IMG/VR virus record: IMGVR_UViG_3300046777_000769
Coordinates: 1 to 38,878 of that record
Source of the DNA: a virus
Direction: 5' to 3' (one strand)
Length of the DNA: 38,878 bases
Shown here in pieces: positions 1 to 38,878 of this stretch (its first letter is position 1; each line of letters opens with the position of its first letter). Below the pieces are notes generated by a model. That model was not told the DNA's origin. It searched no databases and saw only the letters and a list, made by a program, of their open reading frames with translations. Made by a program: the position numbers and the translations under genes.

Positions 1-2
1 AC

Positions 3-158
3 TTAGAATACACAGGCGGTCACGGAACTATCTGGGGTGGATTGCTCACAGTTGAGCGGTACTTACTTACGACTAGACACCCACAAGAGGTTCGAGTTAA
101 GGCAGAAGCACGACACAGAAGGAATGTTCGCCAGAAGATTGCTAGAATAGATAAATGA
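3..158 (+). CDS. WhiB-like regulator, C-terminal part (5' truncated by window edge)
   Basis: Open frame entering from the left edge, about 51 residues visible, stop TGA at 156-158. It contains T-I-W-G-G-L near its visible start. The G-x-W-G-G turn is the signature that follows the cysteine cluster of WhiB-like (Wbl) iron-sulfur proteins, and the Arg/Lys-rich tail after it is also usual for that family. The four Fe-S cysteines would lie outside the window, so they cannot be checked. Wbl proteins bind the primary sigma factor and tune transcription; several actinobacteriophages carry one. The stop overlaps the next start (ATGA), so it is co-translated with the transglycosylase-like gene. Alternative: an unrelated small basic protein with a chance WGG. 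Confidence 0.7.
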   Translation, partial: LEYTGGHGTIWGGLLTVERYLLTTRHPQEVRVKAEARHRRNVRQKIARIDK

Positions 159-571
159 GAAATCGAACGATAGTTGTAACGACTCTAGTTGCGGTGGCTT
201 TAATCACACCAGCAACTCACAATGTGGGTGTAGAGGTGGAGATAAAACCTAAGACTCCAAAGGTTGCACCAACAAAGGCAACAATGGAACAGAAGAAAGC
301 CAACAAGATAATGGCTATGCGCTTTGCCCAAGTGGGTTGGGGGTGGGATAAGAAAGAGCGGGCGTGTGTTTATAAAATCTTTATGAAAGAGAGTCGTTTC
401 GACCATTTAGCCAAGAACCAACAAGGCTCATCAGCCTACGGAATTGCACAGATGTTAGGCGAGAAGAGTAAAGACCCAGCGGTTCAGATACTCAGAGCCT
501 ACCGCTACATTCAACACCGCTATAAAACACCTTGCAATGCCTGGTTACACCATACCAAGGGCTGGTACTAG
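155..571 (+). CDS. Exported lytic transglycosylase-like protein
   Basis: 138 residues. The N-terminus has a basic start and a hydrophobic stretch (residues 6-18) that looks like a signal peptide or membrane anchor, followed by a Lys/Pro/Thr linker. The C-terminal half has K-E-S-R-F-D-H-L, then S-S-A-Y-G-I-A-Q-M, the pattern of the SLT/Rpf-like lysozyme fold, where the Glu of E-S is catalytic, ending in an aromatic G-W-Y. Such domains cleave peptidoglycan glycan strands. It sits in an early-type cluster far from the endolysin, so it may act in entry, superinfection exclusion or wall remodelling rather than final lysis. ATG overlaps the WhiB stop. Fold call fairly secure; role uncertain. Confidence 0.72.
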   Translation: MRNRTIVVTTLVAVALITPATHNVGVEVEIKPKTPKVAPTKATMEQKKANKIMAMRFAQVGWGWDKKERACVYKIFMKESRFDHLAKNQQGSSAYGIAQMLGEKSKDPAVQILRAYRYIQHRYKTPCNAWLHHTKGWY

Positions 572-751
572 GTGCTTGACTTACGGGGTAAACCCATACT
601 AACCTGTATTTGTGGGTGCAAGATGTTTGTAGTCACAGTAATGTGGGATGAAGAGACAAGAGAAGTAGGTTGGTACGATTTAAAGCAGGAATGCAAGGAG
701 TGTGGGGCAATTAGCACCGCACCAACACCGATAGATTGGAGAGATGAATGA
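572..751 (+). CDS. Small zinc-ribbon-like protein
   Basis: 59 residues from a GTG that follows the previous stop directly. Two cysteine knuckles are visible: C-x-C-G-C at residues 12-16 and C-K-E-C-G at 41-45, suggesting one zinc ribbon. No enzyme motif is seen. Together with the following genes it forms a run of tiny, overlapping Cys-rich genes, as is usual for phage early regions. The GTG start has no strong ribosome binding site and is probably translationally coupled. Confidence 0.55.
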   Translation: MLDLRGKPILTCICGCKMFVVTVMWDEETREVGWYDLKQECKECGAISTAPTPIDWRDE

Positions 752-894
752 ATGACCAAAGAGTTTACATTAAAGACTTGGGGCATAAGCACCTATTTGT
801 AGAGGCACACATACCTAAGGAATTATTTATACAATTGTTAGATGACTTTAAGAAGAATGGGTTCCACGTTGTTGGAGTAATGGTGGATAGATAA
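748..894 (+). CDS. Hypothetical 48-residue protein
   Basis: The ATG overlaps the stop of the preceding gene and the TAA overlaps the next ATG, so it sits in a tightly coupled chain. A mixed alpha/beta pattern (R-V-Y-I-K-D ... L-F-I-Q-L-L-D-D-F ... V-V-G-V-M-V-D) could form a small ferredoxin-like unit. I recognise no family. Confidence 0.5.
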   Translation: MNDQRVYIKDLGHKHLFVEAHIPKELFIQLLDDFKKNGFHVVGVMVDR

Positions 895-1067
895 TGCCAA
901 CTTACGAGTATCGTTGCAATAAGTGTATGTCACACCAGGAATTAACCCGCAGTGTAGAAGAACGAGATGATGAAGTCAGTTGCATTTGCGGGCACACATC
1001 TACTAGAATTTACAACACACCAGCAATCCGCTTTAATGGTAGCGGGTTCTACTCAACAGGAGGATAG
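894..1067 (+). CDS. FmdB-type zinc-ribbon protein
   Basis: 57 residues. It opens with M-P-T-Y-E-Y-R-C-N-K-C, has a second pair C-I-C-G at residues 30-33, and ends F-N-G-S-G-F-Y-S-T. This is the layout of the FmdB/CxxC regulatory zinc-ribbon family, including its typical end. Its biochemical role is not established; family members are small putative transcription-associated proteins. The ATG overlaps the previous TAA. The family call is good, the function is not known. Confidence 0.75.
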   Translation: MPTYEYRCNKCMSHQELTRSVEERDDEVSCICGHTSTRIYNTPAIRFNGSGFYSTGG

Positions 1068-1068
1068 T

Positions 1069-1227
1069 ATGTGCAATGTATGTAACGGAGGCGGGTGTAC
1101 TAACTGTGCACCAAAGAATGACACACTACAATTTGCCAGTGGTAAAGAGATAGAAGAGTTCTACGACAACTATTCAGAGTCTATGTATGTAGACCCAGCA
1201 GAAAGCACACCAGATGGGGTGCAATAA
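1069..1227 (+). CDS. Small Cys-rich protein
   Basis: 52 residues. The start is placed at 1069 because a strong GGAGG lies just upstream (1059-1063) and because an extension to 967 would overlap the FmdB gene almost completely. The N-terminus M-C-N-V-C-N-G-G-G-C-T-N-C has four cysteines within 13 residues, like half a DnaJ-type or rubredoxin-like zinc site. The rest is acidic. Function unknown. Confidence 0.6.
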   Translation: MCNVCNGGGCTNCAPKNDTLQFASGKEIEEFYDNYSESMYVDPAESTPDGVQ

Positions 1228-1426
1228 GAAAAAGTATGGGACTAAAGAGGAAGCAAGCAAGGTAATAAGTAATGCTTGGTCAGGTAAGGCTACGTGGAGG
1301 GGTAAGACCCTGCCTATGCGTTACTACAAATGTAAGAACTGTAACACTTGGCACTTAACTTCTAAGCCTCTGAAGACTCCTGCTCAACTTGCTTCTCTAC
1401 ATCATCATAATCGCGGAATGGTTTGA
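1214..1426 (+). CDS. Small zinc-knuckle protein at the end of the rightward cluster
   Basis: 70 residues. Y-K-C-K-N-C-N-T-W-H-L has the C-x2-C-x4-H look of a small zinc site, preceded by a basic helix. The start overlaps the previous gene. The last ~65 bp run into the 3' end of the convergent sigma-like gene, so two operons meet tail to tail here with overlapping coding ends. Function unknown. Confidence 0.55.
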   Translation: MGCNKKKYGTKEEASKVISNAWSGKATWRGKTLPMRYYKCKNCNTWHLTSKPLKTPAQLASLHHHNRGMV

Positions 1427-2018
1427 ACCCACCAATCTTGTTAATGAGTTTGCGAATGGCACGCTTGTGGCGCATACGCACCGCATCTTCTGTACCCATA
1501 TCTAATTCTTTTGCTATGTCACCGAATTCCATTGACTCTGCATAGCGTAGGAATAAAACTTTCCTGTCATCCTTTGGCAGTTTCCAGAATGCGTAGTCAA
1601 CTTCAATCATCATAGCCATAAGGTTGCCACCCTCATTAGGTGCAGATGGACGACCAGTTCTACCAAGATTTAGTTTATGGGTTACGCCCCATTCACCGCG
1701 TAATACAGGAGGCAGGAGTGCCTCAACCATATCTGCTTCATAAAAAAATAAATCGCTTGTCTCATAGCCACCAGATTTTGCTTTCCAATGGTTGCAATAA
1801 TCTAATGCCTGGTTACGTAGGCTACGATAGATAAGGTTCTTTGCATCCTTGTCGCCTATCTCTTCCCAAGCATCTAGTTTATTTGGGTGCTCAACAAACC
1901 ACTGATACAAAGATTGTCTGATGTCCTCGTTCTCAATGGTTGGGAACTTACGAGAGTATTCAGTAGCAACAGCATCAATGATGTACTGCCAGCGTTCTAT
2001 CCTTGACCACTCAATCAT
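1362..2018 (-). CDS. Sigma factor-like protein (region-4 helix-turn-helix)
   Basis: 218 residues. The C-terminal part (about 150-200) reads L-P-K-D-D-R-K-V-L-F-L-R-Y, then F-G-D-I-A-K-E-L-D-M and M-R-H-K-R-A-I-R-K-L. This is the sigma-70 region 4 helix-turn-helix that contacts the -35 element. The N-terminal half is helical with many aromatics and could stand in for region 2. Last gene of the leftward replication operon, with its start overlapping the stop of the gene before it. A phage-encoded sigma-like protein here would suit switching on the late operon, but no late promoter consensus could be defined from this window. Confidence 0.7.
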   Translation of the reverse strand: MIEWSRIERWQYIIDAVATEYSRKFPTIENEDIRQSLYQWFVEHPNKLDAWEEIGDKDAKNLIYRSLRNQALDYCNHWKAKSGGYETSDLFFYEADMVEALLPPVLRGEWGVTHKLNLGRTGRPSAPNEGGNLMAMMIEVDYAFWKLPKDDRKVLFLRYAESMEFGDIAKELDMGTEDAVRMRHKRAIRKLINKIGGFKPFRDYDDVEKQVEQESSEA

Positions 2019-2401
2019 TTAATCTTTGTCCCATCCACTATCTTAAGGAAGGTGACAGGCTTCATCATCTTGTTCTTGTTAGCAAACTCAGTTGTAACTG
2101 GCAACCACTTATCTTCCCACACAAGATTGTCCATCAAGTCAAGGCGGAAAGACCACACACCCTCAGGTGTATAGTTAATGTAATAGGGTGTTAACCCAAG
2201 TTCAGCAGACTTAGTAACAAGAAAGTCATACTTCTTCTTCTCAAGCAACAACGTATCGTAATGTGTGTTGCGTGATTTAAGTTCGATGAACATCTTATAC
2301 ATATCTGTGATGCAGTCAAAGCCGTCAAAGAGTTCTGGAGAATGTACTAAGTCTGGGAAATGTTCTTCTTTGAGCCAGTCGAACAACTCCTGTTCTTTCA
2401 T
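2015..2401 (-). CDS. PD-(D/E)XK-like nuclease, tentative
   Basis: 128 residues from the ATG at 2401, which overlaps the upstream stop (ATGA); a GTG three codons earlier is possible. D-G-F-D-C-I-T-D, followed about ten residues later by M-F-I-E-L-K-S-R, matches the D ... E-x-K core of restriction-endonuclease-fold enzymes, with K-K-K-Y-D following. No helicase or methylase partner lies nearby. It could be a phage recombination nuclease or a homing-type enzyme. Fold is inferred from the motif only. Confidence 0.45.
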   Translation of the reverse strand: MKEQELFDWLKEEHFPDLVHSPELFDGFDCITDMYKMFIELKSRNTHYDTLLLEKKKYDFLVTKSAELGLTPYYINYTPEGVWSFRLDLMDNLVWEDKWLPVTTEFANKNKMMKPVTFLKIVDGTKIK

Positions 2402-2781
2402 TCGTCCCACTTACCCCTTAATACTAGCAACCCAATGATTGCATAGTTAGCCATATCCTTGAAGGAATCCTCAAGAGATTCGTGCTCAGGGCTTGCGCCA
2501 CTGTCAATCAAATTATTAATGCGGGCTAACTTATCGTGCATACGTACACGCAAGCCATTGATTGCACCGCCTGGTGCCTGTGAGATATTCTTCGGACCGT
2601 AATCTTTATGCTTGGATACAAGCAGTTCAGATAATTCTTTTGTTATGTTTGCAAGATTTACTTCGAGGTGGAGTTCGCGTGCAACAGCGGAATGGCTAGC
2701 GAAACCATTAATATAGTCCCCTGCGTCTCCGTCTTTATTACGTTTAAACCTAAATTGCTCAGGTAATGAATAATCTGCCAT
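2398..2781 (-). CDS. DUF1599-like / nucleotide-modification-associated domain protein
   Basis: 127 residues. The core has K-H-K-D-Y-G-P-K-N-I, then R-M-H-D-K-L-A-R-I-N-N-L, and E-S-L-E-D-S-F-K-D-M-A-N-Y-A. This fits the all-alpha DUF1599 family, found in phages and related in fold to MazG-type nucleotide pyrophosphohydrolases. The acidic helices would bind metal and a nucleotide. Its place among replication genes fits a nucleotide-pool or base-modification role, but no other base-modification enzyme is visible. Confidence 0.55.
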   Translation of the reverse strand: MADYSLPEQFRFKRNKDGDAGDYINGFASHSAVARELHLEVNLANITKELSELLVSKHKDYGPKNISQAPGGAINGLRVRMHDKLARINNLIDSGASPEHESLEDSFKDMANYAIIGLLVLRGKWDE

Positions 2782-2787
2782 ATCTCT

Positions 2788-3159
2788 TCACGCTCCGCCT
2801 TCGTTGTCATCTGGTTCCTCCGCTAGTAATTTCTGTAAGTCTCGGTCAAAGTCTTGAAGTGCAGACTTCACAATCATATCCTCAACTAACTCATCTACTA
2901 GGTCGTAACCATTCTCACTAGCAAATAGTGTAACATAAGTAGACTGAGTTATCAGTTTAATCTGGTCAGGGTCGTCTGCATTGTCGAACAAGAACCTCAG
3001 CATTGACCCTAGCATAAGTTTAAATCCAGAGGGCAACAGGTAGTAAGGGTCAAACTCTTCATCATCTGCCAACATATGGTCTATCAAGGCAAACGAATCA
3101 GGGAATGTCACATTACATTCATTGCAATAATTGTGGGGAGGCTCGTCATCAATGCTCAT
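2788..3159 (-). CDS. Hypothetical acidic protein with N-terminal Cys pair
   Basis: 123 residues, start overlapping the end of the primase Toprim gene. Residues 12-29 (C-N-E-C ... D-H-M) resemble the first half of a C2H2 finger, but the second histidine is missing. The remainder is acidic and helical. Its place directly after primase suggests a replication accessory role, which is inference only. Confidence 0.5.
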   Translation of the reverse strand: MSIDDEPPHNYCNECNVTFPDSFALIDHMLADDEEFDPYYLLPSGFKLMLGSMLRFLFDNADDPDQIKLITQSTYVTLFASENGYDLVDELVEDMIVKSALQDFDRDLQKLLAEEPDDNEGGA

Positions 3160-3775
3160 TTACACCCATCTTTTGATTGAAGTAGTCAACACCTTCTTGC
3201 ACGAACATTGAATTAACATCGTGTCCGTCGGGTAGTTGAATGATAGTAACTGGTAGTTCTCTGGCAAGACTGCGGGCGAATTCTGTCCCTGGTTGGTCCC
3301 CATCTGCGAATACAAAGACCCTTTCAAAGTCCGCCAGCAATCGTGTGTAGTGCTTCTTCCAACTGTTCGCACCTGGTACTCCAACACAAGGAATCCCAAC
3401 GCAAGCAGAAAGAGTAAGGGTGTCCAACTCGCCTTCACAAACTCCAATAAAGTCACTGGCTCTCTCCACATCTAGTACATTGTACATCTTAGTTTCAGCC
3501 CCAGTCATACCCATATACTTTGGTTCAACTGCAGGGTTCAGACTTCTAAATCTTAAATCAACTACACCAGTCTTGGTAATGTAAGGGATAGATAACCTAC
3601 CCTTGAATGCTTCGTGTCCTGTCTCAGGCTCCGCGACTACGCCTAATGACGCCAGACGTGCTACCTCTAGAGGAATTCCCCTGCTTCTTAGGTAATCTTC
3701 CGCCTGATAAATGTTTTCCGCGTACTCTGCTGCTGCTTTCCCCAGTAATTCCTTCTGCAAAACGCTTTGCTTCAT
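3149..3775 (-). CDS. DnaG-type primase, Toprim catalytic part
   Basis: 208 residues. The Toprim core is clear: C-E-G-E-L-D at 113-118 (catalytic Glu) and F-A-D-G-D at 156-160 (metal-binding Asp pair). Upstream is the usual N-terminal segment around Y-L-R-S-R-G-I-P. The enzyme makes RNA primers for DNA replication. It lacks the zinc-binding domain, which is encoded just upstream in another frame (3624-4013), so the two ORFs overlap by about 150 bp. An ATG at 3775 with GAGGGG about 10 bp upstream could start it independently; alternatively a +1 shift at a GGGG run (3740-3743 on the plus strand) would fuse the two parts. Confidence 0.85.
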   Translation of the reverse strand: MKQSVLQKELLGKAAAEYAENIYQAEDYLRSRGIPLEVARLASLGVVAEPETGHEAFKGRLSIPYITKTGVVDLRFRSLNPAVEPKYMGMTGAETKMYNVLDVERASDFIGVCEGELDTLTLSACVGIPCVGVPGANSWKKHYTRLLADFERVFVFADGDQPGTEFARSLARELPVTIIQLPDGHDVNSMFVQEGVDYFNQKMGVNEH

Positions 3776-4013
3776 AGAAACTCATCCCCTCTTGTCTGAC
3801 AATAATTTGAATACTGTTTCCTTGGACACCACAGGCGAAACAAATGAAGATGTTCTTGTCAAGGTTGGCACTTCCTGACTGGTGTGTGTCTGAATGAAAC
3901 GGACACTTGAGATTAACTTGCCCGTGTGTTTGTCTAAGACTCGCACCGTAGTGTCTGAGTATGTCCGCGATTGGCGGAAGGTCGCTGTCAATTCTTATCA
4001 CCATATCCCGCAT
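3624..4013 (-). CDS. DnaG-type primase, CHC2 zinc-binding part
   Basis: 129-residue open frame. C37-P-F-H40 and C58-F-A-C61 form the CHC2 zinc site of bacterial and phage primases, which recognises the priming trinucleotide. The recognisable domain ends near residue 90 (F-A-E-G-I-T-G). The last ~38 residues are Ser/Arg/Gly-rich and coincide with the overlap over the Toprim gene in another frame, so they look like read-out of non-native frame. This suggests that the functional product either ends early or continues by a +1 frame change into the Toprim part. Sits in the order resolvase-primase, downstream of the helicase. Confidence 0.8.
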   Translation of the reverse strand: MRDMVIRIDSDLPPIADILRHYGASLRQTHGQVNLKCPFHSDTHQSGSANLDKNIFICFACGVQGNSIQIIVRQEGMSFYEAKRFAEGITGESSSRVRGKHLSGGRLPKKQGNSSRGSTSGVIRRSRGA

Positions 4014-4335
4014 CTCTTAATAGTTTCACTGCATCCTCCAGTCTAAGTAAGCATACCCAATCGGATACACTCTTTTCACCTTGACCATTCAATCGTAGCA
4101 CAACGATACCAAGGTCTTTATCGTTTGCCCTATCCTTGAGTTGCTGTATAGCAGCACTAGGATTAAATCCTGTTCTTGCCTTTACTTCCCAATCAATACC
4201 CACAGTCCCAGTAACATCACTACCACTGCGACCAGCACCAGTACTCTCAGCAAAAGGGAAACCATTGTCAACCAGATAATTAGCCAGTACTTTTTGACTA
4301 CGATATCCCCTATGTTTGCGTGATTGCGAAGCCAC
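3988..4335 (-). CDS. PD-(D/E)XK nuclease, Holliday-junction-resolvase-like
   Basis: 115 residues from GTG, directly after the previous stop. R-K-H-R-G-Y-R-S-Q-K at the N-terminus, G-S-D-V-T-G in the middle and D-W-E-V-K-A-R give the basic helix plus D ... E-x-K arrangement of small resolvase-type nucleases. Between helicase and primase it probably resolves branched replication or recombination intermediates before packaging. The fold call is good; substrate specificity is inferred from context. Confidence 0.68.
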   Translation of the reverse strand: MASQSRKHRGYRSQKVLANYLVDNGFPFAESTGAGRSGSDVTGTVGIDWEVKARTGFNPSAAIQQLKDRANDKDLGIVVLRLNGQGEKSVSDWVCLLRLEDAVKLLRDAGYGDKN

Positions 4336-4533
4336 TTAAGAAGCACTCTTATCCTTGCTTAGGATACGAACAGCCCACGCTAATCCAGCGTTCAGACCGT
4401 CAGTCCACTCATCAGTGACTGGTACCTTTGCTGCTTCAATCTTTTCGATTAACTTAGCAGTCTCTCGCTTAATTTCAAGCAAGACAAAGGCACGCATCTC
4501 TTGCGTCATATCGTCTTCTTCTTCTCGTATCAT
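4336..4533 (-). CDS. Hypothetical 65-residue protein
   Basis: Start ATG at 4533 chosen because AGGAGAATA precedes it directly. Predicted helical, with an acidic N-terminus, a charged amphipathic helix (I-K-R-E-T-A-K-L-I-E-K-I-E-A-A-K) and a short hydrophobic C-terminal helix. No family recognised. It lies between helicase and resolvase genes with no gaps, so it is probably a replication accessory. Confidence 0.55.
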   Translation of the reverse strand: MIREEEDDMTQEMRAFVLLEIKRETAKLIEKIEAAKVPVTDEWTDGLNAGLAWAVRILSKDKSAS

Positions 4534-4540
4534 TATTCTC

Positions 4541-5323
4541 CTATGAGTTTTCTGGGATGTCGTCCATAAACATATACTCAGGGTTAAATGCTAGCCACGC
4601 TAGTAAATCCCCGTTTGCATCTGCTCTTCCGTATCTATTCTTTACAGGTGCTATAGCCATAGATGTACCGACAACACCAAGTGTGCAGATAAGAGCAGGT
4701 AACTGCGCAACTTTACCTTGAAGGGCGCTTCGAGGTTGGCAAGGGTTACCTGGAACAGCCTCAGAAGTATGATGGAGTATAATAATAGCAGCGTTAGTGT
4801 CACGAGCAAGGAACTTCAACTCCTTCATAATCGCACGCATAGATGCGAACTCTTCGCCACCATCGGTGGCAATGTCCATTAAGTTATCAACAAAGATTGC
4901 AGTAGGTGGACAACCCCACAACTCTTCAAAGGCTTGAACTTCCTCGTCTATATCTTGTAGAGTAGGTGAAGATTCAAATGACCAGACAATGTGTGCACCT
5001 CGTGAAAGAGTTGCCTTAGTCCAGCCGTAGTCATTGTTCATTAGTGTTTCAACATCAGTCTGATTCTTACCGCTAATCATTGATGCAAGTCGCATAGCCA
5101 TAGTGTGAGCGTTGGTATCTGCTGAGATATATAGGCAAGGCACCTTCATCTTGAGGGCTAAAGCCAGTGCCAGAGTGGACTTTCCCACACCTGGGGTACC
5201 TGCCAACATAGAGACTTCTGCTCTGCGTAGAATTATTTTGTTGTTATCGAATGCTCGGAATACAGAGGGCAACGGTTCGCCACCAATGTCTGCTCTTCCT
5301 ACTGAGCGTACAAGGGTTCTCAC
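4541..5323 (-). CDS. DnaB-like / RecA-fold replicative helicase
   Basis: 260 residues. Walker A G-T-P-G-V-G-K-S-T at 42-50, Walker B I-F-V-D-N at about 143-147, I-I-I-L-H-H-T at 181-187, and K-N-R-Y-G at 228-232 match the DnaB/RepA-type hexameric helicase core, including the K/R-finger region. There is no DnaB N-terminal domain, so it is a minimal helicase and probably works with the separately encoded primase. GTG start overlaps the stop of the preceding gene (GTGA). RepA-like regulatory ATPases share this fold, but the replication context favours a helicase. Confidence 0.8.
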   Translation of the reverse strand: MRTLVRSVGRADIGGEPLPSVFRAFDNNKIILRRAEVSMLAGTPGVGKSTLALALALKMKVPCLYISADTNAHTMAMRLASMISGKNQTDVETLMNNDYGWTKATLSRGAHIVWSFESSPTLQDIDEEVQAFEELWGCPPTAIFVDNLMDIATDGGEEFASMRAIMKELKFLARDTNAAIIILHHTSEAVPGNPCQPRSALQGKVAQLPALICTLGVVGTSMAIAPVKNRYGRADANGDLLAWLAFNPEYMFMDDIPENS

Positions 5324-5571
5324 TTCTTACCTCTTATTTGTTCTGCTATACTTTTAGAAACAAACTCTCCCCAAGATTCTCTAGCACTATCGCAAACTGA
5401 TGTTAAGGGTTCCGTATTACATTTCCAACAGTTGCTATGAAGTGGAATACCATCGCTAAATTTAGCCCAAGTAATTTTACGACTTTCAACTTCTTGTGCC
5501 ATTGACTCGCGTGCATCGTTGTAACCATTGACGTACGCTTCTTGTAATAAATACTTAATTGTCTTTTCCAT
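5320..5571 (-). CDS. Hypothetical 83-residue protein with Cys motif
   Basis: Start placed at the ATG at 5571, which has AGGGG at the right distance; the frame is open further upstream but that stretch is a hairpin (5591-5637). N-C-W-K-C ... S-V-C gives a possible zinc site. The remainder is helical. First gene of a translational cluster that continues into the helicase. Function unknown. Confidence 0.55.
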   Translation of the reverse strand: MEKTIKYLLQEAYVNGYNDARESMAQEVESRKITWAKFSDGIPLHSNCWKCNTEPLTSVCDSARESWGEFVSKSIAEQIRGKK

Positions 5572-5590
5572 TTGTATCCCCTGTCTTAGG

Positions 5591-5637
5591 TTGGAAGAGG
5601 GGTAAATATCTTCCCCTAATAAATACCCCTCTACCAA
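5591..5637 (-). promoter_or_regulatory. Leader hairpin before the 83-residue gene
   Basis: Inverted repeat: AGAGGGGTA at 5596-5604 pairs perfectly with TACCCCTCT at 5624-5632. After one A/A mismatch the stem continues as TTGG (5591-5594) with CCAA (5634-5637). Loop of 19 nt. No U-run follows in the leftward transcript, so it does not look like a terminator. It ends about 6 nt before a TAAGACAGGGG ribosome-binding box and may protect the mRNA 5' end or control translation. Confidence 0.6.
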
Positions 5638-5656
5638 TTTTAGTTTACGTCAATGT

Positions 5657-6040
5657 CTAACCATTGACTGGTGAGCATTGCCCTTGGTCTTGTGGTTGCT
5701 GACAAACCCACATCCGATACGGCTTGCCGTTCTTCTTCGAGATTCCCGATAGGAACTTTCGCTCCCCGTGAAGACACGTTGGAGTGGTACCTGATGCTTC
5801 CGCTGTCGGGGCGGTTACGAAGGTAGGAGAGGCTGGCTGCGCGGGAGTTGAAGTAGGCGTCCCCAAAGGGGCTGCCACACCTGCACCGTTGAGCATTCTT
5901 CCTGTTGCTGCAATCTGTGTTGAGTAATCAGAGATTCCTTCTAGCAATACGCTAAGTTCATCTGCAGTGTTAGCGCGAACATTTACCATATCCCCGCCAT
6001 TGGTCTTGTAAGAGACCTGTAACTTCCAATCTTCTGCCAT
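5657..6040 (-). CDS. Hypothetical replication-associated protein with C-terminal Cys/His motif
   Basis: 127 residues. An N-terminal beta-rich segment (W-K-L-Q-V-S-Y-K) is followed by an Ala/Pro/Thr linker (about 55-85) and a C-terminal motif C-L-H-G ... W-V-C ... Q-C resembling a small zinc ribbon. Good SD (AAAAAGGAGG) upstream. Between exonuclease and helicase genes it could be a DNA-binding accessory or single-strand-binding substitute, but no OB-fold signature is seen, so that is only context. Confidence 0.5.
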   Translation of the reverse strand: MAEDWKLQVSYKTNGGDMVNVRANTADELSVLLEGISDYSTQIAATGRMLNGAGVAAPLGTPTSTPAQPASPTFVTAPTAEASGTTPTCLHGERKFLSGISKKNGKPYRMWVCQQPQDQGQCSPVNG

Positions 6041-6162
6041 TACTTGTCCTCCTTTTTAAGGCTAGGAAAACCTAGTGCTTCCCTTGCTTCATCTTGTGAG
6101 ATGATTTTCATCTCTAGTGCAACCAACACATCCTGTGCGGTTAGCGTATTTACTTTGTGCAT
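6040..6162 (-). CDS. Hypothetical 40-residue protein
   Basis: The ATG at 6162 follows the exonuclease TAA directly and its own TAA overlaps the next ATG. Sequence has L-T-A-Q-D-V-L-V-A-L-E-M-K-I-I-S-Q-D-E-A, a small helix-loop-helix pattern. Tight packing on both sides supports it as a real gene. Function unknown. Confidence 0.55.
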   Translation of the reverse strand: MHKVNTLTAQDVLVALEMKIISQDEAREALGFPSLKKEDK

Positions 6163-6765
6163 TTATTTGTCCTTAGTGAATTGGCAATGTTCTGTGAGTC
6201 CACAGAAATTACACGATTGTAGGTTCGGTAGAAATATACCAGCCTTTCGTGCTTTGTCAAAGCCATCAACAAAGTATTCAAGTGTGTCCTTGGTATATCT
6301 ACTTAGGTCAATCATCTCTCCTGTCCCCGACTCACGAGACATCCAGTAGTTTCCTAGATTGACTTCAACACCCAACATCATCTCGACTCCTATTTTGTAG
6401 AAGCCTAACTGTAGGTCAGATTGAGGACGTGCACGAGAGGTCTTCAAGTCAACGATAACTAACTTACCGTCAACCTCAAAGATTCTGTCAATGAACATCT
6501 TCACTGGTACTCCAGCAATGACTGGGTTTAACTCTAACTCGATAGCCTTGGCACCTTGAGGTGTTGTCCAAAGTTTCCAGTTAGGATTGTTCTTGCGCCA
6601 TAGGATGTAGTTATCAGTCCATATGGAACCTTGTTCGTACCACCAAGTAGCATCTTCCTTATTAGGGTTGAGTTTGGTTGCTCGTCCTGCTACTCGTGCT
6701 GTGGTGAAGTCAAGACCTTCGGTCTCCTTGCGCCACGCTTGTTCCCATAATGGGTTAATTGTCAT
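6163..6765 (-). CDS. RecB/Cas4-family PD-(D/E)XK exonuclease, C-terminal part
   Basis: 200 residues. F-I-D93, D106-L-K108-T and Q119-L-G-F-Y123 are the catalytic core motifs of RecB-family nucleases. C185-x2-C188-x5-C194 supplies three of the four cysteines of the Fe-S cluster typical of AddB/Cas4-type members. The fourth cysteine and the early histidine are in the upstream ORF (6755-6940), which ends in another frame. The split therefore divides one structural unit. Likely role: single-strand annealing type recombination or DNA end processing in replication. It could be made by re-initiation at ATG 6765 or by a +1 frame change. Confidence 0.8.
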   Translation of the reverse strand: MTINPLWEQAWRKETEGLDFTTARVAGRATKLNPNKEDATWWYEQGSIWTDNYILWRKNNPNWKLWTTPQGAKAIELELNPVIAGVPVKMFIDRIFEVDGKLVIVDLKTSRARPQSDLQLGFYKIGVEMMLGVEVNLGNYWMSRESGTGEMIDLSRYTKDTLEYFVDGFDKARKAGIFLPNLQSCNFCGLTEHCQFTKDK

Positions 6766-6940
6766 AGTCGTACAACTCTGCTGCTAGGTGGAATGCTCGT
6801 CCTCCTGCTGACCAGATGGATGGTTCCTCTGGGACTTGTAGTAGCCTGCCAAGGTAGTACTGATACCCACAAGTGAGGTAAGTAGTGAAAGCAGAATAAC
6901 TAATGTGTGCTGGTAGTTCATAACTATCCAATTTTATCAT
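6755..6940 (-). CDS. RecB/Cas4-family exonuclease, N-terminal part (separate frame)
   Basis: 61 residues. S-Y-S-A-F-T-T-Y-L-T-C24-G-Y-Q-Y-Y is the usual N-terminal strand-helix with the first Fe-S cysteine, and G-G-R-A-F-H51 carries the conserved histidine. The frame stops at TAA (6755-6757), 11 bp into the next ORF, where the nuclease continues in the +1 frame. Strong SD (AGACAGGAGAA) before ATG 6940. First gene of the leftward replication operon. Either a natural frame change, two interacting polypeptides, or a single-base error in the assembly. Confidence 0.78.
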   Translation of the reverse strand: MIKLDSYELPAHISYSAFTTYLTCGYQYYLGRLLQVPEEPSIWSAGGRAFHLAAELYDYDN

Positions 6941-6963
6941 TGACTTCTCCTGTCTTAAAGTTG

Positions 6964-7019
6964 TTACATAGTCCTCCCTTAGAGGACAGGAGGGTACTCG
7001 ATAAGGGAGAACTATGTAA
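6964..7019 (-). promoter_or_regulatory. 18-bp leader hairpin of the leftward replication operon
   Basis: Left arm 6964-6981 (TTACATAGTCCTCCCTTA) pairs with right arm 7002-7019. The only imperfect pair becomes G-U in the leftward RNA, so the transcript can form an uninterrupted 18-bp stem with a 20-nt loop. It ends about 24 nt upstream of the exonuclease start and its AGACAGGAGAA box. No U-run follows, so a terminator is unlikely. It may stabilise the mRNA, or be a protein-binding site as DNA. Confidence 0.7.
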
Positions 7020-7020
7020 A

Positions 7021-7117
7021 TCTATTTAGTTATTATTATATATAATTATATATATAATATCGGCGCTTCGCGCCTTATATTAATTATAATTAATAATTAA
7101 TAAATAAATTATACACA
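7021..7117. other. AT-rich segment with GC hairpin: candidate replication origin or promoter leader
   Basis: About 90 bp that are almost pure A/T, broken only by GGCGC-TTC-GCGCC (7062-7074), a tight GC hairpin. A TTATACACA at 7109-7117 matches the bacterial DnaA box pattern TTATNCACA. The segment lies just upstream of the replication genes, a usual origin position. A single DnaA-box match is weak evidence, since about one is expected by chance in a window this size, so the origin call is tentative. Confidence 0.35.
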
Positions 7118-7135
7118 CAATTAACCTGACCGCAA
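7108..7135 (-). promoter_or_regulatory. Candidate leftward early promoter
   Basis: Read on the minus strand: TTGCGG (7135-7130), 16-bp spacer, then a perfect TATAAT (7113-7108). It lies just downstream of the late-operon terminator and upstream of the first replication gene, exactly where a promoter is needed. The -10 overlaps the possible DnaA box. Confidence 0.5.
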
Positions 7136-7169
7136 ATTAGCGACACGCCCAAGACCCTCCAGAAATGAC

Positions 7170-7213
7170 AAAAAGACCCCCAAGCCATAGGTAATCCTAT
7201 GACCTGAGGGTCT
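7170..7213 (-). terminator. Rho-independent terminator of the late operon
   Basis: Nested inverted repeats: AGACCC (7174-7179) with GGGTCT (7208-7213) outside, and CATAGG (7186-7191) with CCTATG (7196-7201) inside around a TAAT loop. In the leftward direction the stem is followed by TTTTT (7174-7170). It lies just beyond the holin, the last late gene, so it should end the ~28-kb late transcript. Confidence 0.75.
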
Positions 7214-7249
7214 AAGTGTCTTAAAACCGCCTTGGAAGGCTTCTAAAGG

Positions 7250-7465
7250 CTATTCTTTGGAGCCGCGTCCGAATGCCTTTTCGTTCTTGTCTGCCCATTT
7301 AGCCAATGGTCCAGCCAATGCGCCGATGAGGACTGCGTACTCTGGCTTCATATCTGTGAGTAGGGCGATACCCATTGTTACACCTGATGCTAGTACTGCT
7401 CGGACGTAGGACTTGATTGCCGCTACATCCTTTGGGGTTAGAAACTTATCGATGAGTTTTTTCAT
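7250..7465 (-). CDS. Holin-like small membrane protein
   Basis: 71 residues with two hydrophobic segments (about 23-41 and 44-55), a charged N-terminus (K-K-L-I-D-K-F) and a basic C-terminus. It directly follows the endolysin with a 4-bp overlap. This size, topology and position fit phage holins, which form membrane holes to time lysis. Last gene before the terminator. A second small membrane protein lies on the other side of the endolysin, so which of the two is the true holin is open. Confidence 0.65.
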   Translation of the reverse strand: MKKLIDKFLTPKDVAAIKSYVRAVLASGVTMGIALLTDMKPEYAVLIGALAGPLAKWADKNEKAFGRGSKE

Positions 7466-7932
7466 TTCTTCTCTTTCTTCTTTTTTGGTAGGGGCTTTAG
7501 TTTAGATGCCACTAACCTGGCTTGGTCAGCAGTAGAGAACTTAGGCTTGTCTAACCAAGGAAACCAAGGAGATGTGTCATCCCCACAGGAGTCATTGATT
7601 GATATATGTAAATGCTTATTGTGCTGGTTTACTCCATCGTATTTGAGTTCACCCTTCTTGGCAGACCAAATCTTTCCCTTGAAAATCAGGTACTTAACTC
7701 GCTTGTCTGACTGCAACTTCTTATAGATGTCAGCACAGTCAATGCCACGGGCTGGGTCATCTGTTAGGTCGACGGCGTAGCCAGTGTTATGGTCGCTGCT
7801 GGGGTTCTGTGCCAGATGTGCTTTCGACGGCAGAAGTCCATCGGATGCTTTCATACGAGATGGCGCTATCTTGGTGGCTTGTCGAAGGACAGCAATAGCG
7901 GCAGGTGTGGCTTTCTTGGCAACAGGCTTCAT
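7462..7932 (-). CDS. Endolysin, M15-family peptidase
   Basis: 156 residues. S-D-H48-N-T-G-Y-A-V-D55 and H-L-H109-I-S are the zinc ligands and surrounding pattern of VanY/M15 D,D- or L,D-peptidases that cut peptide cross-links in peptidoglycan. A conserved aromatic/Lys strand lies between. The C-terminus is very Lys-rich (K-K-K-K-E-K-K) and could bind the wall or membrane. No signal peptide, consistent with holin-dependent release. Flanked by two small membrane proteins, forming the lysis cassette. Confidence 0.85.
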   Translation of the reverse strand: MKPVAKKATPAAIAVLRQATKIAPSRMKASDGLLPSKAHLAQNPSSDHNTGYAVDLTDDPARGIDCADIYKKLQSDKRVKYLIFKGKIWSAKKGELKYDGVNQHNKHLHISINDSCGDDTSPWFPWLDKPKFSTADQARLVASKLKPLPKKKKEKK

Positions 7933-8135
7933 TCATTCTTCCCTCTTTGTAACATCATCTGGTAGAGAATCTCTACTTTTTCTTCTAGTCTAATGACCGA
8001 ATCCTTTAGGCTAGAGCCTGAGTTAGGTTTTAATTCATAAAGGTAATGCTTAACTAACCATCTTACCGAACCAGCAAATGCTGACACGATTGCGATTACA
8101 GATACGATTAGCCCAGCCCAGTTTGCTGCGGTCAT
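7929..8135 (-). CDS. Small membrane protein with C-terminal coiled coil (lysis cassette)
   Basis: 68 residues: one transmembrane segment (about 6-26) followed by a helical tail with heptad-like leucines (L-E-E-K-V-E-I-L-Y-Q-M-M-L). Overlaps the endolysin start by 4 bp. It may be a second holin, a holin regulator or a spanin substitute. The position supports a lysis role; exact function unknown. Confidence 0.55.
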   Translation of the reverse strand: MTAANWAGLIVSVIAIVSAFAGSVRWLVKHYLYELKPNSGSSLKDSVIRLEEKVEILYQMMLQRGKNE

Positions 8136-8153
8136 TGATTGCGCTCCTAAGAG

Positions 8154-10352
8154 TTATACGGTTCGGATAGTGATTTGTAGTACGCCACCGAAGCCATCAA
8201 AGCGCTTATCTGGTGGGGTCAAGCGGGTGAATGTAACTTGCTCGATAACAGCCTGACGAGATTCACCAGTTGTTAGGTCTTGCCAAGTCACGACATCTCC
8301 GTTGCCTTCGATGTCTTCAAGTAAACGAATCTTGTCAAAGGCTCTGCCTTCGTATCCAAGAAGTACGTTATAGCGGTCTGTCTCAATGTCATAGCAATAG
8401 ACAGGGAACTGCACCACACGCTGACGTGGAGTAGCAATAGTTGCCTTTGCTTGATAACCCTTAAACAATGGACCCTTGCTTGGGTCTGTCCCATCTCTGT
8501 ACATAATAAACTTATAAGCCAAGTACTCTTGTGCAACTGCAGGAGATGATGTGGTTACCTCAGGTGCACCTACTGATGAGTCATAAGAGATAACGTCATA
8601 CTCTGTGCCAGCCTCATCGACTGTATCTAGTGTCATAGAACCGTAGGTAAAGTCACCGCGTCCTAGGAGACGCTTGAAGTTCTTCTTCTCAAGAGTGTTA
8701 TAACGAATGTTTCCTGTGGTGAGATAGCCAGTAGGAGCAAGTTCTGACATATTCTCAAAGTAGATACTGCCAGTCAATGAAACAATTGCTGAAGCAGATG
8801 AGACTGCAGTAGATGCTACGTTGGATGCGGTCTTGGCGTATGTAAATGTGGTGGTACTAGGCACAGTTGTAACTGTGTGTTCACCATTAAATGTAGAATC
8901 TACACCCTCCACCCAGATGGAGTCACCTATCGCTAAGTTATGCGCTGCACTTGTAGTCAGCGTTGCCACATTGCTTGTCAATGCCTTGTTAACAATGGTA
9001 CCTGCAGAGGTAGCAGATGTAGTAAATGCTAACTGCTCTGTGCCATTGACAAATGCACAACTAGTTGTAATATGGTTTTCTACCCCTGGGTAATAAACAT
9101 CGTTTGCGTAAGCAAAGCGCAGTGGCTCTAGTTCTGTTCCCAGGTCAATACGGATAACTCCAGGCTCGCCATCTACAGAGGTGGCACACCATACAAAGCG
9201 GTCACGTGCTGCAAAGTCATAGCAAGGTTGTGATGTTTCCACAATCAGTGGACCGTAGTTGATTGAACCATCTACATCTGAGACTGTTGCTGCTCGGATT
9301 CCCTTATTGGTTCCAATCATCATAAAACCCAGGTAGTAATAAATCTTGTGGCAAATCTCGCCCACTGGTAGTTCTGCTGCAACTACGGCTGATGTAAGGG
9401 TTGGCATAACTCCAGCAGTAGAGAGTGTAAACTTAATAATTGTTGACTGAATGCCGTTGTATCCAGCAACATAGATGGCAGAGCCAGATGCTGACACAGA
9501 TGTAAATACGTGACTAGAAGATGGATGTGTATAGACAGCAGATGGCATAGCCACTGCAGATGATGAGAACTCATACACCTTGTTGTCAGCACACATAACA
9601 ATACGCTCTTTGACGTACTCCATTGTTGCGTTAGCAATTGTTCCAATCTCATCAAACATTAAAGTAACATCCGCAGTAGATGCAGAGGTTCCAGTCAAAG
9701 GCTTCTTGTAGACAGTCTTCTTGGTTGATGTATTGGTAATCCAGTATGCAGTTGTACCATCATCACAGATTCCATAGACGGCACTATCGGTGCCTGCGTT
9801 GTAATCAATAAAGTGGGTTACCGCACCAGTTGAATCAATCTTGTCAACGTCATACTCATCCCATAGTAAAACGCCAGCAGTATTGTTCCACTTGATAGAA
9901 CGAGTAGATTGAAATGGCTGACCATTAGAACGCACTCGACCAGTAGTAATGTGCTCTGGTGCTACGTTGTTAAGTAGAGTTACTTCACCCTGCTTGAATA
10001 CATCCACACCCTTGCTGTCTGCAAAGCGATAGTGACCGAATGGGTCAGATGTTTGTGGGTCAAAGTAGACAATACCTGTACCACCGTGGAAGGATGATTG
10101 ACTTCTAATCCACCAGCCAGTTAGAGATTGCTCTCCTGGTTCTGTCTGGTTGTCAAACTGGTCTTTACGAAATGGTGCTGTCTGTCTAATGTATGGTCGT
10201 GAATCACTAATAGCATAGATGAATGGTAATCCACCAATTGCTACATCGTAATTGATGTCCGTATTCTGCCATACTGCACCGTCGGAGACGATACCAATAT
10301 CAGTTGCGATGGCTCGCGTTGGACGACCTTCGGTAATATCACGACCAGCCAC
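8154..10352 (-). CDS. Large beta-rich virion protein, probable tail nozzle or hub
   Basis: 732 residues, almost all predicted beta strands with repeated short sheets in the first 450 residues, consistent with a propeller such as that of podovirus nozzle proteins. Residues about 455-525 (A-L-T-S-N-V-A-T-L ... F-N-G-E-H-T-V-T) look like an inserted small beta domain of the kind carried by diverse phage structural proteins. W-W-I-R-S-Q-S-S-F-H-G-G lies near residue 80. It is the last structural gene before lysis. Tail identity is from position and size; I cannot name a family. Confidence 0.5.
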   Translation of the reverse strand: MAGRDITEGRPTRAIATDIGIVSDGAVWQNTDINYDVAIGGLPFIYAISDSRPYIRQTAPFRKDQFDNQTEPGEQSLTGWWIRSQSSFHGGTGIVYFDPQTSDPFGHYRFADSKGVDVFKQGEVTLLNNVAPEHITTGRVRSNGQPFQSTRSIKWNNTAGVLLWDEYDVDKIDSTGAVTHFIDYNAGTDSAVYGICDDGTTAYWITNTSTKKTVYKKPLTGTSASTADVTLMFDEIGTIANATMEYVKERIVMCADNKVYEFSSSAVAMPSAVYTHPSSSHVFTSVSASGSAIYVAGYNGIQSTIIKFTLSTAGVMPTLTSAVVAAELPVGEICHKIYYYLGFMMIGTNKGIRAATVSDVDGSINYGPLIVETSQPCYDFAARDRFVWCATSVDGEPGVIRIDLGTELEPLRFAYANDVYYPGVENHITTSCAFVNGTEQLAFTTSATSAGTIVNKALTSNVATLTTSAAHNLAIGDSIWVEGVDSTFNGEHTVTTVPSTTTFTYAKTASNVASTAVSSASAIVSLTGSIYFENMSELAPTGYLTTGNIRYNTLEKKNFKRLLGRGDFTYGSMTLDTVDEAGTEYDVISYDSSVGAPEVTTSSPAVAQEYLAYKFIMYRDGTDPSKGPLFKGYQAKATIATPRQRVVQFPVYCYDIETDRYNVLLGYEGRAFDKIRLLEDIEGNGDVVTWQDLTTGESRQAVIEQVTFTRLTPPDKRFDGFGGVLQITIRTV

Positions 10353-10361
10353 TTAGACTCC

Positions 10362-11084
10362 TTAAGGTTTATCTTGCTCTATTTGGTTCTTTAATGTTTG
10401 CCAACTCCAGTAGAGGCTGTAGTAATCAGCATCTAATGAGAATCGTTTCATATGTCTTACTAACGCACCTGTGTGTGCGTGTAGTGGAATTCCTGCATCT
10501 TTAAGTTTGCGGAAGAATACAATGTCTTCTCCTACAAACTTATCGCCAATGCCTTCTTGCTCTGCAAACAAGGATTGGTCTGGGTACTTCTCTCGCATAA
10601 TCGGAATGATTGACTTATGCATTAGGGTGAAACCTAATCCTGCCGAGTCAACTGGTATTACCTGATTGTTTGGTAGCGGATGAACGTGACGTAGCGTGTG
10701 CTCATCTACGTTATGGAACAGCGCAGGAAACGGTTGGGCTAGTGTGCCTTCGTTTTGCTTAGAGATGAAGTAAGTACCAGTTACTACTGGCTTACCAATC
10801 TTGTCTGCTGCGTCCCATACTTTGGTCAGTACGTGGATATCCATTACGATGTCTGAGTCAACCCATAAGAGCCAATCAGTTTTAATCTGGTCTGCCCAGT
10901 AATCAAAGAGTACTTGGCGTTGTCTTCCGATTTGGTTACCTTGCACTCGCATACTGTGTGTAATCTCAATACCATTAGCAGGAGCCTGGAGGGCGATGGA
11001 AACCATACCCTCTGTGAACTTGCCATCTGTATTGCCGTTGTCACACCAGCCTAGTGCTACTGTTCCCTTGTTTACTTTAGCCAT
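10362..11084 (-). CDS. GT-A-fold glycosyltransferase-like protein
   Basis: 240 residues. W-L-L-W-V-D76-S-D78 is the metal/nucleotide-sugar DxD motif, and G-E-D-I-V-F-F-R-K-L-K-D-A-G resembles the acceptor-side E-D motif of family-2-like enzymes. It would transfer a sugar from a nucleotide donor. It lies between tail genes in the late operon, so it may glycosylate virion proteins or modify the host surface. No membrane segment. Fold call good, target unknown. Confidence 0.72.
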   Translation of the reverse strand: MAKVNKGTVALGWCDNGNTDGKFTEGMVSIALQAPANGIEITHSMRVQGNQIGRQRQVLFDYWADQIKTDWLLWVDSDIVMDIHVLTKVWDAADKIGKPVVTGTYFISKQNEGTLAQPFPALFHNVDEHTLRHVHPLPNNQVIPVDSAGLGFTLMHKSIIPIMREKYPDQSLFAEQEGIGDKFVGEDIVFFRKLKDAGIPLHAHTGALVRHMKRFSLDADYYSLYWSWQTLKNQIEQDKP

Positions 11085-11100
11085 TGCGTCCCCGCTTCTA

Positions 11101-11475
11101 TTATTCTGTTGGTAGTATTACTTCAACCCAAGATAGACTTGGCTCGTCCCAAGTAAAGAACTTTCCAGTCTCTGTAGGAAATGGTACAGGAGGCTGCCAC
11201 TTAGCATCAGTGTCCAAAGTCCAAGAAGGATATGGCTGAGGTGCAAAGAAGTGGTCAGCAACTGGGTCATAGGTATACCCAATGCCAGCATAGTTCTTAC
11301 GGATGTTGCCGTTGTAAGATGTTTGAACCCAGCGGGTATCCTCGCCTAGTAGAGACTTGCAGAACATAATGCCCTTAGTTTCATTCTCTACCCCATCAAG
11401 AAGTAGTTCTTCGTTAGCCACAACGATTACCTGTGTGACTAGGTTGTTCTCATCTAGTTGTGCAAAGTGTGCCAT
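11101..11475 (-). CDS. Conserved phage tail-region protein (M-A-H-F-A family)
   Basis: 124 residues from the ATG at 11475, preferred over a GTG at 11487 because GAGG lies six bases upstream. M-A-H-F-A-Q-L-D-E-N-N-L-V-T-Q-V, then T-S-Y-N-G-N-I-R-K-N-Y-A-G-I-G, is a pattern I recognise from proteins near tail fibres in many aquatic phages. The function is not established; it may decorate or assemble the fibre. Confidence 0.62.
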   Translation of the reverse strand: MAHFAQLDENNLVTQVIVVANEELLLDGVENETKGIMFCKSLLGEDTRWVQTSYNGNIRKNYAGIGYTYDPVADHFFAPQPYPSWTLDTDAKWQPPVPFPTETGKFFTWDEPSLSWVEVILPTE

Positions 11476-11483
11476 CTCATCCC

Positions 11484-11708
11484 TCACTTAGATAGTGCAG
11501 CAATTTCCTCGGTGGTTAATCCAAGGGCTGCTAACTTAGCCTGTGCTGATTCCTTAGCAGCCTGTGCTGCTGCTTCTGTTGCTTCACGCTCTGCTAGTTC
11601 TACAGCATATGCTGCTGCATCTGCCTCGCGTTGTGCTAGTTCTTCTGCTGTTAAAGGGCGTTCAATGACTTCCCCTGTTTCGCAGTTTACTTCAATTGCT
11701 GTTGTCAT
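11484..11708 (-). CDS. Small helical protein, possible fibre-assembly factor
   Basis: 74 residues. R-P-L-T-A-E-E-L-A-Q-R-E-A-D is followed by a long Ala/Glu-rich helix (about 25-60) and L-T-T-E-E-I-A-A-L. Probably a coiled coil. Small proteins like this accompany fibre genes in many phages and are thought to help assembly. Overlaps the following gene region tightly. Confidence 0.5.
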   Translation of the reverse strand: MTTAIEVNCETGEVIERPLTAEELAQREADAAAYAVELAEREATEAAAQAAKESAQAKLAALGLTTEEIAALSK

Positions 11709-11717
11709 TGTTTCTCC

Positions 11718-12227
11718 TTATGAGTTCTTGATACCGTAGAGAGTTGCTGTTGAGTATTGGTTAAAAGTAGTGCCATTAGGATTTATTTTAAGACTTGTAA
11801 TTGCTGTATTAGAAGCATAAAGTCCAACAGATAAGGTTGCATAACCTGCTGTCGCATTGTTTTCTGTTACAAAATCCATTAAAACAGATTTGTTTGCTGT
11901 GCTTGAAGCATAATTTGGGATGTAAAACTCACAATTAGAGAATGTGTTAGATGTTGCTCCACCTGATACTGCACCATAAGCATAAATTGGAGTGTCATTT
12001 GTGGAATAAGTTGATGAGCCAGTGCCACCCAGTTGTCTAACGCTTTGAGATGTAGTTACCCCATTGACCGCAAGAATAATGTTGTTTGTTACTCCACCGC
12101 CTGAGTCTCTAATTGATACCTTTAGGCATAAATCTGTGTAAGTACTAGGGATAGAAGTAAAGTCAATAGACGAAGCCCCACCTGAACCTACGGTAACGGA
12201 TGCAATCTTAATAAATGTGTTAGCCAT
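11718..12227 (-). CDS. Beta-rich tail protein, paralogue 3 of 3
   Basis: 169 residues. Opening F-I-K-I-A-S-V-T-V-G, then I-D-F-T-S-I-P-S-T-Y-T-D-L, and ending T-L-Y-G-I-K. Both ends match the two genes before it in the operon (12227-12745 and 12749-13330), so it is part of a tandem family. A beta-sandwich fibre tip or decoration domain is likely. It also shares an identical 23-bp DNA stretch with the third paralogue (12139-12161 and 13179-13201). Confidence 0.55.
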   Translation of the reverse strand: MANTFIKIASVTVGSGGASSIDFTSIPSTYTDLCLKVSIRDSGGGVTNNIILAVNGVTTSQSVRQLGGTGSSTYSTNDTPIYAYGAVSGGATSNTFSNCEFYIPNYASSTANKSVLMDFVTENNATAGYATLSVGLYASNTAITSLKINPNGTTFNQYSTATLYGIKNS

Positions 12228-12745
12228 TATGCCGCCTTAATTCCATAAAGAGTAAAGGTTGAGCCACTGTTAAAATTAACTGCATTCCAAGGTGTAATTT
12301 CAATTGATGTTATTGCAGACGTTGAACGCCATAATCCGATAATTCCAGTAATATCTCCTGTTGTACCGCCTGCGGATAAAACTGAACCATAACGCCATAA
12401 TGCAGTTTTATAAGTAGTTGTATTACTATAATTTTGAATTTGAATTATATTTGGAGTAAATACATTTGCAGTAACTGAGTCTCCATAAACTAGGTTATTT
12501 GTAATGCTTGAACCATTTGTTATGCGTCCGCTGTAAGCGCTACCAGCATATCCAGATATGTATGTCTCAGAGTAATTACTGCCAGAGTCAGAATTAAATC
12601 TTAACTTAAATCCAGATGCGCCTGACATTTGATTATTAACTTGCAAGATTAAATCTGTATAAGTTCCAGTAATGCTTGAAAATGTAACAGTATTACCTGC
12701 AGTTGTAAGCGTTGTAGTAGCAATTGGTTCGTATGTCTGTGCCAT
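12227..12745 (-). CDS. Beta-rich tail protein, paralogue 2 of 3
   Basis: 172 residues. T-V-T-F-S-S-I-T-G-T-Y-T-D-L, L-R-F-N-S-D-S-G-S-N-Y-S and the ending F-T-L-Y-G-I-K align with its two neighbours. Its Thr/Ser/Asn-rich composition is typical of receptor-contacting phage beta domains. The stop overlaps the next start by one base. Confidence 0.55.
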   Translation of the reverse strand: MAQTYEPIATTTLTTAGNTVTFSSITGTYTDLILQVNNQMSGASGFKLRFNSDSGSNYSETYISGYAGSAYSGRITNGSSITNNLVYGDSVTANVFTPNIIQIQNYSNTTTYKTALWRYGSVLSAGGTTGDITGIIGLWRSTSAITSIEITPWNAVNFNSGSTFTLYGIKAA

Positions 12746-12748
12746 TTG

Positions 12749-13330
12749 TTACCCCTTGATTCCATAAAGCGCAAATTGTGTTGTGCTTGTAAAGTTTGCA
12801 CCAGTACCACCAACGATTGTAATTGAGTTAATAGCAGATGTACTCATCCATAAACCAGAAAATAAAGCAATATCGCCAGAACCATTAAAATCTTCACCAG
12901 TTAAACAACGACTTGTTTTATATTTATTTGTATTTGCATAATCTAAAATATCAATAACTCCAACCCCCATAATATTTGCAGCAGCAGATGAACCTGTTAC
13001 ATATCCAACTGGAGCATATGCTAAAGATGTTCCACCAAAAGCAGAAGGGGATGCTCCATCTCCGTATAAAGCGTGATAAGAATAGTTGCTACCAGAGTCG
13101 CCATTAAATGTCATTCTTAATGTATCGCCAGTTACAGCACGAGCGTTTCTTCCAAGATAACGAACTTGTAAATGTGCATAAGTACTAGGGATAGAAGTAA
13201 ATGTAATAGTTCCGCTAGAACCAGTACCGACTGCAGTAGCAATAGACTCATAATCATTAGGAATATAAGGAGCATTACCATTAAGCAGTGAGCCACTTTT
13301 AGTTTTGTTTTTAATACTGATAACAGCCAT
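12749..13330 (-). CDS. Beta-rich tail protein, paralogue 1 of 3, with fibre-anchor N-terminus
   Basis: 193 residues. The first ~25 residues (I-K-N-K-T-K-S-G-S-L-L-N-G-N-A-P-Y-I-P) resemble the N-termini of the two glycine-rich proteins upstream, while the rest (F-T-S-I-P-S-T-Y-A-H-L; F-N-G-D-S-G-S-N-Y-S; Y-G-I-K) matches the two downstream paralogues. So it joins an anchor module of one family to the body of another. Probable tail-tip or receptor-binding component. Confidence 0.58.
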   Translation of the reverse strand: MAVISIKNKTKSGSLLNGNAPYIPNDYESIATAVGTGSSGTITFTSIPSTYAHLQVRYLGRNARAVTGDTLRMTFNGDSGSNYSYHALYGDGASPSAFGGTSLAYAPVGYVTGSSAAANIMGVGVIDILDYANTNKYKTSRCLTGEDFNGSGDIALFSGLWMSTSAINSITIVGGTGANFTSTTQFALYGIKG

Positions 13331-14226
13331 TAGTAAGTAATACTCCCGCTTCCAGTAAATTTATAAATATGATAAGAACCTGATGTAGTATAAGTAGGAC
13401 TTCCCGTAGTTGCAGTTGCCGCTTGTGTAGTTCTAAGTATTACAACACCAGAACCGCCAGTTCCTCCAGCACCCCAAGGGCTAGAACCTCCGCCAGTTCC
13501 TCCACCGCCACCAGCACCGCCTCCTGTATTGGCAGAACCATTTGCTCCAGCAGTAGAACCATAACCACCATCTCCACCGCCACCTGAACCTCCAGTGCCG
13601 CGTGAACTAGTTGAGTTATTTGCACCACCAGCACCGCCACCACCTGCATAGGTTACAGAAGAACCAGTAATAGAAACAGCAACACCTGCGCCACCGTTAC
13701 CGCTTACAGTTCCGCTTCCCGCAGTACCAACTGCGCCTGCACCGCCACCACCGCCAGTACTATAAGGTGTATTACCACGTCCACCAGCGTAACCTTGATT
13801 AGCAGTACCTGCTGCTCCTGCGGAGTAAATATCTCCACCACCACCTGAGCCACCTACTGTTGGACTTCCACCACCATCAGCACCAGGATGTCCACCACCA
13901 GTTGAAGTTATTGTAGAGATTACAGAGTTAGAACCATTTGTTCCTTCTGCACTTCCAGAAGTTCCAGCAGTACCACCTGCTCCTACAGTTACTGTATAAG
14001 AAGTACCAAGAATTAAAGATATAGCAGATTCTAAAGAACCGCCTCCGCCAGTAGCGGTTACAGTTGAGCGCAAACCTCCCGCTCCACCGCCACCAGACAT
14101 TCTATAAGAGCCACCCGCTCCGCCTGCTACTACAAGGTAGTCAACAGAAATAGTTGGGATGTAAGCGGAATTACCAACAAGGAGACTGCGACTGAACGCT
14201 CCAGTCTTAAGACTTCTAATAGCCAT
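13330..14226 (-). CDS. Glycine-rich tail adhesin
   Basis: 298 residues. An N-terminal anchor (S-L-K-T-G ... S-L-L-V-G-N-S-A-Y-I-P) is followed by V-D-Y-L-V-V-A-G-G-A-G-G and about 200 residues dominated by Gly runs, ending in a short beta strand region. Such glycine-rich domains occur in phage fibres, and in T-even adhesins they form polyglycine-II helical bundles carrying receptor loops. Probable receptor-binding protein. Confidence 0.65.
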   Translation of the reverse strand: MAIRSLKTGAFSRSLLVGNSAYIPTISVDYLVVAGGAGGSYRMSGGGGAGGLRSTVTATGGGGSLESAISLILGTSYTVTVGAGGTAGTSGSAEGTNGSNSVISTITSTGGGHPGADGGGSPTVGGSGGGGDIYSAGAAGTANQGYAGGRGNTPYSTGGGGGAGAVGTAGSGTVSGNGGAGVAVSITGSSVTYAGGGGAGGANNSTSSRGTGGSGGGGDGGYGSTAGANGSANTGGGAGGGGGTGGGSSPWGAGGTGGSGVVILRTTQAATATTGSPTYTTSGSYHIYKFTGSGSITY

Positions 14227-14235
14227 TGTTACTCC

Positions 14236-15093
14236 TTATGCTGCGTATCTAATAATTACTATGCCTGAACCACCTGCTGCTGAGGTGCCACCAATAACTC
14301 CACCCATACCACCACAACCACCACCACCGCCACCTGTGTTTGCAGTTCCTGCTTCGGCATCTCTGTTATCTATACCAGCGCCACCCTTACCTCCACCGCC
14401 TAAACCGCCAGCGACCTTAGCAATAGTGCCATTGTATTCGTAGCCACCACCGCCACCGCCAGCGTAGTAACCGCTGTCAGCGCCAGTGCTTGTTGCGCTT
14501 GCCCAAGATGAGTAAGAGTTATTACCATTAGCACCTGTCGGTGGATTGTTTGTGACTCCATTTGCAGCAGCAGATGCTCCTGCTCCACCTAAACGATAAG
14601 TTCCATTGTAGGCGCCTTTTGGACCACCAGTGTAGTTAGTAGTTGTTCCATTGATAACCTTTTTAGAGTTACCGCCATCACCTTCATAGTTATTAAAGAC
14701 TGCGCCGTTTGTAACAGAAACAGAATTTGAACCTACGCTTGATGCTGAACCGCTACCACCATTACCGTCACCTGCAGCAGAACCGCCACCACCAATTGTT
14801 ACTGTTTGGTTAGTTGAAAAAGATAAAGATTCTGTATATAGAAGTGCTCCACCTCCACCACCTGCACCGATGCGACCATTAAGGTTTCCGCCACCGCCAC
14901 CTGAAACAACAAGTATGTCAGTGGTCAATGACTGTAATGGACCAAATGTTCCAGATGAGGTGAATGTGTGATACACATAGCCACCTGAAAGGGTTATTGT
15001 TCCACCAGTCGCCTTGATTGGATTATAAGCAGTATTGCCAGCCAGTAAACTAGATGGAGATACGGTACCAGTCTTAAGACTAGAGATTGACAT
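14236..15093 (-). CDS. Glycine-rich tail adhesin (second copy)
   Basis: 285 residues. Same anchor (S-L-K-T-G ... S-L-L-A-G-N-T-A-Y-N-P) as the next gene, then G-Y-V-Y-H-T-F-T-S-S-G-T-F, D-I-L-V-V-S-G-G-G-G-G and a long Gly/Asn/Ser-rich region ending G-I-V-I-I-R-Y. Paralogue of 13330-14226 with diverged glycine loops, which suggests alternative or multivalent receptor binding. Confidence 0.65.
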   Translation of the reverse strand: MSISSLKTGTVSPSSLLAGNTAYNPIKATGGTITLSGGYVYHTFTSSGTFGPLQSLTTDILVVSGGGGGNLNGRIGAGGGGGALLYTESLSFSTNQTVTIGGGGSAAGDGNGGSGSASSVGSNSVSVTNGAVFNNYEGDGGNSKKVINGTTTNYTGGPKGAYNGTYRLGGAGASAAANGVTNNPPTGANGNNSYSSWASATSTGADSGYYAGGGGGGYEYNGTIAKVAGGLGGGGKGGAGIDNRDAEAGTANTGGGGGGCGGMGGVIGGTSAAGGSGIVIIRYAA

Positions 15094-15419
15094 TAGACCG
15101 AAGCCTCGTCTCCAAACGCCTGGAAAGCAACGTTTGCTGTAGAAGCGTAGACTGATAGTACATCTGTTGTTGCAAGTGTTAAACCTACTGTAATGATTGT
15201 TGAGTCAGATGCTCCGACTGTAATGTCATATCCAATGTAGTGCTTGTTCTCAATTGATGCACCTGCTGGACGTACTGCTAGTCTAAATGTAGCAGCAGTT
15301 GATGTTAGGTTAGCAACTGAGATAGATGAGACTACCGCTTCCTTCGCAGAAGGAACAGTGTAGAGAGTTGTAAGTGTTGTTGCAGATGGGTTTACTTGCC
15401 CAAGTACTTTCTTTGCCAT
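15093..15419 (-). CDS. Small beta-rich virion protein
   Basis: 108 residues, an all-beta pattern rich in Thr/Ala/Val (L-Y-T-V-P-S-A-K-E-A-V-V-S-S-I-S-V-A-N). It starts shortly after the main fibre gene and overlaps the glycine-rich gene by one base. Probably a small jelly-roll-like accessory or decoration protein. No family recognised with certainty. Confidence 0.5.
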   Translation of the reverse strand: MAKKVLGQVNPSATTLTTLYTVPSAKEAVVSSISVANLTSTAATFRLAVRPAGASIENKHYIGYDITVGASDSTIITVGLTLATTDVLSVYASTANVAFQAFGDEASV

Positions 15420-15435
15420 TGTTTATATCCTTTGC

Positions 15436-17136
15436 TTAGGCACCCATCAGCATAAATACTGACGGTGTAGGGTCGGTTACGATTGATGCCCAACTTGCAG
15501 TTGAGCCGTTGGTTGTTAAATACTTGCCTGAATTACCTGTCTGAGAAGGTAGAGCATCTACCACTCCCCAAGATGATACAGTTCCATTTGTAGTTAGATA
15601 CTTACCTGACTGTCCCGACTGTGATGGTACCACATAGACACTTGTTGTGTCAAGTTGCACCGTTACAGCGCCAGAGGTTCCTCCACCTGTAAGACCAGTT
15701 CCAGCAGTAACTGCTGTAATGTCTCCAGGGTTTGCTGCAGTCCATTCAAGTCCTGTAGCAGTTGCTGAGTTTACGCTGAGAACGTATCCATTAGTTGCTG
15801 CAACTGTCAGTGGGCTAAAGGCATCTAGCCCTGTACCCACCAGTAGGTCTCCCTTAGCATCAAATGATGATGCAACTGCTGCTGCAGCCGAGGCAGCACT
15901 TGCTGCTGCGCTTGTAGCAGATGTGGCAGCCGCTGTTGCTGATGCTGCTGCGCTAGTGGCTGATGTTGCTGCAGCCGTTGCTGAGTTAGCAGCAGAGGTT
16001 GCAGAAGTTGAAGCATTGGTTGCAAATGTCTGAGCAGATGTTGCGCTAGTTGCAGCAGCGGTTGCGCTGGCTGCAGCCGATGTAGCAGATGTTGCAGCAG
16101 CGGTAGCACTGTTAGACGCACTCGTTGCTGATGTTGCTGCTGCACTTGCATAGCCTGCAATTGTTGCTACTGAGTTAGCAGCAGTCGTTGCACTTGCTGC
16201 AGCAGATGTGGCTGATGTAGCCGCTGCTGTGGCTGAGGCTGCTGCTGAGGTAGCACTAGTTGCTGCTGCTGTTGCTGAACTTGCTGAGGTAGTTGCAGAT
16301 GCTGCTGATGCAATTGCTGATGTTTCTGCACTTCCAGCCGATGTAGCAGCAGATGCTGCGCTAGTGGCTGCAGATGCAGCACTTGTTGCTGCAGAAGTTG
16401 CAGAGCCTAAGATGCTATCTACGTATGACTTTGGTGTAGCAGAAGAAGTTGACATACCAGCAGATGAAAGACCAGTAAGTGTTACACCAGTCATATCAAT
16501 AGTCTTGTTAGTCAAAGTCTGGGCTGCGTTAGCAATTACTACTGTACCAGTTGTATTAGGTAGGGTAATTGTATTATCTTGAGTTGGGTCTGTTACTGTG
16601 AGCGTAGTCTCGTACGCATCTGCAGTAGCACCTTCAAAAACAATGCTTGCATCTACACCAGCACCAGAGATGCTAGGGTTAGTAATAGTAGGTGCTGTTA
16701 AAGTCTTGTTAGTAAGAGTCTGAGTCTTAAGTGTACCTACAACGTCGCCTTCGCCTGCTGCGATACCGTGCATTGTGTGAGCGCCAGTACCATCATTGTA
16801 TCCACCAGTTGCTTCAATGTGAAGGTTGGCTTCGCGGAAATCACGACCGATTGCCATATGGCGAACAGCAGCACCAGCGGAGTGAGCCTGTCCAGTACCA
16901 GCATTCTCAACACCACGGACAATTGTTAATACGTTAGTACTAACAACCGTGACGTCTACAATTTCTTCAAGCGCTGTATCTGGGTCAATGACAACAGTAA
17001 ATGTTGTACCAGCGGGGACGGTTGCTCCACCAAGTAACGCTGAACCAGATACGACAGTACAACTTGTTGCTGTGTCTGTAATACCCGCTGCTAGCGTAGT
17101 TTGCTGTGAGCGTGAGGAATATTTTCTTGTTGTCAT
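15436..17136 (-). CDS. Tail fibre protein with Ala/Ser/Thr repeat shaft
   Basis: 566 residues. The N-terminal ~100 residues form a beta domain (virion attachment). T-L-T-N-K-T-L-T-A-P-T-I-T-N-P and T-L-T-N-K-T-I-D are typical phage fibre motifs. Residues about 240-422 are a run of A-A-T-S-A-T-S-A type repeats, probably a trimeric coiled-coil-like shaft. The C-terminus (S-G-K-Y-L-T-T-N-G twice) is a repeated beta motif. Follows the connector gene, consistent with a fibre joined to the neck or tail. Confidence 0.75.
   Translation of the reverse strand: MTTRKYSSRSQQTTLAAGITDTATSCTVVSGSALLGGATVPAGTTFTVVIDPDTALEEIVDVTVVSTNVLTIVRGVENAGTGQAHSAGAAVRHMAIGRDFREANLHIEATGGYNDGTGAHTMHGIAAGEGDVVGTLKTQTLTNKTLTAPTITNPSISGAGVDASIVFEGATADAYETTLTVTDPTQDNTITLPNTTGTVVIANAAQTLTNKTIDMTGVTLTGLSSAGMSTSSATPKSYVDSILGSATSAATSAASAATSAASAATSAGSAETSAIASAASATTSASSATAAATSATSAAASATAAATSATSAAASATTAANSVATIAGYASAAATSATSASNSATAAATSATSAAASATAAATSATSAQTFATNASTSATSAANSATAAATSATSAAASATAAATSATSAAASAASAAAAVASSFDAKGDLLVGTGLDAFSPLTVAATNGYVLSVNSATATGLEWTAANPGDITAVTAGTGLTGGGTSGAVTVQLDTTSVYVVPSQSGQSGKYLTTNGTVSSWGVVDALPSQTGNSGKYLTTNGSTASWASIVTDPTPSVFMLMGA
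15870..16420. repeat. Low-complexity repeat coding for the fibre shaft
   Basis: Tandem imperfect repeats built from GCTGCT/GCAGCA and GTTGC/GTAGC units, encoding the Ala/Ser/Thr shaft. Likely to vary in copy number by slippage and prone to assembly collapse. Confidence 0.7.
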
Positions 17137-17144
17137 TTAATTAC

Positions 17145-18062
17145 CTATCGGCTGTAGTGAACGCGGATTGGATACTGGGCTTGCTGTCTTGCTGTTTCTT
17201 CGTTCAAGCGTTGTGTATAGAGTGCGTACAGTTGCTTTGTAGCAGTTTGTGATGCACCGAATGGACGCTTACTATCTGTCTCATCAGCCTGTGGGCTAAC
17301 TTGTGCAGCACGAGCAGGGTCCAAATATGTTAGTAGGCGGTATGAAGCGCCAAGGATTGCAACATCTCGAACGGAGTTTGGTAGTCCTGTCTGAGTTGCA
17401 AAGTCTTCTGAGTTGCTAGTAAATGGTTCTGGGTCAGTTGCATATACAACCTTGACTGTACGACCTGGTTGAACAAAGTCACCAATTGTTACTGTCTGTG
17501 CTCCAGCACCAAATGCTGTAGTAGATGCCAATGAGTCCCAAGACCAGTGACGGATTGGGAACCATTCTTCTGAAGGTCCAATGTCTTGCCACATAATGGT
17601 CAAGATGTTGTGGATGTTCAAGTTGTTAAATGCGTAGGTAGTCTGTGCTGCATTGAAAACAAATGTTGTAGTCTTGACTGCAAAGATAGTAGAGCCAAAG
17701 GCTGCGATAGTATCGTTGATTGCTTTCTTGATTACATAACGTGGGAAGGTTGGAGTGATAGTAACCTTAGCCCCAGCGGTGTGTTCTGCAATTGTGGTAC
17801 CTAGGTAGCCACGTCCCCAAGGTGGAACGGTTGCTGTATTAGATACGCGGTCAAAGGAGTCTAGCCAGACGAGTTCTTCGTCGATTTCAATTGTTCCCTT
17901 ACCGATGTTGTCAGTAGATGCTAACTGTAGGATAATTGGGTTAGCAATAGTTGAGGCATCATCTGTAACATTTTCTGTGATGTAAGTGGCTCTATCCTGC
18001 TGGTATGTATAACCTGCAAGATTGATAAGCACTTCATCAATCATACTTTCAAGTGTTGGCAT
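17145..18062 (-). CDS. Head-to-tail connector/adaptor-like protein
   Basis: 305 residues. It starts M-P-T-L-E-S-M-I-D-E-V-L with an N-terminal helical part, a central beta region (D-E-E-L-V-W-L-D-S-F-D) and a C-terminal helix ending in Gln/Arg-rich sequence. Size and position between capsid and fibre genes fit a dodecameric adaptor that bridges portal and tail (tail-tube A-like in short-tailed phages). Assigned mainly by context. Confidence 0.5.
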   Translation of the reverse strand: MPTLESMIDEVLINLAGYTYQQDRATYITENVTDDASTIANPIILQLASTDNIGKGTIEIDEELVWLDSFDRVSNTATVPPWGRGYLGTTIAEHTAGAKVTITPTFPRYVIKKAINDTIAAFGSTIFAVKTTTFVFNAAQTTYAFNNLNIHNILTIMWQDIGPSEEWFPIRHWSWDSLASTTAFGAGAQTVTIGDFVQPGRTVKVVYATDPEPFTSNSEDFATQTGLPNSVRDVAILGASYRLLTYLDPARAAQVSPQADETDSKRPFGASQTATKQLYALYTQRLNEETARQQAQYPIRVHYSR

Positions 18063-18328
18063 TAGATAGTCCTTAATGCTGCAAGAGCAGATAGTCCAGT
18101 AGTAGACGCTAGTTCATTGCAGATAGCGTTAAGGTTCTTAAAGTTATTAGGTTGACGGTTTGCATCAGCCTTGTAGTTAAGGGCTGCAATTAAACCCTTA
18201 CCCTCTGTTCCAGCCCAGGCATTAGCAGCACCTTGTGACTCTTTAAATACTGTCATCAGTGGATAATCTCCACCATTAGCCAAACGATTAAGTTCAGCAC
18301 AGAACGATAAACCAGGAATGCTTGCCAT
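18062..18328 (-). CDS. Hypothetical 88-residue head-region protein
   Basis: Helical protein with F-C-A-E-L-N-R-L-A-N-G-G and a C-terminal Ala/Leu helix. It lies between the basic-protein run and the connector, with a one-base stop/start overlap on the connector side. Probably a virion component; no family recognised. Confidence 0.5.
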   Translation of the reverse strand: MASIPGLSFCAELNRLANGGDYPLMTVFKESQGAANAWAGTEGKGLIAALNYKADANRQPNNFKNLNAICNELASTTGLSALAALRTI

Positions 18329-18486
18329 TATTTAGCCTTTCGTTTAACTGCTGCGTTGTCTACCAAGTTAGGGTATGGACGTCCCGCTGCTTTTGCTCTA
18401 GCCTTTGCCTTAGCCTTTTGTGATGCAGTCAAAGGTGTTGATTTCTTATTAGGATTCTTCTTGTCCCAGAATGCTTTCTTTTTCAC
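18328..18486 (-). CDS. Small basic protein
   Basis: 52 residues from a GTG overlapping the previous stop (GTGA). Starts K-K-K-A-F-W-D-K-K-N-P, continues as a Lys/Ala helix (Q-K-A-K-A-K-A-R-A-K-A-A-G-R-P) and ends K-R-K-A-K. Very basic, so likely to bind nucleic acid. Member of a run of five basic small genes here. Confidence 0.55.
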   Translation of the reverse strand: MKKKAFWDKKNPNKKSTPLTASQKAKAKARAKAAGRPYPNLVDNAAVKRKAK

Positions 18487-18743
18487 CACTTCACCTTGTC
18501 TGCCCAGTAGGCTGCTGACATCTTTCCTTTAGCAATGTTCTTTGCGTGACGAGCCTTGAAGGACTTTTGACGGGCAGTAGGCTGCCTATCTCCAGTGACA
18601 CCCTGTTGACCAAAGCGAATAGTTTTAACCTTATCGCCTTCTTTAGCCACAACAACGTGTGACTTTGTTGGATGACTTGGTGTGCGCTTAGGCTTGTTAA
18701 AACCTGCCACTCCTGCTCGCTTTAGTCTAGGGTCTCTTTGCAT
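18483..18743 (-). CDS. Basic conserved phage protein (RFGQ...SFKARH type)
   Basis: 86 residues. V-K-T-I-R-F-G-Q-Q-G-V ... S-F-K-A-R-H ... S-A-A-Y-W-A-D-K-V-K-W is a pattern known from small conserved proteins in aquatic phages, probably of the DUF5872 type, though I cannot verify that. Strongly basic. Lies among capsid-adjacent genes; a packaged DNA-binding or assembly role is possible. Confidence 0.6.
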   Translation of the reverse strand: MQRDPRLKRAGVAGFNKPKRTPSHPTKSHVVVAKEGDKVKTIRFGQQGVTGDRQPTARQKSFKARHAKNIAKGKMSAAYWADKVKW

Positions 18744-18913
18744 TACTTCTTCTTCGCCTTCTTAACAGTCTTTTTTGCTTTTGACTTGCCTGCCTCAGAG
18801 AGAGCAATAGCGATAGCCTGCTTAGGATTCTTAACAACTTTGCCACCCTTTCCAGAGTGAAGTGTTCCCCGCTTGAACTCGCCCATTACTTTCTGTACTT
18901 TAGTCTTTTTCAT
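18743..18913 (-). CDS. DUF6496-like small basic protein
   Basis: 56 residues. M-G-E-F-K-R-G-T-L-H-S-G-K-G-G, followed by V-K-N-P-K-Q-A-I-A-I-A-L-S-E-A, is the DUF6496 pattern, here with a histone-H1-like tail (K-A-K-K-T-V-K-K-A-K-K-K). Function not established. Its stop and start overlap both neighbours. Confidence 0.68.
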   Translation of the reverse strand: MKKTKVQKVMGEFKRGTLHSGKGGKVVKNPKQAIAIALSEAGKSKAKKTVKKAKKK

Positions 18914-19245
18914 CGTCCGAAGTTCTTATTCTTTGAACGTGCCAAGTCTGGACTTAGCATCTTGCCACCCTTTTTTACCTCAGGAATAGTTAGTCCTGGG
19001 TACTTCTTTGCAATAGCAGCCTTTGCTGCAGCCTCTGCTGCCGCTACTCCCTTAGGAGATGTGCGCTCTTGAATTGCCTTAATTGCTGCAGCACCTGTTA
19101 GTGTTGTAGGCTTAGCCTTTTGTGCTTCATACTGAGCCTTTAGTTTTGCAAGGTCTGCTTTCAGATTCTTTTTATCTGTCGGTGTTTCCGCTGTATCTAC
19201 TAACCAAGAACGCTTGTTCTGGTATTCGTCATATGACATTGGCAT
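18910..19245 (-). CDS. Hypothetical basic helical protein
   Basis: 111 residues. Helical and Lys/Ala-rich (L-K-A-D-L-A-K-L-K-A-Q-Y-E-A-Q-K-A-K), then an Ala-rich helix and a Gly/Lys/Arg tail. Part of the basic gene run between capsid and connector. Could be an internal head protein. No family recognised. Confidence 0.5.
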   Translation of the reverse strand: MPMSYDEYQNKRSWLVDTAETPTDKKNLKADLAKLKAQYEAQKAKPTTLTGAAAIKAIQERTSPKGVAAAEAAAKAAIAKKYPGLTIPEVKKGGKMLSPDLARSKNKNFGR

Positions 19246-19247
19246 AA

Positions 19248-19394
19248 TTACTTCATCTTCTTCTTAGCGACTTTTTTAGCAACCTTCTTGGCTGTCTTCT
19301 TCTTCATTCCAGCCTTAGGTGAACCGTATTCCATCATACGTTCCTTCTTGCCTTCGCCCATTTCGTGCATCTTATTTTTCATTGACATCTTCAT
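19248..19394 (-). CDS. Tiny Lys/Met-rich basic protein
   Basis: 48 residues. The ATG overlaps the previous TAA. Composition is dominated by Lys and Met, ending K-K-K-T-A-K-K-V-A-K-K-V-A-K-K-K, like the tail of histone H1 or bacterial histone-like proteins. Likely binds DNA or RNA non-specifically. Its tight fit between two genes supports its reality. Confidence 0.55.
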   Translation of the reverse strand: MKMSMKNKMHEMGEGKKERMMEYGSPKAGMKKKTAKKVAKKVAKKKMK

Positions 19395-19708
19395 TAGATT
19401 GCTCCTACTTCCTTGAGTACCTCTACCGATTTTTTGTTTATATCTTTTGCCTTTGGCATAGTGTCTGCGTTATAAGGTTTGTTGAGAACCTCACTTGCTT
19501 GGTACGCCTCTTGTATATGCCGATGAGTTGTACCTGCTGGCTGCATACCCTGAGCACGTGCTTCCTTGTATGCTTCCAGTTCGCCAGTCCACTTCTTATC
19601 GGCAATTGGTCTTGAAGCATCTCCTGGAGATAACTCAAGAGTTCCTATTTTGCAACCAAAACATCCTTCAACATACTCAGGGTGTTTCTGCTTCTGATGT
19701 AAATTCAT
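19394..19708 (-). CDS. Hypothetical protein with His/Cys motif
   Basis: 104 residues. H-Q-K-Q-K-H-P-E-Y-V-E-G-C-F-G-C-K near the N-terminus may bind zinc. The rest is charged and helical. Located between the head-completion-like gene and the basic gene run. Similar proteins occur next to capsid genes in actinobacterial phages, but I cannot name a family. Confidence 0.5.
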   Translation of the reverse strand: MNLHQKQKHPEYVEGCFGCKIGTLELSPGDASRPIADKKWTGELEAYKEARAQGMQPAGTTHRHIQEAYQASEVLNKPYNADTMPKAKDINKKSVEVLKEVGAI

Positions 19709-19714
19709 TTGTCC

Positions 19715-19987
19715 CTACACTTCAGTAAAGTTTGCCTCTGTGACTCCAACTCCACCAGCAATTAATGCTGCCTTTGTTGCATCACTTACTTCGTAGTTTC
19801 TTCCACCTTGATATATCTCTTGAAAGTTTGGTAAGTCTGAATCAAGAATGTATCTCTGCTGAGAGTAAACTCCGTTTTGTCTTACAATAGAAACGCCTAC
19901 ATCTAACTTGTAAAAGTAAAATAGGCGTGAGCCAGTACCAGATGGACCTTCCTCTACGGTTGGTGTCTTGAATAGCCAAGTAGCCAT
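19715..19987 (-). CDS. Small head-region protein
   Basis: 90 residues, beta-rich (L-F-Y-F-Y-K-L-D-V-G-V-S-I-V) with a helical C-terminal part. First gene after the major capsid protein, where head-completion or stopper proteins usually lie. GGAGGACT upstream serves as the ribosome binding site. Function inferred from position only. Confidence 0.5.
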   Translation of the reverse strand: MATWLFKTPTVEEGPSGTGSRLFYFYKLDVGVSIVRQNGVYSQQRYILDSDLPNFQEIYQGGRNYEVSDATKAALIAGGVGVTEANFTEV

Positions 19988-20012
19988 TAGTCCTCCTTAG
20001 TGAACTTACTGA

Positions 20013-20047
20013 TGAGCAGGATACTTTTCGAATATGTACCCTGCTCA
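20013..20047 (-). promoter_or_regulatory. Hairpin after the major capsid gene
   Basis: TGAGCAGG (20013-20020) pairs perfectly with CCTGCTCA (20040-20047), with TAC/GTA extending the stem after one mismatch. No U-run follows in the leftward RNA, so complete termination is unlikely. Probably stabilises the capsid mRNA 3' end or partly attenuates downstream genes. Confidence 0.55.
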
Positions 20048-20062
20048 CCCGTCAATTAACTA

Positions 20063-21262
20063 CTAGAGAGCAGCGATTGAAGAGCCTGTTTCTAGGCGAT
20101 ATAGTGCTTCCTCACGGTAACGAGCGAAACCAAGTACGCCGTACCAACCCATTGGGCGGAAACGCATCAACTTATCTGTTACGTTACCAATAACAACGTG
20201 TGGTTCCTCAGCAACAGCCTGAGCCATTGCTTGCTTTCCAGCCACGATTGTATTGAATACGCGAGTTACTGGTGTAACTGTTACAACTGTTGTCGCTGTA
20301 ACTGCTGCTGTGTTAGCAACGTCTACAGTGATTGTTGTTGTTGAACCAGATGTTGCGATAGCAGTGATTAGTGCGCCTGAAGCGATACCTGTTCCTGCAA
20401 TCTTGTCGCCAACTTCAGCGCGAGATGCGATAACAGATGTTGAAGCAACGCCGAATGTGAATCCTGCTGATGTTCCTGCAACTGTTACTGCTGTTGTTGT
20501 CAATGCTGTCTGGTCTGCACCTGACTTGCTTGAGTACAAACGTGGTGACTCTACGAAGTATGCACCTTCGTATGCACCAATCTCACCAGCCCAAATGTTT
20601 TCATTTGACTGGTAGTTGTGTGGGTCACGCCATCCTGCTGCGCCTGTCTCGGCACGTAGGTCGTGTGATACTTCTGGGTGGATACCAACCCAGTAGAGTG
20701 AACCCTTGCGGTATGCAGCCTTGTTTGAACGCAACTTAGCAACAGCCTTACGGATGTCTGCTGAGTCTAGTGTTGCAGCAGCAGTAATTGTTGCTGTTGA
20801 GGTTGCTGTTGAACCACCGTAGATTACGTTTGTTCCACCGCGAAGTGTTGTCATTGCAACCTGGTCGATTGAATCTGCAAGGTTGAATGCGATGATGTTA
20901 GCAATTGCTGGGTCTACATCTGCTAGAGAGAATAGTTCCAACGCACGTGTTACAAGAACAGAGTTACCGTACTCGTTAAGAGTAATTGTAACTGTGTTAG
21001 GTGTTGACAATGCTACTGCATCTGGGTCAACTGTCTCTGTTAGTGTGCTTGTTGCTGCTGTTAGGTCCTGGTACTTCTGTAGAACTACAGTTGAACCTGG
21101 GATTGATTGCTGTGCTGGAGTCTTGTCTGCGACTGAACGAATTAGTGGTTCGGCGCGGAGAGCGAATTCTAGAAGACGGTCGTATGCCTTCTGTACAAGA
21201 CCAGCACCACCGACGGTACCTCCGAGAGAGGTACTTCCAGTTGATGTATAGGCGTTAGCCAT
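20063..21262 (-). CDS. Major capsid protein (HK97-fold type, inferred)
   Basis: 399 residues, directly downstream of the scaffold gene and preceded by a very strong ribosome binding site. The N-terminal helix A-Y-D-R-L-L-E-F-A-L-R-A-E-P-L-I, the V-T-R-A-L-E-L-F-S segment and a C-terminal M-R-F-R-P-M-G-W-Y-G-V are consistent with phage capsid proteins. Residues about 250-335 form a Thr/Ala/Val-rich beta segment that looks like an inserted surface domain. The capsid role is well supported by position; the HK97 fold is assumed from the family norm. Confidence 0.8.
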   Translation of the reverse strand: MANAYTSTGSTSLGGTVGGAGLVQKAYDRLLEFALRAEPLIRSVADKTPAQQSIPGSTVVLQKYQDLTAATSTLTETVDPDAVALSTPNTVTITLNEYGNSVLVTRALELFSLADVDPAIANIIAFNLADSIDQVAMTTLRGGTNVIYGGSTATSTATITAAATLDSADIRKAVAKLRSNKAAYRKGSLYWVGIHPEVSHDLRAETGAAGWRDPHNYQSNENIWAGEIGAYEGAYFVESPRLYSSKSGADQTALTTTAVTVAGTSAGFTFGVASTSVIASRAEVGDKIAGTGIASGALITAIATSGSTTTITVDVANTAAVTATTVVTVTPVTRVFNTIVAGKQAMAQAVAEEPHVVIGNVTDKLMRFRPMGWYGVLGFARYREEALYRLETGSSIAAL

Positions 21263-21267
21263 ATGCG

Positions 21268-21283
21268 GTCACCTCCAAGTGAC
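21268..21283 (-). promoter_or_regulatory. Capsid gene ribosome binding site in a hairpin
   Basis: In the leftward RNA, GTCAC-TTGGAG-GTGAC forms a 5-bp hairpin with the Shine-Dalgarno core in its loop and 3' arm. GGAGGTGA is a near-full complement of the 16S rRNA 3' end, the strongest site I noticed in the window. Placed a few bases before the capsid ATG, it explains high capsid translation. Confidence 0.65.
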
Positions 21284-21298
21284 TATGAACGGATATTT

Positions 21299-21775
21299 TT
21301 ATTGTGAGCGAAGAATTGCCAGAATGTCTTCTTCAGATGTTGCCTGTTGCATTCTGTATTCAATGTCGTTTGCTCGGTCAGGGGTCATAGCATTTTGTGT
21401 AACCAAGTCCTGGTTGCGTAATGCAGCGCGGTCTTCTTGGGATATTCCTGATGCTTCTTCGTTAACCGTTAGTCCGAACAAGTCAGCATTATCATCGAGC
21501 CAGTTAGAAACTGATTCTTCGTTAATGTCTTCCAAGTCCTTCATTACTAAACGGGCTGCTTTAAGATTGACGCCCTTCTTTTCTAGTACTGACTTGACAG
21601 TTGACTCACGCTGCGCCTTGGAAAATCCCTCAAGTTGCTCAGTGAGTTCCTTGATACGCTTCTCATCTGCACGCTTGGCTTTACGCAACTTTTTAAGTAA
21701 GTCGCTTCCATCCATCGGTGCTTCTTCGATTGTATCTAGGTCATCGTCTTCGTCGTCCCAGTAGTTGTTGCTCAT
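21299..21775 (-). CDS. Capsid scaffolding protein
   Basis: 158 residues, acidic N-terminus (D-D-E-D-D-D-L), a long coiled-coil region (L-L-K-K-L-R-K-A-K-R-A-D-E-K-R-I-K-E-L) and a charged helical C-terminus ending A-I-L-R-S-Q. This is the usual make-up of phage scaffold proteins, which guide prohead assembly and then leave or are cut. Immediately precedes the capsid gene. Confidence 0.78.
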   Translation of the reverse strand: MSNNYWDDEDDDLDTIEEAPMDGSDLLKKLRKAKRADEKRIKELTEQLEGFSKAQRESTVKSVLEKKGVNLKAARLVMKDLEDINEESVSNWLDDNADLFGLTVNEEASGISQEDRAALRNQDLVTQNAMTPDRANDIEYRMQQATSEEDILAILRSQ

Positions 21776-21897
21776 AGCAACGCCACCCTTCTATTCGTAG
21801 TTAGTTCGCAAGCCTCAGATACCATTCGGGGAAATGGTCTGGCTCTTACTCCCAGTCTTTTACGCTGGCGGGGCTGGTCGGTCCGCTCAGGATTCTT
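21776..21897 (-). promoter_or_regulatory. Non-coding leader before scaffold/capsid genes
   Basis: A 122-bp gap in an otherwise gap-free operon, GC-richer than its surroundings. It contains an inverted repeat ACCATT (21821-21826) / AATGGT (21833-21838) and a G/C-rich stretch around 21855-21890. I see no clear -10/-35 pair. Could be a 5' leader, processing site or internal promoter that boosts scaffold and capsid expression. Confidence 0.4.
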
Positions 21898-23631
21898 TTA
21901 TATTGCTCTTGTTTGACCAAGGCTTCTTGAGCCTATGGTTCCTGCTTTGCCACCGAAACGTCCAACTTCGGTTTCAGTTAACTTCTCACGAGCACGTCGA
22001 GCAGATGCGAGTCCACCAAGAACTTCTTGCTCTGCTTGTAGTCTTGTATAATCTTCTCCACCAGTAATTGATGATAGGAACTCTGAACGAGGTGCAATTG
22101 CAGCAACTTGTGCATAACCCTTTTGTGCTTCTTCTTTTGTAATTCCTAATGAAGCAAGTTCTTCTAGACCCATACTTCCAGTTGTTACATTTCCGAATAC
22201 ATCTGAAGCCTTTGTTCCACCAGCAAGGCTAGTATCTAACTTCTGAGCAAGAGCGGCTCCGCCGATTTCAGCAATCTGTACCTTACGCTGTAGCGCTGGT
22301 AGTCCATCCTTAGGATTGAGCATTGCACCAACAATGTCGCCAGTTGTAAGTTCTGGATAGTTTCGCTTAAGGATTGCCTTAGTGTTAGCGTCAGCATTTT
22401 GCACTCTGTTAATTGCTAGTGCAATACGGTCAGATACCTCAGTTGCTGATACATCTCCTGCAATAAAAGAACTTAGTAGTTCATTCTTTGCGAGGTTACT
22501 TACACCATAGGACTGAAAGATTTGTGCATATGCCTTCTCTGCGCGAAGGTAATCTGCTGCATCAATTGCTGGCTTGCCAGCAGCAAGACGCTCTTTGTTT
22601 GCAGGAAAACGCTTTTGAAATGCAACTGCTAATGGGTCTGTACTATTAGGGTCTTGCATAATTAACTTAATTGTGTCAGTTGTATACCCACGTTTAATAG
22701 CATTGGTTATAGCATCTGATAGGTCACCAATACCAAGTGATGATAAGAATGCTTTAATTCCTGCAACGGCATCAATCTGTTCTGTGCTTAAACCAGTAGT
22801 ATTAAAGCCCGTTCCAGTTCCTGTGCCTCCAGTGCCAGTACCACCTGTACCACCTGTACCCCCAGTGCCACCCGTACCAGTACCGCCAGTACCTGTTCCG
22901 CCTGTACCAGTTCCTCCAGTTGCACCAGTTCCTGTGCCACCTGTTGCGCCACCAGTAGAACCTACTGTTGCACTTGGTGTTCCATCAACGCGATTGCGTC
23001 CTGGTTCCCAACCTGCAGCCTTAGAACCAACAAGTGGTGAACCAATTGGCATTACAATTTCGTACTTGCCGTTGACTCCACCAATCCACTTGACAACTCC
23101 ACCGCCTGCCTTTTGCTCTTCAGACATAACTGGCTTTGCAGCCACTGCCTGAGCATCAGCAACACGTTGTTCGGTTAAGTCCTGAACATTGAGTTGACCT
23201 AGAGCATTGATGTTTTCTGGAGTAATACCGCGTGCAGCGCGGAGTTTGCTTAAAGTATCTTTAAATACATCTCCAGTTGAAGTAAATACTGGTGTAACAG
23301 TAGGTGCGTTTGATGCTGCATTAATGCCCTGAATGCTTGTTGTATTAACTGTATCTAGGTTTCTTACACTAGGAGTAGTTGTTCCAGAGTAAGGCATTGT
23401 TACTGTAGTTGCTGGAGTCGCTGAATTGTATGGCATATTTTCAGCAATAGGCTTTGTGCTTGCAGCAGGCTTTGGAGAAGAGGTTCTAGCACTCAGTGCA
23501 GTATCTTCTGGAGTTGCTGGCTTTGATAGCGTCGTTGCAATATCAGTTGCTAGTTTATCTGCTGCCTCTGCGGTTCTAAATGATTGTAAGCCACCTTCGC
23601 CATCAATCATCATATTTGTATTTCTAGCCAT
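21898..23631 (-). CDS. Virion protein with Gly-Thr repeat linker
   Basis: 577 residues. An N-terminal Thr/Ala/Pro-rich region is followed by a linker of G-G-T-G-T repeats (about residues 220-270) and a helical C-terminal part (D-A-I-T-N-A-I-K-R-G-Y ... S-S-F-I-A-G-D). It lies with two other large proteins between portal and scaffold. A role as an ejected internal protein or tail component is possible. No catalytic motif recognised. Confidence 0.5.
   Translation of the reverse strand: MARNTNMMIDGEGGLQSFRTAEAADKLATDIATTLSKPATPEDTALSARTSSPKPAASTKPIAENMPYNSATPATTVTMPYSGTTTPSVRNLDTVNTTSIQGINAASNAPTVTPVFTSTGDVFKDTLSKLRAARGITPENINALGQLNVQDLTEQRVADAQAVAAKPVMSEEQKAGGGVVKWIGGVNGKYEIVMPIGSPLVGSKAAGWEPGRNRVDGTPSATVGSTGGATGGTGTGATGGTGTGGTGTGGTGTGGTGGTGGTGGTGTGGTGTGTGFNTTGLSTEQIDAVAGIKAFLSSLGIGDLSDAITNAIKRGYTTDTIKLIMQDPNSTDPLAVAFQKRFPANKERLAAGKPAIDAADYLRAEKAYAQIFQSYGVSNLAKNELLSSFIAGDVSATEVSDRIALAINRVQNADANTKAILKRNYPELTTGDIVGAMLNPKDGLPALQRKVQIAEIGGAALAQKLDTSLAGGTKASDVFGNVTTGSMGLEELASLGITKEEAQKGYAQVAAIAPRSEFLSSITGGEDYTRLQAEQEVLGGLASARRAREKLTETEVGRFGGKAGTIGSRSLGQTRAI
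22810..22960. repeat. Minisatellite encoding the Gly-Thr linker
   Basis: Tandem CCAGTNCC / CCACCTGTA type units on the plus strand, reading as G-G-T-G-T on the coding strand. Likely flexible linker and a slippage hot spot. Confidence 0.7.
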
Positions 23632-24923
23632 TAGCCAACCTTTCCAAAAGTTTCAGCAAGGCTTAATGCCGCAGTTGACAGTGAATCCTGTGCGTTCTTT
23701 GTGTAACGCCACTTAGGGTCATTCCTAAGTGAAATCTGATAATCGTACAAACTCTTAAGACCCTTTGTTGCATCGCTTGCCACATCACTTAATGTAGAGA
23801 TGTCAACAAGGTCTGGGTCTTCTTCTAGGATAGTTGCTCTAGCCTGAAGGTACGGGCTTAGTAGTTGCTTAACTGTGTATCCTGCATCTATCTTGTCAGA
23901 TAGTGCTGGGAAAATTGTCTTAGCCTGGATGCGAATAAGTTCAAGATTTGACTTTAACTTATTTGGGTCAAGTGCTGAATCCAATGCTGTCTTATACAAA
24001 GAGTCAGGTGTAATCTTGAGACCATTATCAAAAGTTCCCCTCTGTAAAGAGTTGATAGCATCCTTGTCACCCAACTCAGCCTTAGCAATCTTTGCTGCTG
24101 CATATTGCTTGATGTACTTTTCCATCAAGTTCTTGCGCTCTTGCTCTGATACCCCGTATGTTCCAACATTAACTCCACCTATCTTGGTGGTCTTGGATGT
24201 ACGAGACAGTTCAAGTTTCTTTAACTCGTCACGGTAAGCAACGATAACTTCTTTAGGAGCAGTTTCACCAAATACAGTTGAGAACTCTTCTTGGATGTCA
24301 GCCAATGCTGCGGCTGGAGATGTAACATTTGCACTAGGAAGTTTAGGCTCATTGCCTGCGGCAGAACCTGCATACTCGGACTTAAGATAAGAGATTCCCT
24401 CATCTAGGGTTTCAGCATCAACGCCACGTTCCTGTTGATTCTGGATAACTCGGATGATTGCACCAGCAAACTGACCCTTGAGGTCAATCTTTCCATTGAC
24501 AACATAGTTCTTTGGCAATAGGTTAAGACCCTTGAGAACTGTCTGATAGCGCTTAATAGTTGCAGAATCAAGGTTCTTATTGAGCCACTGCTTGATACCA
24601 TTGCGGTCTAAGTACTCAACTCTTCCTGGAGTTCCAGGCACTGTTACAGTCTTTAGTTCTGAACCAACATACTTCTGTGTTGTCTTATCAGGTGTTCCAG
24701 GAATATAGATTGGATATACGCCAGCAGTATACTGACCTGATGTTGAACCACCAGAAGATGCCCCAGATGAGACTATGTTTACAGATGCGTCAGCATCATT
24801 AGTATCAATTACAGACTTGTCAACTCCAGCACCTGGTGCTTCATTAGGCTTTTTAGCGTCTGGATACCAGGCTACGTAGCCGTCGCCATCCTTATCTTCG
24901 TATTTGCCCAACTTATTCTCCAA
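23631..24923 (-). CDS. Large virion-associated protein
   Basis: 430 residues. The N-terminus K-Y-E-D-K-D-G-D-G-Y-V-A-W resembles a calcium-binding EF-hand-like or dockerin-like loop. A Gly/Ser linker follows, then a mostly helical body (W-L-N-K-N-L-D-S-A-T-I-K-R-Y-Q). Overlaps the 1764-residue gene at its start and abuts the Gly-Thr repeat gene. Probably part of the same virion complex. No family recognised. Confidence 0.5.
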   Translation of the reverse strand: MENKLGKYEDKDGDGYVAWYPDAKKPNEAPGAGVDKSVIDTNDADASVNIVSSGASSGGSTSGQYTAGVYPIYIPGTPDKTTQKYVGSELKTVTVPGTPGRVEYLDRNGIKQWLNKNLDSATIKRYQTVLKGLNLLPKNYVVNGKIDLKGQFAGAIIRVIQNQQERGVDAETLDEGISYLKSEYAGSAAGNEPKLPSANVTSPAAALADIQEEFSTVFGETAPKEVIVAYRDELKKLELSRTSKTTKIGGVNVGTYGVSEQERKNLMEKYIKQYAAAKIAKAELGDKDAINSLQRGTFDNGLKITPDSLYKTALDSALDPNKLKSNLELIRIQAKTIFPALSDKIDAGYTVKQLLSPYLQARATILEEDPDLVDISTLSDVASDATKGLKSLYDYQISLRNDPKWRYTKNAQDSLSTAALSLAETFGKVG

Positions 24924-27900
24924 TCAATGGGTCGAGGATAGTCCAATAAAGAGCCTGTGCATTTGGATTATCTTTCGCAATTGTTACTAATGTGTCTTTA
25001 AGGTCTGCTCTAATTTCTTTTCTGCGGAATTCGGCAATCGCTGTTGAGCCTTGATTGTTCTTTATGTTAACTTGACCAGCATCATAGACACCAATCATTG
25101 CTGAAAACACCTCAGACAACTTAGCATTAGGTGCTTTGCCTGAGTAGATAAGGCTACGTAAGTCATCTAGTGCATCTATCTTTGGTTGCTTTGTTCCTTC
25201 TTGTGTTCCCAAGTATGTCTTGAGTATAGGATATGCAACCTTCAAAGCATTCTGTGCATTTGTAAGGTCTGTTCGTAGTGCTCTTTTTTCAACAGGATTC
25301 TGTGCATTAGCAATCTTCTCGTTGAATCTATCTGAGACCTCATAGTATGTCTTACGTGCATTGGCTGTAGCAGCCTCTAACAAGAAATCTTCAAGGACTT
25401 TGTTCTTAACAAAACCTTGAGCCTTGAGATAGGCATAAGATTCATAGTCATTTGTGCCGCTAATTGGGATAAAGAATGATGCACCCTGCTTGTGCTCAAG
25501 CATAAGTTCCTTATTCTTCTTTACAAAGTCTGCTGCTTCGTATGTCTTTTGGAAGTTAGCCTGAGTTCCAGCATCTGTCTTTGCCACAGTAAATACCAGT
25601 TTAGATGGGTAGATTCTAGCAAATTCAACCAATGCCTTAGAAAAAGCCTTTGGGTCACCCTCGTGACGCTTGATAAACTTCTGGAATTCTGAGTCCCAAC
25701 TAAATACTCCAGCGTCAACCAGTTCCTTAGGGATATCCTTGGTAGCAAACAACTGAACAGATGCAGGTGCACCTAGTCCAGTTACAAAGCGGACAGCCTG
25801 TAGATTGATTCCTTGGACGGTTGCATCTCTTAGGAACTTGTCAATATCTGATGGCTTAGTAGGTCCATTGCCGTTAGCAATATTCATTTTCATAGCCTGG
25901 ATGATTGCAGAGAATCGGTAATCTGCAGTTGCTGAGCCACCATAGAAGATATCTCCTAGGCGCTGAGCGTTAGCAGGTAACAATTTGCGCCATAGAGGAG
26001 CATCGACATTGTATGAACCAGTTACAACACCCTCTGCACCCTTGATATATTCTCCAATGTATGGAAGATTCTCAAAGAGTGAGAAAGCGATTGACACTAA
26101 AGGTCCACCAAGACGGGGTGCTGCAGACTCTGGGTCAAGTGATGGTGTAAGCATCTTGACTTTACCACCAAAGTTAATTGGTAGTGGCTGTGAGCCACCC
26201 ATACCAAATACTCTTAGTATAGTTTCGCCAAGAACAACATTGAGAATGTCATCTCCTGGATAGGTAAAGTACAACTCACCCTTGTCATCTGTGTGTACAA
26301 AGCCTGAGTGCTCAAAAGACTGGTTAGCAATAGCAAGGCGCACAAGTGCACGCTTCTCATACTTACCAATTCTGGCTACGCGACGGTAGAAGTCTTCGGT
26401 TGCTCTGTAATAACGACCAAATGTACGAAGATTAAAAGCAAGGTTTGTACGAACATCTGAATTATCAACATATCCGAGAGTTCTTGTACGTGCTGCATCT
26501 AGCGCTGTGTCGTGTGCAGCCAATCTTGCCATTGCTTCAGCAGTAGCATCATCGGCACCTGCGGCTAAAGCGTTCTTTTTGATTAATTCCTGATATGGTC
26601 GTAGGTCATCACGGAACATTACGTAGTTTCCAAGCGTAATTGGTTCTCTGTCTAGCAGAGCAATTTGCTTTCCTACCCAACCATAGCCATTATTAATAAC
26701 TCTATAGATTGCTTGCTCAGGTGTTCCTGCACCTAGCGGAATAATTTCTTTTCCTAAGATAGCGCGAGGACGTGCCCAGTCAACATCGTACTTTACTAGG
26801 TCATCTAGCGTGAAGTTTTCCATACCACCCTTGTCGCGGATAGCCTGAACTAACTTCTTGTTTATACGACCAGCAGAATCACGAAGTGCATATGTGCTGT
26901 CTGCATAAATTCTACGGGCTAAGCCCTCTGAACCCTCTGATGCGTAAATAGCAAACTTCTTAGCAAGTTCATTTCCAGGTCCGTCAATATATTCACGAAG
27001 TAGGCTAACAACTGTGTCTTCGTTCTTGTTAATATTCCACAAGACGATATTTCCAAATTGTCCGTTACGCTTACCTACTGTGTTATTGAGTTCAAAAAAC
27101 CAGTTGAGTAGGAACTTATCGTTGGTTGACCCAATCTCAGTGAATTCCTTGCCAAACTTTAGACCCTTCATTGACTCTACGATATCTACGTTGTAGGCAA
27201 TTGATGGACCAAACTGCTTTAGGCTATTTGCTGTCTCTTCAACCTCTGAAACTGTACGCTCTGCGCGATAAGATGAGCCATTGATGTCATCAAGAACTGA
27301 CTTACCGTTAAAGCGTGCAAAATCCTGAGTGTACTCAGACAAGCGTTGTCCTGCTGCGGTCTGGAACAAAGAAGGCTTGAAGCGATTCTTAATTACAGCG
27401 TTAGCAACTGCAACACCTAGTGCCTCTGGGTCATCAGCCATAGCAATTAACTCATCTTTTGAGTAATGCTTGCGTGTAATCTTGTAAAGATTGTTGTAAA
27501 TAATTCCAAGATTTGGTGTGCTGACTTCCTTTTGACCAATAATTGTGGTCTTCATACCAGGCAATTGCGCTGCGCGAAGTTCGCGGGAAGCAATACGTCC
27601 CTTGAGGTAGTTACCAAATCCTTCAGAACCAGCAATAATTCCGTACATTCCTACTTCTTCAATAGTTGTACGAATACCAAGACGTGGGAAAAGGTTACCA
27701 AAAGACCAAGCGTCTGTTACAACGCGAGCAGTGTAAGAATCGCTGACCTTACCCATAATTGCCTTGGTTACACCAGAACGTGCAGCGAATTTACGCCACT
27801 CATCTAGTTGAGGTAGGGCGCGTTGCTGGTTTAGTTGATACTGACGGATAGCAAATTGCTGTCCATTCATCTCAGCAGCATTAAATCTACCAAGGTCAAG

Positions 27901-30207
27901 TGCATTCTCTGCTTCAATTTCTTGAAGTCGAGTGTCACTAATCTCGTCAGTTACTTTGCCAGATGTCTTCTTGAGTTGTAGGTAAGACTTCTTAACCTTA
28001 AAGAAACGTCCGCCGATAATCTTAAGTTGCTCATCTAGTGCATCGACAAGTTCTAGTTCTCCAGAAGCCTTAGCGTCAGCCTTTGCTGTACGAAGTATTC
28101 TAAGTTGTTCTGCAAGGTCATTCATTTCCTTACCAACTGAGGCAAGAAGGCGATTAGCCTTACCCTCTGCAGTAAGTGTATCCGTTGCTTCCTGAACAAT
28201 CTTACGAACTCCAGATGGAACCTGTCCACCCTTAGTAGATACGACGCCAATGGCAGCAGCCAAGTCACCTAAATCAAGTGCACTCTGGTTAACTGAGTAA
28301 AGTTCGCTAGAGAAATCATCAATACTTGCAAGAATCTTTAGACCCTCTTCAGTGTGGTCAAGACCCATACCGTAGCCAATTGTCTTAAGAAGACCCTTGT
28401 ACATAATGAGACGCTGACCTTCATCAGCCTTAATCCAAGCACCACGGAAATCTGATGCACCGTTCTTAGATACGCCAGTTGCACGAACAAGTCTGTAAAT
28501 TTGGTTAGCGCTACTATCATCACTAATGCTGATAATGCGCTCCATAGAAGGAGCAATGCTAAATTGCTTTACAACTCTATCAATTCTTGCAGATACACTC
28601 AGGTCACGAGGTGTGTATTGAACTATCTCAACACCATTAGGACCCTCAACTCGGCGTAGTTCATCTACACCAATCTTGTTAGCCCAAGCAAGTGGGTTAG
28701 CATCGATTAGTTTTGCAAAGTCTTCTACTGTATTAAGACCCTGTGCTGTATTCTCGAAACGATTAGTTCCAAGGGCGGCAGAAAACAAGTCCTTAACTGA
28801 GTCTTTAATCTTACGAGTTACAGTGTAACGAGGGATAAGCGGTGTACGAGCATATGCAACATCACCACGCATCAATGCGCTGATTATCTTTCCATCTGTA
28901 AAGTAGTTCAGTGCTGATTCAGCGTCACGAACTCCAGCCTTTGCAAGGTCATCAATTACATCGTATGAGAGTTCTTTGTATCTATCCTGTATACGAGTAA
29001 GGGCTGCGCCTGACTTTTGGAAATCATCGCTACGGAAATCATCTAATAACTTTCCAACTCTGTTCCAGTACCCCTGGACATCGCCACGCTGCCAAGCCTT
29101 CTGCAGGTCGTTACTATCTACTCCAAGTTTAATCAAACCAAAACGAGCAGCATCTAAACTGCGCTTTGCCTTACCACCAAGAATCAGTGGGTCTAAGCCA
29201 AATGTTACAGTGAGGTCAATTCCACCTGAAATCGAATCAAAGAACTTTGATGCAGCACCGTCGCCAAGAATGGCACGCTCTGCTGCGTGTGGGAAAAGTT
29301 CAACTAAAGAACGGGTGATATCTCTTCCTGGGCTAATCTTAGCCTTAGAGTATCGCGCAACTGCTTCGCCAATAAGTTTATTAGCCTCTTCATCGCCAGA
29401 TGTATAGCGAGCAATAAGTGAAACAATTGCTGGATTATCAGCATATGTATCAAAAGCGTCAACAATATCTTTTTTGCTTGCAAGCAACTTACCAACTGCT
29501 TGAACATCAGGTGTAAACATTGTGTCAATTTTTGCAACTTCAGAGTTATCGTAAACATTTTCCTTATCGGATGCTTGTTCCCAATACTTCATAAAGTTTG
29601 TTGCATTGTCAGTGCTGCGGGCATCGCGTCCACCAGGCAATAATTCTTTTGCGCCCTCAAGTAGGAATCGTCCGTAGTTTGACCAACTATCAATACCTTC
29701 TTCTTCTGCAAGTTTTTGTGCAGTGTAAGGCTGTTTGATAAGTTTTTCTTGTGGGCGAACAAGCGCTTCTGCTACCTTGCCAACTGGAGTTTTGATAGGC
29801 TCTTCTTCTAGAATAGTCTTTCCAGCAGCAATACCTGCTTTAAAAAGTGTACTGCGAATACCGCTTGGGTTTAAAGATACAACTTGCTTAATCAAATCTT
29901 TTGTTGTACCACCACCGTACCAAACGGCGCTCTTAATGTTACCTAGAAGGTTACTAAAAAATCCTTTATCTTGCTTTAGATACTTAGGATTAAACATAGA
30001 TGACAAAGCATCTTGTGTTGTATCAGGAAGACTCTGGTATCTGTTATATGCCTCGTTCTGTGGCAGTGTAGATAGAGTCTTATGTAGGTTAGTAATCTCA
30101 ACTAAACCAGCAAGACGATTAATTTCATTTTTTGTTGCACCAGAAGACAAAGCCGCTGTTGCTACACCAGGTGATAAAGAGGCTACCGTTGTTATATCTT
30201 TAGGCAT
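24913..30207 (-). CDS. Very large internal virion / DNA-ejection-type protein
   Basis: 1764 residues, largely helical, the largest gene in the window. No tape-measure-like repeated transmembrane helices are apparent, and no tail-tube or tail-chaperone genes accompany it, so an internal (ejected) head protein of a short-tailed phage is more likely than a tape measure. Several amphipathic stretches near the N-terminus (A-G-I-A-A-G-K-T-I-L) could contact membranes on entry. I found no clear lysozyme or protease signature. Function inferred from size and context. Confidence 0.5.
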   Translation of the reverse strand: MPKDITTVASLSPGVATAALSSGATKNEINRLAGLVEITNLHKTLSTLPQNEAYNRYQSLPDTTQDALSSMFNPKYLKQDKGFFSNLLGNIKSAVWYGGGTTKDLIKQVVSLNPSGIRSTLFKAGIAAGKTILEEEPIKTPVGKVAEALVRPQEKLIKQPYTAQKLAEEEGIDSWSNYGRFLLEGAKELLPGGRDARSTDNATNFMKYWEQASDKENVYDNSEVAKIDTMFTPDVQAVGKLLASKKDIVDAFDTYADNPAIVSLIARYTSGDEEANKLIGEAVARYSKAKISPGRDITRSLVELFPHAAERAILGDGAASKFFDSISGGIDLTVTFGLDPLILGGKAKRSLDAARFGLIKLGVDSNDLQKAWQRGDVQGYWNRVGKLLDDFRSDDFQKSGAALTRIQDRYKELSYDVIDDLAKAGVRDAESALNYFTDGKIISALMRGDVAYARTPLIPRYTVTRKIKDSVKDLFSAALGTNRFENTAQGLNTVEDFAKLIDANPLAWANKIGVDELRRVEGPNGVEIVQYTPRDLSVSARIDRVVKQFSIAPSMERIISISDDSSANQIYRLVRATGVSKNGASDFRGAWIKADEGQRLIMYKGLLKTIGYGMGLDHTEEGLKILASIDDFSSELYSVNQSALDLGDLAAAIGVVSTKGGQVPSGVRKIVQEATDTLTAEGKANRLLASVGKEMNDLAEQLRILRTAKADAKASGELELVDALDEQLKIIGGRFFKVKKSYLQLKKTSGKVTDEISDTRLQEIEAENALDLGRFNAAEMNGQQFAIRQYQLNQQRALPQLDEWRKFAARSGVTKAIMGKVSDSYTARVVTDAWSFGNLFPRLGIRTTIEEVGMYGIIAGSEGFGNYLKGRIASRELRAAQLPGMKTTIIGQKEVSTPNLGIIYNNLYKITRKHYSKDELIAMADDPEALGVAVANAVIKNRFKPSLFQTAAGQRLSEYTQDFARFNGKSVLDDINGSSYRAERTVSEVEETANSLKQFGPSIAYNVDIVESMKGLKFGKEFTEIGSTNDKFLLNWFFELNNTVGKRNGQFGNIVLWNINKNEDTVVSLLREYIDGPGNELAKKFAIYASEGSEGLARRIYADSTYALRDSAGRINKKLVQAIRDKGGMENFTLDDLVKYDVDWARPRAILGKEIIPLGAGTPEQAIYRVINNGYGWVGKQIALLDREPITLGNYVMFRDDLRPYQELIKKNALAAGADDATAEAMARLAAHDTALDAARTRTLGYVDNSDVRTNLAFNLRTFGRYYRATEDFYRRVARIGKYEKRALVRLAIANQSFEHSGFVHTDDKGELYFTYPGDDILNVVLGETILRVFGMGGSQPLPINFGGKVKMLTPSLDPESAAPRLGGPLVSIAFSLFENLPYIGEYIKGAEGVVTGSYNVDAPLWRKLLPANAQRLGDIFYGGSATADYRFSAIIQAMKMNIANGNGPTKPSDIDKFLRDATVQGINLQAVRFVTGLGAPASVQLFATKDIPKELVDAGVFSWDSEFQKFIKRHEGDPKAFSKALVEFARIYPSKLVFTVAKTDAGTQANFQKTYEAADFVKKNKELMLEHKQGASFFIPISGTNDYESYAYLKAQGFVKNKVLEDFLLEAATANARKTYYEVSDRFNEKIANAQNPVEKRALRTDLTNAQNALKVAYPILKTYLGTQEGTKQPKIDALDDLRSLIYSGKAPNAKLSEVFSAMIGVYDAGQVNIKNNQGSTAIAEFRRKEIRADLKDTLVTIAKDNPNAQALYWTILDPLIGE

Positions 30208-30650
30208 TAAAGACCTCTGGATACAACAAAGTCGTATAAGTCTCTGACATCTCCTGTTGGGTCAGCCTCTAACATAGAAGCAAGAATTTGTGAAAGGCTA
30301 CGCTCCTGTGGCAATGCAAGGGCTTCTGAGCCTGGACCTGCACCAAAGTCCATACCAGATGTTAGTGGCTCGTCTGGACGCTCTGTAGGGGCTGTAAGAG
30401 GCGTAATAGGTGTGAGCATTCCTTCAATTGGACCACCCGCAGGACCTGCAGATACGTTTGGGCTACCAGCCATAGGAGCAGAAGTCTGCTGATTCATTGT
30501 TGCTTGACCTTGACCATATGGAAGTCCAGCGATGTAGCGTGCTGGTTGAGTTCCACTCTGTCCTGCACCACCTGTACCTGAAACATTTGCAGGATTATTT
30601 TGAGGTGCAGTGGGGCGCAGTCCGCCTCTATTCTCAGGTGCTGTTGTCAC
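30207..30650 (-). CDS. Pro/Gly-rich virion-region protein
   Basis: 147 residues. The first 100 are low-complexity (Pro, Gly, Thr, Ala, Gln) and probably disordered; the C-terminal 40 residues form a helix-turn-helix-like segment (L-S-Q-I-L-A-S-M-L-E-A-D-P-T-G-D-V-R-D-L-Y-D-F). Overlaps both neighbours. May be an adaptor or packaging-associated protein. No family recognised. Confidence 0.5.
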   Translation of the reverse strand: MTTAPENRGGLRPTAPQNNPANVSGTGGAGQSGTQPARYIAGLPYGQGQATMNQQTSAPMAGSPNVSAGPAGGPIEGMLTPITPLTAPTERPDEPLTSGMDFGAGPGSEALALPQERSLSQILASMLEADPTGDVRDLYDFVVSRGL

Positions 30651-30901
30651 TGGTCATCCTCTTCTTCTAAGAAAGTATCTTCAAGTTCACTGTTGTACTC
30701 TTCGGCTAAACGCATCATTCCTGCTGCATTCCAAGGAGTCATTGCTTCGCTAACTTCTGTATGAAGAAAGCGGTTACCTTCGTAATCTGCCCATTCGGAT
30801 ATTAAAACCCAACCTGATGCAATGTAATTTTTGCCTTCACTGTCTGTATCTACAAGAAGTCGCAAAGCGTCTTCAACTGCTTCGCGGAACTCTGCACTCA
30901 T
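30647..30901 (-). CDS. Hypothetical acidic 84-residue protein
   Basis: S-A-E-F-R-E-A-V-E-D-A-L-R helix, then I-A-S-G-W-V-L-I-S-E-W-A-D-Y-E-G, and an acidic tail ending E-E-E-D-D-Q. The start overlaps the stop of the HslV-like peptidase gene, so the two may be functionally linked, for example as substrate or regulator. That is inference. Confidence 0.52.
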   Translation of the reverse strand: MSAEFREAVEDALRLLVDTDSEGKNYIASGWVLISEWADYEGNRFLHTEVSEAMTPWNAAGMMRLAEEYNSELEDTFLEEEDDQ

Positions 30902-31434
30902 TTCTTGTACTGAGTTTCTACAATGAATGGTTCCGCTGTCTTACTGTCATTAAGTGCAGCAATTGCTGCTGCTTGTTCAGGTGTAGCACCTGCATAAAGT
31001 GCACCTAGGGCGTAATCGCCACCAGTGCCTATACCGTAGTAGCCTGCATCGCTACGAGATACTGCAAATTCACTGTCAATTTCAAAGATGTTGCCGTTGT
31101 ATGCTATTAATACATACAGTTCAAAATCTTTATCTGTAGACTTTGTATCTAAAAGATTATAGTCAGTTAACAATTGCTTTAAAGATGGAACAACCTTACT
31201 AATCATAAACTGAAAAAGGTTATCTTTATCTTTAGCAACTGCTACAGGTGGCTTCCAAGTATGCAAGATAACTTGCAATGCTCGTACATCTCCTGCTGCT
31301 CCAATAATAAAGTTTCCGTTAGTTACAACTTTAACCATATCTGGATGAGAGTAAATCTTTGAGTCACCTACAACGCGAGAATCGCCAAGAACAACACAGC
31401 GATTTGCGTACTCAACGCCAATAATCGTTGTCAT
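30898..31434 (-). CDS. Proteasome/HslV-like Ntn-hydrolase peptidase
   Basis: 178 residues. M-T2-T-I-I-G-V at the start gives the N-terminal threonine nucleophile after Met removal. V-V-L-G-D18-S-R and M-V-K35-V-V supply the conserved Asp and Lys of the proteasome beta / HslV active site. I-G-T-G-G-D-Y-A-L-G-A-L matches the conserved GSGG-type helix start. All catalytic residues appear intact and there is no propeptide. It lies right after the portal gene, where a prohead protease usually sits, and no other head protease is visible. It may process scaffold or capsid, or act on host proteins. The family call is strong; the role is open. Confidence 0.8.
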   Translation of the reverse strand: MTTIIGVEYANRCVVLGDSRVVGDSKIYSHPDMVKVVTNGNFIIGAAGDVRALQVILHTWKPPVAVAKDKDNLFQFMISKVVPSLKQLLTDYNLLDTKSTDKDFELYVLIAYNGNIFEIDSEFAVSRSDAGYYGIGTGGDYALGALYAGATPEQAAAIAALNDSKTAEPFIVETQYKK

Positions 31435-31451
31435 TACGTCCCCTTTAGTTT

Positions 31452-33230
31452 TTACTGACTAACTCTTGTTGTGACTCTTCCGCCTGCTTTTCCTGAAGCG
31501 CTTAGACTTGCAAGAATTGTTTGAATATCAGGTGCTGGTCCGCCTTCCATAGGTTGACCTTCTGGAGCAATAGCGCCTCCTGCTGGAACGCCTTCGGGAG
31601 CAGGGGACATTTGCTCAACCATTTCTGGTGCCCCAGCAGGAGGAACTTGCTGCTGCGGAGCGAATGTGGCTTCAATTGCGTCTTCTAGTGCTTGACCCTT
31701 TTGACGAGCCTTGATAACCGCAGCAATCTTACGTACTACCTCTGAAGCATCCTGACCCTGTGTTGCCATTTGTGGAATGGCTTGTGTATAGGCAGTAAGC
31801 GAACCAAGTAATGCGGCACGCATATCTTCAATTTCAATCTTCTCAAGTTCTTGTGTTACGTTCACAGTAAATGGAAGTTCTCTCATAGCCATATCTCGGC
31901 TGATGAGTTTTCCTCCAAGTGCCTGAAGCATAAAGATAAGACCTTGCGCTGGGTTAAGACCAGCAAGCATACCGTAGCGAACATCAGCAGAATAGTCACC
32001 CTTGATGTCTTTGGCTGGCTTGTATGTAATTTCATATGGAGAACCTGAATCTACACCGCGAATTGTTTTTTCTTCTGGATACATACGCTCATCAACCTCA
32101 AAGCAAAGGCTGATAATGTCGCGCAATGATGCTGCGAAGATTGCTTGAGCAGACTTAACCTGAGTATCGAATGCACCCATAAGTGCCTGTACGCCTTGTC
32201 CAGTGACGACAGAAGCATCAATGTTACCTGTACGTGATTCAGGATAACGAGTACCAACACGAAGTTCTTGGTTAAGTATTGTCTGCTCAGTAAATGCACC
32301 TTGGGGAAGTGTGAGTTCTACGCGGCGTACACCTGCTGGGTTTGCAGTACGAATAACTGCGTCTCCACCAAGTTGTAGTTCCTGTACATCTTGTGGAAGT
32401 ACGATAGGAGCCTGAACAGATTTCTCTGCTGCTTCCATTGCAAGCAATGCAAAGCGATTGCGTAGTAACTGAATACCCAAGACGTCATCAAATTGACCAC
32501 GTAGTTCACCATCAACAGATGGCTTACGTGCAACAACAACCATCATCTTGCCCAATGGGTTATTAACCTTTGATAGAACTAGGTCTTGACGTGTTGGTAA
32601 GTAGATGATTGACTGGTCTTTGTCATAGTAGCGAATTAACTCAACCTCGTTATTAAGGTCTTGCTTGTAGCCTTGACCACCAAGCAATTGCCTTTCAAAC
32701 TCTGGAAACTGAGTAACGAGTTCGCCCAATGTCATTAGGTATCTCTTAGCAAATGCCACACAGCGTCCATAGCGGTCAAACTCTGGATAGGAACCTATCG
32801 GGTTTTCTATGCGGATACGCGGCATCTTTGCTTCTTCGTCCAATTCAATAATGAAAGGAACGAAACCATATGTGATGTACCAGTCTGCACCTGAGTACAT
32901 TTGTACCGCTAGGTCAGAGTGTGCAAAATAATTTGATGCAATACGAGTACGCTTGTCTGCAAAAGCACGCGCTCTGTCATTTACTGCATTTGCTGCTGAG
33001 CAGTTTACTGCTGGCAGTGGTGCCATAACCTCTGATAGGTCACGTGCCACAATGTCAATGAAGTTAGCAACTACGTTGGCATCTACACCATCTGGAAAGA
33101 AGTCAGGGTAAACCTGTGAGATTTGACCCTTACGGACGGCAAGGACGTCAAGGTTGCGAGCATCGCGCTCACTGTTGCGATAGCGCAGCGATTCGACACG
33201 CGCTGCTACCTGTTCCATTGATAATGCCAT
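31452..33230 (-). CDS. Portal protein
   Basis: 592 residues. Second large gene after terminase. The order of an N-terminal helical region, a central wing/stem (Y-I-T-Y-G-F-V-P-F-I-I-E-L and R-Y-D/Y-Y-D-K strands), a long helix (G-V-Q-A-L-M-G-A-F-D-T-Q-V-K-S-A-Q) and a Pro/Gly-rich C-terminal tail fits podovirus/siphovirus portals. The dodecamer forms the DNA entry vertex and binds terminase. Assigned by position and size. Confidence 0.78.
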   Translation of the reverse strand: MALSMEQVAARVESLRYRNSERDARNLDVLAVRKGQISQVYPDFFPDGVDANVVANFIDIVARDLSEVMAPLPAVNCSAANAVNDRARAFADKRTRIASNYFAHSDLAVQMYSGADWYITYGFVPFIIELDEEAKMPRIRIENPIGSYPEFDRYGRCVAFAKRYLMTLGELVTQFPEFERQLLGGQGYKQDLNNEVELIRYYDKDQSIIYLPTRQDLVLSKVNNPLGKMMVVVARKPSVDGELRGQFDDVLGIQLLRNRFALLAMEAAEKSVQAPIVLPQDVQELQLGGDAVIRTANPAGVRRVELTLPQGAFTEQTILNQELRVGTRYPESRTGNIDASVVTGQGVQALMGAFDTQVKSAQAIFAASLRDIISLCFEVDERMYPEEKTIRGVDSGSPYEITYKPAKDIKGDYSADVRYGMLAGLNPAQGLIFMLQALGGKLISRDMAMRELPFTVNVTQELEKIEIEDMRAALLGSLTAYTQAIPQMATQGQDASEVVRKIAAVIKARQKGQALEDAIEATFAPQQQVPPAGAPEMVEQMSPAPEGVPAGGAIAPEGQPMEGGPAPDIQTILASLSASGKAGGRVTTRVSQ

Positions 33231-33257
33231 TGTTGTCCTAACGATTAAAGGGAAAAA

Positions 33258-33500
33258 TTACTTAGATGGTCGATAGAGTTTATCTACCGTTTTTGATGTT
33301 GTTGTTACTCCACCGCTGTTGCGCTCAGACAATGACGGGAAACGACTTTCAAAAGCCTTAGCAACACTGTTTGCGTATTTCTTCATTTTCTTTTCTTCTG
33401 CTGTTTTTGCAGGTTGTCCAGCAACCTCTACAGCATAGTGATACTGAGTGTTCATCGCACCACGTGTTATGCGTGGTTGATTGCTACGTGATGTAGGCAT
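33258..33500 (-). CDS. Hypothetical basic 80-residue protein
   Basis: Basic, with an amphipathic helix (E-E-K-K-M-K-K-Y-A-N-S-V-A-K-A-F) and a disordered Ser/Thr/Arg-rich remainder. Lies between terminase and portal with short gaps. Could be a packaging accessory. No family recognised. Confidence 0.5.
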   Translation of the reverse strand: MPTSRSNQPRITRGAMNTQYHYAVEVAGQPAKTAEEKKMKKYANSVAKAFESRFPSLSERNSGGVTTTSKTVDKLYRPSK

Positions 33501-33509
33501 AATGTTTTC

Positions 33510-35375
33510 CTATCCGTATTGTTGTGACCACTGGTCAGCAAACGCATCATCTAAGTTGATTGCAAATCTGCGCTCCGTCTGAGCACGAGTTGCCCAACGG
33601 TTGCTTTGATACTGTGCTGCTTGACTTGACCTTTGCATTAACTCTCTGATGCGGATAACCGCAAACCATAGAGCCATTACAACGTCAGTGGGGTTTCTGG
33701 TATCTGGCTTCCAAGTAATGAGTTCCTGCACTAAGGTCTTGAGACCTTCAGAGCCTTCATTGCTTGGTAGTTCGATAATGTTGTTATCTTGGAATCTGCC
33801 ATCTCGTGTGTTACCAAACAAGGTAGCCATAGATGCCACACCAAAAGAAGTGTCCCACTTGTTCTTTCCAGTAAAGTGTGAATTCAGTTGCGTACCGTAA
33901 CCTGCTAAGAAGTTTCGTAGATGGTCGTCCAGCGCATACGCTTTCTGATGAGCATTGATTTCGATACGCAATTCCTGAGGGCGGTATTTCTCCACCCAAT
34001 CTTCGATTAAATTTTGAATCTTCTGTGGAGTAGGGTCTGTCATATTGACAGCATCTAGCACATAGATTTTTCCGTCAGCCTTGTTGTAGGTACAGACCAC
34101 CGCTCCTGTTGCACCTGCCATAGCAGGGTCAAGACCAATGATGGTGTAGCCCTCAACGTGACGAGGATGACCTGGGTTACCAGCCTTTAGCGGTCCTCTT
34201 TTTCGCATTCCGTTGACGGAGCCTGCGACACAGGTAGGTGAGAAGATTGAGTCTTCTTGGACATCTTCCTGTTGGTAGACCATAGCCCAGACAGATGGCG
34301 CCACTTCAGAGCGGCGTGTAAAGAGAGCGGGTCCATCCCATTTCGGATAAAGTCCGTCGGCATCAGGTTCGTCCACATCTCCTTCGGGTCTGTCAGTCTT
34401 AGCCCAAAGGGTTTTCCAATTCAAAGGTTTTTCGTCAAACTCTAAAACTGCTGGCATAGCCATATAGGTGAAGGGCGATTTACCACCAGTCCACTGGGAG
34501 CCATCACGTAGCATCTTGTAGAGGTCAATCGGTGCCACTCTGGTTCCAACGATAATAAGTTTACCGTAGCGACCAAGACGGGTAATAACTTCCTTCTGAA
34601 GCCATTCCATCTGCTTTTCCCACTCGTGAGCATTAGAGCCCATCACAGCGTCGTCGACAATAATCAAGTCGGCACGAGCACCATAAATCTGGGAACCAAG
34701 TCCTAGTGCTTGAACAGTTGGGTCTTTCTCGCCACTATCGCGTCCTGTACCCAAGTAAATCATATCTGCAGACCACGTAGTGGCGTCTGCCTTATATCCG
34801 CCATTTGGACCAAAAGCGGTCTGCAGTTTGATATAGGCGGGGTGGTTGAGGCGAGTCTTAATCGCACCAAGGAACTTGCGTGCCATACCCTGAGTCTTTG
34901 AGACAATGATGACTCGTGAGTTAGGGTTGGTCACAATCTTGTAGACCACGTAGTTGGTCGTGATGACTGTAGACTTTGCGTGCTCAGGTGGCACGTTGAT
35001 GAGCACTCTGTTGAGAGCACCTGGCTCAAAGGTCATACTAGGATGTAGCCAGCGCGGCTCGCGCCCCTCAATCAGGTCAATCCAGTTGAGGTGGTGGGGG
35101 AACATCTTGGTATCTAGGAACTGCTCACAGAAGTCGACGAAGGAGATTTCCTTCAGGTCGCCTAGGTCAGCGATAACACCCTTGCCTACCAGGCGGGCTT
35201 TGTCAGAGCGTTCCTTGAACTCAGGTTCATTCATTGTCCACTGGCGGAAGGTGACGTCGTTGCGTCCCACAGATGCCATAGCGGCTGTAATAGTAGAACC
35301 TTGTTCTAGTTGGAGCAGAACTTTCTCCTGCGCCTCGCGCTTGGGGATGTTCTGAATTCCTGGCTTGCGTCCCAT
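33510..35375 (-). CDS. Terminase large subunit with N-terminal helix-turn-helix
   Basis: 621 residues. Walker-A-like V-P-P-E-H-A-K-S-T at 128-136, Walker B L-I-I-V-D-D at 237-242, and the RNase-H-like nuclease motifs I-G-L-D-P-A, R-I-E-I-N and D-V-V-M-A-L-W in the C-terminal half. It powers DNA packaging and cuts the concatemer. The first ~60 residues (T-I-T-A-A-M-A-S-V-G-R-N-D-V-T-F-R-Q-W) resemble the DNA-binding helix-turn-helix usually found in a separate small terminase, and no separate small terminase is recognisable. First gene of the late operon. Confidence 0.9.
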   Translation of the reverse strand: MGRKPGIQNIPKREAQEKVLLQLEQGSTITAAMASVGRNDVTFRQWTMNEPEFKERSDKARLVGKGVIADLGDLKEISFVDFCEQFLDTKMFPHHLNWIDLIEGREPRWLHPSMTFEPGALNRVLINVPPEHAKSTVITTNYVVYKIVTNPNSRVIIVSKTQGMARKFLGAIKTRLNHPAYIKLQTAFGPNGGYKADATTWSADMIYLGTGRDSGEKDPTVQALGLGSQIYGARADLIIVDDAVMGSNAHEWEKQMEWLQKEVITRLGRYGKLIIVGTRVAPIDLYKMLRDGSQWTGGKSPFTYMAMPAVLEFDEKPLNWKTLWAKTDRPEGDVDEPDADGLYPKWDGPALFTRRSEVAPSVWAMVYQQEDVQEDSIFSPTCVAGSVNGMRKRGPLKAGNPGHPRHVEGYTIIGLDPAMAGATGAVVCTYNKADGKIYVLDAVNMTDPTPQKIQNLIEDWVEKYRPQELRIEINAHQKAYALDDHLRNFLAGYGTQLNSHFTGKNKWDTSFGVASMATLFGNTRDGRFQDNNIIELPSNEGSEGLKTLVQELITWKPDTRNPTDVVMALWFAVIRIRELMQRSSQAAQYQSNRWATRAQTERRFAINLDDAFADQWSQQYG

Positions 35376-35423
35376 TGGTGCCCCCTAAAGTCGCCCTCTG
35401 TAGAGGTTATAAAACGATGTATA

Positions 35424-35557
35424 AACGGTACCCGTTAGACGGCATAACTGTGGTAACTATTAATTAATTATTATATATATTAAGGATTAACCGTAGAGCA
35501 AACGGAGGTTAATCCGTTAAAGATTATTATTAATCTTTACATATAAGATAACCCGTT
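35424..35557. repeat. Iterated AACGG/CCGTT palindromes upstream of the late operon
   Basis: AACGG-TAC-CCGTT (35424-35436), GGATTAACC (35484-35492) with GGTTAATCC (35507-35515), AACGGA (35501-35506) with TCCGTT (35513-35518), TAAAGATTA (35518-35526) with TAATCTTTA (35531-35539), and one more CCCGTT (35552-35557). Overlapping, so only some can form at once. Likely operators for late-gene control or origin iterons. Confidence 0.5.
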
Positions 35558-35631
35558 GGAAGTACCAAAACCGAACACTTAATATCAATATATTTTTAAA
35601 TATTTTTATAAGGGGGGCTAATATATATAAA

Positions 35632-35650
35632 AGCCCTGGTCAGCAGGGCT
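35632..35650 (-). terminator. Hairpin with leftward U-run
   Basis: AGCCCTG (35632-35638) pairs with CAGGGCT (35644-35650) around a 5-nt loop. In the leftward direction it is followed by TTTTATATATA, the shape of a rho-independent terminator. It could stop stray leftward transcription entering the late promoter area, or attenuate the late transcript if the promoter lies upstream of it. Confidence 0.5.
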
Positions 35651-35677
35651 ATTTAGCAAATATAACAGAAAATTATT

Positions 35678-35746
35678 GGGTGAGTGTACATATATGTATC
35701 GACGACAAATTAAACACTCTGGGGTCAAAATGTCCAACACTCACCC
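35678..35746. repeat. Long-spaced inverted repeat
   Basis: GGGTGAGTGT (35678-35687) and ACACTCACCC (35737-35746) are perfect 10-bp complements 49 bp apart, with a further palindrome ACATATATGT just inside the left arm. Could be paired repressor sites for DNA looping, or a long RNA stem. Confidence 0.5.
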
Positions 35747-35760
35747 TTATCTAGAGTCTT

Positions 35761-35789
35761 AGACATACGCAAGGGTTATGTCTAACCCT
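35761..35789. promoter_or_regulatory. Two mutually exclusive hairpins
   Basis: AGACATA (35761-35767) with TATGTCT (35777-35783), and AGGGTTA (35772-35778) with TAACCCT (35783-35789), are both perfect 7-bp stems. They share bases 35777-35778 and 35783, so only one can form at a time. This is an attenuator-like or overlapping-operator layout. Confidence 0.5.
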
Positions 35790-36020
35790 ATACCTTAGGT
35801 TTATCCCTGAGAATAATAACATTTCTCACCCCTTGGGGGGTGAAGAATAATCGAATGGGATTAGTAAGGAACTTATGTTGGGTGACTATCCCCCTGCCAA
35901 ATTCGCGGGGTCTAGTCTTTATTGAATTCGGGGCTATCAATAAGGGGAAGATAGTTGAACATTCAACCACTTACTCACTCTTCAATTGTCGACAAATCGA
36001 CAGACACAGAGGGCAATCGG

Positions 36021-36036
36021 TGTGATGTAACTCACA
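36021..36036. promoter_or_regulatory. CRP/GlxR-type operator
   Basis: TGTGA-TGTAAC-TCACA is a perfect match to the CRP half-sites TGTGA-N6-TCACA and also to the corynebacterial GlxR form TGTGANNTANNTCACA, including the central TA. It lies 32 bp upstream of a TTGACA, at a distance where CRP could activate a rightward promoter. It may link early transcription to host cAMP state. Confidence 0.6.
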
Positions 36037-36067
36037 GGAAATTAACCACAAATGACCATTTTATCGC

Positions 36068-36073
36068 TTGACA
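36068..36073 (+). promoter_or_regulatory. Possible -35 element of the rightward early promoter
   Basis: A perfect TTGACA hexamer between the CRP-type site and the LexA box. No good -10 lies 16-18 bp downstream (sequence there is GACCTT), so the promoter may depend on an activator or use another -10 such as TACGCT (36074-36079) with a poor -35. Tentative. Confidence 0.35.
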
Positions 36074-36127
36074 TACGCTTTAAAAAATGAGACCTTTCTC
36101 TCACAAGGGCAAGCAAGCCCCAAGAAT

Positions 36128-36143
36128 TCGAACAAATGTTCGA
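36128..36143. promoter_or_regulatory. LexA box (SOS operator) of actinobacterial type
   Basis: TCGAAC-AAAT-GTTCGA matches the mycobacterial SOS box TCGAAC-N4-GTTCGA and the Gram-positive consensus CGAACRNRYGTTCG at every position, and the symmetry extends one base further on each side (36127-36144). It lies 19 bp before the first early start codon, where bound LexA would block transcription. The early operon may therefore be derepressed by DNA damage. Confidence 0.72.
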
Positions 36144-36161
36144 ACAGAACAGGAGAACAAA

Positions 36162-36293
36162 ATGGAACTAACAACACGCGAACAGGCTCTAATCGCTTTC
36201 GCTCTCACAGTAGTTGCAGCAGGCGGCGCACCTGTAATAAATGCAAGCAGCGATGAACTCTTAGACCTCTCACGAAAGATAATTAAGGGCTAA
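36162..36293 (+). CDS. First early gene: small hydrophobic-helix protein
   Basis: 43 residues from ATG 36162, chosen over an upstream in-frame start because ACAGGAGAA precedes it and the upstream part overlaps the LexA box. L-I-A-F-A-L-T-V-V-A-A-G-G-A-P-V is a hydrophobic segment, followed by an amphipathic helix. Could be membrane-associated. Function unknown. First gene under the putative LexA/CRP control. Confidence 0.5.
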   Translation: MELTTREQALIAFALTVVAAGGAPVINASSDELLDLSRKIIKG

Positions 36294-36301
36294 GCATTAC
36301 C

Positions 36302-36347
36302 GCCCCCCGCCCGTATCGACGGCGTAGGTTCAAGACCTACGGGGGGC
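36302..36347 (+). ncRNA. Mini-tRNA-like RNA element 1
   Basis: GCCCCCC (36302-36308) pairs with GGGGGGC (36341-36347): a 7-bp acceptor-like stem. A canonical T-arm (GTAGG, loop TTCAAGA, CCTAC; 36324-36340) stacks directly against it. The rest of a tRNA is replaced by 15 nt that fold into CCGT-ATCG-ACGG. It is followed by A and CTAGG instead of CCA, then a weak hairpin AAGGC/GCCTT (36355-36375) and the ACAGGAGAA box of the next gene. Too short to decode as a tRNA. Possibly an RNase P-recognised processing site. Confidence 0.6.
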
Positions 36348-36395
36348 ACTAGGCAAGGCAACACCGCCAAGCCTTACAGACAGGAGAACAAAAGA

Positions 36396-36557
36396 ATGAA
36401 GACTTACAGCATTGCCCTAAGAGTTAAGACATCAGACCCTGCAAGCATTCAAACGATTGAGTTTCATCTTCAAGACCTTTTAGAGTCTTCAATCTTGCCC
36501 GCCCTTAATCTTGAACTAGTACCTCTCACTCTTACAGTTAAGAAAGCGAGAGGTTAA
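36396..36557 (+). CDS. Hypothetical 53-residue early protein
   Basis: ATG after ACAGACAGGAGAA. Pattern Y-S-I-A-L-R-V-K-T-S, a central helix (T-I-E-F-H-L-Q-D-L-L-E-S-S-I-L) and L-V-P-L-T-L-T-V-K-K: a beta-alpha-beta unit. No family recognised. First gene after RNA element 1. Confidence 0.55.
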   Translation: MKTYSIALRVKTSDPASIQTIEFHLQDLLESSILPALNLELVPLTLTVKKARG

Positions 36558-36561
36558 AAAA

Positions 36562-36729
36562 ATGAGTTACAACCCAGACACCCAACAGAGCAGCCTTTTG
36601 CACGATTTAGCCGACGCGATTACATCACACCAAGCACTAGACCAAGCGGTCAGCGTACTAATCGAATGGGGCTTAGTAGATGCAGACTTAGGCGCGGAAT
36701 ACATCAAGGAACACGAGGGCAACAACTAG
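36562..36729 (+). CDS. Hypothetical 55-residue early protein
   Basis: Helical and acidic (L-L-H-D-L-A-D-A-I ... D-Q-A-V-S-V-L-I-E-W-G-L). Starts four bases after the preceding stop, so translationally coupled, and ends just before RNA element 2. No family recognised. Confidence 0.55.
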   Translation: MSYNPDTQQSSLLHDLADAITSHQALDQAVSVLIEWGLVDADLGAEYIKEHEGNN

Positions 36730-36737
36730 GCAAGACA

Positions 36738-36779
36738 GCCCCCGCGCTACGGGCTACGGGTTCACAATCCGACGGGGGC
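36738..36779 (+). ncRNA. Mini-tRNA-like RNA element 2
   Basis: GCCCCCG (36738-36744) pairs with CGGGGGC (36773-36779); the T-arm-like hairpin ACGGG-TTCACAA-TCCGA (36756-36772) lies directly against the stem. Pair 7 is G-C here and C-G in elements 1 and 3, a compensatory change. The 11-nt insert (36745-36755) pairs weakly, but CCCG/CGGG (36741-36744 with 36750-36753) can form a competing hairpin. Followed by ACTAGG and a strong 7-bp hairpin (36783-36801), then TAAGACAGGAGAA. Confidence 0.58.
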
Positions 36780-36829
36780 ACTAGGTAGGGAATTCCTACC
36801 TTGCAAGACCTAAGACAGGAGAAAAGTAA

Positions 36830-36991
36830 GTGAGAGAGTATTTCGAAATCGGATTGAATTCCTACGGGTTCAAGGTTGAAACGGGGCTAATTGATTTCTA
36901 CATCACCCCGCAAGGGCTAGCCCTAGGCATCGCCCTAATCGTAGCCCTAAGAGTTCGCAAGGTTCTAAAAACCCGCAAGGCGGGCAACTAA
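36830..36991 (+). CDS. Small membrane protein
   Basis: 53 residues from GTG, with AAGACAGGAGAA upstream. One hydrophobic helix (G-L-A-L-G-I-A-L-I-V-A-L, about 29-40) followed by a strongly basic tail (R-V-R-K-V-L-K-T-R-K), so probably a single-span protein with the basic end inside. Could modify the host membrane or block superinfection; no family recognised. Confidence 0.55.
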   Translation: MREYFEIGLNSYGFKVETGLIDFYITPQGLALGIALIVALRVRKVLKTRKAGN

Positions 36992-37098
36992 TGAGCAAGC
37001 CACTCTTTACTCAAGAACTATTAAAAGAAATCCAAGAGGAACAGGCGGAATTTTGGGCGGAATTCTGGCAAGCAAACGAAAGCAAGGAGGGTAAATAA
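36991..37098 (+). CDS. Hypothetical 35-residue protein
   Basis: One acidic helix rich in Glu and Trp (L-L-K-E-I-Q-E-E-Q-A-E-F-W-A-E-F-W). Its ATG overlaps the previous TAA and its TAA the next ATG. Real by its tight coupling; function unknown. Confidence 0.5.
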   Translation: MSKPLFTQELLKEIQEEQAEFWAEFWQANESKEGK

Positions 37099-37193
37099 TG
37101 ACAAAAGTTTGTCGTGAGTGCGCTCGCGCTTTCAATCTAGAAGATAACCGCGACGCGGAGGAATGGTATTACGGGCACGATTGCGAAATGTGA
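37098..37193 (+). CDS. Tiny zinc-site protein
   Basis: 31 residues with C-R-E-C at the start and G-H-D-C-E near the end, a C-x2-C ... H-x-C arrangement that could bind one zinc. Start overlaps the previous stop. Its own stop lies inside a TGTGAG/CTCACA hairpin (37189-37204) that directly precedes RNA element 3. Confidence 0.5.
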   Translation: MTKVCRECARAFNLEDNRDAEEWYYGHDCEM

Positions 37194-37204
37194 GGCAACT
37201 CACA

Positions 37205-37252
37205 GCCCGCCACTCTTGACAGAGGGCACAGGGAGCGAGACCCTAGGCGGGC
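37205..37252 (+). ncRNA. Mini-tRNA-like RNA element 3
   Basis: GCCCGCC (37205-37211) pairs perfectly with GGCGGGC (37246-37252). The T-arm-like hairpin CAGGG-AGCGAGA-CCCTA (37229-37245) is again 17 nt with a 7-nt loop, against the stem. The insert holds CTCT-TGAC-AGAG (37213-37224). Pair 5 is G-C here and C-G in the other two copies. The loop lost TT but keeps the tRNA C56 and A58 positions. Flanked by hairpins 37189-37204 and GGGA/TCCC just after, then ATGACAGGAGAA. Confidence 0.58.
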
Positions 37253-37289
37253 ACGGGAACAATCCCACAAATGACAGGAGAAAAAAGAA

Positions 37290-37610
37290 ATGCCACAGTT
37301 AAACCAGAGAGACGCGATTCACTACATCGCAACACGCCAAGAGTTTAAAGCGTCAGCCCTAACAGGGGTAAACGTAAACGAGCAAGGCTTGAGCGGTGCA
37401 TTCGGTAGATTAGACGCTCAAGAATTCGCACAGATTAAGCAAGACGAAACCCGCATAAATTACGCGGTTTACTCATACGGCACGCCTATAGCGTGGCACA
37501 CAGACGCGGAGGGCTGGTATGTCGTAGAACAAAAGTTCAGCCCGACAACAAGCAAGCACCAGGGCTATGTCCGCCGCGCTATTGCCGAGAGTTTGCAGGG
37601 GGTGAACTAA
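37290..37610 (+). CDS. Conserved-looking phage early protein, 106 residues
   Basis: ATG after ATGACAGGAGAA. Alpha/beta pattern with I-N-Y-A-V-Y-S-Y-G-T-P-I-A-W-H-T, then G-W-Y-V-V-E-Q-K-F-S-P-T-T-S-K-H-Q: strands followed by a basic segment with S-K-H-Q-G-Y-V-R-R. This pattern looks familiar from small actinophage early proteins, but I cannot name a domain or function. Confidence 0.6.
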   Translation: MPQLNQRDAIHYIATRQEFKASALTGVNVNEQGLSGAFGRLDAQEFAQIKQDETRINYAVYSYGTPIAWHTDAEGWYVVEQKFSPTTSKHQGYVRRAIAESLQGVN

Positions 37611-37750
37611 TGAAAAAAATTAAAGATTGTGTAAATGATTGGGTTTGGAAAAATTGCGACATAGTGGGGCACGACGTTGAGTGCTATCGGCAAGTGTGCC
37701 CTGATTGTGGCGACACAATGAGCCGAGATTGCGAAGACCAACAGCCGTGA
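37610..37750 (+). CDS. Small Cys-rich protein
   Basis: 46 residues; ATG overlaps the previous stop. Cysteines at 7, 16, 25, 30, 33 and 41, with C-P-D-C-G-D as the clearest knuckle, so a zinc-binding fold is likely. Followed by GTGA overlap with the next gene. Function unknown. Confidence 0.55.
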   Translation: MKKIKDCVNDWVWKNCDIVGHDVECYRQVCPDCGDTMSRDCEDQQP

Positions 37751-37836
37751 CCGCCCTATTCCTAGCCCTTACCCCTATTGCTTTTTTATGTATTGCAGGC
37801 ATAGTATTAAACAACACAGAGACGGGAGAGTTTTAA
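37747..37836 (+). CDS. Tiny membrane peptide
   Basis: 29 residues from GTG overlapping the preceding stop (GTGA). T-A-L-F-L-A-L-T-P-I-A-F-L-C-I-A-G-I-V-L is one membrane span. Phage early peptides of this kind often target host membrane proteins; nothing more can be said. Confidence 0.45.
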   Translation: MTALFLALTPIAFLCIAGIVLNNTETGEF

Positions 37837-37837
37837 A

Positions 37838-38017
37838 ATGGAAATCACAGAGACCAAATACGAATTCAAATTCGGGGATTATTTTGCCCGTAGTTGGTTC
37901 GGAGAGTATGGAACTCACACCGATTGGTTTAGAGGTGAAGAGTTTATAAATAGCGATGAAGTACCCGATGACATAATCGAATTACACGAGTTGAAATGTG
38001 AGGAAATCTACGAATGA
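37838..38017 (+). CDS. Acidic 59-residue protein
   Basis: Strongly acidic, aromatic-rich (Y-F-A-R-S-W-F-G-E-Y-G ... D-E-V-P-D-D-I-I-E-L). GGGAG upstream of the ATG; overlaps the ArdA-like gene (ATGA). High negative charge next to a DNA-mimic gene suggests a related host-takeover role, but no family is recognised. Confidence 0.55.
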   Translation: MEITETKYEFKFGDYFARSWFGEYGTHTDWFRGEEFINSDEVPDDIIELHELKCEEIYE

Positions 38018-38364
38018 ACGAAGGATTGAAGCAGTCAGACCCTGCCTACATTATGAGCCAAGCAGAGGAAGAGGCGATTGCCGCCATAGAAGAGGCAGGG
38101 CATAACCTTGCAGCGGTTCGCGCTTATCGTGAGTATGTAGGCGAGGACTACACGCCCCTCTTAGATTGGGAAGATTGGATTGACGATTTCACAGACTCTT
38201 ATCAAGGGGAGATGGAGACCGAAGATTTTGCGGAGCAATTAGCCGAGGAATTTTTTGATTTAAGTTCACCGCTGGGAAATTATTTTGATTTTGAAAAGTG
38301 GGAGCGTGACCTATTTATGGGTGACTATTGGGAAAACGACGGACACATTTTTAGGAGTATGTAA
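38014..38364 (+). CDS. ArdA-like antirestriction protein (short)
   Basis: 116 residues, very acidic. F-T-D-S-Y-Q-G-E-M-E-T-E-D-F-A-E-Q-L-A-E-E, then Y-F-D-F-E-K-W-E-R-D-L-F-M-G-D-Y and D-G-H-I-F-R match the middle and C-terminal parts of ArdA, a DNA mimic that blocks type I restriction enzymes. Typical ArdA is about 165 residues, so the first domain is missing or replaced by an unrelated helix (about 1-40). Fits an early gene that protects incoming phage DNA. Confidence 0.75.
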   Translation: MNEGLKQSDPAYIMSQAEEEAIAAIEEAGHNLAAVRAYREYVGEDYTPLLDWEDWIDDFTDSYQGEMETEDFAEQLAEEFFDLSSPLGNYFDFEKWERDLFMGDYWENDGHIFRSM

Positions 38365-38438
38365 TGCCAATTTGTGGAGATTGCTTACGCCCTGTTAACG
38401 AGTGCCACCACGGACAAGAACTAAAGCGGAAGTGTTAG
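38364..38438 (+). CDS. Tiny Cys/His-rich peptide
   Basis: 24 residues: C-G-D-C ... C-H-H-G ... K-C. The ATG overlaps the ArdA-like stop (TAATG). Could bind zinc or iron. It overlaps the start of the nuclease gene, so it may serve mainly to couple translation. Confidence 0.42.
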   Translation: MPICGDCLRPVNECHHGQELKRKC

Positions 38439-38833
38439 CCCTTGCGCTAGCCCTAACCCTTACTTTTCCCGTCGCGGTAGATGGCGACACGATACAAAGC
38501 GGTGAGTCTTTCATCCGACTTGTACAAATTAAGGAGGCGACAGAATACACCGCAAAATTTTTAAAACTAAAGGGAAAACTGGTCTTGACTACAGATAAAA
38601 ATCTAGATAGTTTTGACGGGTACGGCAGGGCACTAGGTTATTTGACAAAGGGAAACCGAAATCTAAACCTAGAGTTAGTTAAGTTCGGGTATGCAAAGCC
38701 TTATTTCTACAAGGGAATAAGGGGAAAGTACGCAAACTTAATCGAGAAATACGCTAGACAAGCAAAAGCAAATCGCTTAGGCTTATGGAAATGCAACGAC
38801 AGGAGAATAGAATGGAACAAGAAGAGCAACTAA
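38402..38833 (+). CDS. Staphylococcal-nuclease-like (SNase) protein
   Basis: 143 residues from GTG. V-D-G-D-T, I-R-L-V-Q-I, D-G-Y-G-R-A-L-G-Y and A-N-R-L-G-L-W are the ordered SNc motifs; the catalytic Asp, Thr and both Arg positions are present. The N-terminus (R-T-R-T-K then L-A-L-A-L-A-L-T-L) looks like a signal or membrane segment that runs straight into the first domain strand, which is unusual. A GTG at 38432 is an alternative start. It could degrade host or competing DNA, or act outside the cell. Confidence 0.75.
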   Translation: MPPRTRTKAEVLALALALTLTFPVAVDGDTIQSGESFIRLVQIKEATEYTAKFLKLKGKLVLTTDKNLDSFDGYGRALGYLTKGNRNLNLELVKFGYAKPYFYKGIRGKYANLIEKYARQAKANRLGLWKCNDRRIEWNKKSN

Positions 38834-38878
38834 GTTGGTCAGAGTTAGCAGAGTTGACACACGAAACGCAGGTAGAAA
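38812..38878 (+). CDS. Start of another early gene (3' truncated by window edge)
   Basis: ATG preceded by GACAGGAGAATAG, then 22 visible codons of an acidic helix (M-E-Q-E-E-Q-L-S-W-S-E-L-A-E-L). It begins inside the 3' end of the nuclease gene. Too little is visible to identify. Confidence 0.5.
   Translation, partial: MEQEEQLSWSELAELTHETQVE

Follow-up and report, generated by a model that had tools for sequence, protein, structure and literature searches.

An RNA family of anticodon-less mini-tRNAs between the early genes of phages

The window analysed here is a complete stretch of 38,878 bases from a virus record, whose nearest records in annotated collections are OX376640 and OX376641 (81-82% identity), the phages E7 and F5, whose host is the freshwater actinobacterium 'Ca. 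Planktophila' strain LanE-43 (PMC10202952). Near its right end, a leftward terminase gene and a rightward run of very small genes beginning at 36162 are separated by an A+T-rich intergenic region with several inverted repeats (35380-36060), and an ORF at 38402-38833 was read by eye as a candidate thermonuclease (SNase-like). The leader of the first early gene contains a promoter-like TTGACA at 36068, recognised by eye only, and a hairpin followed by a ACAGGAGAA-type box, and no mini-tRNA is present in this leader. Within the run of small genes, three copies of one RNA design are found, each located 8-11 nt past a stop codon and with a GACAGGAGAA ribosome-binding box downstream (Table 1).

An earlier note on this DNA had described these copies as a perfect 7-bp outer stem stacked on a T-arm-like hairpin, with an insert of 11-17 nt in place of the D and anticodon arms, and its coordinates proved exact, as did the outer stems and the insert lengths. 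The 5-nt T-stem arms that it assigned to all copies are fully paired in element 1, but the first pair is open in element 2 (A.A) and in element 3 (C.A), leaving T-stems of 4 bp, of which that of element 2 also has one G.U, and hence the stacked helix comprises 7+5 or 7+4 bp. Element 1 reads GCCCCCC, a 15-nt insert, GTAGG-TTCAAGA-CCTAC and GGGGGGC, with the pairing of acceptor and T-arm complete; element 2 reads GCCCCCG, 11 nt, ACGGG-TTCACAA-TCCGA and CGGGGGC; and element 3 reads GCCCGCC, 17 nt, CAGGG-AGCGAGA-CCCTA and GGCGGGC. Joint changes at stem pairs 5 and 7 and at T-stem pairs 2 and 3 occur just as had been claimed, and the insert of element 3 is a small hairpin in itself, which covaries in relatives. 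The T-loop of element 1 fits the TTCRANY consensus up to position 58; those of elements 2 and 3 do not, since the canonical 54-58 pair is absent, with C at position 58 in element 2 and A at position 54 in element 3. All three elements are directly followed by A-C. Given the broken first T-stem pairs and irregular T-loops of elements 2 and 3, the window copies represent the degenerate end of the family described below.

Table 1. Features of the early region of the window.
Feature	Position	Strand or direction	Details
Terminase	33510-35375	leftward	
Hairpin TTCGAAC-AAAT-GTTCGAA	36127..36144	+	leader of first early gene
First small early gene	36162..36293	+	ends 8 nt upstream of element 1; ORF listing opens the frame at 36087
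Mini-tRNA element 1	36302..36347	+	acceptor 36302-36308/36341-36347; insert 36309-36323; T-arm 36324-36340; A73-C74 36348-36349
Possible inverted repeat AAGGC...GCCTT	36355..36375	+	3' of element 1; a longer predicted fold pairs otherwise
Gene with GACAGGAGAA box	36396-36557	+	box 36379..36388 (Shine-Dalgarno)
Small early gene	36562..36729	+	ends 8 nt upstream of element 2
Mini-tRNA element 2	36738..36779	+	acceptor 36738-36744/36773-36779; insert 36745-36755; T-arm 36756-36772; A73-C74 36780-36781
Hairpin AGGTAGG-GAATT-CCTACCT	36783..36801	+	just 3' of element 2; sequence and predicted fold
Gene with GACAGGAGAA box	36830-36991	+	box 36814..36823
31-codon early ORF	37098..37193	+	ends 11 nt upstream of element 3
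Hairpin TGTGAG-GCAA-CTCACA	37189..37204	+	contains UGA stop 37191-37193; abuts G1 of element 3; predicted fold
Mini-tRNA element 3	37205..37252	+	acceptor 37205-37211/37246-37252; insert hairpin 37212-37228; T-arm 37229-37245; A73-C74 37253-37254
Hairpin GGGA-ACAA-TCCC	37255..37266	+	just 3' of element 3; sequence and predicted fold
Gene with GACAGGAGAA box	37290-37610	+	box 37273..37282

Every copy was likewise confirmed to have a stop codon on its 5' side and, on its 3' side, a hairpin or inverted repeat plus GACAGGAGAA. Folding z-scores are -3.7, -2.4 and -3.3 for elements 1, 2 and 3, respectively, and the minimum-energy fold of 37185-37289 (z -4.1) consists exactly of a GNRA hairpin holding the UGA stop, the abutting mini-tRNA and the downstream hairpin; this upstream GNRA hairpin had been missed by the earlier note, as had the spread of the family far beyond this phage. 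With the covariance model R1, element 1 scores 51 bits (E 4.9e-6), and in covariance searches element 3 reaches 68 bits (E 5e-9) and element 2 is weak alone (E 0.43). An element identical to element 1 is carried by phage E7 (locus L001, 22326-22371), and orthologues of element 2 were found in loci L001, L002, L004 and others.

None of the 4227 Rfam models matched the window at gathering thresholds and relaxed thresholds gave no family either, by which a known RNA family was ruled out; in loci L415-L419 from the wider family, the only Rfam matches were mascRNA (E 0.34), antisense Plastid-ycf2 and whalefall-1, all below cut-off. ARAGORN called 0 tRNA or tmRNA genes in the window, the E7 locus and the F5 locus, by which a tRNA or tmRNA gene was discarded; the inserts of 11-17 nt in the window copies also speak against the anticodon arm of a canonical tRNA gene. 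A tRNA-derived phage attachment site was rejected on account of several copies per genome with differing stems, DNA operator sites because the letters vary while the pairing stays, and T7-type RNase III early sites, with a duplex of about 20 bp, because the stacked helix here has only 11-12 bp. A literature search returned no description of the elements, in agreement with the note, which knew of no such family; its coverage of subscription journals was thin, so that an earlier description is possible. The elements constitute a real RNA family that is absent from Rfam and undescribed as far as searchable papers show.

Relatives of the window phage were collected by a terminase search that gave 80 viral contigs. 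A strict descriptor found 47 matches in 83 loci as compared to about 5 in shuffles, and over 3.0 Mb the descriptor gave 241 matches against 8 in local shuffles. The set was extended with model R1 and by two rounds of pattern scanning in viral contigs; the first round yielded mostly unrelated stem matches in high-GC contigs, which were removed by a T-arm pairing filter. Covarying homologues, whose absence would have spoken against the elements, exist in the hundreds. Among 33 distinct sequences of the Planktophila-phage group whose inserts span 15-18 nt, pairing holds in 96% of cells, a figure that for acceptor and T-arm is partly by construction as both were used in sequence selection, with double changes at 12/15 pairs and a covariation score of 0.62 versus 0.18 after column shuffling and no more than 0.12 in slid controls. 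The four-pair insert hairpin, which lay outside the selection criteria, exhibits double changes at 4/4 pairs. The claim that base pairing is selected is thus strongly supported by compensatory change in relatives, including two cultured 'Ca. Planktophila' phages.

In 183 distinct members of this group with flanks, the base 5' of G1 is A in 149 and C in 33, position 75 is never C, and an upstream hairpin ending within 2 nt of G1 is present in 129 (24 expected), mostly ending at G1 or 1 nt off and with GCAA, GTAA and GAAA as the commonest loops, that is, GNRA dominant. UGA or another stop triplet begins at -14 in 120/183, about a ribosome footprint, and each window copy is followed by a new ribosome-binding site, as could be expected if the fold acted in place by binding or blocking a ribosome or translation factor, parting termination from the next initiation. 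In Gordonia and Streptomyces phages the stop codon mostly precedes G1 by 6-15 nt, which fits such a translational element as well, but by itself this role would leave the 11- or 12-bp helix, A73-C74 and the T-loop conservation unexplained, and it is considered unlikely. The Planktophila-phage class also has conserved loops that are not canonical for tRNA (NKCRNRA in the T-loop, TGACAG in the insert loop), as might befit the target of a phage RNA-binding regulator whose recognition of a tRNA-like fold is incidental; since a canonical tRNA core recurs in unrelated phages and in two phyla and speaks for a host factor that bacteria have in common, we regard this as very unlikely.

The family is far wider than this group. 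One pattern match was Mycobacterium phage Phantastic, in which the element lies exactly between genes 88 and 87, and BLAST with a 121-bp Phantastic stretch led to Gordonia, Streptomyces and Arthrobacter phages. Early regions of Gordonia and Streptomyces phages contain arrays of mini-tRNAs of canonical form: the T-loop begins TTCRA, the insert has a GG as in a D-loop, an anticodon arm is missing and the stacked helix measures 11 or 12 bp. The T-loops of Gordonia, Streptomyces, Mycobacterium and soil phages fit TTCRANY fully or nearly so. In Gordonia phage VanLee, inserts such as GATGGTTCTGCG and T-arms such as CGCCGG-TTCGATT-CCGGCG are found, and in Streptomyces phages phiScoe10 and Endor2 inserts such as ACYGGCAGACA; this Streptomyces-type insert resembles the D-loop of bacterial tRNA-Leu. 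With gaps of at least 55 nt defined by the deposited annotation alone, elements occupy 15 of 16 early gaps in VanLee, 9/10 in phiScoe10, 8/12 in Endor2 and 6/8 in Morgana. Shuffled sequence gave zero matches in nearly all cases, and shuffles overall gave 0-8 matches versus 15-241 in real sequence, which disposes of chance; the Streptomyces-phage set is 100% paired with a covariation score of 0.56 versus 0.15 when shuffled. Whole-genome searches with models R2 and R3 confined the matches in VanLee, Morgana, phiScoe10 and Endor2 to one part of each genome, in small early-type gene arrays except for the outliers VanLee 62138 and Morgana 68565, with one element each in Phantastic and Arthrobacter phage Pitbull and zero in phiC31, R4, T7, PA6, ReqiPepy6 and D29. 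These hundreds of homologues, several with fully canonical T-arms, lend strong support to the tRNA-mimic reading of the earlier note, and it is near certain that the structure and the family are real, their sequence, conserved pairing, position and breadth being directly observed. The lineages may share descent or may have arisen from tRNA convergently.

Some deposited annotations overlap the elements. Three ARAGORN calls (in VanLee, phiScoe10 and Endor2) of 83-91 nt cover mini-tRNAs and extend into their flanks, and in Endor2 a deposited 'tRNA-Arg', with which ARAGORN agrees, overlaps a mini-tRNA and a coding-gene end (L419 4370-4452; record 44378-44460), such that annotation software miscalls some mini-tRNAs as tRNA-Arg or tRNA-Val. 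In Pitbull, the annotated hypothetical gene gp39 (L418 4920-5066) spans the mini-tRNA (record 26353-26396) and may be spurious. Early gaps of loci L417 and L419 also carry repeated GTGACAGTGTGAG motifs beside the mini-tRNAs, perhaps R4-type stoperators, which the paper on the phiScoe phages notes in intergenic regions, the word tRNA being absent from its text (PMC10276819).

The numbers of copies, up to 16 model matches in VanLee, together with the conserved tRNA core features and the early expression to be expected, would also suit excised mini-tRNAs serving in trans as decoys for tRNA-binding host factors or tRNA-sensing defence proteins, with the lack of an anticodon protecting them from anticodon nucleases. 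Such a role is compatible with excision, but the stem sequences differ widely between copies, the copies lie between genes and not in one cassette, and their ties to stop codons and downstream hairpins are needless for decoys, making it quite unlikely.

The features that bear on processing were measured on 59 elements, taken from 14 loci, under a score that counted helix and T-loop alone, allowed up to 14 bp and put no constraint on the 3' end. The helix is 12 bp long in 31/59, 11 bp in 27/59 and 13 bp in 1/59, GG is present in the insert of 59/59, and the unconstrained 3' end has A73 in 50/59, C74 in 56/59 and C75 in 1/59. Downstream hairpins starting 2-9 nt past A73 are enriched (20/30 vs 7.3 and 13/27 vs 4.7); an upstream hairpin is moderately enriched in the Streptomyces set (12/30 vs 4.7), with no clear enrichment in the Gordonia set (6/27 vs 3.7). 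A CCA end would hinder RNase Z, and A73-C74 is followed here by G, T or A, leaving the discriminator without CCA, as in a substrate of this enzyme. The 12-bp T plus acceptor stem has been suggested as a measuring device of RNase P, residues 73-75 of the substrate base-pair with RNase P RNA in its P15 loop, and short acceptor/T-stem/T-loop hairpins are RNase P substrates (PMC11143913). The stacked helix of the mini-tRNAs agrees with this length, and of the three P15 pairs expected from R73-C74-C75 one is missing, as A73-C74 is conserved and C75 avoided.

Taken together, the helix length, G1-C72, A73-C74, the T-loop, the avoidance of CCA and the position between stop codon and ribosome-binding site are best explained if the mini-tRNAs are processing punctuation in a polycistronic early transcript, acting via host RNase P and possibly RNase Z, which we hold to be probable. 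Acceptor and T-arm would stack into one helix capped by the T-loop, with the D-loop-like GG facing the TTCRA T-loop in canonical members; host RNase P would cut 5' of G1, just past the stop codon of the preceding gene, and RNase Z, with no CCA in its way, may cut on the 3' side of A73. A long early message would thereby be divided into separate gene-cluster mRNAs. For the class of element 3, the upstream piece would carry the GNRA hairpin at its 3' end; the downstream piece would often have a hairpin close to its 5' end, with a ribosome-binding site of its own behind it. The mimicry, pairing and placement proposed earlier thus stand, and from the 11- or 12-bp helix, G1-C72, A73-C74 and the canonical T-loop we infer RNase P use, which had been part of the same proposal, and with it cleavage, the enzymes and any effect on mRNA stability or translation. 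Against this punctuation reading are the P15 pair lost with C75, the broken first T-stem pair in 2/3 window copies, the degenerate T-loops of copies 2 and 3, the upstream hairpin that is common only in the Planktophila-phage group, and the many early operons without elements, such as those of the six element-free phages above. Since the window copies are degenerate, they are weaker candidates for RNase P use than the copies of the Gordonia and Streptomyces phages.

A scan of 85,000 species genomes with the Streptomyces-type core gave nine loci, at least seven of which hold a mini-tRNA, with carriers in Kribbella, Actinocatenispora, Corynebacterium, a MAG filed as Gemmatimonadota and two Bacteroidetes loci. 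The actinobacterial loci are, judged from the clustering of matches, probably prophages; the Bacteroidetes loci (L426 and L430) have single mini-tRNAs beside a candidate Mu-type transposase and its ATPase, as read from ORFs. Model R3 at E 1e-6 matched 4/247 genomes of a first class and 1/149 of a second, which shows that the model does not respond to ordinary tRNA genes and that the element is no general cellular feature. Strong GC-rich stems between operon genes could also suggest a transcription terminator, attenuator or antitermination site; yet 12 model matches lie within about 3 kb in Actinocatenispora and would stop the operon, no U-tract follows the window elements (by eye), and neither the TTCRA loop nor the discriminator A-C is needed for termination. 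Intrinsic terminators, which leave the T-loop conservation unexplained, were accordingly rejected, and the broader explanation is highly improbable.

Close functional analogues of the mini-tRNAs exist. The mascRNA and menRNA of MALAT1 and MEN-beta (RF01684) are excised by RNase P and RNase Z and resemble the mini-tRNAs in having an acceptor, a reduced D region and a T-arm inside a longer transcript; an Endor2 element fits the mascRNA model only weakly (26 bits vs gathering 42.5), and mascRNA is a single copy in a human long noncoding RNA, unlike the many copies between phage genes. In mitochondria, tRNA folds between the genes of a polycistronic transcript mark processing sites, a function that here would be analogous, but those are working tRNAs, whereas the mini-tRNAs lack an anticodon arm and show no sign of a role in decoding. 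In tmRNA, the tRNA-like domain likewise combines acceptor, reduced D loop and T-arm without an anticodon arm, but the mini-tRNAs lack an mRNA-like part, and a tmRNA was rejected as none was called and the window copies have C3-G70 in place of the alanine identity pair G3.U70. The early operon of T7 has repeated RNA structures between its genes, which are cut by host RNase III, but fold and enzyme differ and the T7 duplexes are longer. Phage transcripts cut by host RNase P comprise phi80 M3 RNA, P1/P7 C4 RNA and T4 gene 32 mRNA (PMC11143913), but these are isolated cases, none of them a conserved fold repeated at gene boundaries.

Mitochondrial tRNA punctuation and isolated phage RNAs as RNase P substrates are thus already known, and anticodon-less tRNAs arrayed between the early genes of a DNA phage have, as far as found, not been described. 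If cleavage occurs, phages would have a new way of organising polycistronic mRNA; the mini-tRNAs would offer a natural test set for RNase P measuring (11 vs 12 bp, C74 without C75) and would mark unannotated boundaries of small genes. Several of the carriers have common laboratory hosts. More tentatively, a new phage RNA class may punctuate early operons for host tRNA maturation enzymes in at least two phyla, with the freed mini-tRNAs perhaps acting in trans on tRNA-dependent host functions.

Phage FlowerPower (L294, NC_048706) was rejected as a carrier, its early gaps having a different repeated hairpin instead. Most of these gaps contain a strong copy followed by a AAGGGGAGAGA-like ribosome-binding box (38037-38138, 39610-39678, 40533-40608, 41065-41140, 42042-42125, 42618-42717 and 44197-44267), possibly another gap-filling RNA element. 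At 33705-33942 of L294, a tRNA-like structure with a canonical T-arm and a 5-nt anticodon-type loop, which has no tRNA annotation, was recognised by eye only.
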